This document shows positions 1 to 64,000 of a stretch of DNA of 64,000 bases, one piece after another. The notes beneath the pieces were generated by a model. The model saw nothing but the letters and a program-made list of their open reading frames with translations, made no database searches and was not told where the DNA came from. How positions within the stretch are numbered: the stretch's first letter is position 1; each line of letters starts with the position of its first letter. The position numbers and the translations under genes are program-made. The DNA lies in the NCBI RefSeq assembly GCF_038024105.1, contig NZ_CP150661.1:2437001-2501000 (forward strand), written 5' to 3'. The stretch is from Polaribacter butkevichii. GTDB lineage: Bacteria > Bacteroidota > Bacteroidia > Flavobacteriales > Flavobacteriaceae.

Positions 1-1589
1 GCAATTACAAAAATTGGCATATTTTCATCAATTAAAGCAATAGGTCCGTGTTTCATTTCTGCTGCCGGATACCCTTCTGCATGAATGTAAGAAATTTCTT
101 TTAATTTTAATGCTCCTTCTAATGCTACCGGAAAATTAAAACCTCTACCCAGGTATAAACAATTTTTTGCATCTTTATAAACAGCAGCTATTTCTTTAAC
201 TTTTTCATCAATTTTTAAAAGAGCTTCTACTTTTGCAGGAATTAATTGCATTCTTTGTAGAAACGTTCTAAGTTCTGTTTTAGAAATTGTTCCTTTTTTA
301 GAAGCTAACTTTAAAGCAATTAAAGTTAAAACAGTAATTTGTGTTGTAAATGCCTTTGTAGAGGCTACACCTATTTCTGGTCCTGCATGTGTATAAGCAC
401 CAGCATCGGTTTCTCTTGCAATAGAAGAACCTACAACATTACAAATTCCAAAAACAAATGCGCCTTTAGATTTTGCTAGTTTTATTGCAGCAAGTGTATC
501 TGCGGTTTCACCAGATTGTGAAATAGCAATTACAACATCTTTTGAAGTAATAATTGGGTTTCTATATCTAAATTCCGAAGCATACTCAACCTCTACAGGG
601 ATACGAGCTTTGTCTTCAATAAGGTATTCTCCAACCAAACCAGCATGCCAAGAGGTACCACAAGCAACAATGATAATTCTTTCTGCATTTAAGAATTTAT
701 TCATGTGGTTGTCTACACCTGCCATTCTTATAATTCCTTCATCAGCAAGCATTCTCCCTCTATAGGTATCTATAATAGCTTTGGGTTGTTCATGAATTTC
801 TTTTAACATGAAATGATCATAACCCCCTTTTTCTATTTGATCTAAGCTCATTTTTAGTTGCTGAATATTGGCATCAACCATCGTATCGTCCTTAATCTTA
901 CGAACTTTAATCCCTTTACCAATTTTAATGATCGCTAATTCTTCATCTTCTAAATAAATAGCATCCTTAGTATATTCTATAAAAGGTGAAGCATCTGAAG
1001 CTACAAAAAATTCTTTATTTTCTTTTCCTACTCCAATTGCAATTGGGCTTCCTAAACGAGCAATTACTAACTCGTTTGGCTTTGTTTTATCAAAAACAGC
1101 TATAGCATAAGCACCAATAACATTATTTAACGCTAATTGTACTGCCTTACCAAGTTTACAGTTTTCTTGTTTTTTTACTTCTTCAATTAAATTAACAAGT
1201 ACTTCTGTATCCGTGTCACTTTTAAAAGTGTATCCTCTAGATATTAGTTCTTTTCTAAGAGAATCATAATTTTCTATAATTCCGTTATGAACAATTACTA
1301 ATTCTCCAGATTGAGAAATATGTGGATGAGAATTAACATCATTAGGAACACCATGTGTAGCCCAACGTGTATGACCAATTCCTAAATTTCCTTTTCTTCT
1401 TTTTTCTTCTTTACTTGTTATTTCTTCTAAATCAGAAACTTTTCCTTTAGTTTTAGAAAGATGTATTTCTTTACCATCGTACAGCATCACTCCTGCACTA
1501 TCGTAACCACGATATTCTAGCCTTTTTAAGCCACTTATCACTATTGGGTAAGCTTCTCTAAAACCGATATAGCCAGTTATTCCACACAT
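1..1589 (-). CDS. glmS: Glutamine-fructose-6-phosphate aminotransferase (isomerizing), 3' end cut by window edge
   Basis: This enzyme makes glucosamine-6-phosphate from fructose-6-phosphate and glutamine, the first step to UDP-GlcNAc and peptidoglycan. On the minus strand the protein begins MCGITGYIG: the start Met is followed at once by the catalytic Cys2 of a class II glutamine amidotransferase. RGYDSAG follows, then a long region that reads as the two SIS sugar-isomerase domains. About 529 codons are visible. The family is usually about 610-615 residues, so roughly the last 85 residues lie left of the window. It is the last gene seen of a minus-strand run with the DUF4270 lipoprotein (21 bp upstream) and the GT5-like protein. 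Confidence in the function is high. Confidence 0.96.
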   Translation of the reverse strand, partial: MCGITGYIGFREAYPIVISGLKRLEYRGYDSAGVMLYDGKEIHLSKTKGKVSDLEEITSKEEKRRKGNLGIGHTRWATHGVPNDVNSHPHISQSGELVIVHNGIIENYDSLRKELISRGYTFKSDTDTEVLVNLIEEVKKQENCKLGKAVQLALNNVIGAYAIAVFDKTKPNELVIARLGSPIAIGVGKENKEFFVASDASPFIEYTKDAIYLEDEELAIIKIGKGIKVRKIKDDTMVDANIQQLKMSLDQIEKGGYDHFMLKEIHEQPKAIIDTYRGRMLADEGIIRMAGVDNHMNKFLNAERIIIVACGTSWHAGLVGEYLIEDKARIPVEVEYASEFRYRNPIITSKDVVIAISQSGETADTLAAIKLAKSKGAFVFGICNVVGSSIARETDAGAYTHAGPEIGVASTKAFTTQITVLTLIALKLASKKGTISKTELRTFLQRMQLIPAKVEALLKIDEKVKEIAAVYKDAKNCLYLGRGFNFPVALEGALKLKEISYIHAEGYPAAEMKHGPIALIDENMPIFVI

Positions 1590-1610
1590 AACAATTATTT
1601 TTTTATTTAG

Positions 1611-3179
1611 TTAGTTCTTCTTTTCTGAATATGAAATCTTAAACTCTGCTCTTTTAGCTCCGTTTATAGCAGATTGATTTAAAAGCGTAACCGCTTTTGG
1701 ATTCCAATTATAGTTCTTAAAAACAGTATCTGTAACCGTTTGTAAATCTGTTGAGTTAATTACTTTTAATCTTAATTTTGGCGAATAATCCGTTTCATCA
1801 CTTAAGATATCTGAAATATAATCTGTAATTTTAAAAGTATATTTCTGTACCGTTTCTTCATTAATAATCTCTTTTTCCAACACACCTCCAAAAGAAGTTA
1901 TTCCTTCTGTGTAAACATCTTTTATTTGGCTATAAACAGGGTTCGCTACATCTTCATTACTTTTATAAAGATACAAACGATAAGGAAGTGCAGTTACGTC
2001 TGCAGATTCATTAATATAAAAAGTTAAAGAAGCATCATTTATTAATAAATTTCTTTCTCTTAATTCTTCAATCTTATCTGCTACTCCATTAGCATTGGTA
2101 TCTTCTCCAAAAAGATCTATTACTGCTTCACTACCCGCTGCTCCTTGTACTACAATATTATCTACAGGATATGTTTTATCTTCCATTTTATAAATACTAG
2201 ATCTTACTCCTGATAATAAAAAACTATCATTCTTGTAAATAGTATCTATAGCTACACCACCAGTAACAACTGTGTTAGTGTAATAAACCTCTAAAGATGG
2301 TTTAACAGTACCATTAAAATTAAAAGAAATTAAAGATCCTTCATCTCCCGAAGCTTCTAAAATAAGCCCTCTAAAATAATTATTAAATGCAGCTTGGGTG
2401 TTAAATTCTGATGACTCATATTTATCTAAAAATATTTTTTTAATTTCAGCTTCATTTAAAGGTATTGCTGCAAAAGGAAGAGGAAGCGTAGAAGTTGAAC
2501 TTAAATAAGTTACCGTATCTTTTGTTGCCAAAGCACCAGTACTTAACCATCTTTTAACTACAATAGAATCTGTTAGTGATGGTAAGAACTTAAAGTTAGC
2601 AGTAGCACTTAGTAAACTACCTGTTTTTTCAAAAACATCATTAGATTGGTAGCTATTAAATTTTGATGGTTCTGCAGGATTTAAAGTACTTAAATAAGTG
2701 CTAGTTTGATAAACATTTAAATTAAACGCTTTCGTTTGATCTCCTATTATAGAATCTAAAACATATGCCGTAGCATCATCATTTAAAACTACTTGATATG
2801 GTAATTTTATAAAAACAGTATCAATCGTTGTAACAACAGTAGTATCTGAAGCATAAACATTTGCATCATCAACCACCTGTAAACCAGAACTTAAAGCTAA
2901 TTGAGAAACAATAGATGCTTCTATTTTTTCGTAAGCATCACTGGCATGTACTCCTAACAGATATTGCCCTGGATCTATAGAAAGATTATCTGAAGTTACA
3001 CTTGTAACAGGACTATTTTCAATAGTAATTTCTCTAACCGTTAAGGTATCTGTGTTAAATTTTGTATTACTAACAATACTAGAACCAATATCTGTAAAAT
3101 CTTTTTCACAAGATATAACAGCTGTAAATACCAATATTAAAACAACAATATATGTGCTTTTCTCTAAAAATTTCCTCAC
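1611..3179 (-). CDS. DUF4270 family lipoprotein
   Basis: The 522-residue product opens with a lipoprotein signal (hydrophobic stretch, then VISC with Cys24), so it should be anchored in an outer or inner membrane leaflet. The rest is beta-rich and matches the Bacteroidota-specific DUF4270 family in length and texture. I know of no proven biochemical role. The predicted start codon is GTG. The gene lies 12 bp downstream of the GT5-like gene and 21 bp upstream of glmS, a gene order common in Flavobacteriia, which suggests an envelope or carbohydrate context. Function is unassigned; family assignment is moderately strong. Confidence 0.82.
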   Translation of the reverse strand: MRKFLEKSTYIVVLILVFTAVISCEKDFTDIGSSIVSNTKFNTDTLTVREITIENSPVTSVTSDNLSIDPGQYLLGVHASDAYEKIEASIVSQLALSSGLQVVDDANVYASDTTVVTTIDTVFIKLPYQVVLNDDATAYVLDSIIGDQTKAFNLNVYQTSTYLSTLNPAEPSKFNSYQSNDVFEKTGSLLSATANFKFLPSLTDSIVVKRWLSTGALATKDTVTYLSSTSTLPLPFAAIPLNEAEIKKIFLDKYESSEFNTQAAFNNYFRGLILEASGDEGSLISFNFNGTVKPSLEVYYTNTVVTGGVAIDTIYKNDSFLLSGVRSSIYKMEDKTYPVDNIVVQGAAGSEAVIDLFGEDTNANGVADKIEELRERNLLINDASLTFYINESADVTALPYRLYLYKSNEDVANPVYSQIKDVYTEGITSFGGVLEKEIINEETVQKYTFKITDYISDILSDETDYSPKLRLKVINSTDLQTVTDTVFKNYNWNPKAVTLLNQSAINGAKRAEFKISYSEKKN

Positions 3180-3191
3180 CTTATAATATAA

Positions 3192-4001
3192 TTAATTGGC
3201 TGCAATTAAATCAGCATAAAAATTTAAATAACTTTCTTTTAAGTCTTCAGATTGATACTCTAAAACCGGAATTTCTTTCCCTTCTATAAAAGAAGTTAAT
3301 TCCTCTGAAATTTCTTCACTACCATGTATAATTGCGTCAGAATTTTCTATGGCACTTTTTAATATATTAGTAAAATTTGGTGTTTTAATTGTTGCTATTT
3401 TATCATCACTTATACCATCAAACTTTACTTTATCTGCTAAAGTTTCATCTAAATTTCCTTCAAAAGGATTGTTGTATAAAGACGTAATAATTTTACTTTC
3501 TGTAAACAAAGGCTCTTCTTTATAAAATTCTTTTAAATAAAGAGGTAAAAGAGAGGCCATCCATCCATGAACATGAATAATATCTGGCGCCCAATTTAAT
3601 TTTTTTACAGTCTCAATAACTCCCTTTGCAAAGAAAATTGCACGTTCGTCATTGTCTTCAAACAATTCATCGTCTTCATCTGTAAAAACGGCTTTTCGTT
3701 TAAAATATTCTTCATTATCTATAAAATACACTTGCATTCTTTCTTTAGGAATAGAAGCAACTTTTATAATTAATGGCATATCCATATCATTAACAACCAG
3801 GTTCATACCCGATAAACGAATCACTTCGTGTAGCTGATGTCTGCGTTCGTTAATTACGCCATATCTTGGCATGAAAATTCTTGTTTGTACTCCTTTAGAA
3901 TGTGCGTTTTTTGCAACATTAAAGGCTGTAGATGATAACTCTGTTTCTGGTAAGTACGGAACTACTTCGGATGAAACAAATAATATTCTCTTGTCCTTCA
4001 T
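3192..4001 (-). CDS. Glycogen/starch synthase-like protein, N-terminal GT5 domain only
   Basis: The 269-residue protein resembles only the N-terminal (acceptor-side) Rossmann domain of GlgA-type GT5 glycogen synthases: an N-terminal ILFVSSEVVPY stretch and an internal DIIHVHGWMASLLPLYLK stretch. GlgA is normally about 480 residues. The C-terminal ADP-glucose-binding half is absent, and the next gene begins 12 bp later in a different family, so this is not a recent frameshift. The classic KxGGL start motif is also replaced (PETELSST). Catalysis as a glycogen synthase is therefore doubtful. It is first in the minus-strand operon with DUF4270 and glmS. Confidence 0.78.
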   Translation of the reverse strand: MKDKRILFVSSEVVPYLPETELSSTAFNVAKNAHSKGVQTRIFMPRYGVINERRHQLHEVIRLSGMNLVVNDMDMPLIIKVASIPKERMQVYFIDNEEYFKRKAVFTDEDDELFEDNDERAIFFAKGVIETVKKLNWAPDIIHVHGWMASLLPLYLKEFYKEEPLFTESKIITSLYNNPFEGNLDETLADKVKFDGISDDKIATIKTPNFTNILKSAIENSDAIIHGSEEISEELTSFIEGKEIPVLEYQSEDLKESYLNFYADLIAAN

Positions 4002-4027
4002 TAAATCAAACTCTTTTATAAGAAGCG

Positions 4028-4035
4028 CAAAAATA
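4028..4035 (-). promoter_or_regulatory. Candidate -7 box for the GT5-DUF4270-glmS operon
   Basis: The minus strand reads TATTTTTG, a match to the Bacteroidota housekeeping -7 consensus TAnnTTTG, 27 bp before the GT5 start codon. No clear -33 TTTG is seen. Confidence 0.5.
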
Positions 4036-4067
4036 CAAATTATTATGCTAATATCGTGTTAAATTGG

Positions 4068-4075
4068 TAAGTTTG
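4068..4075 (+). promoter_or_regulatory. Candidate -7 box for panC-panD
   Basis: TAAGTTTG fits TAnnTTTG and lies 23 bp before the panC ATG. It forms a divergent promoter pair with the box at 4028-4035. Confidence 0.5.
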
Positions 4076-4098
4076 CAGTCTTTACTTAATTTTTTAGG

Positions 4099-4947
4099 AT
4101 GAAAATTTTTAATACCAAACAAGAAATAAAAGCGTATTTAACCTCTCTAAAAGAGAAAAATAAAACCATAGGTTTTGTACCTACAATGGGCGCATTACAC
4201 CAAGGTCATTTATCTTTAATTACCAAAGCAAAGAAAAAAAACGACCTTGTTGTGGTTAGTATTTTTGTAAATCCTACGCAGTTTAACAACCAAGAAGATT
4301 TAATTACCTACCCAAAAACAATAGAAAACGACACCAAATTACTAGAAAGTGTTTCTTGCGACGTATTGTTTTTTCCTTCTGTAGCAGAAATTTATGCAGA
4401 AAATATTACATCAGAAAATTTTGATTTTGACGGACTAGAACATCAAATGGAAGGTAAATTTAGAGAAGGGCACTTTAACGGAGTGGGCACCATTGTAAAA
4501 ACACTTTTCGAGATTGTTACACCAGATAAAGCCTATTTTGGTCAAAAAGATTTTCAGCAATTGCAGATTATCAAAAAAATGGTCAAAAAAAATAACCTGC
4601 CCGTTAAAATTAAAGGCTGCCCAATTTTTAGAGAAGAAGACGGTTTAGCAATGAGTTCTAGAAACACAAGATTATCTTTAGAACATAGAGCAGCTGCACC
4701 TTTTATTTTTAAAACACTTAAAAAAGTACGTAAAAAATTTGGCACAGAAAATGCTACTAAAATAACCGAATGGGTAGAAAATCAATTTAAAAAACACCCT
4801 TTATTAAATTTAGAGTATTTTACAATTGCTGATGAAAAAACATTAGAAACCATAAAAAACAAAGAATCTAATAATAAATACCGCGCTTTTATTGCAGTAT
4901 TTGCAGGAGAAATAAGATTGATAGACAACATTCAATTAAAAAAATAA
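4099..4947 (+). CDS. panC: Pantoate-beta-alanine ligase
   Basis: PanC joins pantoate and beta-alanine using ATP to give pantothenate, the precursor of coenzyme A. The 282-residue protein has the family's [15 protein letters not shown] block near residue 30, which contains the HIGH-like nucleotide-binding motif (HQGH). FVNPTQFN follows, then [10 protein letters not shown] and the KMSKS-like MSSRN segment near residue 185. Length is typical. It is followed 28 bp later by panD, so the last two steps to pantothenate are encoded together. panB is not in the window. Confidence 0.97.
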
Positions 4948-4975
4948 TAATCAAAAAAAACAGTATTTTTGCTGC

Positions 4976-5326
4976 ATGTTAGTACAAGTTGTAAAATCAA
5001 AAATCCACCGTGTAAAAGTTACAGGTGCAGATTTAAATTATATAGGAAGCATCACCATAGATGAAGATTTAATGGATGCAGCCAATATTATTGAAGGCGA
5101 ACGCGTTCAAATCGTAAACAATAATAATGGAGAGCGTTTAGAAACCTATGCTATTCCTGGACCTCGTGGAAGTGGAGAAATCACATTAAACGGAGCAGCT
5201 GCAAGAAAAGTTGCTGTAAATGATGTATTAATTCTTATCGTATACGGATTTATGGATTTTGAAGAAGCTAAAAACTTTAAACCATCCTTAGTATTTCCTA
5301 ACGAAAAAGACAATACACTTACCTAG
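4976..5326 (+). CDS. panD: Aspartate 1-decarboxylase (pyruvoyl enzyme)
   Basis: PanD makes beta-alanine from aspartate for pantothenate synthesis. The 116-residue proenzyme contains the self-cleavage site YIGS, with Gly24-Ser25 as the expected scissile pair that creates the pyruvoyl group. Lys9 and the [10 protein letters not shown] region with downstream NGAAA match the active-site layout of the family. It directly follows panC, supplying one of that enzyme's substrates, and the next gene starts 1 bp after its stop. Confidence 0.97.
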
Positions 5327-5327
5327 T

Positions 5328-6272
5328 TTGAATATTAAAAAAATCTTAAAAACCATACTACCTCTCGCTTTGGGAGGTTTTTTAGTATGGTATTCTCTCT
5401 CAGGTATTTCTCTAGAAACATTAGGTACCTACTTTAAAGAAGCCAATTACAGTTATATTTTTCTTGGGCTTTTCTTTGGTATTTTAAGTCATCTTTCTAG
5501 AGCCTACAGATGGAAGTTTATGTTAGAACCATTAGGTTTTAAACCTAAATTTACAAACAGTGTTTTGGCTGTTTTAGTTGGCTATTTAGTAAACCTAGCG
5601 CTACCAAGAGCAGGCGAAATCTCTAGAGCAACCGTAATGGCAAATTACGAGAAAATTCCTTTCGAAAAAGGGTTCGGAACCATTGTAGCAGAACGCATTG
5701 CAGATTTAATAATGATGCTTTCTATTGTTGCAATTACCCTTTTTGTTCAGTTCGATTTTATTTACGAACTCCTCACCAAAAACTTCGATCCTTCTAAAAT
5801 AATTATTGGTTTAGTTATTCTAATCATTGGTTTCTTTGTTTTCACCTCGTTTGTAAAAAAAGCGACATCTGGCTTTTTATTAAAAATTAAAACCTTTGTT
5901 TCTGGTTTAATAGAAGGCGTTACAAGCATCTTTAAAATGAAAAACAAATGGGCTTTTATTTTTCATACCGTATTTATTTGGGTAATGTATGTAGCTATGT
6001 TTTGGGCAACAATACCTGCAATTAGCGGCTTAGAAGTACCTTTTGGCGGAATTTTAATTGGCTTTATAGCAGGCGGATTTTCTATTGCTGCAACAAATGG
6101 CGGCATCGGTTTATACCCAATTGCGGTTGCCGGCGCATTGGCTTTATTTAATATTCCTACAGAACCTGCAACCGCTTTTGGTTGGATTATGTGGACCGCA
6201 CAAACAGCAATGATTATCGTTTTTGGAGGTTTAGCCTTTTTATTTTTACCAATTTACAATAAAGATAAATAA
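5328..6272 (+). CDS. Flippase-like / lysylphosphatidylglycerol synthase transmembrane family protein (UPF0104)
   Basis: This 314-residue integral membrane protein has about eight hydrophobic segments and the family signature HLSRAYRWKFML near residue 60, then NLALPRAGEISRA near residue 95 and AERIADL. These are typical of the UPF0104/LPG-synthase TM family, without the soluble aminoacyl transferase domain of MprF. The substrate is unknown; a lipid-related membrane function is inferred from the family. The start is a TTG codon 1 bp after the panD stop, implying co-translation with panCD. Confidence 0.82.
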   Translation: MNIKKILKTILPLALGGFLVWYSLSGISLETLGTYFKEANYSYIFLGLFFGILSHLSRAYRWKFMLEPLGFKPKFTNSVLAVLVGYLVNLALPRAGEISRATVMANYEKIPFEKGFGTIVAERIADLIMMLSIVAITLFVQFDFIYELLTKNFDPSKIIIGLVILIIGFFVFTSFVKKATSGFLLKIKTFVSGLIEGVTSIFKMKNKWAFIFHTVFIWVMYVAMFWATIPAISGLEVPFGGILIGFIAGGFSIAATNGGIGLYPIAVAGALALFNIPTEPATAFGWIMWTAQTAMIIVFGGLAFLFLPIYNKDK

Positions 6273-6278
6273 TATTTT

Positions 6279-6447
6279 GGGCGTTCCCTAAAGGTCGCGC
6301 TTTACGTTATATCTTTTTTGGGGTTTGTCATTGCGAGGAAAGTTTTTTTTACTTTCTGCGGCAATCTTACTTTATAAAAACAGATTGCTTCGTTCCTCGC
6401 AATGACGCCTATCAACAAAAAAGGATGCCACTTCAATCGCTAACGCA
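6279..6447 (+). repeat. Dispersed repeat, GGGCGTT...TAACGCA family, copy A (with nested palindrome)
   Basis: The ends match three other copies in the window (24406-24505, 34281-34380, 40061-40147 reversed). It starts GGGCGTT with CGCTTT about 20 bp in, and ends with a TTCAATCGCTAACGCA block. The middle is occupied by a separate palindrome (6327-6406). It fills most of the 283-bp gap before radA; no gene is seen there. Confidence 0.75.
6327..6406. repeat. Palindromic element with GTCATTGCGAGGAA arms
   Basis: There is a perfect 14-bp inverted repeat (GTCATTGCGAGGAA at 6327-6340, TTCCTCGCAATGAC at 6393-6406). Inside it is a second pair, GCAATCT/AGATTGC. A degenerate reverse copy is at 46751-46820. 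Such elements are widespread in Bacteroidota genomes. Confidence 0.85.
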
Positions 6448-6516
6448 ACTATTTGCTAATAAATAGAAAATCTTATTTTTATTAAATATTTAAAAGTTAT
6501 CAATCTATAAACTTTG

Positions 6517-6524
6517 TAACTTTG
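6517..6524 (+). promoter_or_regulatory. Candidate -7 box for radA
   Basis: TAACTTTG matches TAnnTTTG, 31 bp before the radA ATG. Confidence 0.5.
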
Positions 6525-6555
6525 TTCCTTTTCAAACCTTAGAAACTCTTTTTAA

Positions 6556-7917
6556 ATGGCTAAAACCAAAACAACTTTTTTCTGTCAGAATTGTGGAACT
6601 CAACATGCAAAATGGGTGGGACAATGTGGAGCCTGTAAAGAATGGAACACCATTGTAGAAGAAGTAATACAAAAAGAAGAAAAACGCGTTTGGAAACAAT
6701 CTACAACCGCAAAACAGACGGTAAACAAGCCATTAAAAGTTGCAGACATTCAGCTAAACCCAGAAGAAAGAATTGTAACCAATAATAACGAATTAGACAC
6801 CGTTCTTGGTGGCGGATTGGTAAAAGGCTCGGTAACACTTTTAGGAGGAGAACCTGGTATTGGTAAATCTACTTTATTATTACAAGTTGCCTTAAACATC
6901 AGCCAAAAAGTATTGTATGTTTCTGGAGAAGAAAGTCAGTCTCAAATAAAAATGAGAGCAGAAAGGTTAGAAGCCAACAACTCTAACTGTTTAATTTTAA
7001 CAGAAACCAATACTCAAAATATCTTTAAAAGCATAGAAGAGACCATGCCAGAAGTTTTGGTAATCGATTCTATACAAACACTACACACAAGCTCCATAGA
7101 AGCCTCTCCCGGAACTATTTCTCAAATAAGAGAAACCGCTGCAGAATTGATTAAATATGCCAAAGAAACCGCTACCCCGGTTTTATTAATCGGACACATC
7201 AATAAAGACGGAAACATTGCCGGACCCAAAATTTTAGAACACATGGTAGATGTTGTTTTACAATTTGAAGGAGACAGAAACCATACTTACAGAATATTAC
7301 GAAGCCAAAAAAACAGATTCGGCTCAACATCAGAATTAGGAATTTACGAAATGCTTTCTAACGGATTAAGAGAAATCTCTAATCCGTCTGAAATATTAAT
7401 TTCTAAGAAAGACGCAGATTTAAGCGGAACCGCAATTGCAAGCACTTTAGAAGGTATTAGACCTTTAATGATAGAAATACAAGCCCTGGTTTCTACCGCA
7501 GTTTACGGAACACCTCAACGCTCTACAACAGGTTATAATTTAAAAAGATTAAACATGATTTTAGCGGTTCTAGAAAAAAGAGCTGGTTTTAAATTAGGTG
7601 CAAAAGATGTCTTTTTAAATATCACCGGAGGCATAAATGTAGATGATCCGGCAATAGATTTAGCTGTTGTTGCTGCAATTTTATCTTCTAACCAAGATGT
7701 TGCCATTAACCCAAATGTTTGTTTTGCTGCAGAAGTTGGTTTGGCAGGAGAAATAAGACCTGTTTCTAAAATAGACCAAAGAATTACAGAAGCAGAAAAA
7801 TTAGGTTACAAAACTTTAGTTGCTTCTAAATACAATAAGATTTCTTCTAAAAACCACGGAATAAGATTGGTTTTAGTTGGTAAAATAGAAGAAGCTTTTG
7901 CTACTTTGTTTGCTTAA
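6556..7917 (+). CDS. radA: DNA repair protein RadA
   Basis: RadA is a RecA-like ATPase that promotes branch migration in homologous recombination. The 453-residue protein shows the expected order. An N-terminal four-Cys zinc finger (CQNCG then CGAC) comes first. Walker A GGEPGIGKST near residue 97 follows, then the RadA-specific KNRFG motif near residue 253, and a C-terminal Lon-protease-like domain with GGINVDDPAIDLAV. Length is typical. It overlaps the convergent VOC gene by 4 bp at the stop codons. Confidence 0.97.
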   Translation: MAKTKTTFFCQNCGTQHAKWVGQCGACKEWNTIVEEVIQKEEKRVWKQSTTAKQTVNKPLKVADIQLNPEERIVTNNNELDTVLGGGLVKGSVTLLGGEPGIGKSTLLLQVALNISQKVLYVSGEESQSQIKMRAERLEANNSNCLILTETNTQNIFKSIEETMPEVLVIDSIQTLHTSSIEASPGTISQIRETAAELIKYAKETATPVLLIGHINKDGNIAGPKILEHMVDVVLQFEGDRNHTYRILRSQKNRFGSTSELGIYEMLSNGLREISNPSEILISKKDADLSGTAIASTLEGIRPLMIEIQALVSTAVYGTPQRSTTGYNLKRLNMILAVLEKRAGFKLGAKDVFLNITGGINVDDPAIDLAVVAAILSSNQDVAINPNVCFAAEVGLAGEIRPVSKIDQRITEAEKLGYKTLVASKYNKISSKNHGIRLVLVGKIEEAFATLFA

Positions 7918-8294
7918 ACATCATTATTTACTTCTATCCAATACCCATTTGGGTCTTGAAAATAGATTTGCTTTTTGCCATCTTTTCTAATAAAAATTTC
8001 ATTAGGAACATCGTGCCAATCTGTATATTCAATATTTAAATTTTCTATTTTTTTTACAAATAAATCAAAGTCTGATGTAGACAAAGCAAAATGAACAGCT
8101 TTATTTGTTTTGATTTCAAAATTTGGACGAGGAATTAAATGCAACTGTTTGCCTTCGTTTAACGACAACCATCTCGTATTAGAATTTGATGCTTTATTTT
8201 CAATCTCTTTTAATTGAAATACCCTCTGATAAAAAGCTACAGAATCATTAACATCTTTTACAGAAAGTGCTATATGGTTTATAAAAAATGACAT
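7914..8294 (-). CDS. VOC family (glyoxalase/bleomycin-resistance fold) protein
   Basis: The 126-residue protein has the paired beta-alpha-beta-beta-beta layout of the vicinal oxygen chelate fold. It begins INHIALSVKDVNDSVAFYQ, which supplies a metal-binding His. A second His (AVHFALS) and a C-terminal Glu in FQDPNGYWIEV follow. The substrate cannot be told from sequence. The gene starts 6 bp after the sugar kinase stop on the same strand, so the two are probably co-transcribed and the protein may act on a sugar-acid derivative. That last point is inference. Confidence 0.82.
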   Translation of the reverse strand: MSFFINHIALSVKDVNDSVAFYQRVFQLKEIENKASNSNTRWLSLNEGKQLHLIPRPNFEIKTNKAVHFALSTSDFDLFVKKIENLNIEYTDWHDVPNEIFIRKDGKKQIYFQDPNGYWIEVNNDV

Positions 8295-8300
8295 CTATTC

Positions 8301-9305
8301 TTATCTTTTTATTTTCCCTGAGGTATTACCACCCATTAAACTAGTTACATTTTCTACAGAAACCATATTTACATCGCCTTCTACCGTGTGTTTTAAGGCA
8401 CAAGCAGCTGTTGCAAAATTTAAAGCGTCCATATCATTATCATAATGTAACAATCCGTAAATTAAACCAGACGCAAAAGCATCCCCTGTACCAACACGAT
8501 CTATAACATGTGTAACATCTAATGTTTCTGCTTTTATAAACTTTTTACCAGTCCACATTTTACCTTGTATTTGCTGATGAGAAGCACTGATAGATTTTCT
8601 AGTTTTCCCTACAACTTTATCTATTCTTGGAAATTTTTCCATTAATAATTTAGCTGACCCACTGAATCCACCTCCCAACTCTCCAAGACCAAAGATTTCA
8701 TGTATACCTCGATTACTAGAAATTACAATGTCTGTGTTTTTTACTAATTCTGGCATTACTTCTTGCATGGTTTTACCGTATTTCCACATATTTTTACGAG
8801 AATTGATATCACCAGAAACCTTAATTCCCATTTTATTGGCAGTTTTAATAGCTTCTAAACAACACATAGCTGCACCTTCTGAAATGGCTGGTGTAATCCC
8901 TGTCCAATGAAACCAATCTGCACCTTCTAGCACTTCTTCCCAATTAACCATTTCTGGTTTTATTAAAGAAAAAGCAGAACCTTCTCTTTCATAAATTACT
9001 TCACTGGGTCTATGTACAGCGCCTTTTTCTAGAAAATATTTACCTAACATATCATCGCCATAAATAACATTTGCTGTACCTAACCAATGTTTTCGCAAAA
9101 ATTGAGTTGCCGCTTTACCTAATGCATTATCCGGAAAACGGGTAACGTGTGCTGCTTTCATTCCTAAATAACCACAAGAAATTGCCACATTAGCTTCACC
9201 ACCTCCATACACCAAGTCGAAAGAGGTTGCTTGAGAAAATTTAGAATATCCTGGAGGGGATAAACGCATCATTACTTCACCAAATGTTATCAATTTTTTA
9301 GTCAT
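8301..9305 (-). CDS. PfkB family sugar kinase, probable 2-keto-3-deoxygluconate kinase (copy 1)
   Basis: The 334-residue protein is a ribokinase/PfkB kinase. It has an N-terminal ITFGEVMMRLSPPG, the GGGEANVAI substrate loop, and the GTGDAFASG catalytic motif with the conserved Asp base near residue 270. This pattern fits KdgK-like enzymes that phosphorylate 2-keto-3-deoxygluconate from uronate or alginate breakdown, but related substrates are possible. A paralogue of identical length lies at 28276-29280. No KDPG aldolase is adjacent. It is followed by the VOC gene. Confidence 0.85.
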   Translation of the reverse strand: MTKKLITFGEVMMRLSPPGYSKFSQATSFDLVYGGGEANVAISCGYLGMKAAHVTRFPDNALGKAATQFLRKHWLGTANVIYGDDMLGKYFLEKGAVHRPSEVIYEREGSAFSLIKPEMVNWEEVLEGADWFHWTGITPAISEGAAMCCLEAIKTANKMGIKVSGDINSRKNMWKYGKTMQEVMPELVKNTDIVISSNRGIHEIFGLGELGGGFSGSAKLLMEKFPRIDKVVGKTRKSISASHQQIQGKMWTGKKFIKAETLDVTHVIDRVGTGDAFASGLIYGLLHYDNDMDALNFATAACALKHTVEGDVNMVSVENVTSLMGGNTSGKIKR

Positions 9306-9414
9306 GCTACTCTATTTTTATTTGTTAAGATATTCTCATTGAAGGTATTTAAAAAATACGAAACCCACAATAATATTAAGAGTAAAAATCTCACGATAAA
9401 AAATATTATAAATC

Positions 9415-9444
9415 AAAAAAACCGAACATTTCTGTTCGGTTTTT
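9415..9444 (-). terminator. Rho-independent terminator of hemD
   Basis: CCGAACA-TTTC-TGTTCGG stem with A-tract on one side and T-tract on the other; on the minus strand it lies about 40 bp after the hemD stop. Confidence 0.85.
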
Positions 9445-9484
9445 ATCTATTTTATAGAGTATTCTAAATTAGTTTTAGAATACT

Positions 9485-10231
9485 TTATTTCTTATTTACT
9501 GCTTTAATATACTTATCTAAAGCCATTGTCATAGAAGGTGTTTCTGGTGACGGTGCTTCTATATCACACTTAAAACCAGCTTCTGTTACTGCTTTTACAG
9601 TAGAATTACCAAAAGCAGCAATTCTAGTATTGTTTTGTTTAAAATTTGGAAAATTTTGTAATAATGATTCTATACCTGATGGACTAAAAAACACTAATAC
9701 ATCATAAAAAACATCTTCTAAATCAGACAAATCACTAACAACAGTTCTATATAAATCTAAACGTTTCCAGTTTATACCTAATTTATCTAATTCTTCTGGA
9801 ATTAAAGGTTTTAACTTATCTGAACTTGGTAATAAAAATTTTTCAGTTTTATGCTTCTTAATTAATTTTGTTAAATCTAGAAACGATCTAGTACCTACAT
9901 AAATTTTACGTTTTCTATACACTACGTATTTCTGCAAGTAATAAGCCACGGCTTCTGACTGACAAAAATATTTCATTGAATCTGGCACTTTAAAGCGCAT
10001 TTCTTCTGCAATTCTAAAAAAATGATCTACAGCATTTCTACTCGTTAATATAATAGCTGTAAACTTATTTAAGTCTACTTTTTCTCCTCTTACTTCTTTA
10101 ACAGAGATTCCTTCTACATGAATAAAAGGTCTAAAATCTATCTTAACTTTTTGTTTATCAGACAAGTCAAAATAAGGAGATGTTTCTGTCTTTGGTTCTG
10201 GTTGTGATACTAAAATCGTTTTCACTTTCAT
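9485..10231 (-). CDS. hemD: Uroporphyrinogen-III synthase
   Basis: HemD cyclises hydroxymethylbilane to uroporphyrinogen III in heme synthesis. The 248-residue protein fits the weakly conserved two-domain HemD fold. Recognisable stretches are ILTSRNAVDHFF near residue 60 and FFSPSGIESLL near residue 180. AAFGNSTVKAVTEAGF follows, and a C-terminal APSPETPSMTMAL is family typical. It follows the DUF4271 gene by 17 bp, an arrangement common in Flavobacteriia. Confidence 0.9.
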   Translation of the reverse strand: MKVKTILVSQPEPKTETSPYFDLSDKQKVKIDFRPFIHVEGISVKEVRGEKVDLNKFTAIILTSRNAVDHFFRIAEEMRFKVPDSMKYFCQSEAVAYYLQKYVVYRKRKIYVGTRSFLDLTKLIKKHKTEKFLLPSSDKLKPLIPEELDKLGINWKRLDLYRTVVSDLSDLEDVFYDVLVFFSPSGIESLLQNFPNFKQNNTRIAAFGNSTVKAVTEAGFKCDIEAPSPETPSMTMALDKYIKAVNKK

Positions 10232-10248
10232 ATGCTTTCATTTTGTAG

Positions 10249-10890
10249 TTAAAACAGCAATTTAAACAGTATAAATAGCGGTGCTATTTCGAAGGCGCAA
10301 AGGTACAAAATAAAATAAAACAACTCGCTAAAAATCAGCTTTTTATTACGAACCCCATGAAATATAAAACGAATTGAAAATAATACCCCAGAAAAATAAA
10401 CCAGAAATTGCGTGTTTAATGGTGAATACTCCTCTAAAACCAAGGCGATAAGCAGCAAAAAAGAAACAGCGTACAAATAAATAGACTTAGAAACTAAAAA
10501 AAAATCTAGCTTTTTATGAATCAAAAACAAAGAAGAAAGTAGAAACTCTAACAACCTTTTTACAACAAAATAAGAGAAAACAACTCCACAAATTTTTAAA
10601 AAAACATAAAAACCTTCAGGAGAGTAAGGAGTGAAATGTAGATAAATTTTATAAATTAACAGCGAAAGTACGAATACAGAAAAAATAAAAATCACGCTTT
10701 TAAATGAGTTAAAAAACGACGAATTTTCTTCAATTTCAGTTTCAACAAAAGTTGGATTTATTAAAGAATAAACACTACCTCTTAACCTTACAACGCTTAT
10801 ACCTCTTAAAAGAAAAACGCAGGCGAATAAACATACCAACAATATGGTAATCCAACTATTATCAACGACTGCTCTGTCTAATGCTTGCAC
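10249..10890 (-). CDS. DUF4271 integral membrane protein
   Basis: This is a hydrophobic protein of about 213 residues with five or six membrane segments, matching the DUF4271 family that sits upstream of hemD in many Bacteroidota. The reading frame is open to a GTG at 10917. However, a -7 box (TAATTTTG) overlaps that codon, so transcription would start inside it. I therefore prefer the GTG at 10890, which gives an N-terminus beginning QALDRAVVDNSW, preceded by an A/G-rich stretch. Function is unknown. Confidence 0.8.
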   Translation of the reverse strand: MQALDRAVVDNSWITILLVCLFACVFLLRGISVVRLRGSVYSLINPTFVETEIEENSSFFNSFKSVIFIFSVFVLSLLIYKIYLHFTPYSPEGFYVFLKICGVVFSYFVVKRLLEFLLSSLFLIHKKLDFFLVSKSIYLYAVSFLLLIALVLEEYSPLNTQFLVYFSGVLFSIRFIFHGVRNKKLIFSELFYFILYLCAFEIAPLFILFKLLF

Positions 10891-10916
10891 CTTTTTCTGT
10901 TTTGGTAAGATTAACA

Positions 10917-10924
10917 CAAAATTA
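10917..10924 (-). promoter_or_regulatory. -7 box for DUF4271-hemD
   Basis: The minus strand reads TAATTTTG (TAnnTTTG). It lies back to back with the plus-strand box at 10939-10946 and argues for the downstream DUF4271 start. Confidence 0.5.
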
Positions 10925-10938
10925 GTAATTAAATAATG

Positions 10939-10946
10939 TATATTTG
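10939..10946 (+). promoter_or_regulatory. -7 box for the glycosyltransferase-pyrC operon
   Basis: TATATTTG is a full TAnnTTTG match, 26 bp before the glycosyltransferase ATG. Confidence 0.55.
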
Positions 10947-10972
10947 CCTACTTACCACATGAAATTTTATTT

Positions 10973-11695
10973 ATGTCAGACGCGTTAGTCATTATACCTA
11001 CTTATAACGAAAAAGAAAACATAGAAGTTATCATTAGAACCACTTTTAATCAAAAAAAAGAATTTCATATTTTGGTTGTGGATGATAATTCTCCTGACGG
11101 AACTTCACAAATTGTAGAAAACTTAATTTTAGAATTTCCAAATAGACTATTTTTAGAAAAAAGGTTAGGTAAAAATGGGTTAGGCACTGCTTATATTCAT
11201 GGTTTTAAATGGGCGCTAGCAAAAAACTACGACTATATTATTGAAATGGATGCCGATTTTTCTCATAACCCAAAAGATTTGGTTCGTCTTTACAATGCTT
11301 GTAAAAAAGAAGGAGGTGATGTTGCTGTAGGTTCTAGGTATGTAAACAACCAAGTAAACGTAGTAAATTGGGACATGAAAAGATTACTTCTTTCTTATTT
11401 TGCTTCAAAATATGTTCGTTTTATTACAAGAATTCCACTTTTTGACACTACCGCTGGTTTTGTTTGTTGGAACAAAAAAGTACTAAAAACCATACAGTTA
11501 GATAAGATTAAATTTGTAGGATATGCTTTTCAAATAGAAATGAAATTTAAAGCATGGAAACATGGTTTTAACATAAAAGAAGTCTCTGTAATTTTCACAG
11601 ACAGAACCTTAGGCACCTCTAAAATGAGTGGTAATATTGTTTATGAGGCTTTGTTTGGTGTAATAAAAATGAAGTTAAAAGGATTGCCTAAATAG
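10973..11695 (+). CDS. GT2 polyprenol monophosphomannose synthase-like glycosyltransferase
   Basis: The 240-residue GT2 enzyme resembles dolichol/polyprenol-phosphate mannose synthase. It has N-terminal VIIPTYNEKENI, VVDDNSPDGT near residue 37, and the DXD-type metal motif EMDADFSHNP near residue 92. GSRY follows, and the DTTAGFVCW acceptor segment. There is no C-terminal membrane domain, so it would act at the inner face of the cytoplasmic membrane on a polyprenyl phosphate. It begins the operon continuing to GNAT, pyrC and DUF4296. Confidence 0.9.
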   Translation: MSDALVIIPTYNEKENIEVIIRTTFNQKKEFHILVVDDNSPDGTSQIVENLILEFPNRLFLEKRLGKNGLGTAYIHGFKWALAKNYDYIIEMDADFSHNPKDLVRLYNACKKEGGDVAVGSRYVNNQVNVVNWDMKRLLLSYFASKYVRFITRIPLFDTTAGFVCWNKKVLKTIQLDKIKFVGYAFQIEMKFKAWKHGFNIKEVSVIFTDRTLGTSKMSGNIVYEALFGVIKMKLKGLPK

Positions 11696-11702
11696 AAACA
11701 AC

Positions 11703-12164
11703 ATGAGTAAAATTTCTATAAGAACGGCTAACCTAAACGATTTAGAAACTTTATTAGAATTTGAGCAAGGAGTTATAAAAGCAGAAAGACCTTTAGACCC
11801 TTTTTTAGGTGATGGTAAATTGTTTTACTACAATATTCCAGAATTAATTACCAATAAAAACATTCATTTAATTGTTGCCGTTTCTAACAACCAATTAGTT
11901 GCTTCTGGTTACTTAAGGATAGAAAATTCTAAACATTATCATAAAAATCCAAAACATGGGTATATTGGTTTTATATTTGTAAAACCATCTTTTAGAGGAA
12001 ACAGAATTAGTAATTTAATTTTAGAAGCCCTAAAAAATTGGGCTAAAGAAAAAGATTTAAAAGAATTAAGATTAGATGTTTATAGCAACAATTCTGACGC
12101 TATAAAATCTTACGAACGCTTTGGTTTTACAAAGGGTTTAGTAAATATGAAAATGGATATTTAA
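11703..12164 (+). CDS. GNAT family N-acetyltransferase
   Basis: This 153-residue single-domain GNAT has the acetyl-CoA motif A region near residue 90: YIGFIFVKPSFRGNRISNLI, with the RGxxxxxxL-type pyrophosphate loop. The terminal YERFGFTKG is also typical of GNATs. The acceptor is unknown. It starts 7 bp after the glycosyltransferase stop and ends 9 bp before pyrC, so all three are likely on one mRNA. Confidence 0.88.
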   Translation: MSKISIRTANLNDLETLLEFEQGVIKAERPLDPFLGDGKLFYYNIPELITNKNIHLIVAVSNNQLVASGYLRIENSKHYHKNPKHGYIGFIFVKPSFRGNRISNLILEALKNWAKEKDLKELRLDVYSNNSDAIKSYERFGFTKGLVNMKMDI

Positions 12165-12173
12165 GAAGAAAAC

Positions 12174-13514
12174 ATGGCAAAATCAACTTTAATAAAAAAC
12201 GCAAGAATTGTAAATGAAAACAACACTTTTTTAGGTGATGTTTTAATTGAAAACGAATTGATAAAAGAAATTTCATCAAACATAAAAGCAACAGAAAATG
12301 TTGAAGTTATTGATGCGGATGGTAGATACTTAATTCCTGGTTTTATTGATGATCAAGTACACTTTAGAGAACCTGGTTTAACACACAAAGCTAATATTGC
12401 CACAGAAAGTAGAGCTGCTGTTGCTGGCGGAATTACTACTTTTATTGAAATGCCAAACACCGTACCACAAGCTACGACTCAAGATTTATTAGAAGATAAA
12501 TTTACAATTGCAGCCAACGATTCTTATGCCAACTATTCTTTTATGTTTGGTGGCACCAATGATAATTTAGAAGAATTATTAAAAACAGATCCTAAAAAAG
12601 TAGCCGGAATTAAATTGTTTCTAGGCTCTTCTACAGGAAATATGTTGGTTGATAATGAAGAAATTCTAGAGAAAATTTTCTCATCAACAAAAATGATTAT
12701 TTCTGTACATTGTGAAGATGAAGCTACCATCAGAAAAAACACGCAAGAGTTTATAGATAAATACGGAGATGACATTCCTGTAAAATACCACCCAATTATT
12801 AGAAGTGAAGAAGCTTGTTATTTATCATCTTCTAAAGCAATTGAACTGGCAAAGAAAACGGGCGCTAGATTGCATATTTTTCATTTATCTACTGCCAAAG
12901 AAACTGAGCTTTTTAGAAATGACATTCCTTTAGAAGAAAAGCAGATTACTGCAGAAGTATGTATTCATCATTTATGGTTTTCTGACAAAGATTATGATGA
13001 AAAAGGAACGCACATAAAATGGAATCCTGCTGTAAAAACAGAAAAAGACAGATTAGGTTTATGGGAAGCCCTTTTAGATGACAGAATAGATGTTTTAGCA
13101 ACAGACCATGCTCCTCATACTTTAGAGGAAAAAGATAATGTATACACAAAAGCACCAAGTGGTGGACCTTTAGTACAACATGCTGTAACTGCCGTTTTAG
13201 AAAAAGTAAAAGAAGGTGTCATTTCAATTGAAAAAGCGGTTGAAAAAATGAGTCATAATCCTGCTAAATTATTTCAAATTGAAAAACGTGGCTTTATAAA
13301 AGAAGGCTATTTTGCAGATATCGTTTTAATTGATACCAACAAGTCGCAAACTGTTTCTAAAGACAATATTTTATACAAATGCGGTTGGTCTCCTTTTGAA
13401 GGCACCACATTTTCATCAACCATAACCCATACATTTGTTAATGGAAATTTAATCTACAACGAGGGGAAATTTAATGATAATATTAAAGGAAAACGCCTTA
13501 CTTTTAATCGCTAA
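12174..13514 (+). CDS. pyrC: Dihydroorotase (flavobacterial type, first metal His replaced by Gln)
   Basis: This amidohydrolase forms dihydroorotate in pyrimidine synthesis. The 446-residue protein has FREPG after strand 1, the GIKLFLGSS lysine segment, SVHCEDE, HIFHLSTAKE and the catalytic LATDHAPH. The usual metal motif HxH before FREPG reads Q-V-H here (DDQVHFREPG), so one canonical zinc ligand is Gln. I recall the same sequence from other Bacteroidota, so it is probably a lineage trait rather than decay. It sits in the glycosyltransferase-GNAT operon, with DUF4296 starting 1 bp after its stop. Confidence 0.9.
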   Translation: MAKSTLIKNARIVNENNTFLGDVLIENELIKEISSNIKATENVEVIDADGRYLIPGFIDDQVHFREPGLTHKANIATESRAAVAGGITTFIEMPNTVPQATTQDLLEDKFTIAANDSYANYSFMFGGTNDNLEELLKTDPKKVAGIKLFLGSSTGNMLVDNEEILEKIFSSTKMIISVHCEDEATIRKNTQEFIDKYGDDIPVKYHPIIRSEEACYLSSSKAIELAKKTGARLHIFHLSTAKETELFRNDIPLEEKQITAEVCIHHLWFSDKDYDEKGTHIKWNPAVKTEKDRLGLWEALLDDRIDVLATDHAPHTLEEKDNVYTKAPSGGPLVQHAVTAVLEKVKEGVISIEKAVEKMSHNPAKLFQIEKRGFIKEGYFADIVLIDTNKSQTVSKDNILYKCGWSPFEGTTFSSTITHTFVNGNLIYNEGKFNDNIKGKRLTFNR

Positions 13515-13515
13515 T

Positions 13516-13944
13516 ATGAAAAAATTAAGCTATTTACTTGTTGTTCTTTTTTTAGCTTCTTGTACCAGTAACACTATTTTTAAGAAACCAGAAGACCTGA
13601 TTCCTAGAGATACAATGACGCTATTAATTAAAGACATGATGATTGCTTCTTCAGCTAAATTTGTGAAGAACAATAACGATCAAAAGAAAATTAATTACAT
13701 GGCATTTGTATACGATAAGTATAAAATAGACAGTCTACGTTTTCAAAACAGTAATTTCTATTACACTTCTAAAATAGATTTGTATGAACAAATATTACAG
13801 GATGTTCAAAATAACTTAGACGAAAAAAAGGAATTTTATAGTGAAATAAGTGCTAAAAACGATTCTATTAGAAAAGATTCTATTAAAAAAGCAGCCGTTA
13901 ATTTACGAAAATCAGATTCTATTAAAAACTCTGAAAACGAGTAA
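13516..13944 (+). CDS. DUF4296 lipoprotein
   Basis: The 142-residue product starts at the ATG 1 bp after the pyrC stop. A longer in-frame start at 13474 lies inside pyrC and is not favoured, because the lipoprotein signal (KKLSYLLVVLFLASC) begins at 13516. The mature part is charged and helical with repeated NDSIRKDSIKK-like segments at the end, as in the DUF4296 family. Function is unknown. Its last 23 bp overlap the convergent epimerase gene. Confidence 0.85.
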   Translation: MKKLSYLLVVLFLASCTSNTIFKKPEDLIPRDTMTLLIKDMMIASSAKFVKNNNDQKKINYMAFVYDKYKIDSLRFQNSNFYYTSKIDLYEQILQDVQNNLDEKKEFYSEISAKNDSIRKDSIKKAAVNLRKSDSIKNSENE

Positions 13945-14932
13945 AATTATTGCAAACTCTTTTTATAACAACTTCTATTTTTTCAAACTGAAAAGATAAA
14001 CTCTTTTCTACTTTTTCTGATGAATATTTAGATACTGAATGAGCACTTCTTGCAGAGTATTTACTTAATAAAGGTTCTTTTCTGGTAATTAAAGACAAAA
14101 ACCAAGAAAACCTCCAAAAAATACCCGTTTGCCAAGGTTTTATGTTTTTTGTGGGTTGTTTTTTACCAAAATACTGAGCAATAGAACAAAGAATTTCTTT
14201 AAATGATTTATTTTCTGACACCAAAATAAAACGCTCATTTTTAATACTAGAATTCATTAATTGAATCATCACCTCAACGACATCTTTTACGCCAACAAAA
14301 CCAGTAACTCCTTCTGTGTAATATTTGAAACCATTATAGACTTGAGAAAATAATTTACCCGAACCCGCTGTAAAAAAACCACTTCCTAAAATAACACCAG
14401 GATTTACAATAACCACATCTACTCCTTCTTGGCTTGCACGCCAAATTTCCATTTCTGCACCAAACTTTGTTATCGAATATCCACTATTATCTTCTTCCGG
14501 ATTCCATTCATTTTCTTCGGTAATCAAACTTCTGTTTAAAGAATTCCCTACAGAAGCAATAGAACCTACAAAACAAATCTTACTCACTTTTGCATCAATA
14601 GCAAGATTTACAATAATGGCAGTTCCATGAATATTTACTTTTCGCATTTGTCTATAATCTCTCGGATTAAAAGAAATAAACGCAGCACAATGATACACTT
14701 TATCAACATCTACAAAAGCAGGAATCATAGCAGGTACCTCTGTAATATCAGCTTTAAACCATTCTATTTTAGAAACCAGCGTTACATCATCAGAATACAA
14801 AGAAAAAACTTTTTTTACGGCTTCTATTTTTTCTTCAGATCGATAAATAGCACGTACTTTTTCATCATTTTTAACTAAATGATACAATAAATGCGCGCCT
14901 ACTAAACCTGTTCCTCCGGTAACTAAAATCAT
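13922..14932 (-). CDS. NAD-dependent epimerase/dehydratase family (extended SDR) protein
   Basis: The 336-residue protein begins with the extended SDR cofactor motif TGGTGLVGAHLL. The catalytic YSITK (YxxxK) lies near residue 152, with FVGSIASVG before it and NPGVILGSG after. It probably reduces or epimerises a nucleotide sugar, flavonol-like ketone or sterol-like substrate; sequence alone does not decide. It is monocistronic on the minus strand and overlaps the DUF4296 gene tail to tail. Confidence 0.88.
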   Translation of the reverse strand: MILVTGGTGLVGAHLLYHLVKNDEKVRAIYRSEEKIEAVKKVFSLYSDDVTLVSKIEWFKADITEVPAMIPAFVDVDKVYHCAAFISFNPRDYRQMRKVNIHGTAIIVNLAIDAKVSKICFVGSIASVGNSLNRSLITEENEWNPEEDNSGYSITKFGAEMEIWRASQEGVDVVIVNPGVILGSGFFTAGSGKLFSQVYNGFKYYTEGVTGFVGVKDVVEVMIQLMNSSIKNERFILVSENKSFKEILCSIAQYFGKKQPTKNIKPWQTGIFWRFSWFLSLITRKEPLLSKYSARSAHSVSKYSSEKVEKSLSFQFEKIEVVIKRVCNNFTRFQSF

Positions 14933-14965
14933 AGGGCGAATTTATGATTTTTTCATTGATAAGTT

Positions 14966-14973
14966 TATCTTTG
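14966..14973 (+). promoter_or_regulatory. Candidate -7 box for tyrS
   Basis: TATCTTTG matches TAnnTTTG but is 143 bp upstream of the tyrS ATG. The intervening leader holds a palindromic repeat (15009-15082). Confidence 0.45.
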
Positions 14974-15008
14974 CACAATGAAAATAGCAAATAATTAATT
15001 GCTAAACA

Positions 15009-15082
15009 TGTCAAATTCAGCTTGTCGAAATTGATGATTTACAGTATCAATACAAAAAAACTTCGACAAGCTCAGTTTGACA
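15009..15082. repeat. Palindromic element with TTCGACAAGCT arms
   Basis: Two 21-bp arms (15009-15029 and 15062-15082) are inverted with only two mismatches, built on AGCTTGTCGAA. The loop is about 32 bp. The arm sequence is a common dispersed repeat in Bacteroidota genomes. Here it lies in the tyrS leader. Confidence 0.8.
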
Positions 15083-15116
15083 TTCGTATTTTGAATTGAA
15101 TTAATTTAGATTTATA

Positions 15117-16409
15117 ATGACAAATTTTGTTGAAGAATTACGCTGGCGTGGATTATTGCATGATATTATGCCAGATACAGAAGACTATTTATTAAAAAAT
15201 AAAACTGCGGGTTATATTGGTTTCGACCCAACTGCAGACTCTCTACATATTGGTAGTTTGGTACAGATTTTCATTTTGAAACACTTTCAAAATGCGGGCC
15301 ATAACCCTATTGCATTAATTGGTGGTGCTACAGGTATGGTTGGTGATCCTTCTGGAAAATCTGCAGAACGTAATTTGTTAGACGAAGCTACTTTAGCTAA
15401 AAATATTGCTGGAGTGAGAGAAAATTTAGAACGTTTTTTAGATTTTGATGCTACCGCAGAAAACAAAGCAGAACTGGTTAACAATTACGATTGGATGAAA
15501 GATATTTCATTAATCGATTTTGTAAGAGATACAGGTAAACACATCACTGTAAACTACATGATGGCAAAAGATTCTGTAAAAAAACGCTTGAGTTCTGAAT
15601 CTTCTGTTGGAATGAGTTTTACAGAATTTACCTACCAATTATTTCAAGGATACGATTTTTATCACTTATACACAGAGAAAAATTGTAAACTACAAATGGG
15701 TGGTTCTGACCAATGGGGTAACATTACCACAGGTACAGAATTAATTCGTAGAAAAGCGCAAGGAAAAGCCTATGCAATTACTGTTCCTTTAGTTACAAAA
15801 GCAGACGGAACAAAATTTGGTAAAACCGAAGGTGGAAACGTTTGGTTAAATGCAGACAGAACTTCTCCTTACAAATATTACCAATATTGGTTAAATTCTT
15901 CGGATGAAGATGCAGAAAACTTTATTAAAAAGTTTACATTTTTAGACAAGGAAACCATAGAAAACTTAATTGCAGAACATACAGAAAACCCGCATTTACG
16001 TTTATTACAAAAGAAACTAGGAGAAGAAGTAACTATTTTAACACACGGAAAAGAAGCGTATGAAAATGCCCTAAAAGCTTCTAATATTTTATTCGGAAAA
16101 TCTACAGCTTCCGATTTAAAATCTTTAGATGAACAAACTTTTTTAGATGTTTTTGATGGTGTGCCACAAGCAACTGTTGCCACCGTTGATGTAGAAGAAG
16201 GCTTAGATATGATTGGTGTTTTAGCCGCAAAAACAAACTTCTTAAAATCTAATGGAGATGCTAGAAGAGCTTTAAAAGAAAACGCAATTTCTGTAAATAA
16301 AGAAAAAGTAAAAGAAGATTATTCTATTACTAAAGAAGATTTAATTGCTAATAAATATGTGTTATTACAACGTGGTAAAAAAACATATTATTTACTAGTT
16401 GTAGAGTAA
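15117..16409 (+). CDS. tyrS: Tyrosine-tRNA ligase
   Basis: TyrRS charges tRNA-Tyr. The 430-residue protein has the class I HIGH motif as DSLHIGSLVQ near residue 40. GGATGMVGDPSGK and the substrate-binding GGSDQWGNI follow, then the KMSKS equivalent KFGKTEGG near residue 231. A C-terminal S4-like domain (around NAISVNKEKV) is also present. Length is normal. Transcription ends at the hairpin at 16431-16464. Confidence 0.97.
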   Translation: MTNFVEELRWRGLLHDIMPDTEDYLLKNKTAGYIGFDPTADSLHIGSLVQIFILKHFQNAGHNPIALIGGATGMVGDPSGKSAERNLLDEATLAKNIAGVRENLERFLDFDATAENKAELVNNYDWMKDISLIDFVRDTGKHITVNYMMAKDSVKKRLSSESSVGMSFTEFTYQLFQGYDFYHLYTEKNCKLQMGGSDQWGNITTGTELIRRKAQGKAYAITVPLVTKADGTKFGKTEGGNVWLNADRTSPYKYYQYWLNSSDEDAENFIKKFTFLDKETIENLIAEHTENPHLRLLQKKLGEEVTILTHGKEAYENALKASNILFGKSTASDLKSLDEQTFLDVFDGVPQATVATVDVEEGLDMIGVLAAKTNFLKSNGDARRALKENAISVNKEKVKEDYSITKEDLIANKYVLLQRGKKTYYLLVVE

Positions 16410-16430
16410 CATTAACTTTATAAAACAAAC

Positions 16431-16464
16431 AAAAAGAGCTGAATATTAATTCAGCTCTTTTTTT
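16431..16464 (+). terminator. Rho-independent terminator of tyrS
   Basis: AGAGCTGAA and TTCAGCTCT form the stem with a 6-nt loop, followed by a long T-run; A-run on the other side. Confidence 0.88.
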
Positions 16465-16508
16465 GTTACTACATCATTCACAATGTCCCCCGACAATGCT
16501 TTCAATCT

Positions 16509-16952
16509 TCATTCTTTATTAATTTTCAACCAGTTTTTATCTGCTTTTTCTTTAAGCTCCTCAGCGCCTTCTTTTTGCCATAATTCTAAAGTATTTGTAC
16601 CCCAAGAATTGTAAAATAAATACAATTTACCATCTCTAATTTCAAACGTTTTTGGATCGATAGAAACCTTTTCGGCTTTAGCCCCAATAGCATAAGCACA
16701 ATAACCACCGTAGGCAGGTATGTATTTTTTGGGTTCTTTTTTAAACGTTTCTAAATGTTCTTTTGATGAAAACTTAAACTGCACACCATCGTATATTGTA
16801 CTAAATTTTTTATCTCCTTTTTCAGCTTTATTACCAAAATAAGAAACTACATCATACCCTTGGGCAACAAAGCCTTTTTTAATATTATAATCATGCTTTT
16901 GTCCGAATGCAGTAACTGATATCAGTAAAAAAAGAATCCCAATTTTTTTCAT
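16509..16952 (-). CDS. Secreted YHS domain protein (copy 2)
   Basis: The 147-residue protein has a Sec signal peptide (to about residue 17, FGQ) and then GYDVVSYF and the YHS block KYIPAYGGYCAYAIG with a conserved Cys. YHS domains are thought to bind metal, by similarity to metal ATPases and oxidases, but this secreted form has no known enzyme role. It is a tandem paralogue of the upstream gene, which ends where this one starts (1 bp shared). Confidence 0.85.
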   Translation of the reverse strand: MKKIGILFLLISVTAFGQKHDYNIKKGFVAQGYDVVSYFGNKAEKGDKKFSTIYDGVQFKFSSKEHLETFKKEPKKYIPAYGGYCAYAIGAKAEKVSIDPKTFEIRDGKLYLFYNSWGTNTLELWQKEGAEELKEKADKNWLKINKE

Positions 16953-17410
16953 TATTTATTTTTTTTATATTTTAAAACTTCCCAATTCTCATCACCTTTC
17001 GCTTGTAATTCTTTGGTATTTCCTTCTTTCCAATCTTCTAACTTATTCCAAAAAAAAGAACTATAAAATAAATATAGTTTACCATCTCTAATCTCATAAG
17101 CTTCTGCATCTATGTACATTTTTGTGTTTTTTTCAGCAACAGCATACGCACAATATCCACCATATTGAGGCACATACTTTTTAGGGTTTTCTGTAAACAT
17201 TTTTAAATGCTCATCAGATGAAAACCTAAATTTAGCACCGTCATAATTTGTTTGAAATTTATTTTTTCCTTCTACAGGTTTTTTATCTACAAAATAAGAA
17301 ACTACATCGTACCCTTCGGCAACAAAGCCTTTTTTAGTATTATAATCTACCTGTTGTGCCGATAAAGTTGTTGAAATTCCTAAAAATAAGAATAATAAAA
17401 AATGCTTCAT
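16952..17410 (-). CDS. Secreted YHS domain protein (copy 1)
   Basis: The 152-residue protein has a signal peptide ending near SAQQ, then the same architecture as its neighbour: KKGFVAEGYDVVSYF, FSSDEHLKMF, KKYVPQYGGYCAYAV, EIRDGKLYLFY. The two copies align over their whole mature length, showing a local duplication. Both should be periplasmic. Cofactor and role are unknown. It is the promoter-proximal gene of the pair. Confidence 0.85.
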   Translation of the reverse strand: MKHFLLFLFLGISTTLSAQQVDYNTKKGFVAEGYDVVSYFVDKKPVEGKNKFQTNYDGAKFRFSSDEHLKMFTENPKKYVPQYGGYCAYAVAEKNTKMYIDAEAYEIRDGKLYLFYSSFFWNKLEDWKEGNTKELQAKGDENWEVLKYKKNK

Positions 17411-17481
17411 TCTATTAAATTTTATTGATAGTCGAATAATTACTCAACACATTACAGTAAATAATAAGAAAACCGTTAAGT

Positions 17482-18267
17482 TTAACAGTTTTTAAGAAAA
17501 TATTTTAAAGTAATAATCAATTCTTGCGTGTTTTCAATATGACTCATGTGTCCGTCAGGAAAAACCACCAACTCCGCATTAATTTTTTTAGCTTCTACTT
17601 TAGAGATTTCTAAATCTAAAACAGGGTCTTTTGCCCCCATAATAATCATTTTTTTAAATTGACTATCTGCTAAAAAAGCATTCATATTCTCACGTAATTT
17701 CATACCTTCTTGCGCTGCAATATACCCTTGTAGCGAAGTTTGTAATGCTGCTGTTTTTACAGCTTCTATTTCTTCTTTAAATTTTGATAAATTTTCTTGA
17801 TTAAATAAATTTGACACGGACATTTTAACCATGTTTTCAAAATTATTTTGCACCAATTTATTTGCCCTTGTTCTTATTTTTTTTCGCTCTTTAGAATCTT
17901 CATTAGAAGTTGAATTTAACAAGCACAATCCCTTTATTCTAGTAGGATTCATTTTGGCAATCGCTAAAGAAATATAACCTCCCAAAGAATGGCCAACCAA
18001 AATAAATTTTCTAATTTTTAAGTGCTTTAAAACCGCTTCTACAGTTTCAGAAAACAACTCCATAGCATGTACATAACCTAAACAATCAGACTTTCCGTGA
18101 CCTAGTAAATCAATTGTAATTACTCTGTTTCTTTTGGTTAATTCAGGAGTAATTTTATCCCACATCGTGGCATTTTCTAAAAAACCATGAATTAGAACTA
18201 CGGCAGTTCCTTTACCTGCATCAGTATAAGAAATCCTAGCTTTTTTATAATCTAAAATCATCGTCAA
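17482..18267 (-). CDS. Alpha/beta fold hydrolase
   Basis: The 261-residue protein has the oxyanion HGFLENATMW segment, the nucleophile elbow GHSLGG (Ser near residue 94), an Asp in the MGAKDPVLDLE strand, and a terminal His in FPDGHMSHIEN. The catalytic triad is therefore complete. No signal peptide is seen, so it is cytosolic. It resembles small esterases of the MhpC/BioH kind; the substrate is unknown. Confidence 0.88.
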   Translation of the reverse strand: MTMILDYKKARISYTDAGKGTAVVLIHGFLENATMWDKITPELTKRNRVITIDLLGHGKSDCLGYVHAMELFSETVEAVLKHLKIRKFILVGHSLGGYISLAIAKMNPTRIKGLCLLNSTSNEDSKERKKIRTRANKLVQNNFENMVKMSVSNLFNQENLSKFKEEIEAVKTAALQTSLQGYIAAQEGMKLRENMNAFLADSQFKKMIIMGAKDPVLDLEISKVEAKKINAELVVFPDGHMSHIENTQELIITLKYFLKNC

Positions 18268-18286
18268 TAAATTCGAAATTATTTAA

Positions 18287-18315
18287 CCCTAACAGGGTTT
18301 GAAACCCTGTTAGGG
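18287..18315. repeat. REP-like palindrome next to RAYT gene
   Basis: CCCTAACAGGGTTT and its exact complement face each other across a single G. It lies 65 bp beyond the 3' end of the Y1 transposase gene, between it and the hydrolase. REP-type palindromes are the usual partners of RAYT enzymes. Confidence 0.75.
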
Positions 18316-18380
18316 ATACTTAACAAAACCATATTATTCTAAATGTTTGACCATTTTTCTATAATAATACTATCAATTTT

Positions 18381-18941
18381 TTATTGGTGCGAATCTATAA
18401 AATTTTCTTTTGTATCAAATTGATAAATTACTTTATCTTTTTCAATCGCAGAATTTTTATCTGAAATTATAGAAAAGTAGGAACTCCAAGGGTAATCAGT
18501 CAATTTTTTAACAAAATCATGCTGAATAGGATTATTATGAATATATAAAATCAAATTCTTTAGATAGGTTTCATCTTTTAATTCTATTCTTCGAAATGGT
18601 TTTTCTAGCAAAGAACCATGCCGTTTATTTTGCTTATTAATAGCTTGTACATAGGCATTAAAAAAATGAGAAAATTGTTGAGATGGTTTTTTAGCTGCTT
18701 TTTCTGTATCAATAGAAAAGTAAGCACAAATTTCTGATTCAGTTCTAATTTTTACTAATAAATGAAAATGATTTTTTAACAAGCACCAAGCAAAGGTTTC
18801 CGCAACAGGAAAAATATATTTTTTATATAATTTTAAAAAATAGCGATAGTTTTCATCAGAATAAAACAAATCTTCACCATTAATTCCTCTATTATAAATA
18901 TGATAGAAATAATCTAACTTAATGGTTTCTAATTCGCGCAT
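18381..18941 (-). CDS. REP-associated tyrosine transposase (Y1/HUH family)
   Basis: The 186-residue protein has the Y1_Tnp layout: YHIYNRGING near the start, the HUH metal motif in NHFHLLV near residue 58, and the catalytic Tyr in LILYIHNNPIQ near residue 134. PWSSY follows. No inverted-repeat-bounded insertion sequence surrounds it, and it is single-copy here, which suits a domesticated RAYT rather than an IS200/IS605 transposase. A perfect palindrome at 18287-18315 is a candidate substrate. Confidence 0.88.
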   Translation of the reverse strand: MRELETIKLDYFYHIYNRGINGEDLFYSDENYRYFLKLYKKYIFPVAETFAWCLLKNHFHLLVKIRTESEICAYFSIDTEKAAKKPSQQFSHFFNAYVQAINKQNKRHGSLLEKPFRRIELKDETYLKNLILYIHNNPIQHDFVKKLTDYPWSSYFSIISDKNSAIEKDKVIYQFDTKENFIDSHQ

Positions 18942-19059
18942 TTTTTATTTTTATTCACACTAGTCTAAACTCCTTTTAGGACTCCTATAATATTTATAAA
19001 ATATCATCTTTAAAGATATGAAAAATATGTATATTTCAAGGATAAAAATCACCTCAATA

Positions 19060-20628
19060 ATGTACAACTTTAAACACGCAAGTATCTCCATTTTAGTACT
19101 ATTAATAACCTCTTTTACAACCATTAATAGCAACGCACAAATACCAGAAAAAAATCTCGACAACTTAATTGAAAAAACCTTAAAAACCTTTGATGTACCG
19201 GGTATTTCTGTCGGAATTTTAAAAGACGGAAAAATAGTGTATGCAAAAGGACACGGAGTTCGTTCTTTAACTAATAAGAAAGACATGAATGAGAATACCT
19301 TAGTTGGTATTGCATCTAATAGTAAAGGTTTTACTTGTTTTGCTTTAGCAATGATGGTAGATGCTGGGAAATTAAATTGGGACGATAAAGTAAGAAAACA
19401 CATTCCGGAATTTCAATTATACGACGCTTGGGTAACAGAACAATTTACCGTGAGAGATTTGGTAACACACAGAAGCGGAATGGGTTTAGGCGCTGGAGAT
19501 TTAATGTTTTTCCCAGAAGGAAATGATTTTCATGTTGCTGATGTAATTAACAACGTAAAATACTTAAAACCAGAAACATCTTTTAGAAGCAAATTTGCAT
19601 ACAATAACAATATGTTTATTATTGCTGGTGAAGTTTTAAAACGTGTAAGTGGTCTTTCTTGGGAAGAATTTATTGAAACTAAAATCATGAAACCTGTTGG
19701 CATGAACAACAGTAAAGCATCTTACAATAGAGTTACAAATAGAACAAATATTATTGATGCACACACAAGAGCAGAAGGAAAAGTAATACAAATTCCGCAC
19801 GATTGGAGCGAAACTGCAAATCCTGCTGGCGGAATTATGAGTAACGTAAACGACATGCTTACCTGGGCACAATTTTTAATGAATGATGCTGTTACAAAAA
19901 ACGGAACACGTTTGTTAAGCGAAACTCAATTTCACGAACTTTGGCAATTACAAACACCTTTAAAGGTTAGAAAAAATGATACTTATAACTCTAATTTTAG
20001 AGGTTATGGTTTAGGATGGTTTTTAACCGATGTAAAAGGCGGTTACAAACAAGTATATCATACAGGTGGTTTATTAGGTACCGTAACTCAGTTTACGATG
20101 ATTCCAGATTTAGATTTGGCAATTATTGTTTTAACCAATCAAATGAATGGAAGCGCTTTTAATACCGTTACAAACACAATTAAAGATGCTTATTTAGGTT
20201 ATAACGATAGAAACTGGTTAAACAAATTAGGCACAAACAACACCAAGTATTTAAAATATAACGATAGTTTAAAAACAGCTATTTACAGCAAAGTAGAACT
20301 AGCTAAAAAAGACCTAAGCTTGCCTAAACCAAGTCAGATTGTTGGTACTTACAAAGACAATTGGTTTGGAAATATTATAATTTCTAATGACGGAACTTCT
20401 TACACTATAAAATGTGAACGTTCTTCTAAATTAGTGGGACAATTATTACCTTACAACCAAACTACCTACGTTGCAAAATGGAACAACAGAAGTTTTGATG
20501 CAGATGTTTTTGTAAACTTTACTTTTGATGAAAAAGGAAATGCAACAAATGCAACCATGAAACCTATTGCACCTATAACCGATTTTAGTTTCGATTTTGG
20601 TGATTTACATCTTAAAAAAGCAAACTAA
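19060..20628 (+). CDS. Serine hydrolase, beta-lactamase/class C PBP fold, secreted
   Basis: Known class C-type motifs are all present: SxxK as SNSK (ASNSKGFT), YxN as YNN in the FAYNNN segment, and HTG in YHTGGLLG. A C-terminal DUF3471-like beta domain follows. This family includes esterases and D-amino peptidases more often than true beta-lactamases. The frame is open from an ATG at 19018, but a proper signal peptide (ISILVLLITSFTTINSNAQ) fits the ATG at 19060, giving 522 residues. A brnQ gene starts 1 bp after its stop. Confidence 0.87.
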   Translation: MYNFKHASISILVLLITSFTTINSNAQIPEKNLDNLIEKTLKTFDVPGISVGILKDGKIVYAKGHGVRSLTNKKDMNENTLVGIASNSKGFTCFALAMMVDAGKLNWDDKVRKHIPEFQLYDAWVTEQFTVRDLVTHRSGMGLGAGDLMFFPEGNDFHVADVINNVKYLKPETSFRSKFAYNNNMFIIAGEVLKRVSGLSWEEFIETKIMKPVGMNNSKASYNRVTNRTNIIDAHTRAEGKVIQIPHDWSETANPAGGIMSNVNDMLTWAQFLMNDAVTKNGTRLLSETQFHELWQLQTPLKVRKNDTYNSNFRGYGLGWFLTDVKGGYKQVYHTGGLLGTVTQFTMIPDLDLAIIVLTNQMNGSAFNTVTNTIKDAYLGYNDRNWLNKLGTNNTKYLKYNDSLKTAIYSKVELAKKDLSLPKPSQIVGTYKDNWFGNIIISNDGTSYTIKCERSSKLVGQLLPYNQTTYVAKWNNRSFDADVFVNFTFDEKGNATNATMKPIAPITDFSFDFGDLHLKKAN

Positions 20629-20629
20629 A

Positions 20630-21919
20630 TTGAATAAGACAAAAGAAATTTGGATTGCAGGTTTTGCATTATTTTCACTCTTTTTTGGAGCAGGAAATTT
20701 AATTTTACCAACATCTTTAGGCGTAAAAGCAGGACCCGATTGGTGGGTTGTTGTTTTAGGTTTTGTAATAACAGCCATTGCTATTCCTATTTTGGCAATT
20801 TTTGCACATGCAAGACTACAAGGAACTTTGTATGATTTTGGTAAAAAAGTTTCTCCGTTATTTAGCACCATTTATTGTTTTTTAATTTACATCATTGCCA
20901 TTGCAATTCCGTCTCCAAGAACCGCTGCGGTAACACACGAAATAGCCATTCAGCCCTTTTTTGAATCGTCGGCATTGGTTACAAGTGTAATTTACTTTGT
21001 TTTGGTCTTTTTATTTGCCGTTAATCGCTCTAAAATAATTAGTTTAATTGGTCAGTTTTTAACGCCAATTATTGTACTTATTCTATTAATAATTATTGCA
21101 ATTGCTAGCTTTACTTCACCTGGCACCATAAATCCTGCAGTATTTAAACATCCTTTTGTAGACGGAATCTTAGAAGGTTACCAAACTTTTGATGCCATTG
21201 CAGGTGTTATTCTTGGGGCAGTAATTGTAATCTCTTTACACTTGCGCGGGCATACCACTTTTGATGCAAAAAAAGAACTTGTTACCAAAGCAGGAATCAT
21301 TGCAGGAGCAGGTTTGCTATTAATTTACGGAGGCTTAATTTTTAGCGGGGCTTTATTCTCATCAACTTTTGCTGAAAATGCAACAAGAATTGAAATTTTA
21401 TCTGGATTAAGCACACTAACTTTAGGGCATTTAGGAAGCACTTTTTTAAGTGTTTTAGTTGCTTTAGCTTGTTTTACTACAGCAATTGGAGTTATTACAG
21501 GAACCGCAGATTATGTAAGAGGAATCTGCAATAATTCTAACACAGCTTATACAATTACCGCTGCTGTTTCTGCAGTTATAGGTATTATTGTTGGTAGTAA
21601 CGATGTTGGTTTTATTATTGATGTTGCTGTACCTGCTTTAATGTTTGTATACCCTATAACAATTGTATTAATTCTACTAAATGTAGTGCCAGAAAAATAT
21701 GCTTCTAAATTGGTTTTTAGAGGTGTCGTAATTATCACTTTTATTTTTAGTATTCCAGATTTTTTAGGGTTTATCATTCCTAGAGAAAACTTAACCGGAA
21801 TTAAAAGCATCATCCCTTTTGCCGAACATAGTTTAGGTTGGGTATTGCCTGCTTTGTTGGGTTTTTTAGTTTTTAACCTTATTGTTTTTTCAAATAAAAA
21901 GCGTCTAAAGAATAGTTAA
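20630..21919 (+). CDS. brnQ: Branched-chain amino acid transport system II carrier protein
   Basis: BrnQ is a cation symporter for Leu, Ile and Val. The protein has about twelve membrane segments and the diagnostic IAGFALFSLFFGAGNLILP stretch at its N-terminus. Two TTG codons are possible (20597 and 20630). The second is preferred: it lies 1 bp after the upstream stop and gives NKTKEIWIAGF right after the start, as in the family, for about 429 residues. No ATG is available nearby. Confidence 0.9.
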   Translation: MNKTKEIWIAGFALFSLFFGAGNLILPTSLGVKAGPDWWVVVLGFVITAIAIPILAIFAHARLQGTLYDFGKKVSPLFSTIYCFLIYIIAIAIPSPRTAAVTHEIAIQPFFESSALVTSVIYFVLVFLFAVNRSKIISLIGQFLTPIIVLILLIIIAIASFTSPGTINPAVFKHPFVDGILEGYQTFDAIAGVILGAVIVISLHLRGHTTFDAKKELVTKAGIIAGAGLLLIYGGLIFSGALFSSTFAENATRIEILSGLSTLTLGHLGSTFLSVLVALACFTTAIGVITGTADYVRGICNNSNTAYTITAAVSAVIGIIVGSNDVGFIIDVAVPALMFVYPITIVLILLNVVPEKYASKLVFRGVVIITFIFSIPDFLGFIIPRENLTGIKSIIPFAEHSLGWVLPALLGFLVFNLIVFSNKKRLKNS

Positions 21920-22016
21920 AAAAATAGCAAGTAATTTTTTGTTTCTATTTTTATGATTATTATAATATTTTTTATGCTTTGTGTAAAAAAAGAACGAGTT
22001 ATACGACAGAGTTTTT

Positions 22017-23168
22017 ATGAACAAGTATATCTTAACCTTATTCTTGGTTACTTCTGTTTTTATAAGTTGTAACAACGAAGATGATTCTTTTGACCCAAAT
22101 GCAAAACGACTTCCTCCAGTTATTACTGCTCCAATTAATTTTGCAGACCCTAATTTAAATCAACAAGGTGTAGATTTATATAATAGATTAACTAATCTAA
22201 CTCAAAAAGGCATAGCCTTTGGCCAACAACAACCTTTTGGAACAGGAAATAATTTTCCTGTTCTAAATAAACTAGAAAACGATTTTTTTGAAGTAGCAGG
22301 AGACCATCCAGCAATAGCAGGTTTTGATTTAGAATTGATAGGATTACAACCCGATATACAATCTAATACTGCTTTTCTTCTAGATGAATTTATAAATCAA
22401 TTTACAGCGGCCATTATAAAAGCTCATGAAAATGGGAGTATTATAACCATAAGTTGGCATCACGTAAACCCTAACGGTTTTGGCACACCTAATGATGGAA
22501 GTTTTAACGATGTTGTAAAAGGTTTTTTAAAAGGAGGAGAATTTAGAGAAGTTTACATTAAGCGTCTTGCAAGAGCGGCAAGATTATTAAATAAATTAGT
22601 AGATGCTAATGGAAATTCTATTCCTGTATTGTTTAGACCTTGGCATGAAATGAATGGCGATTTCTTTTTTTGGGGAGAAGGTTTTAGAACTACTGAAGAA
22701 TACATTCAACTCTGGAGAGATACTGTTCAGATTTTATCCGAAGATTTTAATGTTCACAATCTATTATATGTATATTCTCCCAATTTTGTTGCAAATCGTT
22801 CAGAATATTTAAGAAATTATCCCGGAGACGAATTTGTAGATATTTTAGGTATTGATATTTATGATTTTCAAAACAGAAAATTCTTATCTACTGCCTTAAG
22901 AAATTTAGAAATTGTAGAAAATATTAGTATTGAAAAAAATATGCTTTTTGCATTAACCGAAACGGGGTTAACCAATGTAGTTGATAACACTTGGTGGACA
23001 GAAAGTTTATATAAAGCTATTAGAGCTAGCAGTATTTCTTATGTTATGATTTGGCGAAACGATATGACTTCTTTTTTTCATGCACCTTTTTTAGGACATC
23101 CATCAGAAAATAATTTTAAAGAGTTTTTAGATAAAGAAGTGATACTTTTAAGCAAAGATATTTTATAA
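22017..23168 (+). CDS. Glycoside hydrolase family 26 (beta-mannanase-like) lipoprotein
   Basis: The 383-residue protein is a lipoprotein (FISC, Cys18) with a GH26 TIM barrel. The acid/base Glu is in FRPWHEMNG near residue 207, and the nucleophile Glu in ALTETG near residue 315. ITISWHHVNP also matches the family. GH26 enzymes cleave beta-mannan or related glycans; surface anchoring suits polysaccharide use. No SusCD pair is adjacent, so it stands apart from a classical utilisation locus. Confidence 0.88.
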   Translation: MNKYILTLFLVTSVFISCNNEDDSFDPNAKRLPPVITAPINFADPNLNQQGVDLYNRLTNLTQKGIAFGQQQPFGTGNNFPVLNKLENDFFEVAGDHPAIAGFDLELIGLQPDIQSNTAFLLDEFINQFTAAIIKAHENGSIITISWHHVNPNGFGTPNDGSFNDVVKGFLKGGEFREVYIKRLARAARLLNKLVDANGNSIPVLFRPWHEMNGDFFFWGEGFRTTEEYIQLWRDTVQILSEDFNVHNLLYVYSPNFVANRSEYLRNYPGDEFVDILGIDIYDFQNRKFLSTALRNLEIVENISIEKNMLFALTETGLTNVVDNTWWTESLYKAIRASSISYVMIWRNDMTSFFHAPFLGHPSENNFKEFLDKEVILLSKDIL

Positions 23169-23239
23169 AGTAGCCTAAAAAGCATTTCCTATTTATGACA
23201 AAATTTACTGTACTTTTACTAATAATGAAAACCAAATAA

Positions 23240-24079
23240 ATGGCAGTTCAAGACATTGTAAAATATTCCTTTAAAGAAACCTTTTCTGTAAGTACCGTTC
23301 AATTCGAAAAAGCATGTACAATAGATCATTCTGTACAACAAAACGCCTATTCTATTTATTGGATTCAAGAAGGAAGTGGCACCTACAATATCGATTTTGA
23401 AAGCTATACGTTTAACGACAATGTGTTGTTCTTTTTATCACCCGGACAAGTTTTTACAGTAGATTCCGAACAAATAAAAACAGCCTACAAACTTACCTTT
23501 GTAAGAGACTTTTATTGCATACAAACCCACGATACAGAAGTAGCTTGCAACGGAATTCTATTCAACAATATATATGAAACGCCGTTTGTAAAACCCTGCG
23601 AAAAAGACACCAAAAAACTCAACTTTATTTTAGAGGGTCTTATAGAAGAGTTTCAACAAAACGAAACTGCACAGTACGATATGTTGCAATCTTATTTAAA
23701 GCAATTTATTATTTCTTCGGTTCGTGTAAAAAAGGAAAACCATGTAATTAAAGAAGACACCGAAACCCGTCTTTTTAAAGATTTTAGTTTGTTGGTAGAA
23801 CAGAATTTTAAAACCATGCACTCGGTAACAGACTACGCAAACAGATTGGGCCTTTCGCCAAAATCTATTAGCAAACATTTTCAGAAGTTGGGTGCAAAAA
23901 CACCATCAGACTTTATTAAAAACCGCATTTTGTTAGAAGCAAAACGTCAGTTAATTTACACCGACAAAACGGTAAAAGAAATTGCTTTTGAGCTTGGTTT
24001 TAACGATCCTGCGTATTTTACGCGCTTCTTTACAAAGGCCATTTTAAAATCACCTTTGCAATTTAAAAAGGAATATTAG
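23240..24079 (+). CDS. AraC family transcriptional regulator
   Basis: The 279-residue protein has an N-terminal cupin-like sensing region (WIQEGSGTYNIDF near residue 35) and a C-terminal pair of AraC helix-turn-helix motifs: ANRLGLSPKSISKHFQKL and then IAFELGFNDPAYFTRFFTK. It is followed by two units whose promoters share direct GTCCA repeats with 21-bp period (24527-24588, 25009-25070), a spacing typical of AraC-type binding. The regulator is inferred to control those genes. The ligand is unknown. Confidence 0.92.
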   Translation: MAVQDIVKYSFKETFSVSTVQFEKACTIDHSVQQNAYSIYWIQEGSGTYNIDFESYTFNDNVLFFLSPGQVFTVDSEQIKTAYKLTFVRDFYCIQTHDTEVACNGILFNNIYETPFVKPCEKDTKKLNFILEGLIEEFQQNETAQYDMLQSYLKQFIISSVRVKKENHVIKEDTETRLFKDFSLLVEQNFKTMHSVTDYANRLGLSPKSISKHFQKLGAKTPSDFIKNRILLEAKRQLIYTDKTVKEIAFELGFNDPAYFTRFFTKAILKSPLQFKKEY

Positions 24080-24129
24080 CTGGCTATTTATTTCCCTTAG
24101 CTTCATAAAACACAAAGTAACAAGATTGG

Positions 24130-24356
24130 TATTTTTTTATCCAGCTTTGTCATTTCGACCTTTTGAAAGAAATCTCATAAAGTTTGGTTGGCGCTGTGGT
24201 ATCAACACTATGAAAATTCTTCTGAAACATGAACCAATAAGGTTTGTATTTTTTTATCCAGCTTTGTCATTTCGAACCTTTTGAGAGAAATCTCATAAAA
24301 TTTGGTTGGCGCTGTGGTATCACTGTTATGAGATTTCTCCTATTGTCGAAATAACA
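24130..24356. repeat. Tandem pair of 117-bp repeat units with inverted arms
   Basis: Two units start at 24130 and 24247 (TATTTTTTTATCCAGC...), sharing TTTGTCATTTCGA, GAAATCTCATAA and TTTGGTTGGCGCTGTGGTATCA. In the second unit GAGAAATCTCATAA (24285-24298) and TTATGAGATTTCTC (24326-24339) form a perfect 14-bp inverted repeat. A related element is at 34412-34501. No gene lies in 24080-24656. Confidence 0.8.
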
Positions 24357-24405
24357 AGTTTGTGGTTTATTGTTTTAGCTTCACTCAACATTTTTTAATT
24401 TTCTT

Positions 24406-24505
24406 GGGCGCGCCCTTATCAGGTCAGGCTTTCGCAACTCGCTTTTTAAAGTTTTATCAAACTTTAAAAGAGCTCAAACAACTTGCTCTATCCTTCACGC
24501 GTGCA
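24406..24505 (+). repeat. Dispersed repeat, GGGCGTT...TAACGCA family, copy B
   Basis: It runs from GGGCGCGCCC through AGGCTTTCGC, a small hairpin, AGAGCTCAAACAA and ends near CACGCGTGCA. The closest relative is the reversed copy at 40061-40147, which shares GAGCTCAAACAA. Confidence 0.7.
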
Positions 24506-24526
24506 TTTTTGCTAACTTTTTTTGCC

Positions 24527-24588
24527 TTGTCCAAACAGTAGGAACTTTTGTCCATTTTTAAACCTCCATCTCGGTTGCATCTTTGCAG
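24527..24588 (+). promoter_or_regulatory. AraC-type operator and promoter 1 (thioredoxin)
   Basis: GTCCA occurs twice with 21-bp period (TTGTCCA at 24527-24533 and 24548-24554). A -7-like CATCTTTG follows at 24578-24585. The same arrangement recurs at 25009-25070 without gaps; I count 48 of 62 positions identical. Direct repeats two helical turns apart overlapping the -33 region suit an AraC activator. Confidence 0.65.
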
Positions 24589-24656
24589 TGTGTAACAATA
24601 ACAACACAACAACAAGATATAAATCCTGCTTTAGCAGCAATTAAAAATAAGAAAAA

Positions 24657-24971
24657 ATGGAAATTCAATTAGAACAAACAGACTTTAACAATGTTATAGA
24701 AAATAACAGCAATGTATTATTAGATTTTTATGCAGACTGGTGTGGACCTTGTCAAACATTATTGCCAACCATCAACAAATTAGCAGACGAGTTACAGGAC
24801 AACATTACCATTAAAAAAGTAAATGTTGATGAATACCCAGAAGTAGCAGCAAAGTTTAATATTAGAAATATACCAACATTAATTTTCTTTAAAGACGGAG
24901 CACCTGCAGACAGGCACACAGGTTTAATTACTGAAAGAAACTTAAGAAGTAAAATAGACCGCTTAAAATAA
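24657..24971 (+). CDS. Thioredoxin
   Basis: The 104-residue protein is a compact thioredoxin: DFYADWCGPC active site near residue 30, the cis-Pro in RNIPTLIFF near residue 75, and no signal peptide, so it is cytosolic. It reduces disulfides, and here probably serves the redox proteins encoded just downstream (the AhpD-like protein with its CxxC). It is transcribed from the first of two matching AraC-type promoters. A separate thioredoxin is at 44830-45189. Confidence 0.95.
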   Translation: MEIQLEQTDFNNVIENNSNVLLDFYADWCGPCQTLLPTINKLADELQDNITIKKVNVDEYPEVAAKFNIRNIPTLIFFKDGAPADRHTGLITERNLRSKIDRLK

Positions 24972-25008
24972 GCACTGCAATCATCAAAAAAAAAGACAAC
25001 TTTTTAAC

Positions 25009-25070
25009 GAGTCCAAATCAAAGGAACTTTTGTCCAATTTTTGAAGTCACTATCGGTTGCATCTTTGCAG
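25009..25070 (+). promoter_or_regulatory. AraC-type operator and promoter 2 (small Cys peptide operon)
   Basis: This copies the 24527-24588 site: GTCCA at 25011-25015 and 25032-25036, the block AGGAACTTTTGTCCA, then TCGGTTGCATCTTTGCAG with CATCTTTG at 25060-25067. It is 33 bp before the 25103 ATG. Confidence 0.65.
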
Positions 25071-25102
25071 AGTCAATTAATAACAACAAAAAAACAACAA
25101 TT

Positions 25103-25201
25103 ATGAAAACTATAGAAAACACACAATGCCCAAACTGTTGGGGATACCAAACATACGACGATCAAAACCCAGAACAACAACTTTGCAAATGCGAAGCTTA
25201 A
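25103..25201 (+). CDS. 32-residue Cys-rich small protein
   Basis: An ATG-to-TAA frame of 33 codons encodes a peptide with TQCPNCWGYQ and a terminal LCKCEA: a CxxC plus CxC pair, the spacing of a small zinc ribbon or a thiol redox peptide. It has its own AraC-type promoter 33 bp upstream and sits 50 bp before the AhpD-like gene. Conserved Cys spacing, the promoter and the operon position argue it is real despite its size. I do not recognise a named family. Confidence 0.68.
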   Translation: MKTIENTQCPNCWGYQTYDDQNPEQQLCKCEA

Positions 25202-25251
25202 TATAAAAGCAACACAAAACAGTAATAATAAAACATTTTAAAAATAAAATT

Positions 25252-25800
25252 ATGAGCACATTTAACGTACCAACAAAAAACGAAGTATCAGCAAATAACC
25301 AAGCAATTTTTACACAGTTAGAAAAAGGATTAGGTTTTGTACCAAATTTATACGCAGCATTTGCACACAGTGAAACTGCATTAGGTAACTTTTTAGCAAT
25401 CGGAAACGGAAAAACTAGTTTTTCTGCAAAAGAAAAAGAAGTAATAAACCTAGCAGTAAGTCAAGTAAACAATTGTGTTTATTGTTTATCTGCACACACA
25501 GCAATTGGTAAAATGAATGGTTTTACAGAAGAGCAAATCTTAGAATTAAGAGTTGGTAAAGCATCTTTTGATACAAAATTAAACGCTTTAGCTAATTTTT
25601 CTAGAAGCGTAGCAGAAAACAGAGGAGCAGCAACACCAGAAGCAGTAGAAAACTTATACGCAGCAGGATATACCAAAGGAAACTTGGCAGATGCAATTAT
25701 CTTAATAGGAGAAATTACCATTACCAACTACTTTCATAAAACAACAGATGTTGCCGTAGATTTCCCTGTAGCACAAGCATTAGAAGTAGCAACAATTTAA
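25252..25800 (+). CDS. Carboxymuconolactone decarboxylase / AhpD-like family protein
   Basis: The 182-residue protein carries the AhpD-type active site CVYCLSAHTAIG near residue 72 (CxxC plus His four residues on). In AhpD this reduces peroxiredoxin partners or breaks down peroxides. FVPNLYAAFAHSE and the helical GNGKTSFSAKEKEVINLAV region are typical of peroxidase-related CMD proteins. With thioredoxin and the small Cys peptide it forms a probable thiol redox unit under AraC control. Confidence 0.9.
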   Translation: MSTFNVPTKNEVSANNQAIFTQLEKGLGFVPNLYAAFAHSETALGNFLAIGNGKTSFSAKEKEVINLAVSQVNNCVYCLSAHTAIGKMNGFTEEQILELRVGKASFDTKLNALANFSRSVAENRGAATPEAVENLYAAGYTKGNLADAIILIGEITITNYFHKTTDVAVDFPVAQALEVATI

Positions 25801-25842
25801 TAAACAATCAATTTTAATAATAATTAGTAATACACAACAATC

Positions 25843-26199
25843 ATGAAAAAAGTAATCGCAATTTTAGTAGTAGTTTTAGGTTTTGCATTTAGTACAAATG
25901 CACAAGAAGCAAAAACAGTTTCTTTAGAACAAACAAAAGGTGAGTTTACTCAGAAACAACTTACATTGTCTGAAGGGACTTATATTTTTGAAGTAGCAAA
26001 CAACAATGTTGGTCATAATGTAGGTTTTGTTTTAGCTCCAAAAGCAGATGTAAAAGCGCACATTAAAAACGCGTATGTAACTGCACAAGTAAAAAACAAC
26101 ACAAAAGAAACTTCTAAAGAAGTAACACTTACAAAAGGAGAATATGTTTATTTCTGTCCTTTAAACCCAACACCACAATATACGTTAATAGTAGAATAA
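25843..26199 (+). CDS. Cupredoxin-like exported protein with altered metal site
   Basis: The 118-residue product has a signal peptide ending near TNAQ, then a single beta-sandwich cupredoxin domain. One potential ligand, His in VGHNVGF near residue 58, and the Cys in YFCPLNP near residue 109 are present. At Cys+3, where blue copper proteins have the second His, there is Asn, and the axial Met region reads PQY. Type 1 copper binding is therefore uncertain. It is the last gene of the AraC-regulated set, before a strong terminator. Confidence 0.8.
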   Translation: MKKVIAILVVVLGFAFSTNAQEAKTVSLEQTKGEFTQKQLTLSEGTYIFEVANNNVGHNVGFVLAPKADVKAHIKNAYVTAQVKNNTKETSKEVTLTKGEYVYFCPLNPTPQYTLIVE

Positions 26200-26223
26200 T
26201 TTCTTTATTCAAATTAGGGGAAG

Positions 26224-26249
26224 GGCGAGCAGAAATGCTCGCCTTTTTT
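26224..26249 (+). terminator. Rho-independent terminator after cupredoxin gene
   Basis: GGCGAGCA-GAAA-TGCTCGCC perfect 8-bp stem with tetraloop followed by six T. Confidence 0.92.
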
Positions 26250-26260
26250 GTGTTTATACA

Positions 26261-27061
26261 CTAAAATTTTTCTGGCACAAAAGTTTGATAATCCATAGGT
26301 GGCCTAACATACGCTTTACCATCTGGTAACGGTGGAAGCTCTATAGGTTTTAAATCCATTTTTTTATACGGAATTTTACTTAACATATGACTTATACAAT
26401 TTAACCTTGCTCTCTTTTTATTCTCGGAGTTTACCACAAACCAAGGCACTTGCTTGGTATCTGTATGCGCAAACATTTGATCTTTTGCCTTAGAATATTC
26501 TAACCAACGAGAACGAGATTCTAAATCCATCGGGCTAAATTTCCATCTTTTTAAAGGATTAGAAATACGGTTTTTAAAACGTCTTTCTTGTTCTTCATCA
26601 CTTACAGAAAACCAGTATTTTAAAACAATAATTCCAGATCTAACCAACATACGTTCAAACTCTGGGCAAGAGCGTAAAAACTCATCATACTCATCATCGG
26701 TACAAAAACCCATTACTTTTTCTACACCTGCTCTATTGTACCAACTTCTATCAAACAACACAATTTCTCCTGCTGCAGGTAAATACTGCACGTAACGCTG
26801 AAAATACCATTGCGACTTCTCTTTTTCTGTAGGCACACCCAAAGCAACCACTTTACAAATTCTAGGGTTTAAAGGCTCTGTAAAACGTTTTATAGTTCCT
26901 CCTTTACCAGAAGCATCTCTACCTTCAAAAAGCACCACTACTTTTAAACCTTGGCTTTTAACCCATTCTTGCATGTGTACTAATTCTGTATGCAAAAGGG
27001 TTAATTCTTGTTCGTAATTAAATTTCTTTTTTTTACCGTTAGATGAAGTTTGTTTTTCCAT
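26261..27061 (-). CDS. ppk2: Polyphosphate kinase 2 family protein
   Basis: PPK2 uses polyphosphate to phosphorylate nucleotides. The 266-residue single-domain protein has Walker A in FEGRDASGKGG (residues 45-55), Walker B/lid motif VLFDRSWYNRAG near residue 104, and the SNPLKRWKFSPMDL and RSRWLEYSKAKD segments typical of the family. Whether it prefers ADP or GDP cannot be told. It is monocistronic, convergent with the cupredoxin operon. Confidence 0.94.
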   Translation of the reverse strand: MEKQTSSNGKKKKFNYEQELTLLHTELVHMQEWVKSQGLKVVVLFEGRDASGKGGTIKRFTEPLNPRICKVVALGVPTEKEKSQWYFQRYVQYLPAAGEIVLFDRSWYNRAGVEKVMGFCTDDEYDEFLRSCPEFERMLVRSGIIVLKYWFSVSDEEQERRFKNRISNPLKRWKFSPMDLESRSRWLEYSKAKDQMFAHTDTKQVPWFVVNSENKKRARLNCISHMLSKIPYKKMDLKPIELPPLPDGKAYVRPPMDYQTFVPEKF

Positions 27062-27185
27062 TTAGGCAATTTACAAAATTTTTAAAAAAATGAAACAGAA
27101 TTGTTTTTAGGCGGCTATTTTAAATTAATTATAAATAATATTTAGGCACAAAAAACGTTTTCTTTTTCATCAAAAATAAATACCC

Positions 27186-27193
27186 TATTTTTG
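27186..27193 (+). promoter_or_regulatory. Candidate -7 box for the 27226 hydrolase
   Basis: TATTTTTG matches TAnnTTTG, 32 bp before the TTG start. Confidence 0.5.
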
Positions 27194-27225
27194 CGTTTCA
27201 CATAATTACGTAAAAAAATAAATTT

Positions 27226-28011
27226 TTGTTAAACTACTACTCATATCCACATACAGAATCTAAAGAATGGGTAACTTTTGTTCATGGAGCAGGAGGCAGT
27301 AGTTCTATCTGGTTTAAACAAGTTAGAGATTTTAAAAAACATTTTAATGTGTTAATTTTAGACTTACGTGGTCATGGAGATAGCAAACCAACCTTAAAAG
27401 ATACTTTTAAAGCAAAATATACTTTTGATTCTATTACGGCAGATATTGTAGAAGTAATTGATCATTTAAAAATTAAAAAATCTCATTTTATTGGTATTTC
27501 TTTAGGAACCATTCTTATTAGAAATCTTGCTGAAAAAAGACCAGAATTGGTAAAAAGCATGATTATGGGAGGCGCTATTATAAAAATGAATTTCCGCTCT
27601 CAAGTATTAATGAAAGTAGGTAACATTTTTAAGTCTGTAGTACCGTATATGCTTTTATACAAACTCTTTGCATTTATTATCATGCCAAAGAAAAATCATA
27701 AAAACTCTAGATTGTTGTTTGTAAACGAAGCTAAAAAATTATATCAAAAAGAATTTTTACGCTGGTTTAAATTAACCTCAGAAATTAACCCACTTTTACG
27801 CTTTTTTAGAACAAAAGATATTAAAATTCCTACACTATACGTAATGGGAGCCGAAGATCATTTGTTTTTACCTTCTATAAAAAACATTGTTGCCAAACAT
27901 GTAACTTCATCACTTTTTGTTATAGAAAATTGTGGTCATGTTGTTAATGTAGAGCAACCAGAAATGTTTAACAACCAAACAATTCGATTTATATCCTCTT
28001 TAAGAGCATAA
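27226..28011 (+). CDS. Alpha/beta hydrolase
   Basis: The 261-residue protein has FVHGAGGSSSIWF near the N-terminus, LRGHGDS, the nucleophile elbow GISLGT (Ser near residue 90), and a late His in ENCGHVVNVEQP. The acid is likely the Asp in MGAEDHLFL. A TTG codon is the only plausible start: the frame is closed 12 bp upstream and no ATG occurs in the first 100 codons. The substrate is unknown. Confidence 0.87.
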   Translation: MLNYYSYPHTESKEWVTFVHGAGGSSSIWFKQVRDFKKHFNVLILDLRGHGDSKPTLKDTFKAKYTFDSITADIVEVIDHLKIKKSHFIGISLGTILIRNLAEKRPELVKSMIMGGAIIKMNFRSQVLMKVGNIFKSVVPYMLLYKLFAFIIMPKKNHKNSRLLFVNEAKKLYQKEFLRWFKLTSEINPLLRFFRTKDIKIPTLYVMGAEDHLFLPSIKNIVAKHVTSSLFVIENCGHVVNVEQPEMFNNQTIRFISSLRA

Positions 28012-28248
28012 TTAGCTGTTCATTTTCTTTTATTATACAAATTTGATTTTAACTTATTTTACTTAAAATTGGTTAACCAATTGACGTAAATATGGCTTTT
28101 TTATTCAGTTTTTATTTTTATTAAAAGAGCTGTTTAAAAATCAAAACAGCTAAAAACCCTTTAATACAAAGGGATTAACATTATTACATCTTCAATAATA
28201 CCTCAATATAATTAAAATAAAACAACGCTTTAATTCTTTTATATAAAG

Positions 28249-28256
28249 TATATTTG
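28249..28256 (+). promoter_or_regulatory. Candidate -7 box for the second KDG kinase
   Basis: TATATTTG is a full TAnnTTTG match, 19 bp before the kinase ATG. The rest of the 264-bp gap holds no gene. Confidence 0.5.
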
Positions 28257-28275
28257 TTTTATAAAATCTTTTATT

Positions 28276-29280
28276 ATGAATCAGATAATTACATTTGGAG
28301 AAGTTTTAATGCGAATTTCTCCTTCAGGAAATAAAAAATTTATTCAATCTAACCAAGTAGAATTTTATTTTGGTGGTACAGAATTAAATGTTGGTATTTC
28401 TGTATCAAATTTTGGAGCAGATGTAAAACATATTTCATGTGTTTCTAATGATTTTATAGGTGATACAGCAATTTCTTTTCTAAGAAAATTTGACGTTAGT
28501 ACTTCTGCAATTGTTCGTTCTAATAGACCTTTAGGTGTTTATTTTTTAGAAGTTGGTGCGGTTATGAGACCTAGTTCTATTTCTTATAACAGATCTCACT
28601 CTTCTTTTTCTGAAATTCAACCAGAAATGGTTGATTGGGAAAAATCTTTAAAAAAAGGAAAATGGTTTCATTGGACAGGGATAACACCTGCGCTTTGTAA
28701 AGGTGGTTATGAAACTTTAAAAGAAGGATTAATTCTTGCTCAGAAAAAAGGTATGGGAATTTCTGCGGATCCAACGTACAGAAGTGGTTTATGGAAATGG
28801 GGTGGAATTCCAAAAGAAATTTTATCTGAATTAGTTAATTATTCTACCGTTTTTATTGGGGGTGTAAATGAAATAAATGAACTTTTAGACACCAATTTTT
28901 CTTATTCTAATGAAGATTTTATTGAAGCTAGTAAGCAATTAATGGAAAAATATCCTACTATAGAAAAAGTGTTCGACAAAATAAGAACTTCTATTAATTC
29001 TTCTTGGCATAAAATTAGAGCAAGAATGTGGAATGGTAAAGAGTTTAAAGAAACCCAAGATTTAGACATAACACATATTGTAGACAGAATTGGTACTGGT
29101 GATGCTTTTGCTGCTGGAATAATTCATGGTTTACAAAAATTTGATGACTTTAAAACTATGGAATTTGGTAGTGCAGCTTGTGCTATTAAACATACCTATT
29201 TAGGCGATATTAATTACGCAAACGAAAAAGAAGTAATGAGTATTTTAGAGGGAAATACTACTGGTAGATTACAGAGATAA
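28276..29280 (+). CDS. PfkB family sugar kinase, probable 2-keto-3-deoxygluconate kinase (copy 2)
   Basis: This 334-residue kinase is a paralogue of the one at 8301-9305: same length, ITFGEVLMRISPSG start, GGTELNVGI loop, WFHWTGITPAL, and the GTGDAFAAG motif with the catalytic Asp. The two differ throughout, so duplication is old and the substrates may differ. In place of the first copy's GGGEAN it has GGTELN in the sugar-binding loop. It is monocistronic with its own promoter and terminator. Confidence 0.85.
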   Translation: MNQIITFGEVLMRISPSGNKKFIQSNQVEFYFGGTELNVGISVSNFGADVKHISCVSNDFIGDTAISFLRKFDVSTSAIVRSNRPLGVYFLEVGAVMRPSSISYNRSHSSFSEIQPEMVDWEKSLKKGKWFHWTGITPALCKGGYETLKEGLILAQKKGMGISADPTYRSGLWKWGGIPKEILSELVNYSTVFIGGVNEINELLDTNFSYSNEDFIEASKQLMEKYPTIEKVFDKIRTSINSSWHKIRARMWNGKEFKETQDLDITHIVDRIGTGDAFAAGIIHGLQKFDDFKTMEFGSAACAIKHTYLGDINYANEKEVMSILEGNTTGRLQR

Positions 29281-29303
29281 TAACAAGCAATATATATCTA
29301 TAC

Positions 29304-29339
29304 AAAAAAAGACAAACTTATACGTTTGTCTTTTTTTTT
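29304..29339. terminator. Bidirectional terminator between KDG kinase 2 and the copper cluster
   Basis: GACAAAC and GTTTGTC flank a 6-nt loop; A-run before, nine T after. It can serve both convergent units. Confidence 0.88.
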
Positions 29340-29346
29340 GTATAAA

Positions 29347-30321
29347 TTAATTATTTAAATTAAAGTTTAAATAAAGAGAGAATGATTGTTTTGGAGTTAC
29401 ATTTCCACCAAATAAATCATGAGTTATTGGTGCTGTATAATTTGCGCCAAAAATAAAATCTTTAGTCGTTATTTCTGCTCCAAAAGTACCATTAAAGATG
29501 TTTCCTTCGGTTTTATCAATCTTTTCGCCATACTGCTCTATTTTGTTATAAACATTGCCAGAAAGCCCTACAAATGGCAAAACCATGTATTTTTCTTTAG
29601 AAATTGCATAAAAGAAATTAGACGCATAACTAAACTGGTTTCCAAACTTATAATCATTTTTATTTTCTCCTTTTAAATAATACGTTAACGTACTATTTAT
29701 ACCAAACTTATCTGCACCATAACTGTGAGAAAGTGCCAAAATTCCATCAAAACTTCCAGATCCTAATTGAAAACCTGGGTTTACTCTATCTGTAAGCACT
29801 TGTTGAAATTTACCTGTAGGGAGCTTGGTACCCAAACCAATTTCTAAAGAATGACCAGAAGGTTCTTTAGCCACAACGGTGTATAGTTTTTCTTTTTCTT
29901 TATCCTTTTTTTTATAAAATCTAATTTTATACCACCCCATAATTGTAGCATCTCCTAAACCATTTATATGCTCATTTCTATCTGTAAATGCTCTATTTAA
30001 ATCTTGATAAGGCAATATGGCACTCACATAAAAATTTTCACTTACAGGGACTCTTCCCCAAAGTTGATACGTATGAAAGGTTTCTTTACTTACAGGTGAG
30101 TTGGTAAAAATACCATCTTTAGATTCGAAACTTTGATAAATATAACGCAACCCAAAAAAACTAGCATTATTTAAAGTTCCTAAACCAAAACTACCACTTG
30201 TTGTAGAACAGCCGCACAAATCGCAAGCATGCGTTGCTTTAATATTAGAAAATAAAATTAAAAAAAGAGCAATTATAAGTGTTTTGTTTTTTATGTTAAT
30301 ATTCTGCAAATCGTTCATCAT
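29347..30321 (-). CDS. Exported beta-barrel-like protein with CDLCGC motif
   Basis: The 324-residue protein has a signal peptide followed by ACDLCGCSTTSGSFG at the mature N-terminus and then alternating beta strands with aromatic ends, ending in a Phe/Asn-rich strand (SLYLNFNLNN), as in outer membrane barrels. The three clustered Cys could bind copper. Its start overlaps the end of the MbnH-like gene by 26 bp, which suggests coupled translation. It is inferred to be the outer membrane part of a copper system; transport is not shown. Confidence 0.72.
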   Translation of the reverse strand: MMNDLQNINIKNKTLIIALFLILFSNIKATHACDLCGCSTTSGSFGLGTLNNASFFGLRYIYQSFESKDGIFTNSPVSKETFHTYQLWGRVPVSENFYVSAILPYQDLNRAFTDRNEHINGLGDATIMGWYKIRFYKKKDKEKEKLYTVVAKEPSGHSLEIGLGTKLPTGKFQQVLTDRVNPGFQLGSGSFDGILALSHSYGADKFGINSTLTYYLKGENKNDYKFGNQFSYASNFFYAISKEKYMVLPFVGLSGNVYNKIEQYGEKIDKTEGNIFNGTFGAEITTKDFIFGANYTAPITHDLFGGNVTPKQSFSLYLNFNLNN

Positions 30322-31348
30322 TTAAAAATGTATTGTCTGTTAATGTTTTTAAAAAAGCAATTAAATCTTCTTTATCTTTTGTAGTTAAATCGATCCCCAA
30401 ACTACCATCGGCTTTTATCAATAAAGGGTCTACCACACCTCCGTTTTCTGTTATTCCATCCGTATAAAAATTAAGAACATCTTCTAAAGTACCAAACCTA
30501 CCATCATGCATATACGGAAAAGATTTTTCTACATTTCTTAAACTAGGCACTCTAAATTTATAAAGATCTTCTACAAAGCCAGAAACGCGTTTTCTACCTT
30601 CTTCTTCTGGATATCTTGGATTTTCTGGAATTCCGTTATTTCGATATGTTTTATCAGAAAATAAGGCTCCAGAATGGCAAGCAGCACATTTATTTTTAAA
30701 AATTTCGAATCCGTTTTTTTCTGAATCTGTAAATTCTACATTATCTTCATTTCTAACTACTTTATCGTATTTAGAATCTCCAGAAATCATCGTAACCATA
30801 AATTGAGAGAGTGCTTTTAACATTCTTTCTGAGGTTACTTCGGCATCGCCAAAAGCATTGGTAAATAAAGTATTATACTCTGAGTAAGAATTTAGTTTTG
30901 CTAAAATAGAAGGAATGGTTTCATTCATTTCTACCTCGCTAGTAATTGGTATTATAGGTTGCAGATCTAAATGAATTGCTGCTCCATCCCAAGTAAACTC
31001 ACTAAAAAAAGCTAAATTTTGAATAGGTTGTGCATTTCTAAAACCAATTGCACCATCAACACCATGACTAACCGTATGACCATGATGTGTAAAAGCAGAA
31101 GCTTGTTCATGACAAAAACCGCACGCAATAATTCCGTTAGAAGACAATCTTCCTTCATAAAAAAGTTTTTTACCTAAAGCAACACCTTCTTCTGTTAAAG
31201 GATTTTGCTCTAAATTATATGCTATTTCAGGAAAATTACTCGGTATTTTTAAAGCTAAGTTTGTAGGGATTGCCACATATTCTTCCTCATCGTTAGAACA
31301 AGAAACAAATAAACAAACCCCAAAAACAAGTAGGATTATTTTTTTCAT
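30296..31348 (-). CDS. Diheme cytochrome c peroxidase family lipoprotein, MbnH-like
   Basis: The 350-residue protein is a lipoprotein (FVSC, Cys17) with two heme c motifs, CGFCH at residues 76-80 and CAACH near residue 215, in the order of the bacterial cytochrome c peroxidase/MauG family. MbnH members of this family oxidise a Trp of a partner MbnP to kynurenine. The neighbouring mbnP-like gene makes that the best call, though a peroxide-detoxifying role is possible. A His-rich THHGHTVSHG follows heme 1. Confidence 0.85.
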   Translation of the reverse strand: MKKIILLVFGVCLFVSCSNDEEEYVAIPTNLALKIPSNFPEIAYNLEQNPLTEEGVALGKKLFYEGRLSSNGIIACGFCHEQASAFTHHGHTVSHGVDGAIGFRNAQPIQNLAFFSEFTWDGAAIHLDLQPIIPITSEVEMNETIPSILAKLNSYSEYNTLFTNAFGDAEVTSERMLKALSQFMVTMISGDSKYDKVVRNEDNVEFTDSEKNGFEIFKNKCAACHSGALFSDKTYRNNGIPENPRYPEEEGRKRVSGFVEDLYKFRVPSLRNVEKSFPYMHDGRFGTLEDVLNFYTDGITENGGVVDPLLIKADGSLGIDLTTKDKEDLIAFLKTLTDNTFLNDERFAEY

Positions 31349-31404
31349 ACATAAATGATAAAACGCAACTAAAAATTTTCTAGTTACGTTTTATATAAAT
31401 TAGA

Positions 31405-32187
31405 TTAATTATGCACGTGATCTACCGTAAACATACCATTAATATTGGTTGCAATTTGTGGCGATTTTACACCATCTACATGAATCTGAGGTGCATCATC
31501 TAATAAAAATTCTGTAGTGCCAGATAACACCTTAGAAACATTTGCTATAAAGTGAACCTCTGGAGTTAAATCTGTTCTAACTCTTGCTGTATTAGGCAAA
31601 TCTAGTGTAACCTCTTTATAATTATCTAAAGAAGTACCGTGGCTACCCATATGAAAAGCAAAAGCAGTTGCTGTAGTTGTTGTTTCTGAAGTATATGCTC
31701 CTTCATAAACAAAAAACTTATACCCAGCTTGCCAGCTCCACATCATACCTTCTTCTTGAGCTATTGTTAAGAAATCTCCTTGTCCGGTTGCTCCTTCTAA
31801 GTATTTTTCTTGATCAACTCCAATTCCAAAAGTTACTTTTGTGTAATTTGCAGCAGGAACATTTGCTAAGTTTACAAATTGAGAAGCTACATCTTCTTCA
31901 CTTACTATAAAATAAGAATCGTTTTTGGGGTAGGTAAAAACCGTTCCGTTTTCATCTTCTAAACGAATATTACTAACAATGTATTTTACTTTAGAAATGG
32001 TAATATCTTCGGTTGCATTAGCATCATAAGTAGTGCTGTTTATTAACAAATCAGACGTATTATAAGCATTGTCAAACTCTAAAATTAATGCTCCTTCTCC
32101 ACTAATAAGTTCTTCGTCATTATTAGACGTACATGATGATAAAGTTACTGCTACTAAAAAAGCAGCTATATATTTTGTGATTTTCAT
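31405..32187 (-). CDS. MbnP family copper-binding lipoprotein
   Basis: The preferred ATG at 32187 gives a 260-residue lipoprotein (LSSC, Cys19); the frame is open further upstream but without a better signal. It has the MbnP traits: MMWSWQAGYKF with Trp150 and Trp152 as candidates for modification, and His-bearing strands FHMGSHG, EVHFIANV, QIHVDG and DHVHN. In characterised systems MbnP binds copper after MbnH converts a Trp to kynurenine. It lies 56 bp upstream of the MbnH-like gene. Confidence 0.85.
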   Translation of the reverse strand: MKITKYIAAFLVAVTLSSCTSNNDEELISGEGALILEFDNAYNTSDLLINSTTYDANATEDITISKVKYIVSNIRLEDENGTVFTYPKNDSYFIVSEEDVASQFVNLANVPAANYTKVTFGIGVDQEKYLEGATGQGDFLTIAQEEGMMWSWQAGYKFFVYEGAYTSETTTTATAFAFHMGSHGTSLDNYKEVTLDLPNTARVRTDLTPEVHFIANVSKVLSGTTEFLLDDAPQIHVDGVKSPQIATNINGMFTVDHVHN

Positions 32188-32337
32188 TATATTGGTTTTT
32201 AGCGCCTTATATTTAAAGCACTTGGTTTCATAAATAAATGATAGCATAGTGTATTTGGTAGTAATTAATACAATTACCACAAAAACACATTACTAAAATG
32301 ATTGTAATGTTTATTGATTGTTTGTTATTTATGAAAG

Positions 32338-32712
32338 AAAATCAGGTGGCTCTTCTAAAGAACCAATAAGCGTAATTGGATGTAAAGTGGTTAATTTCCA
32401 ATTATCTTTTATTTTTATAAAAAGAAGTTTTTTAATAGAATAGCTGTAGTCATTTTCTTTAAAAACAGGAAAAAATGCTTCCGTTATCATGTGTACACCT
32501 TTTGTTTCTCCGTTATCAAAATCTACCTTGGGTGCAATTTGTTTTGCTAAATGACATTTTCCGTTACACTGTAATTCTGGCTTGTCTTTATTTACACAGT
32601 AGGTTTCTATTATATAATTAAGATTTAGCTCAAAATAGGCTATATAACCAATAGAATATATTGGCCTAAAAGCAAAGGCTATAAAAATTAATATGCAAAC
32701 TGTTTTTTTCAG
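32338..32712 (-). CDS. Small Cys-rich membrane/secreted protein in copper cluster, non-ATG start
   Basis: On the minus strand an open frame of 125 codons runs from a CTG at 32712 to TAA at 32338. After the start comes a hydrophobic helix (CILIFIAFAF), then YCVNKDKPELQCNGKCHLAKQ: Cys39, Cys49, Cys53-His54. The rest is a soluble domain ending LEEPPDFLS. No ATG, GTG or TTG occurs before the hydrophobic helix, so ordinary callers would miss it. The composition is protein-like and I recall similar small proteins in Flavobacteriia. It lies upstream of mbnP on the same strand; metal binding is inferred. Confidence 0.7.
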
Positions 32713-32728
32713 AAAATTCGACTTTCGG

Positions 32729-32736
32729 CAAATATA
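32729..32736 (-). promoter_or_regulatory. -7 box upstream of the copper cluster
   Basis: The minus strand reads TATATTTG, 16 bp before the CTG at 32712, implying a very short leader for that gene. Confidence 0.5.
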
Positions 32737-32786
32737 ATATAGGTTTCTTACAATTAAGAATATTTGTTATAAAATTTAAACCATAA

Positions 32787-32815
32787 AAAAAGCGAGTTGT
32801 ACAACTCGCTTTTAA
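32787..32815 (-). terminator. Terminator of the Xaa-Pro aminopeptidase gene
   Basis: AGCGAGTTGT and ACAACTCGCT form a perfect palindrome with an A-run at left, i.e. a T-run on the minus strand. Confidence 0.85.
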
Positions 32816-32831
32816 ATATTAATATTAAGAA

Positions 32832-34124
32832 TTAACCTTGCATTAAATCTTCTATCTCTTCTGCATCTATAGGTATGTTTCCCATTAAGTTAAACGGTTC
32901 TCCTTTTTCTTGCACCACCACATCATCTTCTAAACGAATTCCAAAACCTTCTTCTGGAATATAAATTCCTGGTTCTACGGTAAACACCATATTGGCTTCC
33001 ATTGGCTTGTGTAACAAACCATAATCATGCGTATCTAACCCCATGTGGTGCGAAGTTCCATGCATAAAATACTTTTTATATGCTGGCCAGTTTTTATCTT
33101 CATTTTGCACATCTGCTTTGTCTAACAAACCTAATTTTAGCAATTCTGCAGTCATAATATCACCAACCTCAACATGGTATTCTTTCCACAAAGTTCCTGG
33201 TACCAATAATTTTGTAGCTTCTTTTTTAACATGGTGTACTGCGTTATAAACAGCTCTTTGTCTATCAGAAAACTTACCAGAAACAGGTACTGTTCTAGAT
33301 AAATCACTTTTATAATTTGCATATTCTGCCGCAATATCAAACAGAATTAAATCGCCAGCTTTACACTCTTTATTATTTTCTATATAATGTAAAACATTTG
33401 CATTGTTACCACTTGCAATAATTGGCGTATAGGCAAAGCCTTTAGACCTATTTCTTACAAACTCATGTAATAATTCTGCCTCAATTTCATATTCCCAAAC
33501 ACCTGGTTTTATAAAAGGTAAAATTCTACGAAATCCTTTTTCTGTAATATTACATGCCTTTTGTATTAAATCTAACTCAATAGTATCTTTTACAGAACGT
33601 AATTTATGTAAAATAGGACCACTTTTTGCAACACCATGTGCAGGATATTTAGCCAACAACCACTTTGTAAAACGATCTTCACGAGTTTCTGTTTCTACAT
33701 TTGCTCTATAATGCTCGTTTGTGTTAATGTAAAAAGTATCTGCATATGTAGAAAGTTCAAATAATACTTTTTCTAAATCTTGCAACCATAAAACTGTTTT
33801 AATACCACTTGTTTCAAAAGCAGCTTCTTTAGTTAATTTAGCACCTTCCCAAACCGCAATATGGTCATTGGTTTCTCTAACAAATAATATTTCTCTATAA
33901 GCTTCGTTAGGACAATCAGGAAACAAAAACAATACACTTTCTTCTTGGTCTACACCACTTAAATACAAGATATCTCTGTGTTGTTCAAATGGCATTGTAC
34001 TATCTGCACTAATCGGATAAATGTCATTAGAATTAAAAATTGCCAAACTATTTGGTTGCATTGCAGCCATAAAGTTTTTTCGATTTTTTATAAATAATTT
34101 TGAGTCTATTTTATCGTATTTCAT
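32832..34124 (-). CDS. pepP: Xaa-Pro aminopeptidase (M24B)
   Basis: This 430-residue metallopeptidase removes N-terminal residues before proline. It has an N-terminal creatinase-like domain (NSNDIYPISADSTMPFEQ near residue 30) and a pita-bread catalytic domain. Metal ligands appear in DIAAEYANYKSDLSRTVPVSG (two Asp), the FMHGTSHHMGLDTHD His, and Glu residues in VFTVEPGIYIPEE and GFGIRLEDDV. It is monocistronic with a clear terminator. Confidence 0.94.
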   Translation of the reverse strand: MKYDKIDSKLFIKNRKNFMAAMQPNSLAIFNSNDIYPISADSTMPFEQHRDILYLSGVDQEESVLFLFPDCPNEAYREILFVRETNDHIAVWEGAKLTKEAAFETSGIKTVLWLQDLEKVLFELSTYADTFYINTNEHYRANVETETREDRFTKWLLAKYPAHGVAKSGPILHKLRSVKDTIELDLIQKACNITEKGFRRILPFIKPGVWEYEIEAELLHEFVRNRSKGFAYTPIIASGNNANVLHYIENNKECKAGDLILFDIAAEYANYKSDLSRTVPVSGKFSDRQRAVYNAVHHVKKEATKLLVPGTLWKEYHVEVGDIMTAELLKLGLLDKADVQNEDKNWPAYKKYFMHGTSHHMGLDTHDYGLLHKPMEANMVFTVEPGIYIPEEGFGIRLEDDVVVQEKGEPFNLMGNIPIDAEEIEDLMQG

Positions 34125-34280
34125 ACTGATGAATTTATGTTTACTAACAAAGGTAGCAATATTTAGGTAGCTACAATTTCACTATTAATAAAATATAAAA
34201 ATCTCTTTCTATATTTTATTATGCTCAATTGTATTTTACATCAAAAAGACTAAAATAATATATTATAATTGTTGTTTTTT

Positions 34281-34380
34281 AGGCGTTCAAGCGGGCTTGT
34301 AATTTATCTTGAGCGAAGTCGAAAGGTTATATCTTTTTGCTAAAAAAGCAAAAAGGATGTCATTGCAATCCCTAACGCAA
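34281..34380 (+). repeat. Dispersed repeat, GGGCGTT...TAACGCA family, copy C
   Basis: It runs from AGGCGTT to CCCTAACGCAA. It shares TTATATCTTTTT and the AAAAAGGATG...TAACGCA end with copy A, but a short GCTAAAAAAGC hairpin replaces the 80-bp palindrome found there. It lies in the 494-bp gene-free stretch 34125-34618, which holds only repeats. Confidence 0.72.
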
Positions 34381-34411
34381 ATTCCGTTAGCTTAAAAAAG
34401 ACATCATAACC

Positions 34412-34501
34412 AGTCACTTCGAAGCATTGAGAAGCCACATAACAGTGATAACAAAACAATAAACAAACAATATGAGATTTCTCTCTACGCTCGAAATGAC
34501 A
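34412..34501. repeat. Imperfect palindromic repeat related to 24130-24356
   Basis: It has left arm GTCACTTCGA... and right arm ATGAGATTTCTC...CGAAATGACA, with CACATAACAGTGATA inside. The arms match the tandem pair at 24130-24356. Confidence 0.65.
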
Positions 34502-34556
34502 GACTTTGTGGTTTTTGTTCCTAAAAGGAAGTAGTAAAGGTTCTTTAAAAGTAAAA

Positions 34557-34585
34557 ATCCTACAAGGTTAACAACCTTGTAGGAT
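34557..34585. repeat. REP-like palindrome / possible helicase terminator
   Basis: ATCCTACAAGGTT and AACCTTGTAGGAT flank a 3-nt loop. It lies 34 bp past the DEAD-box stop. The design is like 18287-18315 but the bases differ. It lacks a strong T-run, so it is called a repeat first. Confidence 0.6.
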
Positions 34586-34618
34586 AATAAAATTTGTCTG
34601 AATTAGAGAAATTAGTGT

Positions 34619-35938
34619 CTAAAAACGCTTCTTTTTAGGTGCTCCCGTTCTTCCTCTTCCAGAAGTAGCTCCTGCTGGTTTATTTCCTTTAAAATGAGGT
34701 TTCTTTTTTGGTCTGTCTCCTTGAGAAGCACCTCCATTTGTAGGTCTTTTTTTCTTACCAAAAGAACCTTTACTTTGTGTTGCCGCTCTTTTAGGTGCTG
34801 CAGTATCTGTAGGCTCAAAACCTTCTACTACTGTAGAGTTTAATTTCTCTTTTAGTAATTTTTCTATTTCACTTTGGTATTCCGTTTCTTCACTACAAAC
34901 TAAAGAAATTGCTTCTCCAGCTGCTCCTGCTCTACCAGTTCTACCAATTCTATGTACGTAATCTTCTGGCACATTTGGTAACTCAAAGTTAATTACGTGC
35001 GGTAATAAAGGAATGTCTAAACCACGTGCCGCAATATCTGTAGCAACCAATGCCTTAATAGTATTTTCTTTAAAGTTTCTTAATGCTTTTGTTCTTGCAC
35101 CCTGACTCTTATTTCCGTGAATTGCAGCAGCAGAAATTCCTGCTTTTATCAATTTCTCGGTTAATTTATTTGCCCCATGTTTGGTTCTTGTAAAGATTAA
35201 AACCTGGCTCCAGTTTCCGTCTTTTATCAACTTAATGGTAAACTCAGTTTTTTTACCTTTATCAACCTGATACACTTTATGTGTTACTTTTTTAGCGGTT
35301 GAATTCTGTGGTTCTGCTTCTACAGAAACAGGATTATTTAAAATACCCGAAGCTAATTTTTTAATATCCGCAGAAAAAGTTGCAGAAAACATTAAGTTCT
35401 GACGTTTTGCAGGCATAAAACTAATCAGTTTATTTAGGTCTCTTGCAAAACCCATGTCTAACATTCTGTCTGCTTCATCTAAAATTAAAACATCTATTCT
35501 GTTAAAAGACACTGCTTTCTGACTGTGTAAATCTAATAATCTACCTGGTGTTGCTACTAAAATATCTACACCACTTCTTAACGTTGCAATCTGTGGTTTT
35601 GCATTAACTCCACCAAAAACTACGGCAGATTTTATGTTTACATACTTACTGTATTCTCTAACGTTATCATAAACTTGCGCTGCCAGTTCTCTTGTAGGCG
35701 TTAACACTAACGCACGTAATGGTCTGTATTTTGGATGCTTTGTTTCTGCTAAATGTTGTAAAACTGGTAAGGTAAAACCTGCTGTTTTTCCTGTACCTGT
35801 TTGTGCAGATGCTAAAATATCTTTACCTTCTAATATATGTGGTATTGCTTTTTCTTGTATTGGTGATGGTTTGGTGTATCCTTTTTCTTCTACTGCTTTT
35901 ACCAAAGCGGGAGATAAACCTAAATCTTTAAATGTCAT
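34619..35938 (-). CDS. DEAD-box RNA helicase (RhlE-like)
   Basis: The protein carries the full motif set: Q motif ([11 protein letters not shown]), motif [26 protein letters not shown] in [14 protein letters not shown], and [11 protein letters not shown] basic Lys/Gly/Arg-rich tail of about 80 residues follows, as in RhlE/CsdA helicases. An ATG at 35938 gives [11 protein letters not shown] and 439 residues; an in-frame start at 35959 adds seven residues not expected. It unwinds structured RNA in ribosome assembly or decay. Confidence 0.93.
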
Positions 35939-35983
35939 AAAAGTTATTTTTGAAAGCAACTTTATGTAGTTGTTTCAGCCTGC

Positions 35984-35991
35984 AAAGATAC
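35984..35991 (-). promoter_or_regulatory. -7 box for the DEAD-box helicase
   Basis: The minus strand reads TATCTTTG, giving a leader of about 40 nt before the ATG at 35938. Confidence 0.5.
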
Positions 35992-36102
35992 GTTGTTTAA
36001 AATTGAGGATGAATTTTTCTTAAAATTCCTTTTTATGTTAATTTTTTTGGTATTGAAAATACAATTGGTAATTTCATCATTTTAAACCAAACCACATCTT
36101 TT

Positions 36103-38931
36103 ATGAAGTTTATTTTCCGCTTTTTAGCCTTCTTTTTTTCTATTTCTTTACTTGCACAAACAACAACAGATGCAAATAGCATTCAACAATCTTTAGAACA
36201 GAAATCTCTGATGATGAATTCTTCTTTAGTAAAGAATATTGAATTTATCAATATCGGTCCAACCGTAATGAGCGGACGTGTAGTAGATGTTGCTGTAAAC
36301 CCAGAAAACACCACCGAATTTTATGTGGGTTATGCTTCTGGTGGACTTTGGTACACCAACAATAACGGAACAACACTTACTCCTGTTTTAGACAATGCCG
36401 CAACTTTAAATATTGGTGATATTGCAGTAGATTGGAAAACCGGAACTATTTGGGTAGGTACAGGAGAAAATAATTCTTCGCGCTCTAGTTATGCAGGTAT
36501 CGGAATTTTAAAATCTACGGATAAAGGTCAAACTTGGCAAAATGTTGGTTTGCTAGATACACATCATATTGGTAGAATTTTAATTAACCCTAACAATCCT
36601 GATGAGGTTATTGTAGGTGCCATTGGTCATTTATATTCTTCAAATAAAGAAAGAGGAATTTTTAAAACTACAGACGGAGGAAAAACATGGGCAAAAACCT
36701 TGTTTATTAATGAAAACACCGGAATTATAGATGTTGCCGTTGCGCCAGAAAATTTTAACGTAATGTATGCTGCTTCTTGGCAAAGAGAGCGTAAAGCTTG
36801 GAATTTTGATGGAGATGGAGAAAATTCTGCTATTTACAAAAGTACAGACGCAGGGAATTCTTGGACAAAAATTGCCGATAACAGTGGTTTTCCAACAGGA
36901 AACGGAGTTGGTAGAATTGGGTTAGCTGTTTTTAATGAAAATACCGTGTATGCTTTGCATGATAGCCAATACAAAAGAGAGCCAAAAAGTAAAAAAGTTA
37001 CTTCTTATAATTTAACCAAAGAGCAATTTAAAAACTTAACGTCTGCAGAAGTTTTAGCACTTAGAAACAAAACATTAGATACCTATTTAAAAGAATATGG
37101 TTTTAGAGAAAAATTTAGAGCAGAAGGTGTAAAACAATTATTAAAACCTGGCGGAATGAAGCCAAAAGAATTAATGACTTTTTTAGACAATGAAATGGCC
37201 GTTGCTTTTGAAGAACCTGTAATTGGTGCAGAAGTTTTTAAAACTACAAATGGTGGTAAAAATTGGAAAAAAACACACACTAATTATTTAGACGGTATTT
37301 ATAGTTCTTACGGATATTATTTTGGTGAAATTAGAGTGGATTTACAAGATGAAAACAGCATTTATGTGCTAGGTGTTACTATTATAAAATCTAAAAATGG
37401 TGGTAAAAATTTTACTTCTATTAGTAAAGAAAATACACATTCAGATCATCAGGCATTGTGGGTAAATCCTAAAAAATCGGGTCATTTACTAGAAGGTAAT
37501 GATGGTGGTTTAAATATTTCTTATGATGATGGAGAAAATTGGGAAAAGTTAAACAACATTCCGGTAGGTCAATTTTATGCTGTAAATGTAGACCATGAAA
37601 AAAACTATAATGTATACGGGGGTTTACAAGATAATGGAGTTTGGTTTGGTCCTAATAATGCAAGAATCGATAAAAGTTGGAAACAATATGGTCAAAACCC
37701 GTATCAATCTATAATGGGTGGAGACGGCATGCAGGTTCAAATTGATGATAGAAATTCTAACATTGTATACACGGGCTCTCAATTTGGAAGTTATTTTAGA
37801 ATAGATAGACAAACGGGGAGCAGAAAATACATACAGCCTAAACCCGCTAAAAAAGAAAAACCGTATCGATTTAACTGGCAAACGCCAATTCAGTTATCTA
37901 AACACAACCAAGATATTTTATATTTAGGAAGTAATAAATTACACCGATCTTTAAACCAAGGTGATACTTGGGAAACAATTTCTGAAGATTTAACGCATGG
38001 TGGCAAAAAAGGAAATGTTGCTTACGGAACGTTAACCACAATTTCTGAAAGTCCGTTTCAATTTGGATTGATTTACACAGGTTCTGATGACGGAATTATC
38101 AGTTTAACAACCAACGGAGGTGGCAGTTGGACAAAAATTTCTGACAACCTTCCTCAAGATTTATGGGTTTCTAGAGTAATTGCATCAAAATTTAAAAAAG
38201 CGCGTGTGTACGCCACCTTAAACGGTTATAGATTTGATGATTTTACGCCTTATATATACAGGTCTGATGATTACGGACAAACTTGGATAAACATTGGTAA
38301 AGAAATTCCGACTTCTGCAGTAAACGTCATAAAAGAAGATTCTGAGAACGAAAACATCTTGTATTTAGGTACCGATAATGGCTTGTACGTTTCTTTAAAC
38401 CAAGGAACTTCTTGGGAAGCATTTAGTAACAATTTACCCAATGTGGCTGTACACGATTTAGTGATTCAACCAATAGCAAAAGATTTAATTGTTGCCACAC
38501 ACGGACGCAGTTTATACAAAACAAATATTGCTGCATTACAAAAAATAAACGACAGTATTTTAGCGAAATCCGTTGCTATTTTTAAAGTTAAAAACATTAC
38601 TAAAAGTAAAAGGTGGGGAAATTCTAGAAGCCCCTGGAGAGCAGCTAACACACCGCAAGTAGAGGTTCCGTTTTACGTAAATGCTGATAAAAAAATAACG
38701 ATTGATGTATTTTCTGGAAAGGTAAAAATAAATTCAATTTCTATTGATGCAGATAAAGGTTTTAACAAGGCTATTTATGATGTTTCTTTTTCTGAAAAAG
38801 GATTAAAATCTTACAAAAAAGCAAATAAGAAAGCAGCCATACAGAAAGCAGACAATGAAAGCTATTATTTACCAAAAGGGAAATACACTCTTAAAATTGG
38901 TGATGAAAAAATAAGTTTTAAAGTGGAATAA
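36103..38931 (+). CDS. Secreted BNR/sortilin (VPS10)-like beta-propeller protein
   Basis: The 942-residue protein has a signal peptide ending near LLAQ, then many BNR/Asp-box style repeats (STDKGQTW, TTDGGKTW, STDAGNSW, TTNGGKNW, TTNGGGSW, SDDYGQTW) spaced through about 750 residues. This suggests two beta-propellers. A C-terminal beta domain (residues about 850-942) follows. It resembles the large exported glycosyl-hydrolase/sortilin family proteins of Bacteroidota, with no proven enzyme activity. No type IX sorting tail is evident. Confidence 0.85.
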   Translation: MKFIFRFLAFFFSISLLAQTTTDANSIQQSLEQKSLMMNSSLVKNIEFINIGPTVMSGRVVDVAVNPENTTEFYVGYASGGLWYTNNNGTTLTPVLDNAATLNIGDIAVDWKTGTIWVGTGENNSSRSSYAGIGILKSTDKGQTWQNVGLLDTHHIGRILINPNNPDEVIVGAIGHLYSSNKERGIFKTTDGGKTWAKTLFINENTGIIDVAVAPENFNVMYAASWQRERKAWNFDGDGENSAIYKSTDAGNSWTKIADNSGFPTGNGVGRIGLAVFNENTVYALHDSQYKREPKSKKVTSYNLTKEQFKNLTSAEVLALRNKTLDTYLKEYGFREKFRAEGVKQLLKPGGMKPKELMTFLDNEMAVAFEEPVIGAEVFKTTNGGKNWKKTHTNYLDGIYSSYGYYFGEIRVDLQDENSIYVLGVTIIKSKNGGKNFTSISKENTHSDHQALWVNPKKSGHLLEGNDGGLNISYDDGENWEKLNNIPVGQFYAVNVDHEKNYNVYGGLQDNGVWFGPNNARIDKSWKQYGQNPYQSIMGGDGMQVQIDDRNSNIVYTGSQFGSYFRIDRQTGSRKYIQPKPAKKEKPYRFNWQTPIQLSKHNQDILYLGSNKLHRSLNQGDTWETISEDLTHGGKKGNVAYGTLTTISESPFQFGLIYTGSDDGIISLTTNGGGSWTKISDNLPQDLWVSRVIASKFKKARVYATLNGYRFDDFTPYIYRSDDYGQTWINIGKEIPTSAVNVIKEDSENENILYLGTDNGLYVSLNQGTSWEAFSNNLPNVAVHDLVIQPIAKDLIVATHGRSLYKTNIAALQKINDSILAKSVAIFKVKNITKSKRWGNSRSPWRAANTPQVEVPFYVNADKKITIDVFSGKVKINSISIDADKGFNKAIYDVSFSEKGLKSYKKANKKAAIQKADNESYYLPKGKYTLKIGDEKISFKVE

Positions 38932-38993
38932 AACTACATCAGCAAGAATATTTTAACAGTGATGGAATTGCTGTTTTTTTGGTGAAATAAAAT

Positions 38994-39069
38994 GTATCGG
39001 GAACTATTGAAAACTGAATTACTTCTCGATACAATTTCCTCCTATCGTCGGAAATCACTCGAAGTGACA
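38994..39069. repeat. Dispersed palindromic repeat (GTATCGxGAA arms)
   Basis: GTATCGGGAA at 38994-39003 and TTCTCGATAC near 39023-39032 are inverted with one mismatch. An AAATCACTCGAAGTGAC block follows. It looks like a common Flavobacteriia repeat related to the CATTTCGA family. Confidence 0.55.
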
Positions 39070-39080
39070 CTATTTATAAC

Positions 39081-40004
39081 TTATAAAAATTGAAGATTTA
39101 TTTCAGTATTCTTTTCTAAATCTATCATATGATTAAAAAACACTTTTTGTTCATTAAAATCTGCTTCTATTAACCAATAAGAACCTTTAAAATAAGAGTT
39201 TAACGCGGTTGCTTTTAATACTGAATTTTCTACAATTTTTATTTGATGCGGATATAATAACTCCTTTTTATTATTGATGGTTAATTCGTTTACATCATCG
39301 AACAAGGCAGCAACATATTTTTCTTTTGGATTGTTGTAAATCTCTTTTGGAGCATTGTTTTCAATAATCTTATTATCTTTGATGATAATTAGCTTATCCG
39401 CAAAAGAAAGTGCATCATTTTTATCGTGGGTTGCAATAATGCAGGCAATATTTTTTTCTTTTAAATAACTGAAAAGATTTCTTCGTAAAGAGTTCTTTTT
39501 AAAATTATCTATTTGTCCAAAAGGTTCATCTAACAACAATAACTGAGGTTCTTTTGCCAAAGCTCTTGCAATGGCAACACGTTGTTTTTGTCCGCCGCTT
39601 AAATTTTTAACTTTAGTATTAGCAAAAGCGGTCATTTGTATGACTTCTAATAACTCTTGTGTTCTTAGTTCGCTTTCTTCTGGATAAAAGCGAGATAAGA
39701 ATTTTTTAATATTTTCTGAAACAGAAATGTAAGGCATTAAATCGAAATCTTGTGCTACGTATTTAAAGTTTTCGAAACCGGGAACAAGGTGTTTTTCTGG
39801 TCCAAAAATTTGGTCTTCTTTCCAAAATATTTTTCCTTTATTTAAATCTACTAAACCGTAAATGGCTTTTAATAGTGTCGATTTTCCGCAACCACTTTCT
39901 CCCATAACACACAAGTGTTCTCCTTGTTGTAAAGTGAATTTAAAATCGTTTAAGATTGTTTTGTTTTTACGATAAGAAAAAGAAATAGTTTCTACTTTTA
40001 GCAT
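39081..40004 (-). CDS. ABC transporter ATP-binding protein
   Basis: The 307-residue ATPase has Walker A GESGCGKST near residue 37, the Q-loop region, signature LSGGQKQRVAIARAL near residue 138, Walker B LLLLDEPFGQID, and the His switch in IATHD. About 70 residues after the core resemble a TOBE-like regulatory tail. No permease or binding protein is adjacent, so it must work with membrane partners encoded elsewhere. The substrate is unknown. Confidence 0.9.
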   Translation of the reverse strand: MLKVETISFSYRKNKTILNDFKFTLQQGEHLCVMGESGCGKSTLLKAIYGLVDLNKGKIFWKEDQIFGPEKHLVPGFENFKYVAQDFDLMPYISVSENIKKFLSRFYPEESELRTQELLEVIQMTAFANTKVKNLSGGQKQRVAIARALAKEPQLLLLDEPFGQIDNFKKNSLRRNLFSYLKEKNIACIIATHDKNDALSFADKLIIIKDNKIIENNAPKEIYNNPKEKYVAALFDDVNELTINNKKELLYPHQIKIVENSVLKATALNSYFKGSYWLIEADFNEQKVFFNHMIDLEKNTEINLQFL

Positions 40005-40060
40005 TTTACAAAAATAAGATTTCTATTTGATTTCTTATAGCTAAAAGACGGCAAGTATGC

Positions 40061-40147
40061 TGCGTTAACGATTGAACGGCTTGTTTGAGCTCTCTTGCTT
40101 TTTAGCAAGAAGCGAGTAGTGAAAGCGTGACCCTTGTGGTAACGCCC
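40061..40147 (-). repeat. Dispersed repeat, GGGCGTT...TAACGCA family, copy D (reversed)
   Basis: Read on the minus strand it begins GGGCGTTACC, has CACGCTTTCACTACTCGC, a hairpin around GCTAAAAAGC, AGAGCTCAAACAA and ends TCGTTAACGCA. It is closest to copy B. Confidence 0.75.
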
Positions 40148-40150
40148 AAA

Positions 40151-40180
40151 AAAAGAACCGACACTTTCGTATCGGTTCTT
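40151..40180 (-). terminator. Terminator of the M13 peptidase gene
   Basis: AAGAACCGA and TCGGTTCTT arms around a 10-nt loop, with the A-run on the left giving a minus-strand T-run. Confidence 0.8.
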
Positions 40181-40234
40181 AAGTTCTAAAAAGTAATTTC
40201 TATAAAAAATTACATTGATAAAACAATTGGGGGA

Positions 40235-42313
40235 CTACCAAATTTTCACTCTTTCTTCTGGTTTTAGATACATTTTATCTCCTTCTTTAACATTAAACGC
40301 TTTGTAAAAAGCATCTACGTTTTTAAGTGGCATATATGCTCTGTACATTCCAGGAGAATGTGTGTTTGTCATAATTAAATTTTTAAGTGCTTCGTCTCTC
40401 ATTTTAGTTCTCCAGATGGTTCCCCAAGAAAGGAAAAAACGTTGCTCTGGCGTGTAACCATCTATATCTGCTGGTCTTCCGTTCTTTTGTAAGAAAATTT
40501 GTAAACCTTCATAAGCCGCTTGTACACCTCCTAAATCTCCAATATTTTCTCCTAAAGTATATTCTCCATTTAAGTGCATGCTGTCTATTGCAATAATATC
40601 GCTGTATTGCTTAATTAATTTTCCGCCAATTTCTTTAAACTTTACAGCATCTTCTTCTGTCCACCAGTTTTTAAGGTTTCCATCACCATCAAAACGAGCA
40701 CCAGAATCATCGAAACTATGAGAAATTTCGTGCCCAATAACAGCTCCAATTCCACCATAATTTACAGCTTCATCTGCTTTATAATCATAGAAAGGAGGTT
40801 GTAAAATTGCTGCTGGAAAAACGATTTCATTATTTACAGGATTAAAGTAAGCGTTTACTGTTTGAGGAGACATGCCCCATTCTGTTCTATCTACTTCTTT
40901 CCCTAATTTTGCCATTTCTTTGTTGTAGTTCCATTTGGTAACATTAATAGCGTTTTCAAAGTAAGAACCACCTTCTTTTAATCCTTTAACTTGTAATTCT
41001 GAATAATCTTTCCAAACATCTGGATAAGCTATCTTAACGGTTAATTTGTGTAATTTTTCTAAGGCTTTTTCTTTGGTAACTTCACTCATCCAAGGTAATT
41101 GTGCAATTCTAGCTTCGAAACCTAACATTACATTGTCAATCATTTCTTTGGCTTTTTCCTTTGCTTCTGGTGGAAACATTTTTTCTACATATAGTTTTCC
41201 TAAAGCTTCACCAACAGCACCATTTAAGCTACCTAAAGCACGCTCATCTCTTGCACGTTGTTTTTTAGCGCCACGCATTTCTTTAGAATAGAATTCCCAG
41301 TTTGCAGTTTCTAAATCTGTAGAAAGAGAACCTAAAGCACTGTTTATCGTGTTCCAACGTAATAATAATTTAATATCTGCAACAGACGTTTTTGCAAAAA
41401 CATCGCTTAACGCTTTAAAATAACCCAGATCTGTTACAATAACTTTATCTAAATCTTTTACACCAACACCATCTAAATGTGCTTGCCAATCTATTGCTGG
41501 AGATAATTTTTGCAATTCTGCAACCGTCATAGGATTGTAAAGCTTACGAATATCTCTGCTTTCTTCTTTAGACATCATTGGTGTTGCTAAACTAGTTTCT
41601 AAGGCAACAATTGTAGCTGCGTTCTTTTTAGCAGTAGTTGCATCGTCTCCAAATTCTTGTAACATTTTTGCTACAAATTCTTGGTATTTTTCTAGCTTGT
41701 CTTTTACTTTAGCATCTACATAATAATCTCTAGATAAACCTAAGCTTCCTCCGCCCATATAACCTGCATATTGGCTGCTGTTTTTTAAATCGTTATAAAC
41801 ACCAAAACCATAAAAACCTCCACCACCATAAGGTGCCATGTTTGTTAAATATGTTTCTACGTCTTTCTTCGTTTTAATTTCGTCTACTTTTGCTAAATAA
41901 GGCATTACTGGTGCTTTACCCTGGGCATTTCTAGCAACCGTGTCCATTATGGTTTGGTAATAATTTACCGCTTTCTCTTGATCTGAATCTATTTCGTTTC
42001 CTTTAGCATCTTTTACTTTTGGGAAATTTCTTTCTTCAATTGCTTTGTTTAAAATAGTCAAAACGTCTGCATCTGTTTTTTTACGAAGTTGATTAAAACC
42101 ACCCCAAGAAGTTTGATCGTCTGGAATTTCTGTTTTATCGATCCAAGTTCCATTTACATGTCTAAAAAAATCGTCTGTAGGTTTTACAGTTTTATCCATA
42201 TTTTCTAAGGCAATACCAGGGGCTTTTTCTTCCTTAGGTTTGTCTTGTTTACAAGCTACTAAACCTAAAGAGGCAATAGCCGATACAAAAAACACTTTTT
42301 TAATTGTCTTCAT
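40235..42313 (-). CDS. M13 family zinc metallopeptidase (neprilysin-like) lipoprotein
   Basis: The 692-residue protein is a lipoprotein (GLVAC, Cys21) with the M13 zinc site HEISH in VIGHEISHSFDDSG near residue 533. The third ligand Glu is in LGENIGDLGG near residue 590. NAYFNPVNNEIVFPAAILQPP and a C-terminal RTKMRDE...SPGMYRA match PepO/neprilysin enzymes. It degrades peptides up to about 40 residues in the periplasm or at the surface. Confidence 0.95.
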   Translation of the reverse strand: MKTIKKVFFVSAIASLGLVACKQDKPKEEKAPGIALENMDKTVKPTDDFFRHVNGTWIDKTEIPDDQTSWGGFNQLRKKTDADVLTILNKAIEERNFPKVKDAKGNEIDSDQEKAVNYYQTIMDTVARNAQGKAPVMPYLAKVDEIKTKKDVETYLTNMAPYGGGGFYGFGVYNDLKNSSQYAGYMGGGSLGLSRDYYVDAKVKDKLEKYQEFVAKMLQEFGDDATTAKKNAATIVALETSLATPMMSKEESRDIRKLYNPMTVAELQKLSPAIDWQAHLDGVGVKDLDKVIVTDLGYFKALSDVFAKTSVADIKLLLRWNTINSALGSLSTDLETANWEFYSKEMRGAKKQRARDERALGSLNGAVGEALGKLYVEKMFPPEAKEKAKEMIDNVMLGFEARIAQLPWMSEVTKEKALEKLHKLTVKIAYPDVWKDYSELQVKGLKEGGSYFENAINVTKWNYNKEMAKLGKEVDRTEWGMSPQTVNAYFNPVNNEIVFPAAILQPPFYDYKADEAVNYGGIGAVIGHEISHSFDDSGARFDGDGNLKNWWTEEDAVKFKEIGGKLIKQYSDIIAIDSMHLNGEYTLGENIGDLGGVQAAYEGLQIFLQKNGRPADIDGYTPEQRFFLSWGTIWRTKMRDEALKNLIMTNTHSPGMYRAYMPLKNVDAFYKAFNVKEGDKMYLKPEERVKIW

Positions 42314-42576
42314 GATTTTTTGATTTGATTGAGTTTAATTGATACAATTAGTAACAACAATTACAAATTGTTACAGCTTTTAACTTTTAATTCTCTTTTT
42401 TTGCTGATTCTGTAATTTTTTAATTCCATATCAAATATAAAGAATTAAAAAATTGTAACTCTATTACATCCGTTTTAGATGCCTATGAAGCTAAATTTAT
42501 TTTGAGCGATTATAGCTAATAATCTTGCAATTAGCGAAGTACTAAGAAATATTAAGTATAACAAATTCTTTATTTT

Positions 42577-44634
42577 TTATGATTTTTTAGAATTTGGTAA
42601 TTGCTTAAAACCCATATTAAACAATGTAAAGCCAAAAATATCTGCATATTGCGCTATTGTTTTTGCAACAGGTGTTCCTGCTCCATGTCCCGCATTGGTT
42701 TCTATTCTTATTAAAGTAGGATTATCTCCTGTTTGTTTTTCTTGTAATTCTGCAGCAAATTTAAAACTATGTGCAGGCACTACTCTATCATCATGATCGC
42801 CTGTGGTTATTAAAGTTGCAGGATATTTTACACCTTTTTTTATAGTATGTACTGGCGAATATCCTTTTAAATATTCAAACATTTCTTTGCTGTCATTTGC
42901 GGTTCCATAATCATACGCCCATCCTGCGCCAGCAGTAAACGTGTGATAACGCAACATATCTAAAACACCAACAGCAGGTAAAACTACTTTTGCCAATTGG
43001 GGTCTTTGCGTCATGGTTGCACCAACTAAAAGTCCGCCATTAGAACCACCACGAATTGCTAAATATTCTGACGTAGTATATTTTTTGCTGATTAAAAACT
43101 CGGCAGCCGCAATAAAATCGTCAAAAACATTTTGTTTTTTTAATTGCGTTCCGGCATCGTGCCATTTCTTTCCGTATTCTCCTCCCCCTCTTAAATTTGC
43201 AACTGCGTAAATTCCGCCTTGTTCCATCCAAACTACGTTTGCAATACTAAAAGCAGGAGTTAAACTAATGTTGAAACCTCCATAGCCATATAAAATAGTT
43301 GGGTTTTTACCGTTTAGTTCCATTCCCTTTTTATGCGTGATAATCATCGGAATTTTTGTTCCATCTTTCGATGGATAAAAAACTTGCTGACTTACATAAT
43401 CATCTGCATTAAAAGCTACTTTTGGCTTCCAATAAGATTTGTAATTCCCTTCTTTAGGGTTGAATTTATAAGACGAATTTGGTGTGTTATAATTGGTAAA
43501 TGAAAAATACAATTCTTTGGCTTTTGTTTTTCCGCTGAAACCACCAGCAGAACCAATACCTGGTAAATTAATTTCTCTAATAATTTCTCCAGTAAAATTA
43601 TACTGAAAAACCTTAGAAACCGCATCTACCATATAATGTGCAAACAGATAATTAGAACCTGTAGAAATACTTAAAACATTTTCTGTTTCCGGAATAAAGT
43701 CTTGCCAATTTTCTGCCGTAGGATTTGTAAAGTTTACCGTAACTACTTTTTTATTTGGTGCATTTAAATTGGTTACCAAAAACAGTGTATCATTTCTATT
43801 ATCAATAACATAAGTATCACTTTCTACTGTTTCTATAATTGGTTTTAACTCATTATTTTTATCAGATAAATCTTTGATAAACAATTTATTTCCAGAAGTA
43901 GAAACTTGTGCGGTTATTACCAAGTATTTAAAATCTTCGGTTAAGTAACCACCAACATATCTGTGTTTTTCTGCAGGAGTTCCTCCAAAAATAATGGTAT
44001 CGTCTTTTTGAGAAGTATCTAATTTGTGATAATATAATTTGTGTTGATCTGTTTTGGCAGATAACTCGCTTCCGGTTGGCTTATCGTAACTAGAATAGTA
44101 AAAACCTTCGTTTTTGTACCAAGAAATTCCCGAGAACTTTACATCCACCAAAACATCTTCTTTTGTGGTTTTGGTTTCCACATCAATAATAATAATTTTA
44201 CGCCAATCAGAACCTCCTTCAGAAATAGAATAGGCAGCTGTTTTACCATCTTCAGAAAAACTTAAAGCACCTAAAGAAGTGGTTCCGTCTTCAGAAAAAG
44301 TATTTGGGTCTAAAAATATTTCAGGTTCAGAATTTCCTTTGGTTCTATAAATTACATTTTGATTTTGTAATCCATCATTTTTAGAAAAATACGTGTAATC
44401 GCCTTCTATAAAAGGAGTTCCTATTTTTTCGTAGTTCCATAATTTAGACAAACGTTCTTTTAATTGTTTTCTGTACGGAATTTGATCTAAATATTTAAAA
44501 GTAACTTGGTTTTCTTCTTTTACCCAAGCTTTTGTTTCTGGACTTTCATCATCTTCTAACCATCTGTAATTGTCTACAATATCGATTCCAAAATAAGAAT
44601 CTACAACTGGTTTTTTGTTTGTTTTTGGATACAT
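42577..44634 (-). CDS. Prolyl oligopeptidase family serine peptidase (S9A)
   Basis: The protein cleaves short peptides after proline. It has an N-terminal [18 protein letters not shown], a seven-bladed propeller, and the C-terminal hydrolase with the nucleophile in [12 protein letters not shown] near residue 532. Asp is in GDHDDRVVP and His in NAGHGAG. An ATG at 44634 gives 685 residues; a TTG just before it is less likely. Unlike many flavobacterial relatives it has no signal peptide or lipobox, so it should be cytosolic. Confidence 0.94.
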
Positions 44635-44745
44635 CAACTTTTTTTATTGTTTCTTTAGAAGATACTAAAATAATACATCCTTTGTAAGCTTCTCTACTTT
44701 TACCTAATTATTAACATACTGTAATTTAAAGTATATAAAAACGAC

Positions 44746-44753
44746 TACTTTTG
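44746..44753 (+). promoter_or_regulatory. Candidate -7 box for thioredoxin 2
   Basis: TACTTTTG fits TAnnTTTG, 76 bp before the ATG. Confidence 0.4.
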
Positions 44754-44829
44754 TATAAATAGATTCTTGCTTAGGCAAAAAAGACAAATTAAATATTTTC
44801 GATTTTAATCGAAAGAAAATAATATTATT

Positions 44830-45189
44830 ATGACAGAAAACTTAACAAAAGCAGCCTTTTTAGAAAAGGTGTTTAATTTTGAAGAAAACAAAGAATGGAA
44901 ATTTGAAGGGAAAAGACCCGCTTTAATAGATTTTTATGCAGATTGGTGTGGACCTTGTAAAGCAATTGCACCTGTTTTAGAACAATTATCTAATGAATAT
45001 GAAGGTAAAATTGACATTTATAAAATAGATACAGAAGCAGAACAAGAATTATCTGCTGCTTTCGGCATTAGAAGTATTCCTTCGATGTTATTTTGCCCTG
45101 CAGAAGGAGATCCACAAATGGCAAATGGTGCTTTACCAAAAGCAGAATTAGAACGCATTATTGCTGATGTTTTAAAGGTAACAAAGTAA
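44830..45189 (+). CDS. Thioredoxin family protein
   Basis: The 119-residue protein has DFYADWCGPCKAIAP near residue 40 and the cis-Pro in IRSIPSMLF near residue 86. It differs from the 24657 thioredoxin by a longer N-terminal extension (KVFNFEENKEWKFEG) and an FCPAEGDPQ insert, typical of a housekeeping flavobacterial thioredoxin. It is cytosolic and monocistronic. Confidence 0.93.
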   Translation: MTENLTKAAFLEKVFNFEENKEWKFEGKRPALIDFYADWCGPCKAIAPVLEQLSNEYEGKIDIYKIDTEAEQELSAAFGIRSIPSMLFCPAEGDPQMANGALPKAELERIIADVLKVTK

Positions 45190-45204
45190 GATTACCATAA
45201 TAAA

Positions 45205-45239
45205 AAAAGTGTTTAAACTATAATAGTTTAAACACTTTT
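45205..45239. terminator. Bidirectional terminator (thioredoxin 2 / OmpA protein)
   Basis: Sixteen-base perfect arms (AAAAGTGTTTAAACTA and complement) with a 3-nt loop lie between convergent genes. Confidence 0.9.
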
Positions 45240-45261
45240 CATTCAGCATAATTAACGAACT

Positions 45262-46614
45262 CTAATTTAAAATTTTAATTTCTATTCTTCTATTTTCTTT
45301 GTGCTCTTCTTTACTACAAGAATTACATGGAGAACAATAATGCAAAGGAGAATTTTCTCCGAGTCCATTTACAAAAATTTGAGATTTTGAAACTCCGTTT
45401 TTTATGAGGTAATTCTTCACAGAATTAGCTCTCCTTTCAGATAATCTTTGGTTGGAATCTAAATTCCCTAAACAATCTGTATACCCTGTAATCATAAACT
45501 TTTTGTTAGGCATCTTTTTAACCACTGAAACAGCATTATTTAATACAGAATAAAATTCTGTTTTAATTATAGCTTTTGATGTATCAAATTGAATACCTCT
45601 TAAAGAAAGGTTTAAGGCATCTAGTTCATTTTCTTGAACTATTTTTTTAGACACTTCACTTGAGCAACCATTATTTTTTTGTTCTCCTTTAACCAAAGGA
45701 CATTTATCAATACCATCAGCTACACCATCATTATCTGTATCTAATGCTCTTCCGGCACCATCCACCACTGCGTTACTTAAAGTGTTTGGTTCTTTATCAA
45801 ACTCATTGACTACACCATCATTATCATCATCGTTTAAATCTAAAATTTTATTAACTGGTTTATTTAATTCTTGTTTACTTAAAGCATCTTTTAACCTAAG
45901 TTCATAAGGGTCTGACCAAACTAATTTTTCTTTTGTTCCGAAATGATAAGTTATACCAATACTTGCTGTAAGTAGTCTTTCTTCAGAAACAGAAACGTTT
46001 GTTTTTTTAACGCCATCAAACATATCTCTACCTGAATGTAAAAAATTGGCTCTTGCAGAAATATCGAATTTCTTGTTAAGTTTTCGAGATATAATAGCAC
46101 CACCTTGAACGTATAAACCTCGCCAAGGACCATCATTTTTAAATTCTGTAGTTATATTGGTTTTTGTATTAGTTACCCTAGATGTAAAATCCATTATACC
46201 TAACCCAGCATAAGCATACAAATTCCATTTTCTTTTACTTTGTAAATCGCCTCTTCTAAAAACTGAATTAAGATTTATCAAACCATTTACAGAAAGACCT
46301 ACATATTTAGTATTCCCATTCATGTTTCGTGTTCCATTTGTCTGTTTTGTTTTACCAAATTGCAGTAATGTTTCTAAACCAAAACCATGGTTAAACCATT
46401 TTGTAGCTCCTATTTGTGCATCAACACCAAACTTAAAAGCAGTTTCATCTGTTCTTAAATCTCCGGTATAAATAGAACTAGGGCCAACAAAGAGGCTTAA
46501 TGCCCAAGAATCATATTGACTTTCTCCATTCATAAATTTGTTTTCTTTTGTTTGCGCATTGGTAACTCCCAATGTTAAAATAAATAAGTAAGTGTAAAAT
46601 TTTTTCATTTTCAT
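45262..46614 (-). CDS. OmpA family outer membrane protein with thrombospondin type 3 repeats
   Basis: The ATG at 46614 gives a signal peptide (FYTYLFILTLGVTNAQ) and about 450 residues; the frame is open to a GTG at 46677, which I reject. An N-terminal beta-barrel-like region is followed by calcium-type TSP3 repeats (LNDDDNDGVVNEFD, DTDNDGVADGIDKCP). A C-terminal OmpA domain with peptidoglycan-binding residues follows (FMITGYTDCLGNLDSNQRLSERR). A CSPCNSCS Cys cluster sits in the OmpA domain. It links outer membrane and cell wall. Confidence 0.9.
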   Translation of the reverse strand: MKMKKFYTYLFILTLGVTNAQTKENKFMNGESQYDSWALSLFVGPSSIYTGDLRTDETAFKFGVDAQIGATKWFNHGFGLETLLQFGKTKQTNGTRNMNGNTKYVGLSVNGLINLNSVFRRGDLQSKRKWNLYAYAGLGIMDFTSRVTNTKTNITTEFKNDGPWRGLYVQGGAIISRKLNKKFDISARANFLHSGRDMFDGVKKTNVSVSEERLLTASIGITYHFGTKEKLVWSDPYELRLKDALSKQELNKPVNKILDLNDDDNDGVVNEFDKEPNTLSNAVVDGAGRALDTDNDGVADGIDKCPLVKGEQKNNGCSSEVSKKIVQENELDALNLSLRGIQFDTSKAIIKTEFYSVLNNAVSVVKKMPNKKFMITGYTDCLGNLDSNQRLSERRANSVKNYLIKNGVSKSQIFVNGLGENSPLHYCSPCNSCSKEEHKENRRIEIKILN

Positions 46615-46697
46615 AGCATGTTTTTTATTGATTACAAAAGTGTGTGTAATTATAAAAACACCTACAAGGATAAACACTATAAATTAAAAAGGAAATA

Positions 46698-46740
46698 ATA
46701 CATAAGAATTTTATGTATAAGAAAATTATGTATATATTTG
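46698..46740 (+). promoter_or_regulatory. Putative PadR operator and padR -7 box
   Basis: ATACATAA (46698-46705) and TTATGTAT (46711-46718) are inverted around 5 bp. TTATGTAT recurs at 46726-46733, 15 bp on. The last copy runs into TATATTTG (46733-46740), a -7 box pointing to padR. ACAT/ATGT half-sites suit PadR regulators. Confidence 0.55.
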
Positions 46741-46750
46741 TATTTAAGAA

Positions 46751-46820
46751 ATTGTCACAACAAAGAACAAAGCAATCTGTTTTTAATGATAAGATTGCTT
46801 GGTAAACTTGCAATGACAAT
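46751..46820 (-). repeat. Degenerate copy of the GTCATTGCGAGG palindrome
   Basis: Outer arms ATTGTCA/TGACAAT and inner arms AGCAATCT/AGATTGCT are kept. Reversed, it aligns with 6327-6406 through GCAATCTTA and AAAAACAGATTGCTT. It lies in the padR leader. Confidence 0.65.
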
Positions 46821-46858
46821 TAAACAAATAAACAGTTACACGATTACACGTCAATAAA

Positions 46859-47197
46859 ATGGGAAATCAGAAATTATATAAAGGGTCTTTACAAACCATC
46901 ATTTTAAAGTTATTAGAAACAAACGATAAAATGTATGGTTACGAGATTACTCAAAAAGTAAAAGAATTAACCAAAGGCGAATTAAAAATTACCGAGGGTG
47001 CCTTGTATCCTGCATTACACAAACTAGAAGCCGATGGTTTGTTAGATGTAGAGGTTGCAAAAGTTGGTAACCGACTTAGGAAATATTACAAGTTAACAGA
47101 AATCGGCACCAAAGAAACAGCCAACAAGTTGGATGAAATGCAAGAGTTTTTAAAAACGATGCAACAATTGGTGAATCCTAAATTTAGTTTGGAGTAA
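46859..47197 (+). CDS. PadR family transcriptional regulator
   Basis: The 112-residue protein is a typical short PadR winged helix: LYKGSLQTIILKLLE, then MYGYEITQKVKE, LKITEGALYPALHKLEADGLL, and RLRKYYKLTEIG, with a C-terminal dimer helix. PadR proteins usually repress an adjacent transporter operon. It is the first gene of a run ending in an ABC exporter, and the palindromes at 46698-46733 may be its operator. Confidence 0.94.
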   Translation: MGNQKLYKGSLQTIILKLLETNDKMYGYEITQKVKELTKGELKITEGALYPALHKLEADGLLDVEVAKVGNRLRKYYKLTEIGTKETANKLDEMQEFLKTMQQLVNPKFSLE

Positions 47198-47209
47198 AAA
47201 AATTTAGCT

Positions 47210-47860
47210 ATGGAATTAAACAAAGAACAACTACAAAGAGTAGAACATTATTTAAACCTTAAAAACATTACTTATATTGATGTTCGTTTAGAGGTTTTAG
47301 ATCATATTGTTTCTGATATAGAAACGAAAATGACAGAAGAAAATCTTGATTTTGAAACCGTCTTTTATAACGTTACAAATAAATGGAATACCCAGTTAAA
47401 AGAAACTTCTAGTTGGCTTTTTGGTGTAGGTTTTTCTGCTCCAAAAATAATATTAGAAAAAGCAAAAAAGAGTTTTAAAAAATGGTTTTTCTTGATGCCA
47501 GCATCTTATTTACTATCATATTTTTTAATAAATAAAATGGATTTTCTATATTCTATAAATATAGAAAATAGCCTCAATTTAGTTTTTCAAATTGTTACTG
47601 TTTTAACTGTTGTATTGTTTGTTTTTCTATTGATTTCAAAAAATAAAAAAAGAACAACTTATAGTTTTATCTTAAAAACTCAAGGTTTAAATATTTTATT
47701 AGGAGCCATTCTTTTAATAGACTTCGATTTTTTTAATAGAAAAGGACATCTTAATCCCTTTCAAGTTGGACTTTTATTCTCTTTTATTTTGGGAACTTAT
47801 ATTTATTACCATTTCTATAAAAAACACCAAGAAGCTATTCAAAAATATAAAATTTCATAA
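47210..47860 (+). CDS. PadR-operon membrane protein, paralogue 1 of 3
   Basis: The 216-residue protein has a soluble helical N-terminus with ITYIDVRLEVLDHIVSDIE, then about four membrane segments. The motif Y-x-DV-x-x-E-x-x-DH recurs in the next two genes, so the three are tandem paralogues. Helical domains of this kind are often fused to or encoded beside PadR regulators and may relay membrane signals; that is inference. It starts 12 bp after padR. Confidence 0.72.
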   Translation: MELNKEQLQRVEHYLNLKNITYIDVRLEVLDHIVSDIETKMTEENLDFETVFYNVTNKWNTQLKETSSWLFGVGFSAPKIILEKAKKSFKKWFFLMPASYLLSYFLINKMDFLYSINIENSLNLVFQIVTVLTVVLFVFLLISKNKKRTTYSFILKTQGLNILLGAILLIDFDFFNRKGHLNPFQVGLLFSFILGTYIYYHFYKKHQEAIQKYKIS

Positions 47861-47862
47861 CT

Positions 47863-48540
47863 ATGGAACTTTCTAACGAACAACTCTTACAAATAGACAA
47901 TTACATTTTTTCTTGCGGAATAAAATACTGTGATGTTAGAACAGAAATTGTAGACCATTTTGCTAATATCTTAGAAGAAAAATTAGCTAAAAACCCTACT
48001 CTTAATTTTAAGCAAGAAATTAAAAATATACATAGAAATTTTTCTGATAAAGGTTTTAATAAATTACTAAAAGAGAAGACAAAATCAGTACATAAAAAAT
48101 TCTACAAACAATCTTTTAAGCATTTAATTACTTTTTTTAAACTACCTAAAATCATCATTACGGGTGTTTTATCTTACGGGTTATTTTTGATAATGAATTT
48201 TATTAACGATAAAGAGAATTTTTTCTTTTGGACTTATACTTTTTTACTATTTCTAATTGTTAGAATTTTCTACCAAAGCTTTAAAACTAAAAAACAACAA
48301 AAAGAACGCTTCTTAGTTTTAAACAAAACGAATAACTTTTTACAATTGTTTAACGTCATTTTTATTTCTTTTAATTTTCTAACGAATCTTAGAAGTGATG
48401 AAAGCTTTTTAAACCCGATACATAATAACATTCAATTAAGCGTTTTTATATTGTTATTGTTGTTTTATTGGTCTGGAGAAAATATTTTTTATCAGAATAA
48501 AAAAATGGTAAAAGAGCAATATCCAAATGTAAGTATATAA
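47863..48540 (+). CDS. PadR-operon membrane protein, paralogue 2 of 3
   Basis: The 225-residue protein repeats the layout of its upstream neighbour: MELSNEQL start, IKYCDVRTEIVDHFANILE, then FKLPKIIITG leading into four hydrophobic segments. It begins 2 bp after the previous stop and ends 3 bp before the next start, so it is translated from the same mRNA. No enzymatic motif is seen. Confidence 0.72.
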   Translation: MELSNEQLLQIDNYIFSCGIKYCDVRTEIVDHFANILEEKLAKNPTLNFKQEIKNIHRNFSDKGFNKLLKEKTKSVHKKFYKQSFKHLITFFKLPKIIITGVLSYGLFLIMNFINDKENFFFWTYTFLLFLIVRIFYQSFKTKKQQKERFLVLNKTNNFLQLFNVIFISFNFLTNLRSDESFLNPIHNNIQLSVFILLLLFYWSGENIFYQNKKMVKEQYPNVSI

Positions 48541-48543
48541 ACT

Positions 48544-49242
48544 ATGCAGTTAACCCAATCTCACATAGAAGAACTCTACAAATTCACCAGAAAACATTAT
48601 GTATATCACTACGATGTGCAAACAGAATTAGTAGATCATTTAGCAAATGATATTGAAAGTATTTGGGTGGCGCAGCCACAACTATCATTTGACGATGCTC
48701 GGGATGCATCTTTTAAAAAATTTGGCATTTTTGGTTTTATGGATGTTGTAGAAAGCAGACAAAAAGCAATGAATAAACGCTATTGGAAAATAATTTTACG
48801 TTTTGCAAAAGAGTGGTTTACAGTACCTAAAATAGTGGTTACTTCCGCTATTTTTTTAACTTTTTACCTTGCTTTATCACTACCTTTTTCAATATATGTT
48901 TTGATGGCTGCTATTTTAGGTTTGGCTATTCACGAAATGATCAAAACAGCTATTACAAGAAGGAAACACAAAATAAAAGTCAAGAAAAAAGAAAACATCT
49001 TTTTACTAGAAGCTATGATTGGAGAAACAAGAAGTACTTTTACTTTAATAACATTTGTTAATCTTTTTAATATTATTAACCTTACTCAAATAGATTTTAA
49101 TACGTTAAATAATTATTGGTTGCTCTTTATTGCCGCCTTAGCAACTTTCTTTGCTATTACGTCTTACATTACCTCTATAATCATTCCTCAGAAAGCAGAA
49201 GAATTATTAAGAGAAACGTATCCAGAATATAAAATATCTTAA
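48544..49242 (+). CDS. PadR-operon membrane protein, paralogue 3 of 3
   Basis: The 232-residue protein has YHYDVQTELVDHLANDIES and FTVPKIVVTSA, closest to paralogue 2, then about four membrane helices. It also has a basic cytoplasmic loop (TRRKHKIKVKKKE). It is followed after 61 bp by the ABC permease. Together with its paralogues it probably senses or regulates for the exporter, but this is not shown. Confidence 0.72.
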   Translation: MQLTQSHIEELYKFTRKHYVYHYDVQTELVDHLANDIESIWVAQPQLSFDDARDASFKKFGIFGFMDVVESRQKAMNKRYWKIILRFAKEWFTVPKIVVTSAIFLTFYLALSLPFSIYVLMAAILGLAIHEMIKTAITRRKHKIKVKKKENIFLLEAMIGETRSTFTLITFVNLFNIINLTQIDFNTLNNYWLLFIAALATFFAITSYITSIIIPQKAEELLRETYPEYKIS

Positions 49243-49303
49243 ATTTCTGTAACAAAATCGTTTTATAAACTACTTATTATCAATCGAACTAATTAACCAA
49301 CTT

Positions 49304-50770
49304 ATGATTTCACACTTTTTAAAATTAGAATGGAAACAATTTACACGGTCTGCTTCCTTCGGTAAAAGTATTGGCGTAAAAATTTTGATGGGCTTTTTTG
49401 CTCTGTACTTTATTTTAATGTTTTTAGGTTTAGGGATTGGAGGCTTTTTTATGGTAAAAGAACAATTTCCAAATCAAGATCCTTTAGTGGTTGTAAATAG
49501 TTTTTTACTCTTTGCAATTACAGGAGATTTAATTTTTAGGTACCTAATGCAAAATTTACCAATAATGAATATTAAACCATTGTTGGTCTTACCCGTTAAA
49601 AAAAATACCATTGTACATTATGTCTTGGTAAAATCGTCTTTTTCGTTTTTTAACATTATGAGTTTGTTTTTTTACATTCCGTTTTCTCTAGTTTTAATTA
49701 AAGAAGGCTATGTAACAGAAGGCGTTTTAGGATGGTTATTACTAATGCTTTTATTAATTCAATCTGCTAACTTTTTAAATTTTTTAATCAATAAAAACAA
49801 TGTTGCTTTTGGAGCTTTATTGGTCATTTTATTAGGTGGTTTCTTAGTGCAGCGTTATGAAATTTTTAATATAGCAGGCTTTATTGGTCAAGGTTTCGAT
49901 TTTATTTATCACAACCCAATTTATAGTTTTTTAGGTTTTATTTTACTTGCAGTTTTATATCAACTAAACTATAAACAACTAAGAAACCAAGTCTATTTAG
50001 ACCAAGCAGTTGCAACCAAAGTAAAAGAAGCAAACTCGTCTGATTTATCTTGGGCGGATAAGTTAGGAGATGTTGCGCCATTTATAAAAAACGACCTGCG
50101 CTTAATAACAAGAAATAAAAGAACAAAATCTTCCTTTTTTATCTTAATTATTGGTTTGTTGTATGGTTTATTCTTTTATCCACAAGCTGCCTATAAAGAC
50201 ATGGCTTTTATGTATGTTTTGGTCGGAATCTTTTCTACAGGAACATTTTTAATCAATTTTGGACAATTTATTCCTGCCTGGGACAGTGGTTATTACAATC
50301 TTTTAATGAGTCAGAATTTTAAATACGAGCGTTATTTAAAATCAAAATTTACGCTGATGACCGCTAGTATTATCATTTTATTTCTTCTTGGTATACCTTA
50401 TGTATATTTTGGATGGAAAATTTTAGTAGTACATTTTGCAGCCATGATTTACAATATTGGCGTAAACACACATGTAATTTTATACGGAGGTTCCTTTAAC
50501 CGAAAGAAAATAAATTTAGATGAAAAAGCAGCTTTTAATTATCAAGGAACAGGAGCAGTACAATGGTTAATAGGTATTCCTTTAATGTTTGTACCCATGG
50601 GACTTTTTGGTTTGATAAACTGGTTAGTTAGCTTTGAAGTTGCCGTAATTGTTTTAGCAGGCCTAGGCTTTATAGGTGTTGCTTTACATAAAAAATTAAT
50701 GGCAGCAATCACCAAAAAATATGTTGCATCAAAATACATAATGATTCATTCTTTTAAACAAGAAAATTAA
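49304..50770 (+). CDS. ABC-2 type permease, DUF5687-like
   Basis: The 488-residue membrane protein has about eleven hydrophobic segments and starts SHFLKLEWKQFTRSASFGKS, as do DUF5687 proteins of Flavobacteriia that pair with a single ATPase. It lies 11 bp upstream of the ATPase gene. The substrate is unknown; exporters under PadR control often handle drugs, lipids or peptides. Confidence 0.85.
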   Translation: MISHFLKLEWKQFTRSASFGKSIGVKILMGFFALYFILMFLGLGIGGFFMVKEQFPNQDPLVVVNSFLLFAITGDLIFRYLMQNLPIMNIKPLLVLPVKKNTIVHYVLVKSSFSFFNIMSLFFYIPFSLVLIKEGYVTEGVLGWLLLMLLLIQSANFLNFLINKNNVAFGALLVILLGGFLVQRYEIFNIAGFIGQGFDFIYHNPIYSFLGFILLAVLYQLNYKQLRNQVYLDQAVATKVKEANSSDLSWADKLGDVAPFIKNDLRLITRNKRTKSSFFILIIGLLYGLFFYPQAAYKDMAFMYVLVGIFSTGTFLINFGQFIPAWDSGYYNLLMSQNFKYERYLKSKFTLMTASIIILFLLGIPYVYFGWKILVVHFAAMIYNIGVNTHVILYGGSFNRKKINLDEKAAFNYQGTGAVQWLIGIPLMFVPMGLFGLINWLVSFEVAVIVLAGLGFIGVALHKKLMAAITKKYVASKYIMIHSFKQEN

Positions 50771-50781
50771 TTTACAAAACA

Positions 50782-51477
50782 ATGATACAAACTACACAAC
50801 TTTCAAAAAAATACGGAAAAGTAGCAGTACTAAACATAGATTCATTAGAAATTCCAACAGGTCAAAGTTTTGGTTTAGTAGGAAATAATGGCGCAGGAAA
50901 AACCACTTATTTTAATATTCTTTTAGATTTAATAAGACCTACTACAGGAGCAATTGTAAATCATGATATACAAGTAAACCAAAGTGAAGACTGGAAAAAC
51001 TTTACAGGTTCTTTTATTGATGAATCTTTTTTAATTGGTTACTTAACCCCAGAAGAATATTTTGAATTTGTTGGTGATTTAAGAGGCATGAATAAAGCTG
51101 ACATTGCTACCTTTTTAACTCAATTTAATGATTTTTTTAACGAAGAAATCATCGGTAAGAAAAAATATTTAAGAGATTTAAGTAAAGGAAATCAGAAAAA
51201 AGTAGGCATTGTTGCCGCCTTAATGGGAAACCCAAAAGTGGTTATTTTAGACGAACCTTTTGCTAATTTAGATCCAACAACACAAATACGCTTAAAAACA
51301 ATCATTAAAACACTAACCGAAAATAGAGAAATTACCGTTTTAATTTCTAGTCACGATTTAACACATGTAACAGAAGTTTGCGAACGAATTGTAGTTTTAG
51401 ACAAAGGAAATGTAGTGAAAGATATAGAAACATCTACAGCAACTTTAAAAGAATTAGAAAGCTATTTTTCTGTATAA
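50782..51477 (+). CDS. ABC transporter ATP-binding protein (exporter)
   Basis: The 231-residue ATPase has Walker A GNNGAGKTT near residue 37, signature LSKGNQKKVGIVAAL near residue 134 (LSKGN instead of LSGGQ, as in CcmA/drug exporters), Walker B VVILDEPFANLD, and the SSHD switch. It completes the exporter with the preceding permease and is the last gene of the PadR operon. Confidence 0.92.
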   Translation: MIQTTQLSKKYGKVAVLNIDSLEIPTGQSFGLVGNNGAGKTTYFNILLDLIRPTTGAIVNHDIQVNQSEDWKNFTGSFIDESFLIGYLTPEEYFEFVGDLRGMNKADIATFLTQFNDFFNEEIIGKKKYLRDLSKGNQKKVGIVAALMGNPKVVILDEPFANLDPTTQIRLKTIIKTLTENREITVLISSHDLTHVTEVCERIVVLDKGNVVKDIETSTATLKELESYFSV

Positions 51478-51605
51478 GCGTTCTATTCTTATTTTATTAC
51501 TATTTTTACACAATGATTTATACTATTTTTAAAAGAAAATAGTTGTAAATAAGAGTATTTAATACTCTCAACCTTTAAAAATTGTGTAACCAAATATTTA
51601 TTTGT

Positions 51606-53828
51606 GTGAAATATACTAAAAAAATAGTTTTACTTCTTTCTGTATTTACAGTTTTATACTCTTGTAGCACAAGAAAAGATACTTTAATTAGTAGAAATTG
51701 GCACGCTCTAAACACAAAATTTAATGTGTTATTTAATGGTCAGGAAGCTTTTAAAAAAGGTGTTAAAGAAATTAATGATGGTTATAAAGATGACTGGTTT
51801 CAACAATTACCTCTAGAACCTATTAAGTTTGAAGAAGATAAAATTATCATTCCTAATTTAAATTCTGGAATGGGGTCTGGTTTTAATGACAACAAAAAGG
51901 AAGAATCAAAAGCAACCACTCCTTTTGGTATTGCAGAAGAAAAAGCTGTAAAAGCAATCCAAAAACACGGAATGAATATTAACGATCTAGAGCGCAATAG
52001 GCAAATTGATGATGCTTATTTTTTATTAGGAAAGGCTCGTTATTACGAGCAACGTTTTATTCCTGCTTTAGAAGCTTTTAACTATGTAATAGCCACCTAT
52101 CCTGATGCAAACTTAATTGCAGAAACTAAAATTTGGAGAGCAAAAACAAACATTAGAATCGATAATGAAGAGTTTGCTATAGAATCTATGAATTTACTTC
52201 TTAAAATAAAAGACACTTTAGAAGCAGATTTACCAGAAGAAACGAAAGAACATGGTTACACAACCTTAGCCATGGCGTATATAAAAGCTGATAGTATACA
52301 AAATGCAAAAAAATACTTAATTAAAGCTACAGATATTTTAAAAGACAGAAACCAAGGAGCAAGAAACTTGTTTGTTTTAGGTCAGATTTATAGTTCAGAA
52401 AACAAAAAAGACTCTGCTTTATTGGCGTTTAACAAAATCATCAACTTTAAAAAAGCACCTTACAAATATAAAATGCATGCCCATATTGAGCTGGCAAAAA
52501 ACGCTACCAACGATTCTACTTCTGCTGCTATATTAGAAAAAATGTACGCATTAATTAAGGAAAGAGAAAATAGACCTTATTTAGACGAACTGAATTACCA
52601 AATTGGTTATTTGCACGAACAAAATGACAGTATAGAGTTAGCTGTAGATTTTTACAACAAATCTCTTAGAGCCGAATCTGACAATATAAAACAAAAAACA
52701 TTTACATACGAAAGACTTGGAAACATCAATTTTCAGAATTCAGAATATCTTGCAGCAAGTGCTTATTACGATAGTATTTTAAATATTGCTGTAGATACCC
52801 TAAATTTAAGATTTAGACGCATCAAAAGAAAACATAGAAACTTAGCCTCCTTAATTGATTTTGAAAAAACAGTTTCTAAAAATGATAGTATTTTAAGAAT
52901 TGTATCACTACCTAAATCAGAACAAGAAGCCTTTTTTCAAAAATATATTGATGATTTAAAAAAGAAAGACGAAGAAGCTGCCCAATTAAAGTTAAACCAG
53001 CAAGCTTTTGGAGATACTTTTGGTGGAAATATTTTAAAATCTAACAAAAAAGGAAAGTGGTATTTCTACAATACAGAATCATTAAATTATGGGAAAGCAG
53101 AATTTCAAAAAATTTGGGGAAACAGAGCCTTAGAAGATGATTGGAGATGGTCTTCTCAAATAAATTCAAACATTACAGATAACGATTCTATAACGGTAAA
53201 CAAAAAGAGTTCTCGTTACGATTTAGCAAGTTATTTAAAAACAATTCCTACTGAAAAAGAAAAAATTGACTCCTTACACTTAGAAAGAAACGAAGCATTG
53301 TATCAATTAGGAGTAATTTATAAAGAACAATTTAAAGACACTAAATTAGCAATTAATCGCTTAGAAAGAGTTGCTTCTTTAAACCCTAATAAAGAATTAA
53401 TTTTGCCAATTAACTGGCATTTATATCAAATATACACCAATTTAAATAATGACATAAAGGCTGCAAAACATAAAAATATAATTCTAACAGATTACTCTAC
53501 AACAAAGTTTGCACAAGTAATTAAAAACCCAAACAAACCTATTAAAGAAGAAATAGCTGTTAATAAAATTGAAGAATTGTACAAAGAAATGTACTATTTA
53601 TACAAAGAAGATAAGTTTGATGAAACAGTTACAAAAATAAATGAAATACTACCTACCATTCAAAATTCGAAATTAATTCCTAAATTCGAACTTTTAAAAG
53701 CATATGCTATAGGTAAGTACAAAGATAAAGAAGCTTACAAAATTGCGCTAGATTTTGTAGCTGTTAGCTATGGAAACACAGAAGAAGGAAAGAAAGCAAA
53801 AGAAATAGTTAACCAATTAAGTAAGTAA
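51606..53828 (+). CDS. porW: Type IX secretion / gliding lipoprotein PorW (SprE)
   Basis: PorW/SprE is needed for type IX secretion and gliding in Bacteroidota. The GTG at 51606 gives a lipoprotein signal (VLYSC, Cys20) and 740 residues; a TTG at 51582 is open but would spoil the signal. After it comes RKDTLISRNWHALNTKFNVLFNG, a family hallmark, then TPR-like helical repeats over much of the length. The link to bactofilin and ATP synthase genes downstream (1 bp gap) is a common flavobacterial arrangement. Confidence 0.9.
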   Translation: MKYTKKIVLLLSVFTVLYSCSTRKDTLISRNWHALNTKFNVLFNGQEAFKKGVKEINDGYKDDWFQQLPLEPIKFEEDKIIIPNLNSGMGSGFNDNKKEESKATTPFGIAEEKAVKAIQKHGMNINDLERNRQIDDAYFLLGKARYYEQRFIPALEAFNYVIATYPDANLIAETKIWRAKTNIRIDNEEFAIESMNLLLKIKDTLEADLPEETKEHGYTTLAMAYIKADSIQNAKKYLIKATDILKDRNQGARNLFVLGQIYSSENKKDSALLAFNKIINFKKAPYKYKMHAHIELAKNATNDSTSAAILEKMYALIKERENRPYLDELNYQIGYLHEQNDSIELAVDFYNKSLRAESDNIKQKTFTYERLGNINFQNSEYLAASAYYDSILNIAVDTLNLRFRRIKRKHRNLASLIDFEKTVSKNDSILRIVSLPKSEQEAFFQKYIDDLKKKDEEAAQLKLNQQAFGDTFGGNILKSNKKGKWYFYNTESLNYGKAEFQKIWGNRALEDDWRWSSQINSNITDNDSITVNKKSSRYDLASYLKTIPTEKEKIDSLHLERNEALYQLGVIYKEQFKDTKLAINRLERVASLNPNKELILPINWHLYQIYTNLNNDIKAAKHKNIILTDYSTTKFAQVIKNPNKPIKEEIAVNKIEELYKEMYYLYKEDKFDETVTKINEILPTIQNSKLIPKFELLKAYAIGKYKDKEAYKIALDFVAVSYGNTEEGKKAKEIVNQLSK

Positions 53829-53829
53829 A

Positions 53830-54243
53830 ATGTTTAGTAGTAAAACAAAAAAACCGCAAAAGAATAAAGTTATGGAAAGAAATGTTATAGCTAAAAACAC
53901 AACAATTGTTGGTGATATTAAATCTGATGGTGATTTTAGAATTGATGGATCTTTAGAAGGAACTTTAGTAACCAACGGTAGAGTTATTATTGGTGCAGAA
54001 GGTTTTATTAAAGGTAAAGTAGAGAGTGGCAACGCAGATATAGAAGGTAAATTCTCTGGACAACTTTTAGTATCGAACATTTTAACCGTAAAAGCAACTG
54101 CTAACATTTCTGGAGAAGTAGTAATTTCTAAACTTTCTGTAGAACCAGGCGCTTCTTTTAATGCAACTTGTACTATGAAAGGAACATTAAAAGAATTAAA
54201 AGCTAGTAATGAACAAAAAAGACTCTCAGAAAAGACCGCTTAA
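53830..54243 (+). CDS. Bactofilin (polymer-forming cytoskeletal protein)
   Basis: The 137-residue protein is a bactofilin: TTIVGDIKSDGDFRIDGSLEGTL, then repeated beta-helix turns rich in Gly (IIGAEGFIKGKV, ADIEGKFSGQLL, ANISGEVVI). It assembles into filaments at the membrane without nucleotide. It begins 1 bp after porW and its last 35 bp overlap the start of the AtpZ-like gene. Confidence 0.93.
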   Translation: MFSSKTKKPQKNKVMERNVIAKNTTIVGDIKSDGDFRIDGSLEGTLVTNGRVIIGAEGFIKGKVESGNADIEGKFSGQLLVSNILTVKATANISGEVVISKLSVEPGASFNATCTMKGTLKELKASNEQKRLSEKTA

Positions 54244-54427
54244 TAAAGCCATGCAACTCTCTGGAGCAGGTTTGCAAATGGGATTAACTATTTACCTAGG
54301 ATTTTTGTTAGGGGAATGGTTAGATAAAAAAATAGAGACTTCTTTTTTAAAAGAAACCATCACTTTATTAGCCATCTTTTTGGCCATGTATTCATTAATA
54401 AAACAAGCCAACAAAATTAATGATTAA
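54209..54427 (+). CDS. AtpZ/AtpI family ATP synthase accessory protein
   Basis: The 72-residue protein has two membrane helices with GAGLQMGLTIYLGFLLGEWLD, the AtpZ/AtpI hallmark. Such proteins are linked to magnesium supply or c-ring assembly for ATP synthase. It overlaps bactofilin by 35 bp and the next gene by 8 bp, which points to tight translational coupling. Confidence 0.87.
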   Translation: MNKKDSQKRPLNKAMQLSGAGLQMGLTIYLGFLLGEWLDKKIETSFLKETITLLAIFLAMYSLIKQANKIND

Positions 54428-54806
54428 AAGCATACTCGTATTTTCTATTGTATTCTTTACACTTTTTTTATTAAGCTTTACAATACATAGTTATTTTATA
54501 GAAGAACAAACCATTACATTGCCATACTCATTAAAAAAGGTATACTTATTCCATTATGCGTTCTCCTTATTAATATGCACAAATTTCTTGTTTTTTTCTA
54601 GAATTCCTAAAATTTTTGAGCAATTAGGTTTTATTTACCTTGGTACAATACTCTTAAAATTAACACTATTTAGCATCTTGTTTTACACATCCCTATTTTC
54701 GGAAAACGAATTAACTTTTTCTGAAAGATTATCCTTATTCATTCCGGCAATTGTTTTTTTATTAATAGAAGCCCTATTTGTAGCCAAAATATTGAAGAAA
54801 AAATAA
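54420..54806 (+). CDS. DUF6168-like membrane protein upstream of atpB
   Basis: The 128-residue protein has four predicted membrane helices and no soluble domain. Size, position between atpZ and atpB, and the loop LPYSLKKVYLFHYAFS recall the small DUF6168 family. It sits where some bacteria have AtpI. A role in ATP synthase assembly is inferred from place only. Confidence 0.68.
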   Translation: MIKSILVFSIVFFTLFLLSFTIHSYFIEEQTITLPYSLKKVYLFHYAFSLLICTNFLFFSRIPKIFEQLGFIYLGTILLKLTLFSILFYTSLFSENELTFSERLSLFIPAIVFLLIEALFVAKILKKK

Positions 54807-54832
54807 TAATAATTAAATACCCGAAAAAAAGG

Positions 54833-54862
54833 TTTGTAGTTTTGAATTATTACATATCTTTG
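54833..54862 (+). promoter_or_regulatory. Promoter of the atpBEFHAG operon
   Basis: TTTG (54833-54836), 18 bp spacer, then TATCTTTG (54855-54862): both elements of the Bacteroidota -33/-7 promoter, 28 bp before atpB. It is the best promoter in the window. Confidence 0.7.
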
Positions 54863-54890
54863 CCGCGAATTTAGAAAGCGTATTTTAACA

Positions 54891-56024
54891 ATGAAGATTG
54901 CACAAAAAACAATCAAGTTTCTTTTAATAGCAGCAGTATCCCTCTTTACTTCAGTGGGATTTGCATTAGAATCTGATAAAAAGCACGATGACCAAAGTGA
55001 TGGTGGTCGCGTAAATACGAAAGAAGAAATAGAAGCCTATGTGTTACATCACATTAAGGATTCTCATGATTTTACTTTGTTTTCATACACAGGTGATCAT
55101 GGAGAAAGAAAACATGTTGGTTTTCCTTTACCAATAATCTTATGGTCTAGTGAAGGTTTGGTTACATTTATGTCATCAGAGTTTCATCATAATGATGACG
55201 GTCATGTAATCGTAGAAAAAAATGGGTTAAAATTTGCGAAGCTTCATTCTAAGATTTACGAATTAGAAAAAGGTGCTTCAGCAATCTCTTTTGATGAACA
55301 CCACCATGCAACAAATGCTCATAAACCTTTAGATTTCTCTATGACTAAAACAGTTGTAGGAGTTCTTTTAATAGGTTTATTATTATTGTTCTGGTTTTCT
55401 AGATTGGCAAATCAATACAAAACAAAAAAAATACCTACAGGTTTCTCTAGAGTTTTAGAGCCTTTAGTATTATATGTTAGAGATGAAATAGCTAGACCAA
55501 ATATCGGTGAAAAGCACTACAGAAGATTTACAGGATACTTATTAACTGTATTTTTCTTTATTTGGGTTTTAAACTTAGTAGGTTTAACTCCGTTAGGATT
55601 TAACGTAACAGGACAAATAACAATTACATTATGTTTAGCGGTATTTACATTTGTAATTTACACAGTAAGTGGTAATAAAGGATACTGGATGCACATGATT
55701 TGGATGCCAGGTGTACCATACTTAATTCGACCAATTTTAGCAATTATAGAATTAGCAGGTGCCTTTTTAATTAAACCATTTGCATTATCAGTACGTTTGT
55801 TCGCAAACATTTCAGCAGGTCATATTGTGGTAATGAGCTTAATAGCAATTATGTTTACTCTAAAAGAATCACTTGGTGTGGTTGGAGCAACAGGTTTGTC
55901 TTTTGCCTTATCATTTTTTATAACATTAATTGAGGTTTTAGTAGCTTTCTTACAAGCATATATCTTTACAATGCTTTCAGCATTATTTATAGGTATGGCA
56001 GTAGCAGAGCCTGAGCATCATTAA
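54891..56024 (+). CDS. atpB: F0F1 ATP synthase subunit a
   Basis: Subunit a forms the proton half-channels of F0. The 377-residue protein has a signal-like leader and a His/Asp-rich N-terminal extension of about 150 residues (AYVLHHIKDSHDF, HHNDDGH), a known feature of Bacteroidota AtpB. The core follows, with LSVRLFANISAGHIV carrying the essential Arg, and LIEVLVAFLQAYIFTML. It heads the atpBEFHAG run. Confidence 0.96.
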   Translation: MKIAQKTIKFLLIAAVSLFTSVGFALESDKKHDDQSDGGRVNTKEEIEAYVLHHIKDSHDFTLFSYTGDHGERKHVGFPLPIILWSSEGLVTFMSSEFHHNDDGHVIVEKNGLKFAKLHSKIYELEKGASAISFDEHHHATNAHKPLDFSMTKTVVGVLLIGLLLLFWFSRLANQYKTKKIPTGFSRVLEPLVLYVRDEIARPNIGEKHYRRFTGYLLTVFFFIWVLNLVGLTPLGFNVTGQITITLCLAVFTFVIYTVSGNKGYWMHMIWMPGVPYLIRPILAIIELAGAFLIKPFALSVRLFANISAGHIVVMSLIAIMFTLKESLGVVGATGLSFALSFFITLIEVLVAFLQAYIFTMLSALFIGMAVAEPEHH

Positions 56025-56039
56025 TACAAATTTGTTTAA

Positions 56040-56249
<210 letters not shown>

Positions 56250-56263
56250 TCCAAACAAAAACA

Positions 56264-56305
56264 AAAAATAGTGTTCTGTAACGGTTGGTTACAGAACCTA
56301 TTTTT
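56264..56305 (+). terminator. Terminator-like hairpin between atpE and atpF
   Basis: GTTCTGTAAC (56273-56282) and GTTACAGAAC (56288-56297) flank a 5-nt loop; AAAAATA/TATTTTT extend the stem. It is inside an operon, so it may attenuate or stabilise rather than fully end transcription. The 154-bp gap has no gene. Confidence 0.7.
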
Positions 56306-56403
56306 AAACTCCCATCGCATGGGAAAACTAATTTTAAAAGAAACATAAAGGAGTTCTTTTAAATTAAACAAAAAAAGAAATAAAAAATTAATTAGTTTAT
56401 AGA

Positions 56404-56904
56404 ATGGAAACCTTATTAAACGATTTTTCACCGGGGTTATTTGTAGTTTCATTAATCCTATTAATAGCGTTAATCGCTTTAATGGTAAAATTTGCTTGGA
56501 AACCAATTTTAACTTCTTTGGAAGAAAGAGAATCTGGTATAGAAGATGCTTTAGCAGCTGCAGACAATGCACGTAAAGAAATGCAAAATTTACAAGCCGA
56601 TAACGAAAAGCTAGTAAAAGAAGCAAGAGCAGAAAGAGAAGCAATGATGAAAGAAGCAAGAGATATTAGAGATAATATGATTGCAGAAGCTAAAGAAGAT
56701 GCTAAAGAAGTAACTACTAAATTGATTGAAAATGCACAAGCAGCTATCATTCAAGAAAAACAAGCAGCTTTAGCAGAATTAAAAAAGAATGTTGCAGAAT
56801 TGTCTATAGGTATTGCAGAATCAGTTATTAAAAAAGAATTATCTAATAAGAAAGATCAACTAGAATTAGTTGAAGGAATCTTAAAAGATGTTACTTTAAA
56901 CTAA
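56404..56904 (+). CDS. atpF: F0F1 ATP synthase subunit b
   Basis: The 166-residue peripheral-stalk protein has one N-terminal membrane helix (VVSLILLIALIALMVKF) then KPILTSLEERE and a long charged coiled coil. It links F0 to the delta subunit. Length is typical. It is separated from atpE by a structured 154-bp gap and from atpH by 8 bp. Confidence 0.96.
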   Translation: METLLNDFSPGLFVVSLILLIALIALMVKFAWKPILTSLEERESGIEDALAAADNARKEMQNLQADNEKLVKEARAEREAMMKEARDIRDNMIAEAKEDAKEVTTKLIENAQAAIIQEKQAALAELKKNVAELSIGIAESVIKKELSNKKDQLELVEGILKDVTLN

Positions 56905-56912
56905 GTTAGGGC

Positions 56913-57470
56913 ATGAAAAACGCAAGAGCAGCAATACGTTATGCAAAAGCAATTTTAAACCTTGCTAAAGATTCTAAAGAAGAAACTGCCGTAAATGACG
57001 ATATGTTATTTATAACAAAAACAATTTCTGAAAACGCTGAGTTTGAAGTAATGTTAAGAAGTCCTATTGTTAAAGCTACTGATAAAAGAAATGTGTTAAA
57101 CGCATTATTTGAAGGTAAAGTTAACAATATTACTCTTGGGTTATTTCATTTATTACAAGATAATAAAAGAATAGCAATGCTTGCTTCTATAGCAAAACAA
57201 TATGCTCTAATTTATGATTTTGATAAACACATGCAAGTTGCTAAAGTAACAACAGCTGTTCCTTTAACTGCAGATATCGAAAAACAAATTTTAGAAAAAA
57301 TTGTTGCCTTAACAGGAGACAAAGCAAATTTAGAAAACGTGGTAAACCCTGCTATTTTAGGAGGATTTATATTACGAGTTGGAGATGTGCAATATGATGC
57401 AAGTATCTCTAATTATTTAAACGAATTGAAAAAGGAATTTGACAACAGTCATTACATTCCAAAAATTTAA
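56913..57470 (+). CDS. atpH: F0F1 ATP synthase subunit delta
   Basis: The 185-residue protein has the OSCP/delta layout: RAAIRYAKAILNLAKD at the N-terminus, helical domain to about residue 105, and the C-terminal NPAILGGFILRVGDVQYDASI. It ties the stalk to the alpha-beta hexamer. It lies 8 bp after atpF and 21 bp before atpA. Confidence 0.96.
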   Translation: MKNARAAIRYAKAILNLAKDSKEETAVNDDMLFITKTISENAEFEVMLRSPIVKATDKRNVLNALFEGKVNNITLGLFHLLQDNKRIAMLASIAKQYALIYDFDKHMQVAKVTTAVPLTADIEKQILEKIVALTGDKANLENVVNPAILGGFILRVGDVQYDASISNYLNELKKEFDNSHYIPKI

Positions 57471-57491
57471 TTATACATCAAATCATAAAAG

Positions 57492-59069
57492 ATGGCAAGT
57501 ATTAAACCAGCTGAAGTATCAGCAATTTTAAAACAACAGTTAACAAATTTTGAAGCTAAAGCAACTTTAAATGAAGTAGGAACTGTTTTACAAGTAGGAG
57601 ATGGAATTGCTCGTGTTTACGGTCTTTCTAATGTTCAATATGGTGAATTAGTAGAATTCGAAAACGGATTAGAAGGTATCGTATTAAACTTAGAAGAAGA
57701 TAATGCAGGAGTTGTATTATTAGGAGCCTCTACTTCTATTAGAGAAGGTTCTACTGTAAAACGTACAGAACGTATTGCCTCTTTAAGAGCAGGTGAAGGC
57801 GTTGTAGGACGTGTTTTAGATACTTTAGGAAATCCTATTGATGGTAAAGGACCTATTAAAGGTAAAACTTACGAAATGCCACTAGAGCGTAGAGCTCCTG
57901 GGGTTATCTTTAGAGAACCTGTAACAGAACCTTTACAAACTGGTATTAAATCTATTGATGCAATGATTCCTGTTGGACGTGGACAACGTGAGTTAATCAT
58001 TGGAGACCGTCAGACTGGTAAATCTACAGTTGCTATTGATACCATCTTAAATCAAAAAGAATTTTTTGATGCTGGTGAACCAGTATATTGTATATACGTA
58101 GCTATCGGTCAAAAAGCATCTACTGTTGCAGCAATTGCTAATATGTTAGAAGAAAAAGGAGCTTTAGCCTACACTACAATCGTAGCAGCAAATGCATCAG
58201 ACCCTGCAGCAATGCAAGTATATGCACCATTTGCAGGAGCTGCAATTGGAGAATACTTTAGAGATTCTGGTAGACCAGCTTTAATTATTTATGATGATTT
58301 ATCTAAACAAGCTGTTGCATACCGTGAGATTTCTTTATTATTAAGAAGACCTCCAGGACGTGAGGCATATCCTGGTGATGTATTTTACTTACACTCTAGA
58401 TTATTAGAACGTGCTGCAAAAGTTATTAATGATGACAAAATTGCAAGTGAAATGAACGATTTACCAGATTCTTTAAAAGGAATTGTAAAAGGTGGAGGTT
58501 CTTTAACTGCATTGCCAATTATTGAAACACAAGCAGGTGACGTTTCTGCATATATTCCAACAAACGTAATTTCGATTACAGATGGACAAATTTTCTTAGA
58601 TGGAGATTTATTTAACTCTGGTGTTCGTCCGGCAATTAACGTAGGTATTTCTGTATCTCGTGTTGGTGGTAACGCACAAATTAAATCTATGAAAAAAGTA
58701 TCTGGTACTTTAAAATTAGATCAAGCTCAATACCGTGAATTAGAAGCGTTTGCAAAGTTTGGTTCTGATTTAGATGCAGCTACAATGAGTGTAATTTCTA
58801 AAGGACAACGTAACGTTGAAATTTTAAAACAAGCACAAAATGATCCTTACTCAGTAGAAGATCAAGTAGCAATTATCTATGCAGGTTCTAAAAACTTGTT
58901 AAAAGATGTACCAGTAGACCAAGTTAAAAAATTCGAAAGAGATTATATAGATTATTTAAACTCTAAACATAGAGATACTTTAGATGTATTGAAATCTGGT
59001 AAATTAACTCCAGAAACAATTACAGTATTAGAAGCAGCAGCTAAAGAAATTTCTACTCATTTCGCATAA
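57492..59069 (+). CDS. atpA: F0F1 ATP synthase subunit alpha
   Basis: The 525-residue subunit has the N-terminal beta domain, Walker [10 protein letters not shown] near residue 172, [20 protein letters not shown] with the arginine finger region downstream (ISVSRVGG), and a C-terminal helical domain. It forms the non-catalytic sites of F1. The catalytic beta subunit (atpD) and epsilon (atpC) are not in the window, as is usual in Bacteroidota. Confidence 0.98.
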
Positions 59070-59081
59070 AACATAGTTGTC

Positions 59082-59101
59082 ATTCCCGCGAAAGCGGGAA
59101 T
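59082..59101. repeat. ATTCCCGC palindrome between atpA and atpG
   Basis: ATTCCCGC-GAAA-GCGGGAAT is a perfect 8-bp stem with tetraloop, in the 49-bp gap. It is GC-rich against the surroundings and resembles a widespread bacterial repeat. It creates a false in-frame TTG start for atpG. Confidence 0.85.
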
Positions 59102-59118
59102 TTCAAAATTCCAATAGA

Positions 59119-59985
59119 ATGGCAAACTTAAAAGAAATACGTAATAGAATTACTTCTATTAAATCTACAATGCAGATTACATCTGCCATGAAAATGGTAT
59201 CTGCTGCAAAGTTGAAAAAAGCACAAGATGCAATTACGGCAATGCGCCCTTATTCATCTAAACTAACTGAATTGTTGCAAAATTTAAGTGCAACTTTAGA
59301 TAGTGATGCAGGTGGTGTATATTCAACTCAAAGAGAAGTTTCTAAAGTTTTATTAGTTGTAGTAACTTCTAACAGAGGTTTATGTGGTGGTTTTAACTCA
59401 TCAATAACCAAAGAAGTTATTAAAACGGTAAAAGAAAAATATAGTAATGTTGAAGTAGATTTACTTACTATTGGTAAAAAAGGTGGTGATGTTTTGGCAA
59501 AACAATTTAATATTGTTGAATCTAGAAATCATATCTACGACGATTTAACTTTTGATAATGTTGCAGTAATTGCAGAAGAGTTAATGAGTTTTTATGCCAA
59601 TGGAACTTATGATAGAATTGAAGTTTTTTACAATCAATTTAAAAACGCAGCAACTCAAATACCTCAAATAGAACAATTTTTGCCAATTAAACCTATAGAA
59701 GGAGGAGATGCTGATGCAGTAAACTCTGATTATATATTTGAACCTTCTAAAGAAGAAATTGTAGAAGCTTTAATACCAAAGTCTTTAAAAACACAATTAT
59801 ACAAAGCTATTAGAGATAGTTTTGCTTCTGAACACGGTGCACGTATGACTGCAATGCATAAGGCTACAGACAACGCAACAGAATTAAGAGACGAATTATT
59901 ATTAACTTATAATAAAGCTCGTCAGGCAGCAATTACTAATGAAATATTAGAAATTGTTGGTGGAGCAGAAGCTTTAAATAACTAA
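59119..59985 (+). CDS. atpG: F0F1 ATP synthase subunit gamma
   Basis: The central stalk subunit. The ATG at 59119 gives 288 residues beginning ANLKEIRNRITSIKSTMQITSAMKMVSAAKLKKAQ-like helices, exactly as the family starts. An in-frame TTG at 59077 would add 14 residues encoded by a palindromic repeat and is rejected. TSNRGLCGGFNSSI and the C-terminal NEILEIVGGAEA are conserved. It ends the operon at a strong terminator. Confidence 0.97.
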   Translation: MANLKEIRNRITSIKSTMQITSAMKMVSAAKLKKAQDAITAMRPYSSKLTELLQNLSATLDSDAGGVYSTQREVSKVLLVVVTSNRGLCGGFNSSITKEVIKTVKEKYSNVEVDLLTIGKKGGDVLAKQFNIVESRNHIYDDLTFDNVAVIAEELMSFYANGTYDRIEVFYNQFKNAATQIPQIEQFLPIKPIEGGDADAVNSDYIFEPSKEEIVEALIPKSLKTQLYKAIRDSFASEHGARMTAMHKATDNATELRDELLLTYNKARQAAITNEILEIVGGAEALNN

Positions 59986-60006
59986 GATTAGTTTTTTATA
60001 AAATAT

Positions 60007-60035
60007 AAAGCGAACCAATTTGGTTCGCTTTTTTT
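60007..60035 (+). terminator. Terminator of the ATP synthase operon
   Basis: AAAGCGAACCA and TGGTTCGCTTT with a 3-nt loop and a T-run, 21 bp after atpG. Confidence 0.92.
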
Positions 60036-60041
60036 TATTTA

Positions 60042-60058
60042 TTGGCATAGAATTTGAA
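60042..60058 (+). promoter_or_regulatory. Sigma-54-like promoter upstream of 60083 lipoprotein
   Basis: TTGGCATAGAATTTGAA keeps the GG and the -12 region G 11 bp apart, as in sigma-54 promoters (the -12 dinucleotide is GA not GC). A same-spaced site is at 60581-60597. Confidence 0.45.
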
Positions 60059-60082
60059 AAATTTATTTTAAATTACACTCCT

Positions 60083-60550
60083 ATGAAAACTATAAAAATA
60101 ATTTTAACGCTCTGTATTGCATTATTTTATTTACAATGTGCCAGTTCTCATTTAGAAAAACAACCACCTTTTTCTATTTTATCTAGTACTTATTACAGTG
60201 CTTTAAGCAACACAACTAAAGATACGTTTTCTGAAATTCATATTAAATATACATCAAAAAATAATATCAATTTTGATAGTCTATATTTCAGAAAAAATAA
60301 AATAAAGCTTAAAATTAAAGATATAAAAGGAAATAAATACGCATATGCCACATTTAAAAAAAATAATCTTTTAAAAGATTTTACGCTAGATGCTAATCCC
60401 ATTAAAGAATTAGAAAACCCAATTCCTATATCAGAACAGTTTCCATTTAATTTAAAAGAAAATGAAGCTGTGATTAGTTATCAACATAAAGGAAAAACAA
60501 ATTATTATAAAATTAAAAACGTAGAAAAAACAGATACAAATATTCATTAA
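60083..60550 (+). CDS. Hypothetical lipoprotein
   Basis: The ATG at 60083 gives 155 residues with a lipobox YLQC (Cys18). The frame is open from 60020, but that start lies inside the atpG terminator hairpin, so it is rejected. The mature part is Lys-rich and has HIKYTSKNNINFDSLYF and EAVISYQHKGKTNYYKI, beta-like with no recognised motif. I do not recognise a family. It has a sigma-54-like promoter. Confidence 0.72.
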   Translation: MKTIKIILTLCIALFYLQCASSHLEKQPPFSILSSTYYSALSNTTKDTFSEIHIKYTSKNNINFDSLYFRKNKIKLKIKDIKGNKYAYATFKKNNLLKDFTLDANPIKELENPIPISEQFPFNLKENEAVISYQHKGKTNYYKIKNVEKTDTNIH

Positions 60551-60580
60551 AAAGACACATTTAGACAACCTATTATTATT

Positions 60581-60597
60581 TTGGCACGTATTTTGAA
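60581..60597 (+). promoter_or_regulatory. Sigma-54-like promoter upstream of 60630 lipoprotein
   Basis: TTGGCACGTATTTTGAA matches TTGGCACG-N4-TTG, with A in place of the usual C after the last G. It is 32 bp before the ATG. Confidence 0.5.
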
Positions 60598-60629
60598 ATC
60601 AGTTAAGCGTAACCAATAAATAGAAGCTT

Positions 60630-61571
60630 ATGAAATCGATAAAACTACTTTTAACAATTATCATTACAGGAACACTTTTATCTTCTTGTTCTACAGTTTA
60701 TCAAGATTCATTTGACGACGGTTATCAAAATCAAGTTTCATTAGAACGAGTAATTTCTAATTATGATTTATGGTATGTAGATTATAACCAAACTACAGGA
60801 AATGGAGATATTCCTTATGTTTCTAGAGCATTTACATTGTCTTTTATAAATGGTGTTTTATATGCAAATAACAATATTACCGATATTGGCAGAACAGGAG
60901 ATGGTTTTGGTATTGATGTTGGGACGTACAATACTTTCAATGGAATATTAAAAACCAACCATGATATAGATGGTATTAGCGATTTTGAAGTTACAGTGCT
61001 TTCTAATAATGAAATTAAATTATACAATTACAGACAAAACGTTGATTACTATTTAATTGGATATCAGGTAAATGAATTTGATTACGATAAATTGTTTTAC
61101 GAAAACATAGAATACTTTTTACAAGAATATATTGGTTGGGAAAAAGTATCGACTAAAGGTGGTGTACCAAATGCTTTTGATGATGAAAATTATTTAGCTT
61201 TTACACCAGAAAATATAACAACTTTTTATAGTTCTCAAGATTCTTTTGGCACACAAATTGATAATATCAATTGGGATTATGTAGGTGGGTATGAAATATT
61301 TGACGTGACAGGTTATGACGATCTAAAGATTTTAACATTAAATTATGATGGAGGAGATATTGAAGAATTTGAGTTGACCGTTATTAATGATGGAAGAATA
61401 GAGTTATATAACGTAAATTCTGAAACCACATATAATTTTTTAGGAAGAGGATTTGTACAATACCTAAAAGGTGAAAATTCTAAAAAAGATTTAAAAGAAG
61501 TTGTAAGGAATGAAAATAGAAAACGTACTAAGGTAATAAGAAAACAAAAGAATAGAAGAAATTTAAAATAA
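60630..61571 (+). CDS. Lipoprotein of a Flavobacteriaceae family with an internal duplication
   Basis: The 313-residue protein has a lipobox LSSC (Cys20) and two similar halves of about 115 residues. YDLWYVDYNQTTGNGDIPYVSRAFTLSF in the first corresponds to YIGWEKVSTKGGVPNAFDDENYLAF in the second; FEVTVLSNNEIKLYN corresponds to FELTVINDGRIELYN. A basic tail follows. Relatives are sometimes labelled nicotinate adenylyltransferase, but no such motif is present. Function is unknown. Confidence 0.82.
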   Translation: MKSIKLLLTIIITGTLLSSCSTVYQDSFDDGYQNQVSLERVISNYDLWYVDYNQTTGNGDIPYVSRAFTLSFINGVLYANNNITDIGRTGDGFGIDVGTYNTFNGILKTNHDIDGISDFEVTVLSNNEIKLYNYRQNVDYYLIGYQVNEFDYDKLFYENIEYFLQEYIGWEKVSTKGGVPNAFDDENYLAFTPENITTFYSSQDSFGTQIDNINWDYVGGYEIFDVTGYDDLKILTLNYDGGDIEEFELTVINDGRIELYNVNSETTYNFLGRGFVQYLKGENSKKDLKEVVRNENRKRTKVIRKQKNRRNLK

Positions 61572-61617
61572 AGTTTGGTTAGTTGATTTTTGATTGGTTA
61601 GTTACCAATTGAAAGAT

Positions 61618-61645
61618 AAACCGTCCTGAGGAGGACGGTTTTTTC
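61618..61645 (+). terminator. Terminator after 60630 lipoprotein
   Basis: AAACCGTCCT-GAGG-AGGACGGTTT perfect 10-bp stem, then T-run. Confidence 0.92.
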
Positions 61646-61764
61646 TTTGTTAATAATTTGATGAAAAAATAATACTTAAAATACTGACAACCAACAGATG
61701 TTTTCATAATTTTATAACCATATTTAACGTTCTTACAGCGTTTAAACAATCGTCATAAAAAATA

Positions 61765-62517
61765 ATGAAACAAACAGCATTTATAACCGGAGCAACTTCT
61801 GGAATAGGAAAAGCAACAGCAGAAATTTTTGCAAAAAATAATATTCGTTTAATTCTTTGCGGAAGAAGAACAGATAGATTAACAAAGCTTAAAGAAGAAT
61901 TAAGCAAACTTACCGAGGTAACCACTTTACAGTTTGATGTTTCCGATAGAACATCTGTAGAGACTGCCATAAATTCATTACCAGAAAATTTTAAGAAAAT
62001 TGATATTTTAATAAACAATGCAGGAAATGCACATGGTTTATCTAGCATACAAGATGGATCTATTGATGATTGGGATGCAATGATAGATATTAACGTAAAA
62101 GGTCTTTTATACGTTTCTAAAGCTATCATTCCACAAATGACGGATAGAAACAACGGTTTTATTGTTAATATAGGCTCTATTGCAGGAAAAGATGTGTATC
62201 CTAACGGAAATGTATATTGTGCTTCTAAACATGCCGTAAATGCCTTAAATAAGGCGATGAGAATAGATTTAAACAAACATAACATTCGTGTGTCTGCAAT
62301 TCATCCTGGGGCAGTAGAAACAGAATTTTCTGAAGTTCGTTTTAAAGGAGACACCGAAAAAGCAAAATCTGTGTATGCTGGTTATAAAGCTTTGCAAGCT
62401 GATGATATTGCCGATATTATTTACTTTGTTATATCTAGACCTTACCATGTTAATATTGAAGATTTAGTGGTATACCCAACAGCACAGGCAACACCTACAA
62501 TTTTGAATAGAAATTAA
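61765..62517 (+). CDS. Short-chain dehydrogenase/reductase (YdfG-like)
   Basis: The 250-residue classical SDR has TGATSGIGKATAE at the N-terminus, NNAGNAHG near residue 91, the catalytic Ser in IVNIGSIAGKDVYP, and YCASKHAVN. A basic RRTDR after strand 2 suggests NADP preference. It resembles YdfG/serine-dehydrogenase-like SDRs. It is followed 2 bp later by the AlbA_2-type gene. Confidence 0.92.
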   Translation: MKQTAFITGATSGIGKATAEIFAKNNIRLILCGRRTDRLTKLKEELSKLTEVTTLQFDVSDRTSVETAINSLPENFKKIDILINNAGNAHGLSSIQDGSIDDWDAMIDINVKGLLYVSKAIIPQMTDRNNGFIVNIGSIAGKDVYPNGNVYCASKHAVNALNKAMRIDLNKHNIRVSAIHPGAVETEFSEVRFKGDTEKAKSVYAGYKALQADDIADIIYFVISRPYHVNIEDLVVYPTAQATPTILNRN

Positions 62518-62519
62518 AA

Positions 62520-63659
62520 ATGATAAACAAACGCTTACTTATTAAAAACTTACTTTCTCATAATGATGAGAATAGTTTTTACGATAAAAAGCAAAAGTTA
62601 TCTTTAAATTCTAAAGAAGGTAAAGCAAAGTTTTTAAAACATATTTGTGCACTTTCTAACTCCAATCCAGAAAACAACTCTTACTTGGTAATTGGTATCG
62701 AGGACGAAGAAAACAAGATTATTGGTGTCGATTTTTTTGATGATAGCAAAATTCAGAATTTGGTAAACGCGTATTTAAAAAACCCACCAAAAATAGAATA
62801 TGAAAATGTTCCTTTTCCGAGGCTACCGCGTCATAAAGTAATTGGTTTGGTTACTATTTATCCGAATAATAAAATTACATCTCTTTTAAAAAATACTTGG
62901 AAATATAGAAAAGGAAACACGTTTTACAGACGAGGAAGTAACTCAATACCTTCATCTGGCAATTTTGAATTACGAAACACCAATAAGGAAATTGTTGAAG
63001 CAATAGAAAAAAATGCACGTAACAATATAGAACTAACGTTAGACGGTGTTTTTGATTTCATCAACAATCACAAACCAGCATACAACCCACAATACAAGGT
63101 TTTTAATGAGCAATTTGTGTTGTGTTGGGCAGGAGAAAAGAAAATTATAAATGGGGAAGAATTCTTTTCTAGAGTAGATATTGAATTAATTAATGAACAA
63201 GTAAAACTATTTTTTTCTGCTTTAGATGATGTACAAATTAGTTATAATAATCAATCTTTTATTATTACTGAATACATTTATTTAGGTTTAGAAAAGCAAG
63301 AAAAACTGTATCCTTTAGAGAAAACAATTATCAATTTTAAAGAAAACGGAAAACACGTTATTGTAAAAGAATTTTTATTTGTTCCTCCTAAGTTAGATGT
63401 TGGTATTATGCTACACATTTATAAAAACAACAAAGCTATTATACAAAAAATTGAGAAAGAAATTCCGCTTTCTGATATAGAAAACGAAGCTGTTTTACGC
63501 TTACCTACAAACTACCTTATTTGCTTTCTTCATGGTTTTATAGATGCTGCAGATCAACTAAAAAAAGCAAAAACTTATATCAGAAACTTAGAAGATAAAA
63601 CCACTTATATAAAATACAAAGAGGCCATGCGTGTTATTAGAAAAGTACAGTATAATTAG
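62520..63659 (+). CDS. AlbA_2/Schlafen-type ATP-binding protein
   Basis: The 379-residue protein carries an N-terminal AlbA_2 (Schlafen-like) region: NSNPENNSYLVIGIEDEENKIIGVDFFD, then PPKIEYENV, and TWKYRKGNTFYRRGSNS. The remaining 230 residues are not recognised. Bacterial members are often regulatory or defence-linked, but there is no helicase, nuclease or restriction gene nearby. It starts 2 bp after the SDR stop and is probably co-transcribed. Confidence 0.8.
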   Translation: MINKRLLIKNLLSHNDENSFYDKKQKLSLNSKEGKAKFLKHICALSNSNPENNSYLVIGIEDEENKIIGVDFFDDSKIQNLVNAYLKNPPKIEYENVPFPRLPRHKVIGLVTIYPNNKITSLLKNTWKYRKGNTFYRRGSNSIPSSGNFELRNTNKEIVEAIEKNARNNIELTLDGVFDFINNHKPAYNPQYKVFNEQFVLCWAGEKKIINGEEFFSRVDIELINEQVKLFFSALDDVQISYNNQSFIITEYIYLGLEKQEKLYPLEKTIINFKENGKHVIVKEFLFVPPKLDVGIMLHIYKNNKAIIQKIEKEIPLSDIENEAVLRLPTNYLICFLHGFIDAADQLKKAKTYIRNLEDKTTYIKYKEAMRVIRKVQYN

Positions 63660-63693
63660 AATTCTTCTAATTATTTAAACAAAATAACATTAG

Positions 63694-64000
63694 TTAATGC
63701 AAAGGTCTTTTTTTAATCATCCCTCCTTTTATATCCTTTATACTATTCATAATGATAAAAGCATTTGATTCTATTTTTTCTATTTCTGTATTTAGTTTAT
63801 TTACCTCTAAACGTGTAATTACGGTGTAAATAATGTCCATTTCTTTACTAACACCATGTTTAGCGTAACCACCTTCTCCTTTATAAATAGTAACAGCTCT
63901 ACCTAGCTTTTCTACAATCATTTCTCTTATTCTATTACTTTGTGATGAAATAATAGTAACGCCAATGTATTCTTCGATTCCTTCAATTATAAAATCTAAG
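63694..64000 (-). CDS. YitT family (DUF2179) protein, C-terminal part; 5' end cut by window edge
   Basis: The minus-strand frame is open to the window edge, so only about the last 101 residues are seen. They match the cytosolic DUF2179 domain: IGVTIISSQSNRIREMI, GRAVTIYKGEGGYAK, DIIYTVITRLEVNKL, and NSIKDIKGGMIKKRPLH at the end. The missing N-terminus should hold the membrane domain of YitT proteins. Substrate is unknown. Confidence 0.85.
   Translation of the reverse strand, partial: LDFIIEGIEEYIGVTIISSQSNRIREMIVEKLGRAVTIYKGEGGYAKHGVSKEMDIIYTVITRLEVNKLNTEIEKIESNAFIIMNSIKDIKGGMIKKRPLH

Follow-up and report, generated by a model that had tools for sequence, protein, structure and literature searches.

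In Pseudomonas aeruginosa, the AraC-family regulator RclR drives the gene of an AhpD-like protein, rclX, both being needed against HOCl and HOSCN according to the accessible part of the corresponding study (PMC7950407). The same part describes the RclR mutant as sensitive to HOCl/HOSCN but not to a nitric oxide donor, RclR as constitutive and not autoregulated, and rclX as a single-gene operon. For the Escherichia coli RclR protein, C21 and C89 are given as the redox cysteines in the accessible text of PMC7464077. A locus of Polaribacter butkevichii appears to resemble the Pseudomonas RclR-RclX system, although its regulator is not RclR. Here too an AraC-family regulator lies beside an AhpD-family CxxC protein and, as would fit the absence of autoregulation reported for RclR in that part of PMC7950407, no operator of the type described below was found before the AraC gene itself. 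Unlike the single-gene rclX described there, the module also contains genes for a thioredoxin, a microprotein and a cupredoxin-like protein, and its operator and -7 promoter differ from those of RclR-RclX. The regulator probably switches on two adjoining gene sets for the repair of oxidised thiols, by means of two copies of the operator.

The window analysed is the whole 64,000 nt stretch of P. butkevichii DNA at positions 2,437,001–2,501,000 of contig NZ_CP150661.1 (forward strand). The gene set listed in a first-pass annotation of this DNA (AraC regulator, thioredoxin, Cys peptide, AhpD-like CxxC protein and cupredoxin) was recovered, all five genes being ORFs at the locus, with family matches (Table 1). 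The core of the module is the AraC protein, the operator, the small CPNCWGYQ protein, the AhpD-like protein and the predicted secreted cupredoxin-family protein.

Table 1. Features of the module, in window coordinates
Feature	Position	Strand	Basis
AraC-type regulator, 279 aa, presumed activator	23240..24079	+	Pfam HTH_18
Putative operator 1: AGGAAC box inside GTCCA-N16-GTCCA; spans about -61 to -36 relative to the predicted start	24529..24554	+	Repeat search, alignment
trx promoter, putative -7 box CATCTTTG; predicted transcription start ~24590	24578..24585	+	TTTG distance; TAnnTTTG position in the accessible part of PMC9723704
Thioredoxin, 104 aa, WCGPC	24657..24971	+	TIGR01068
Putative operator 2, layout as operator 1	25011..25036	+	Repeat search, alignment
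Peptide-CMD-cupredoxin promoter, putative -7 box CATCTTTG; predicted start ~25072	25060..25067	+	Alignment; TAnnTTTG position in the accessible part of PMC9723704
32-aa microprotein, core CPNCWGYQxY	25103..25201	+	Codon-change pattern, database clusters
AhpD-like carboxymuconolactone decarboxylase (CMD) family protein	25252..25800	+	PF02627, TIGR00778
Cupredoxin-family protein, predicted secreted	25843..26199	+	PF13473 + PF00127
Terminator-like hairpin closing the operon	26218..26249	+	14-pair stem + T run

The AraC protein matched PF12833 (HTH_18) with 76.6 bits (cut-off 33.6), which places it in the AraC/XylS family. It has a double HTH at approximately residues 196–278 and an N-terminal domain, a putative sensor, containing C26, C93, H97 and C103. 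Its AlphaFold model (mean pLDDT 81) gave full-length AraC members (Rns, ToxT and CsvR) as Foldseek matches; pLDDT was below 50 in loops 23–29 and 94–102, at or beside the sensor-domain cysteines. Among 102 AraC rows from the module, C93 and C103 were present in all, C26 in 101 (with one gap) and H97 in 101. For 45 distant rows, the position of C26 was occupied by Cys in nine, by another residue in 17 and by a gap in 19, while C103 was missing in nine and C93 in three. Since the cysteines vary in these rows, the AraC subfamily as a whole need not sense thiols. The best curated NCBIfam model was HpaA (TIGR02297; residues 36–277), which is matched by every one of the 66 aligned family proteins. 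The score of 122.7 bits is less than half the cut-off of 274.65, so assignment to HpaA was rejected; further, unlike the case of HpaA, no 4-hydroxyphenylacetate genes were recognised near the module. Assignment to RclR was also rejected. Identity to the E. coli RclR, the protein to which this figure refers, was 19% over 228 columns (E 0.10), and an alignment at 18% identity paired RclR C21 with C26 and RclR C86 with C93 but left RclR C89 facing T96.

AraC dimers recognise direct repeats that lie upstream of promoters and are separated by about two turns of the helix. Segments 24527–24588 and 25009–25070 of the window aligned without gaps, with 48 of 62 positions identical, whereas no other 62-mer in the window, on either strand, matched one of these promoters at more than 33/62. 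Both contain GTCCA repeats 21 bp apart and the block TCGGTTGCATCTTTGCAG, as expected from the earlier claim of a duplicated promoter. The arrangement GTCCA-N16-GTCCA occurred twice in the 64-kb window, against an expected mean of 0.03, and was found at least twice in 0 of 100 shuffles. A longer pattern (TGTCCA-N6-RRGAAC-N-TTTGTCCATTTTT, up to three mismatches) detected only the two module sites in the 4.08-Mb genome, and the existence of further targets of this kind was therefore rejected. A loose search of the same genome (TGTCCA-N15-TGTCCA, one mismatch) yielded 14 places; its reversed control yielded 54, so the other places carry no meaning. A third AGGAACTTTTGTCCA-like place, with one mismatch, lacked the upstream GTCCA. 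Scanning of positions 22000–28000 against Rfam gave no match at gathering score, and hence no support for a promoter-associated RNA element. For the end of the shared block, the best reading is a flavobacterial sigma-A -7 box of the TAnnTTTG type, placed at -12 to -5 in the accessible part of PMC9723704. In both window promoters, for which start sites are predicted, CATCTTTG keeps the A and the TTTG of this motif and has its first T replaced. In promoter 2, one TTTG lies 27 bases before the -7 octamer and a second 16 bases before it.

The 62-bp promoter element is a conserved putative operator. The long-pattern search found it in 88 of 166 genomes of the genus, while a control search with the spacer longer by one base found 2/166. 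Counted per genome, operator and AraC ortholog were both present in 84, AraC only in two, the operator only in four and neither in 76. Two of the operator-only genomes were incomplete and contained the module, AraC being absent from the fetched stretch (G012 and G163); another contained an AraC remnant (G110), and the fourth had no module (G016). In G078, regulator and operator are some 194 kb apart and, contrary to the pattern, no module genes lie downstream of its AraC gene (L156). For other genera, loci fetched by peptide matches alone corresponded to the module in 16/20 cases and to another protein in 4/20. These 16 loci contained the operator (16/16), the cupredoxin-family gene (16/16), AraC (15/16) and CMD (14/16); the one lacking AraC, L131, starts near a contig end. 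Near distant AraC relatives (57 loci), nine exact TGTCCA pairs were detected at the module spacing and none at 13 other spacings, although these are not nine independent events since some of the loci are closely related (e.g. L287–L289 and L292). Allowing two mismatches weakened the contrast in these loci (68 versus 8–28 at the other spacings). The spacing was kept beside regulators of only 32–54% identity.

An alignment of 131 operator sites was assembled without L222 (a duplicate of L182), without L219, L220 and L224 (sites not followed by module genes) and without sites short of the full 115 nt. Conservation of the repeat columns in it is partly by construction, because the sites were collected with a pattern allowing three substitutions there; this bias does not affect the -7 columns, nor does it affect loci retrieved through the peptide or the AraC protein. 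The TTTG of the -7 box, in columns outside the search pattern, was at constant distance in 128/131 sites, and the 21-bp repeat, a candidate AraC binding layout, was conserved at a fixed distance from the box. The sequence immediately 5′ to the first GTCCA box contained little information. The first-pass annotation had proposed that its reading would fall if the repeats were not conserved in orthologous loci; they are, and this check does not refute it. The idea of one regulator for both units gains from the co-occurrence of operator and AraC in the genus, from the operators at all 16 module loci of other genera and from the spacing kept beside distant regulators, but the duplication it included is not part of the core.

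The CMD protein matched PF02627 (55.1 bits) and the AhpD core domain TIGR00778 (54.2 bits; cut-off 27.8). It therefore shares its family with AhpD and peroxidase-related proteins, as well as the Glu-Cys-Cys-His residues, but scored below the cut-off for peroxidase-related enzymes (TIGR01926; 69.3 versus 81.8 bits) and is divided into two subtypes, 36–38% identical, which hold an equivalent place in different species. The residues are E63/C75/C78/H82 in 41/41 rows of type 1 and E66/C78/C81/H85 in 55/55 rows of type 2; both types have the M. tuberculosis AhpD catalytic pattern, Glu-x11-Cys-x2-Cys-x3-His. Sequence matches to solved AhpD-like structures were PDB 3lvy, 6e8l and 3c1l. The thioredoxin matched TIGR01068 (109.8 bits; cut-off 96.8), and WCGPC was present in 26/26 aligned rows, one of which is a duplicate.

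The 32-aa microprotein had no Pfam or NCBIfam match at E 0.001. It is under protein-level selection: across 76 distinct sequences, the codons of the core showed 274 changes at the third position, against 41 and 48 at the others. A search returned 215 database clusters at E ≤ 1; among the matches listed (the best 120) there was no Pfam domain, and names, where given, were ‘hypothetical’ or ‘uncharacterized’. All 14 matches at E ≤ 3e-4 in other genera lay inside this module. Its constant place there, together with the selection on the protein, makes its role open to direct testing. The cupredoxin-family protein scored above the cut-offs of PF13473 and PF00127, which it shares with plastocyanin and azurin along with a signal-peptide-like N-terminus, from which secretion is predicted; no PDB sequence match was found at E 0.001. 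Type 1 copper cupredoxins bind the metal through His...Cys...His...Met. H73 and C105-P106 were invariant in a 101-row alignment, but no His or Met followed C105 in any row, so that, unlike plastocyanin and azurin, the protein lacks the second His and the Met ligand; a VGH motif was present in 55/101 rows. The label ‘cupredoxin’ thus holds for the family and does not imply a copper protein, an assignment rejected for the last gene on account of the incomplete ligand set; copper binding is doubtful.

On balance, we lean towards a response to a thiol-reactive oxidant, in which AraC, through its conserved sensor cysteines, would act as the activator of an AhpD-like/thioredoxin system. The oxidant would oxidise or modify the sensor-domain thiols C26, C93 and C103, with H97, and a dimer of the modified AraC would bind the 21-bp direct repeat, with its GTCCA boxes and AGGAAC inner box, centred near -49. 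Bound AraC would activate a sigma-A promoter that has the -7 box without a -33 TTTG at the usual distance. The two promoters would respond jointly, one producing thioredoxin and the other the microprotein, the AhpD-like CxxC protein and the secreted cupredoxin-fold protein. The AhpD-like protein may reduce the oxidant or an oxidised thiol and be recharged by thioredoxin, whether that of the module or the housekeeping form. The microprotein is probably a small Cys/zinc partner of this cytoplasmic enzyme, and the secreted protein would act in the periplasm. Of the signals suggested earlier, nitrosative and metal stress found no support; the P. aeruginosa regulator mutant was insensitive to a nitric oxide donor in the accessible part of PMC7950407.

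Alternatively, AraC might sense a small organic molecule (an aromatic acid, a quinone or another electrophile) in a cupin-like pocket, the genes detoxifying or modifying that compound and CMD being not a thiol peroxidase but a reductase or an enzyme akin to decarboxylases. The prominence of HpaA, a regulator responding to 4-hydroxyphenylacetate, as the best model for the window AraC and as a match for all 66 family members would suit such a ligand, and the AraC fold matches ligand-binding AraC proteins (Foldseek on the model). Further, DUF1348, ABM monooxygenase-like and isochorismatase-like genes adjoin distant relatives, of which many share the operator spacing, and such neighbours suggest small-molecule chemistry. 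However, the HpaA score is far below its cut-off, and AraC orthologs belonging to the module retain the sensor cysteines. The AhpD CxxC persists in the CMD proteins, and nothing in the module was recognised as a catabolic gene. This explanation is considered possible but unlikely. A response to copper or zinc, in which the AraC Cys/His residues bind metal and the cupredoxin-like protein and microprotein handle it, appears still less probable. C26, C93, H97 and C103 could form a Cys3His site, and the peptide has CPNC plus, in 66/104 copies, a second CxC; the L138 and L140 copies have an extra CxxC, and the longer L138 form gave weak, sub-threshold matches to zinc ribbons. Zinc ribbons have two CxxC-type knuckles. 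Against a metal response, the second CxC of the peptide is missing in 38/104 copies, none of the module genes was recognised as coding for an exporter, a chaperone or a metal reductase, and the secreted protein has the ligand deficit noted above, VGH being present in little more than half of its rows.

That the two operators are a recent local duplication without regulatory meaning, their upstream similarity being neutral, would explain the 48/62 identity within one genome. This is highly improbable and was rejected: the footprint is conserved far beyond that genome, with spacing, boxes and -7 distance kept over 131 sites, in many genera and at loci found without the operator, and in the same alignment the sequence adjoining the first box on its 5′ side carries little information.

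The favoured reading, regulation by thiol oxidation, puts names to the regulator, operator and targets of a predicted stress response in marine Flavobacteriia; an undescribed response becomes testable because the switch and the tiny cysteine-rich protein are conserved in many relatives. Literature searches, with little coverage of subscription journals, found no reports on CPNCWG, on an AraC-family and carboxymuconolactone decarboxylase regulon in Bacteroidetes or on AraC family, AhpD and thioredoxin in Bacteroidetes; TGTCCA was absent among the matches listed for TGTCCA/AraC/Bacteroidetes.

The duplicated operator proved to be linked to trx rather than to the core of the module. All trx loci of the genus (24/24) have two or more operators, while 63 of the 64 loci with an operator but without trx have one. 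The trx gene is absent from 67 of 91 genus loci (96 minus L043, where the contig ends at the operator, and L156, L219, L220 and L221; L222–L224 are outside the range of the count), and so thioredoxin is not an obligatory reductant encoded here. Hybrid operators suggest that trx was deleted by recombination. A single-operator locus with an operator-1 flank and an operator-2 leader also fits an ancestor without trx, and deletion is favoured over it only because of the hybrid operators and the scattered distribution in the tree. The duplicated operators offer a natural example of gene cassettes that have promoters as their borders and are gained and lost. A broader and rather speculative proposal, to which we give little credence, is a Bacteroidota-wide stress response in which a subfamily of AraC proteins, sensing by Cys and served by a 21-bp operator of its own, would read reactive halogen species (e.g. 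algal hypobromous acid) and switch on an AhpD-like enzyme aided by a dedicated Cys microprotein of ∼31–35 residues, the operator-promoter copies serving as cassette borders that add genes (trx, doxX) and delete them by recombination between copies. In line with the favoured reading, trx and CMD genes were also found together under AraC relatives in Lutibacter (L245) and in two MAGs, one of Bacteroidota (L249) and one of Chitinophagales (L251).

The first-pass annotation described an AraC regulator gene followed by genes for a thioredoxin (trx), a 32-residue Cys peptide, an AhpD-like CxxC protein and a cupredoxin, with two similar promoters; all were found as claimed. The last two genes are called CMD (carboxymuconolactone decarboxylase family) and Cup (secreted, cupredoxin-family) below. 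Aligned without gaps, the promoters were identical at 48 of 62 positions, the runner-up match of either within the window being 33/62. The paired GTCCA boxes were likewise recovered: GTCCA-N16-GTCCA occurred twice in the 64 kb (0.03 expected). No operator of this type was found upstream of the AraC gene, and an Rfam scan of positions 22000-28000 gave no family at gathering score.

Positions of the module and of neighbouring elements in the window
Feature	Position	Strand
ORF, presumably REP-associated tyrosine transposase-like (by eye)	18381-18941	-
AraC	23240-24079	+
Two tandem copies	24108-24341	
Structured element	24406-24507	
Promoter 1 (operator 1)	24527-24588 (24529-24554)	
trx	24657-24971	+
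Promoter 2 (operator 2)	25009-25070 (25011-25036)	
Peptide (microprotein)	25103-25201	+
CMD	25252-25800	+
Cup	25843-26199	+
Hairpin and T run, operon end	26218-26249	

The pattern TGTCCA-N6-RRGAAC-N-TTTGTCCATTTTT (up to three mismatches) was present in 88 of 166 genomes of the genus (in the GTDB sense), at one to three sites per genome; the reversed pattern, used as a control, matched one genome, and the pattern with its spacer lengthened by one base matched two. Of the 166, 86 encoded an AraC ortholog (E ≤ 1e-60). Scored per genome (in G078 some 194 kb separates operator from AraC), both were present in 84 genomes, AraC only in two, the operator only in four and neither in 76 (Fisher p 1.4e-39, kinship among genomes not corrected for). 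In one AraC-only genome (G118) the AraC gene was interrupted by stop codons; the stretch fetched from the other (G151) carried AraC, CMD and Cup. Ungapped alignment of 131 operator sites gave GTCCA, AGGAAC, TTTTGTCCATTTTT, a variable stretch and GTYGCATCTTTGYA, in that order. TTTG, whose columns lie outside the search pattern, stood at a constant distance from the operator in 128 of these sites, and bases -20 to -1 upstream of the first GTCCA box carried at most 0.92 bits.

Loci were also sought without using the operator. The 32-aa peptide, searched against 299 Flavobacteriaceae genomes (E ≤ 0.01), matched 25, that of P. butkevichii among them; from the 24 others, 20 loci were taken with wide flanks, leaving out G294, G345, G442 and G458 (E 0.002-0.005). 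Sixteen of these (L125-L140; 15 genus codes) were this module, with the operator and a cupredoxin-like gene in 16/16, AraC in 15 and CMD in 14; the one locus without AraC (L131) begins close to a contig end. The GTCCA repeats are thus kept at orthologous loci, in 88/166 genus genomes and 16/16 module loci of other genera, and this conservation strongly supports the earlier proposal that both units would be co-regulated. The remaining four loci (L141-L144) lack the operator and encode another protein of ~90 aa or more, in which a CPxCWG close to the N-terminus is followed further on by a CxxC. The L142 protein, scanned alone, had no Pfam match above cut-off; that of L143 adjoins two CMD genes, and that of L144 shares one frame with a hemerythrin domain. 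An AraC-alignment scan of named genomes, in which 80 of 485 loci were retained, placed the module, complete or partial, in Polaribacter, Ulvibacter, Lacinutrix, Gaetbulibacter, Flaviramulus, Tenacibaculum, Wenyingzhuangia, Kordia and Lutibacter.

Around more distant AraC relatives (L247-L304; 32-54% identical, 57/58 of sufficient length, 268,839 bases), exact TGTCCA-N15-TGTCCA occurred nine times and each of 13 other spacings (range 9 to 22) not once. With one mismatch allowed the counts were 25 versus 0-3, and with two, 68 versus 8-28. Since N15 matches with at most one mismatch include Saprospiraceae, Mucilaginibacter, Chitinophaga and Hymenobacter, the operator spacing is, as judged from sequence, a property of this AraC subfamily throughout Bacteroidota. 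DUF1348, ABM monooxygenase-like or isochorismatase-like genes are neighbours of many of the related AraCs (L253-L265, L277-L294), and the operator spacing there is often the same.

The duplicated operator went with trx. The 91 genus loci tallied contained AraC in 83, the operator in 88, the peptide in 85, CMD in 84, Cup in 85 and trx in 24. Two or more operators were present at all 24 trx loci, and exactly one at 63 of the 64 loci having an operator without trx; the exception (L184) had other ORFs between its operators and a masked stretch. On an AraC tree of 102 rows, trx was confined to one clade of 44, within which it was scattered (13 changes, at least eight forced by well-supported branches). 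Nine single-operator loci of this clade were compared with window operators 1 and 2. In L163 the left side matched operator 1 at 13/13 bases and the right side operator 2 at 19/20; L153 and L180 showed the same tendency, L148 and L215 were clear on the right side only, L041, L045 and L048 were operator 1-like along their whole length, and L145 did not fit the hybrid pattern. The upstream flank resembled that of operator 1 at 14 of 16 single-operator loci (not L186 or L046), and in 11 of these 14 the leader was clearly nearer that of operator 2 (nearer operator 1's in L045 and L200; L048 equivocal). The simplest account of the hybrid operators would be recombination between the copies with loss of trx, though an ancestor without trx would have the same flanks as the single-operator loci. 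Other arrangements included operator-Trx-operator-Trx-operator (L206), a DoxX gene flanked by two operators, one without TTTG at the usual place (L139, another genus), and, by a looser rule, sites upstream of both CMD and Cup in Wenyingzhuangia (L241). At L179 (G110) an operator remains next to a 73-aa AraC remnant and the peptide, CMD and Cup were not found; this locus is in decay.

Because flavobacterial sigma-A promoters have TAnnTTTG at -12 to -5 (PMC9723704), the GTCCA boxes would cover approximately -61 to -57 and -40 to -36 relative to the predicted start. An activator bound there would contact RNA polymerase. A -33 TTTG element, expected ~19-23 bases upstream of the octamer, is absent from both window promoters; upstream TTTG copies lie at 27 bases in promoter 1 and at 27 and 16 in promoter 2.

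With an AhpD-like CxxC protein and a thioredoxin among its targets, the module points to thiol repair; Lutibacter (where the thioredoxin is 50% identical), a Bacteroidota MAG and a Chitinophagales MAG also combine trx with CMD under a related AraC. Of the characterised systems, RclR-RclX of P. aeruginosa comes closest: PMC7950407 reports that both proteins were required against HOCl and HOSCN, and that the peroxide, electrophile and nitric oxide donors tried there left an rclR mutant unaffected. The window AraC was rejected as RclR on sequence. By analogy with RclR-RclX, and given the marine habit of the genera carrying the module, hypohalous acids may be the signal. The module is best filed as a variant of AraC-controlled thiol-oxidant modules, carrying a microprotein family.

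The predicted AraC model had an AraC-type fold (mean pLDDT 81; below 50 in loops 23-29 and 94-102). C26 was conserved in 101 of 102 module rows (a gap in the other), H97 in 101, and C93 and C103 in all 102; among 45 distant relatives, C26 was present in 9, substituted in 17 and gapped in 19. CMD occurred as two types, 36-38% identical to each other, both with the AhpD-type Glu-Cys-Cys-His (41/41 and 55/55). L050, L051, L053-L056 and most of L125-L140 carried a different subtype, with AraC, operator, peptide and Cup retained. In secreted Cup, H73, C105, P106, N108, T110 and P111 were present in 101/101 rows and the VGH motif in just 55; no row had a His or Met beyond the Cys.

Among 76 distinct microprotein sequences, a broken G029 copy included, the codons of the core CPNCWGYQxY had 274 changes at the third position, far above the 41 at the first and 48 at the second, so the microprotein is selected at the protein level. 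In that copy (L040, ~5273-5560) the frame is broken past CPNCW, with operators, Trx, CMD and Cup intact. A second CxC was present in 66/104 copies. A profile search gave 215 database clusters at E ≤ 1, with no Pfam domain among the 120 matches listed, and no description of the family was found in the literature searched.

The region separating AraC from operator 1 contains two elements. The tandem copies, 117-118 bp apart and 84-86% identical, contain TTTCGA and GAAATCTC. The structured element directly upstream of operator 1 reads GGGCGYGCCC ... TCAGGTCAGGC ... ATCCTTCACGC (RNA fold z-score -2.55) and has one copy in the P. butkevichii genome at up to three mismatches. At 26 of 108 loci, including three from other genera, a match to its first ten bases (up to two mismatches) lies no more than 135 bases upstream of the first operator.
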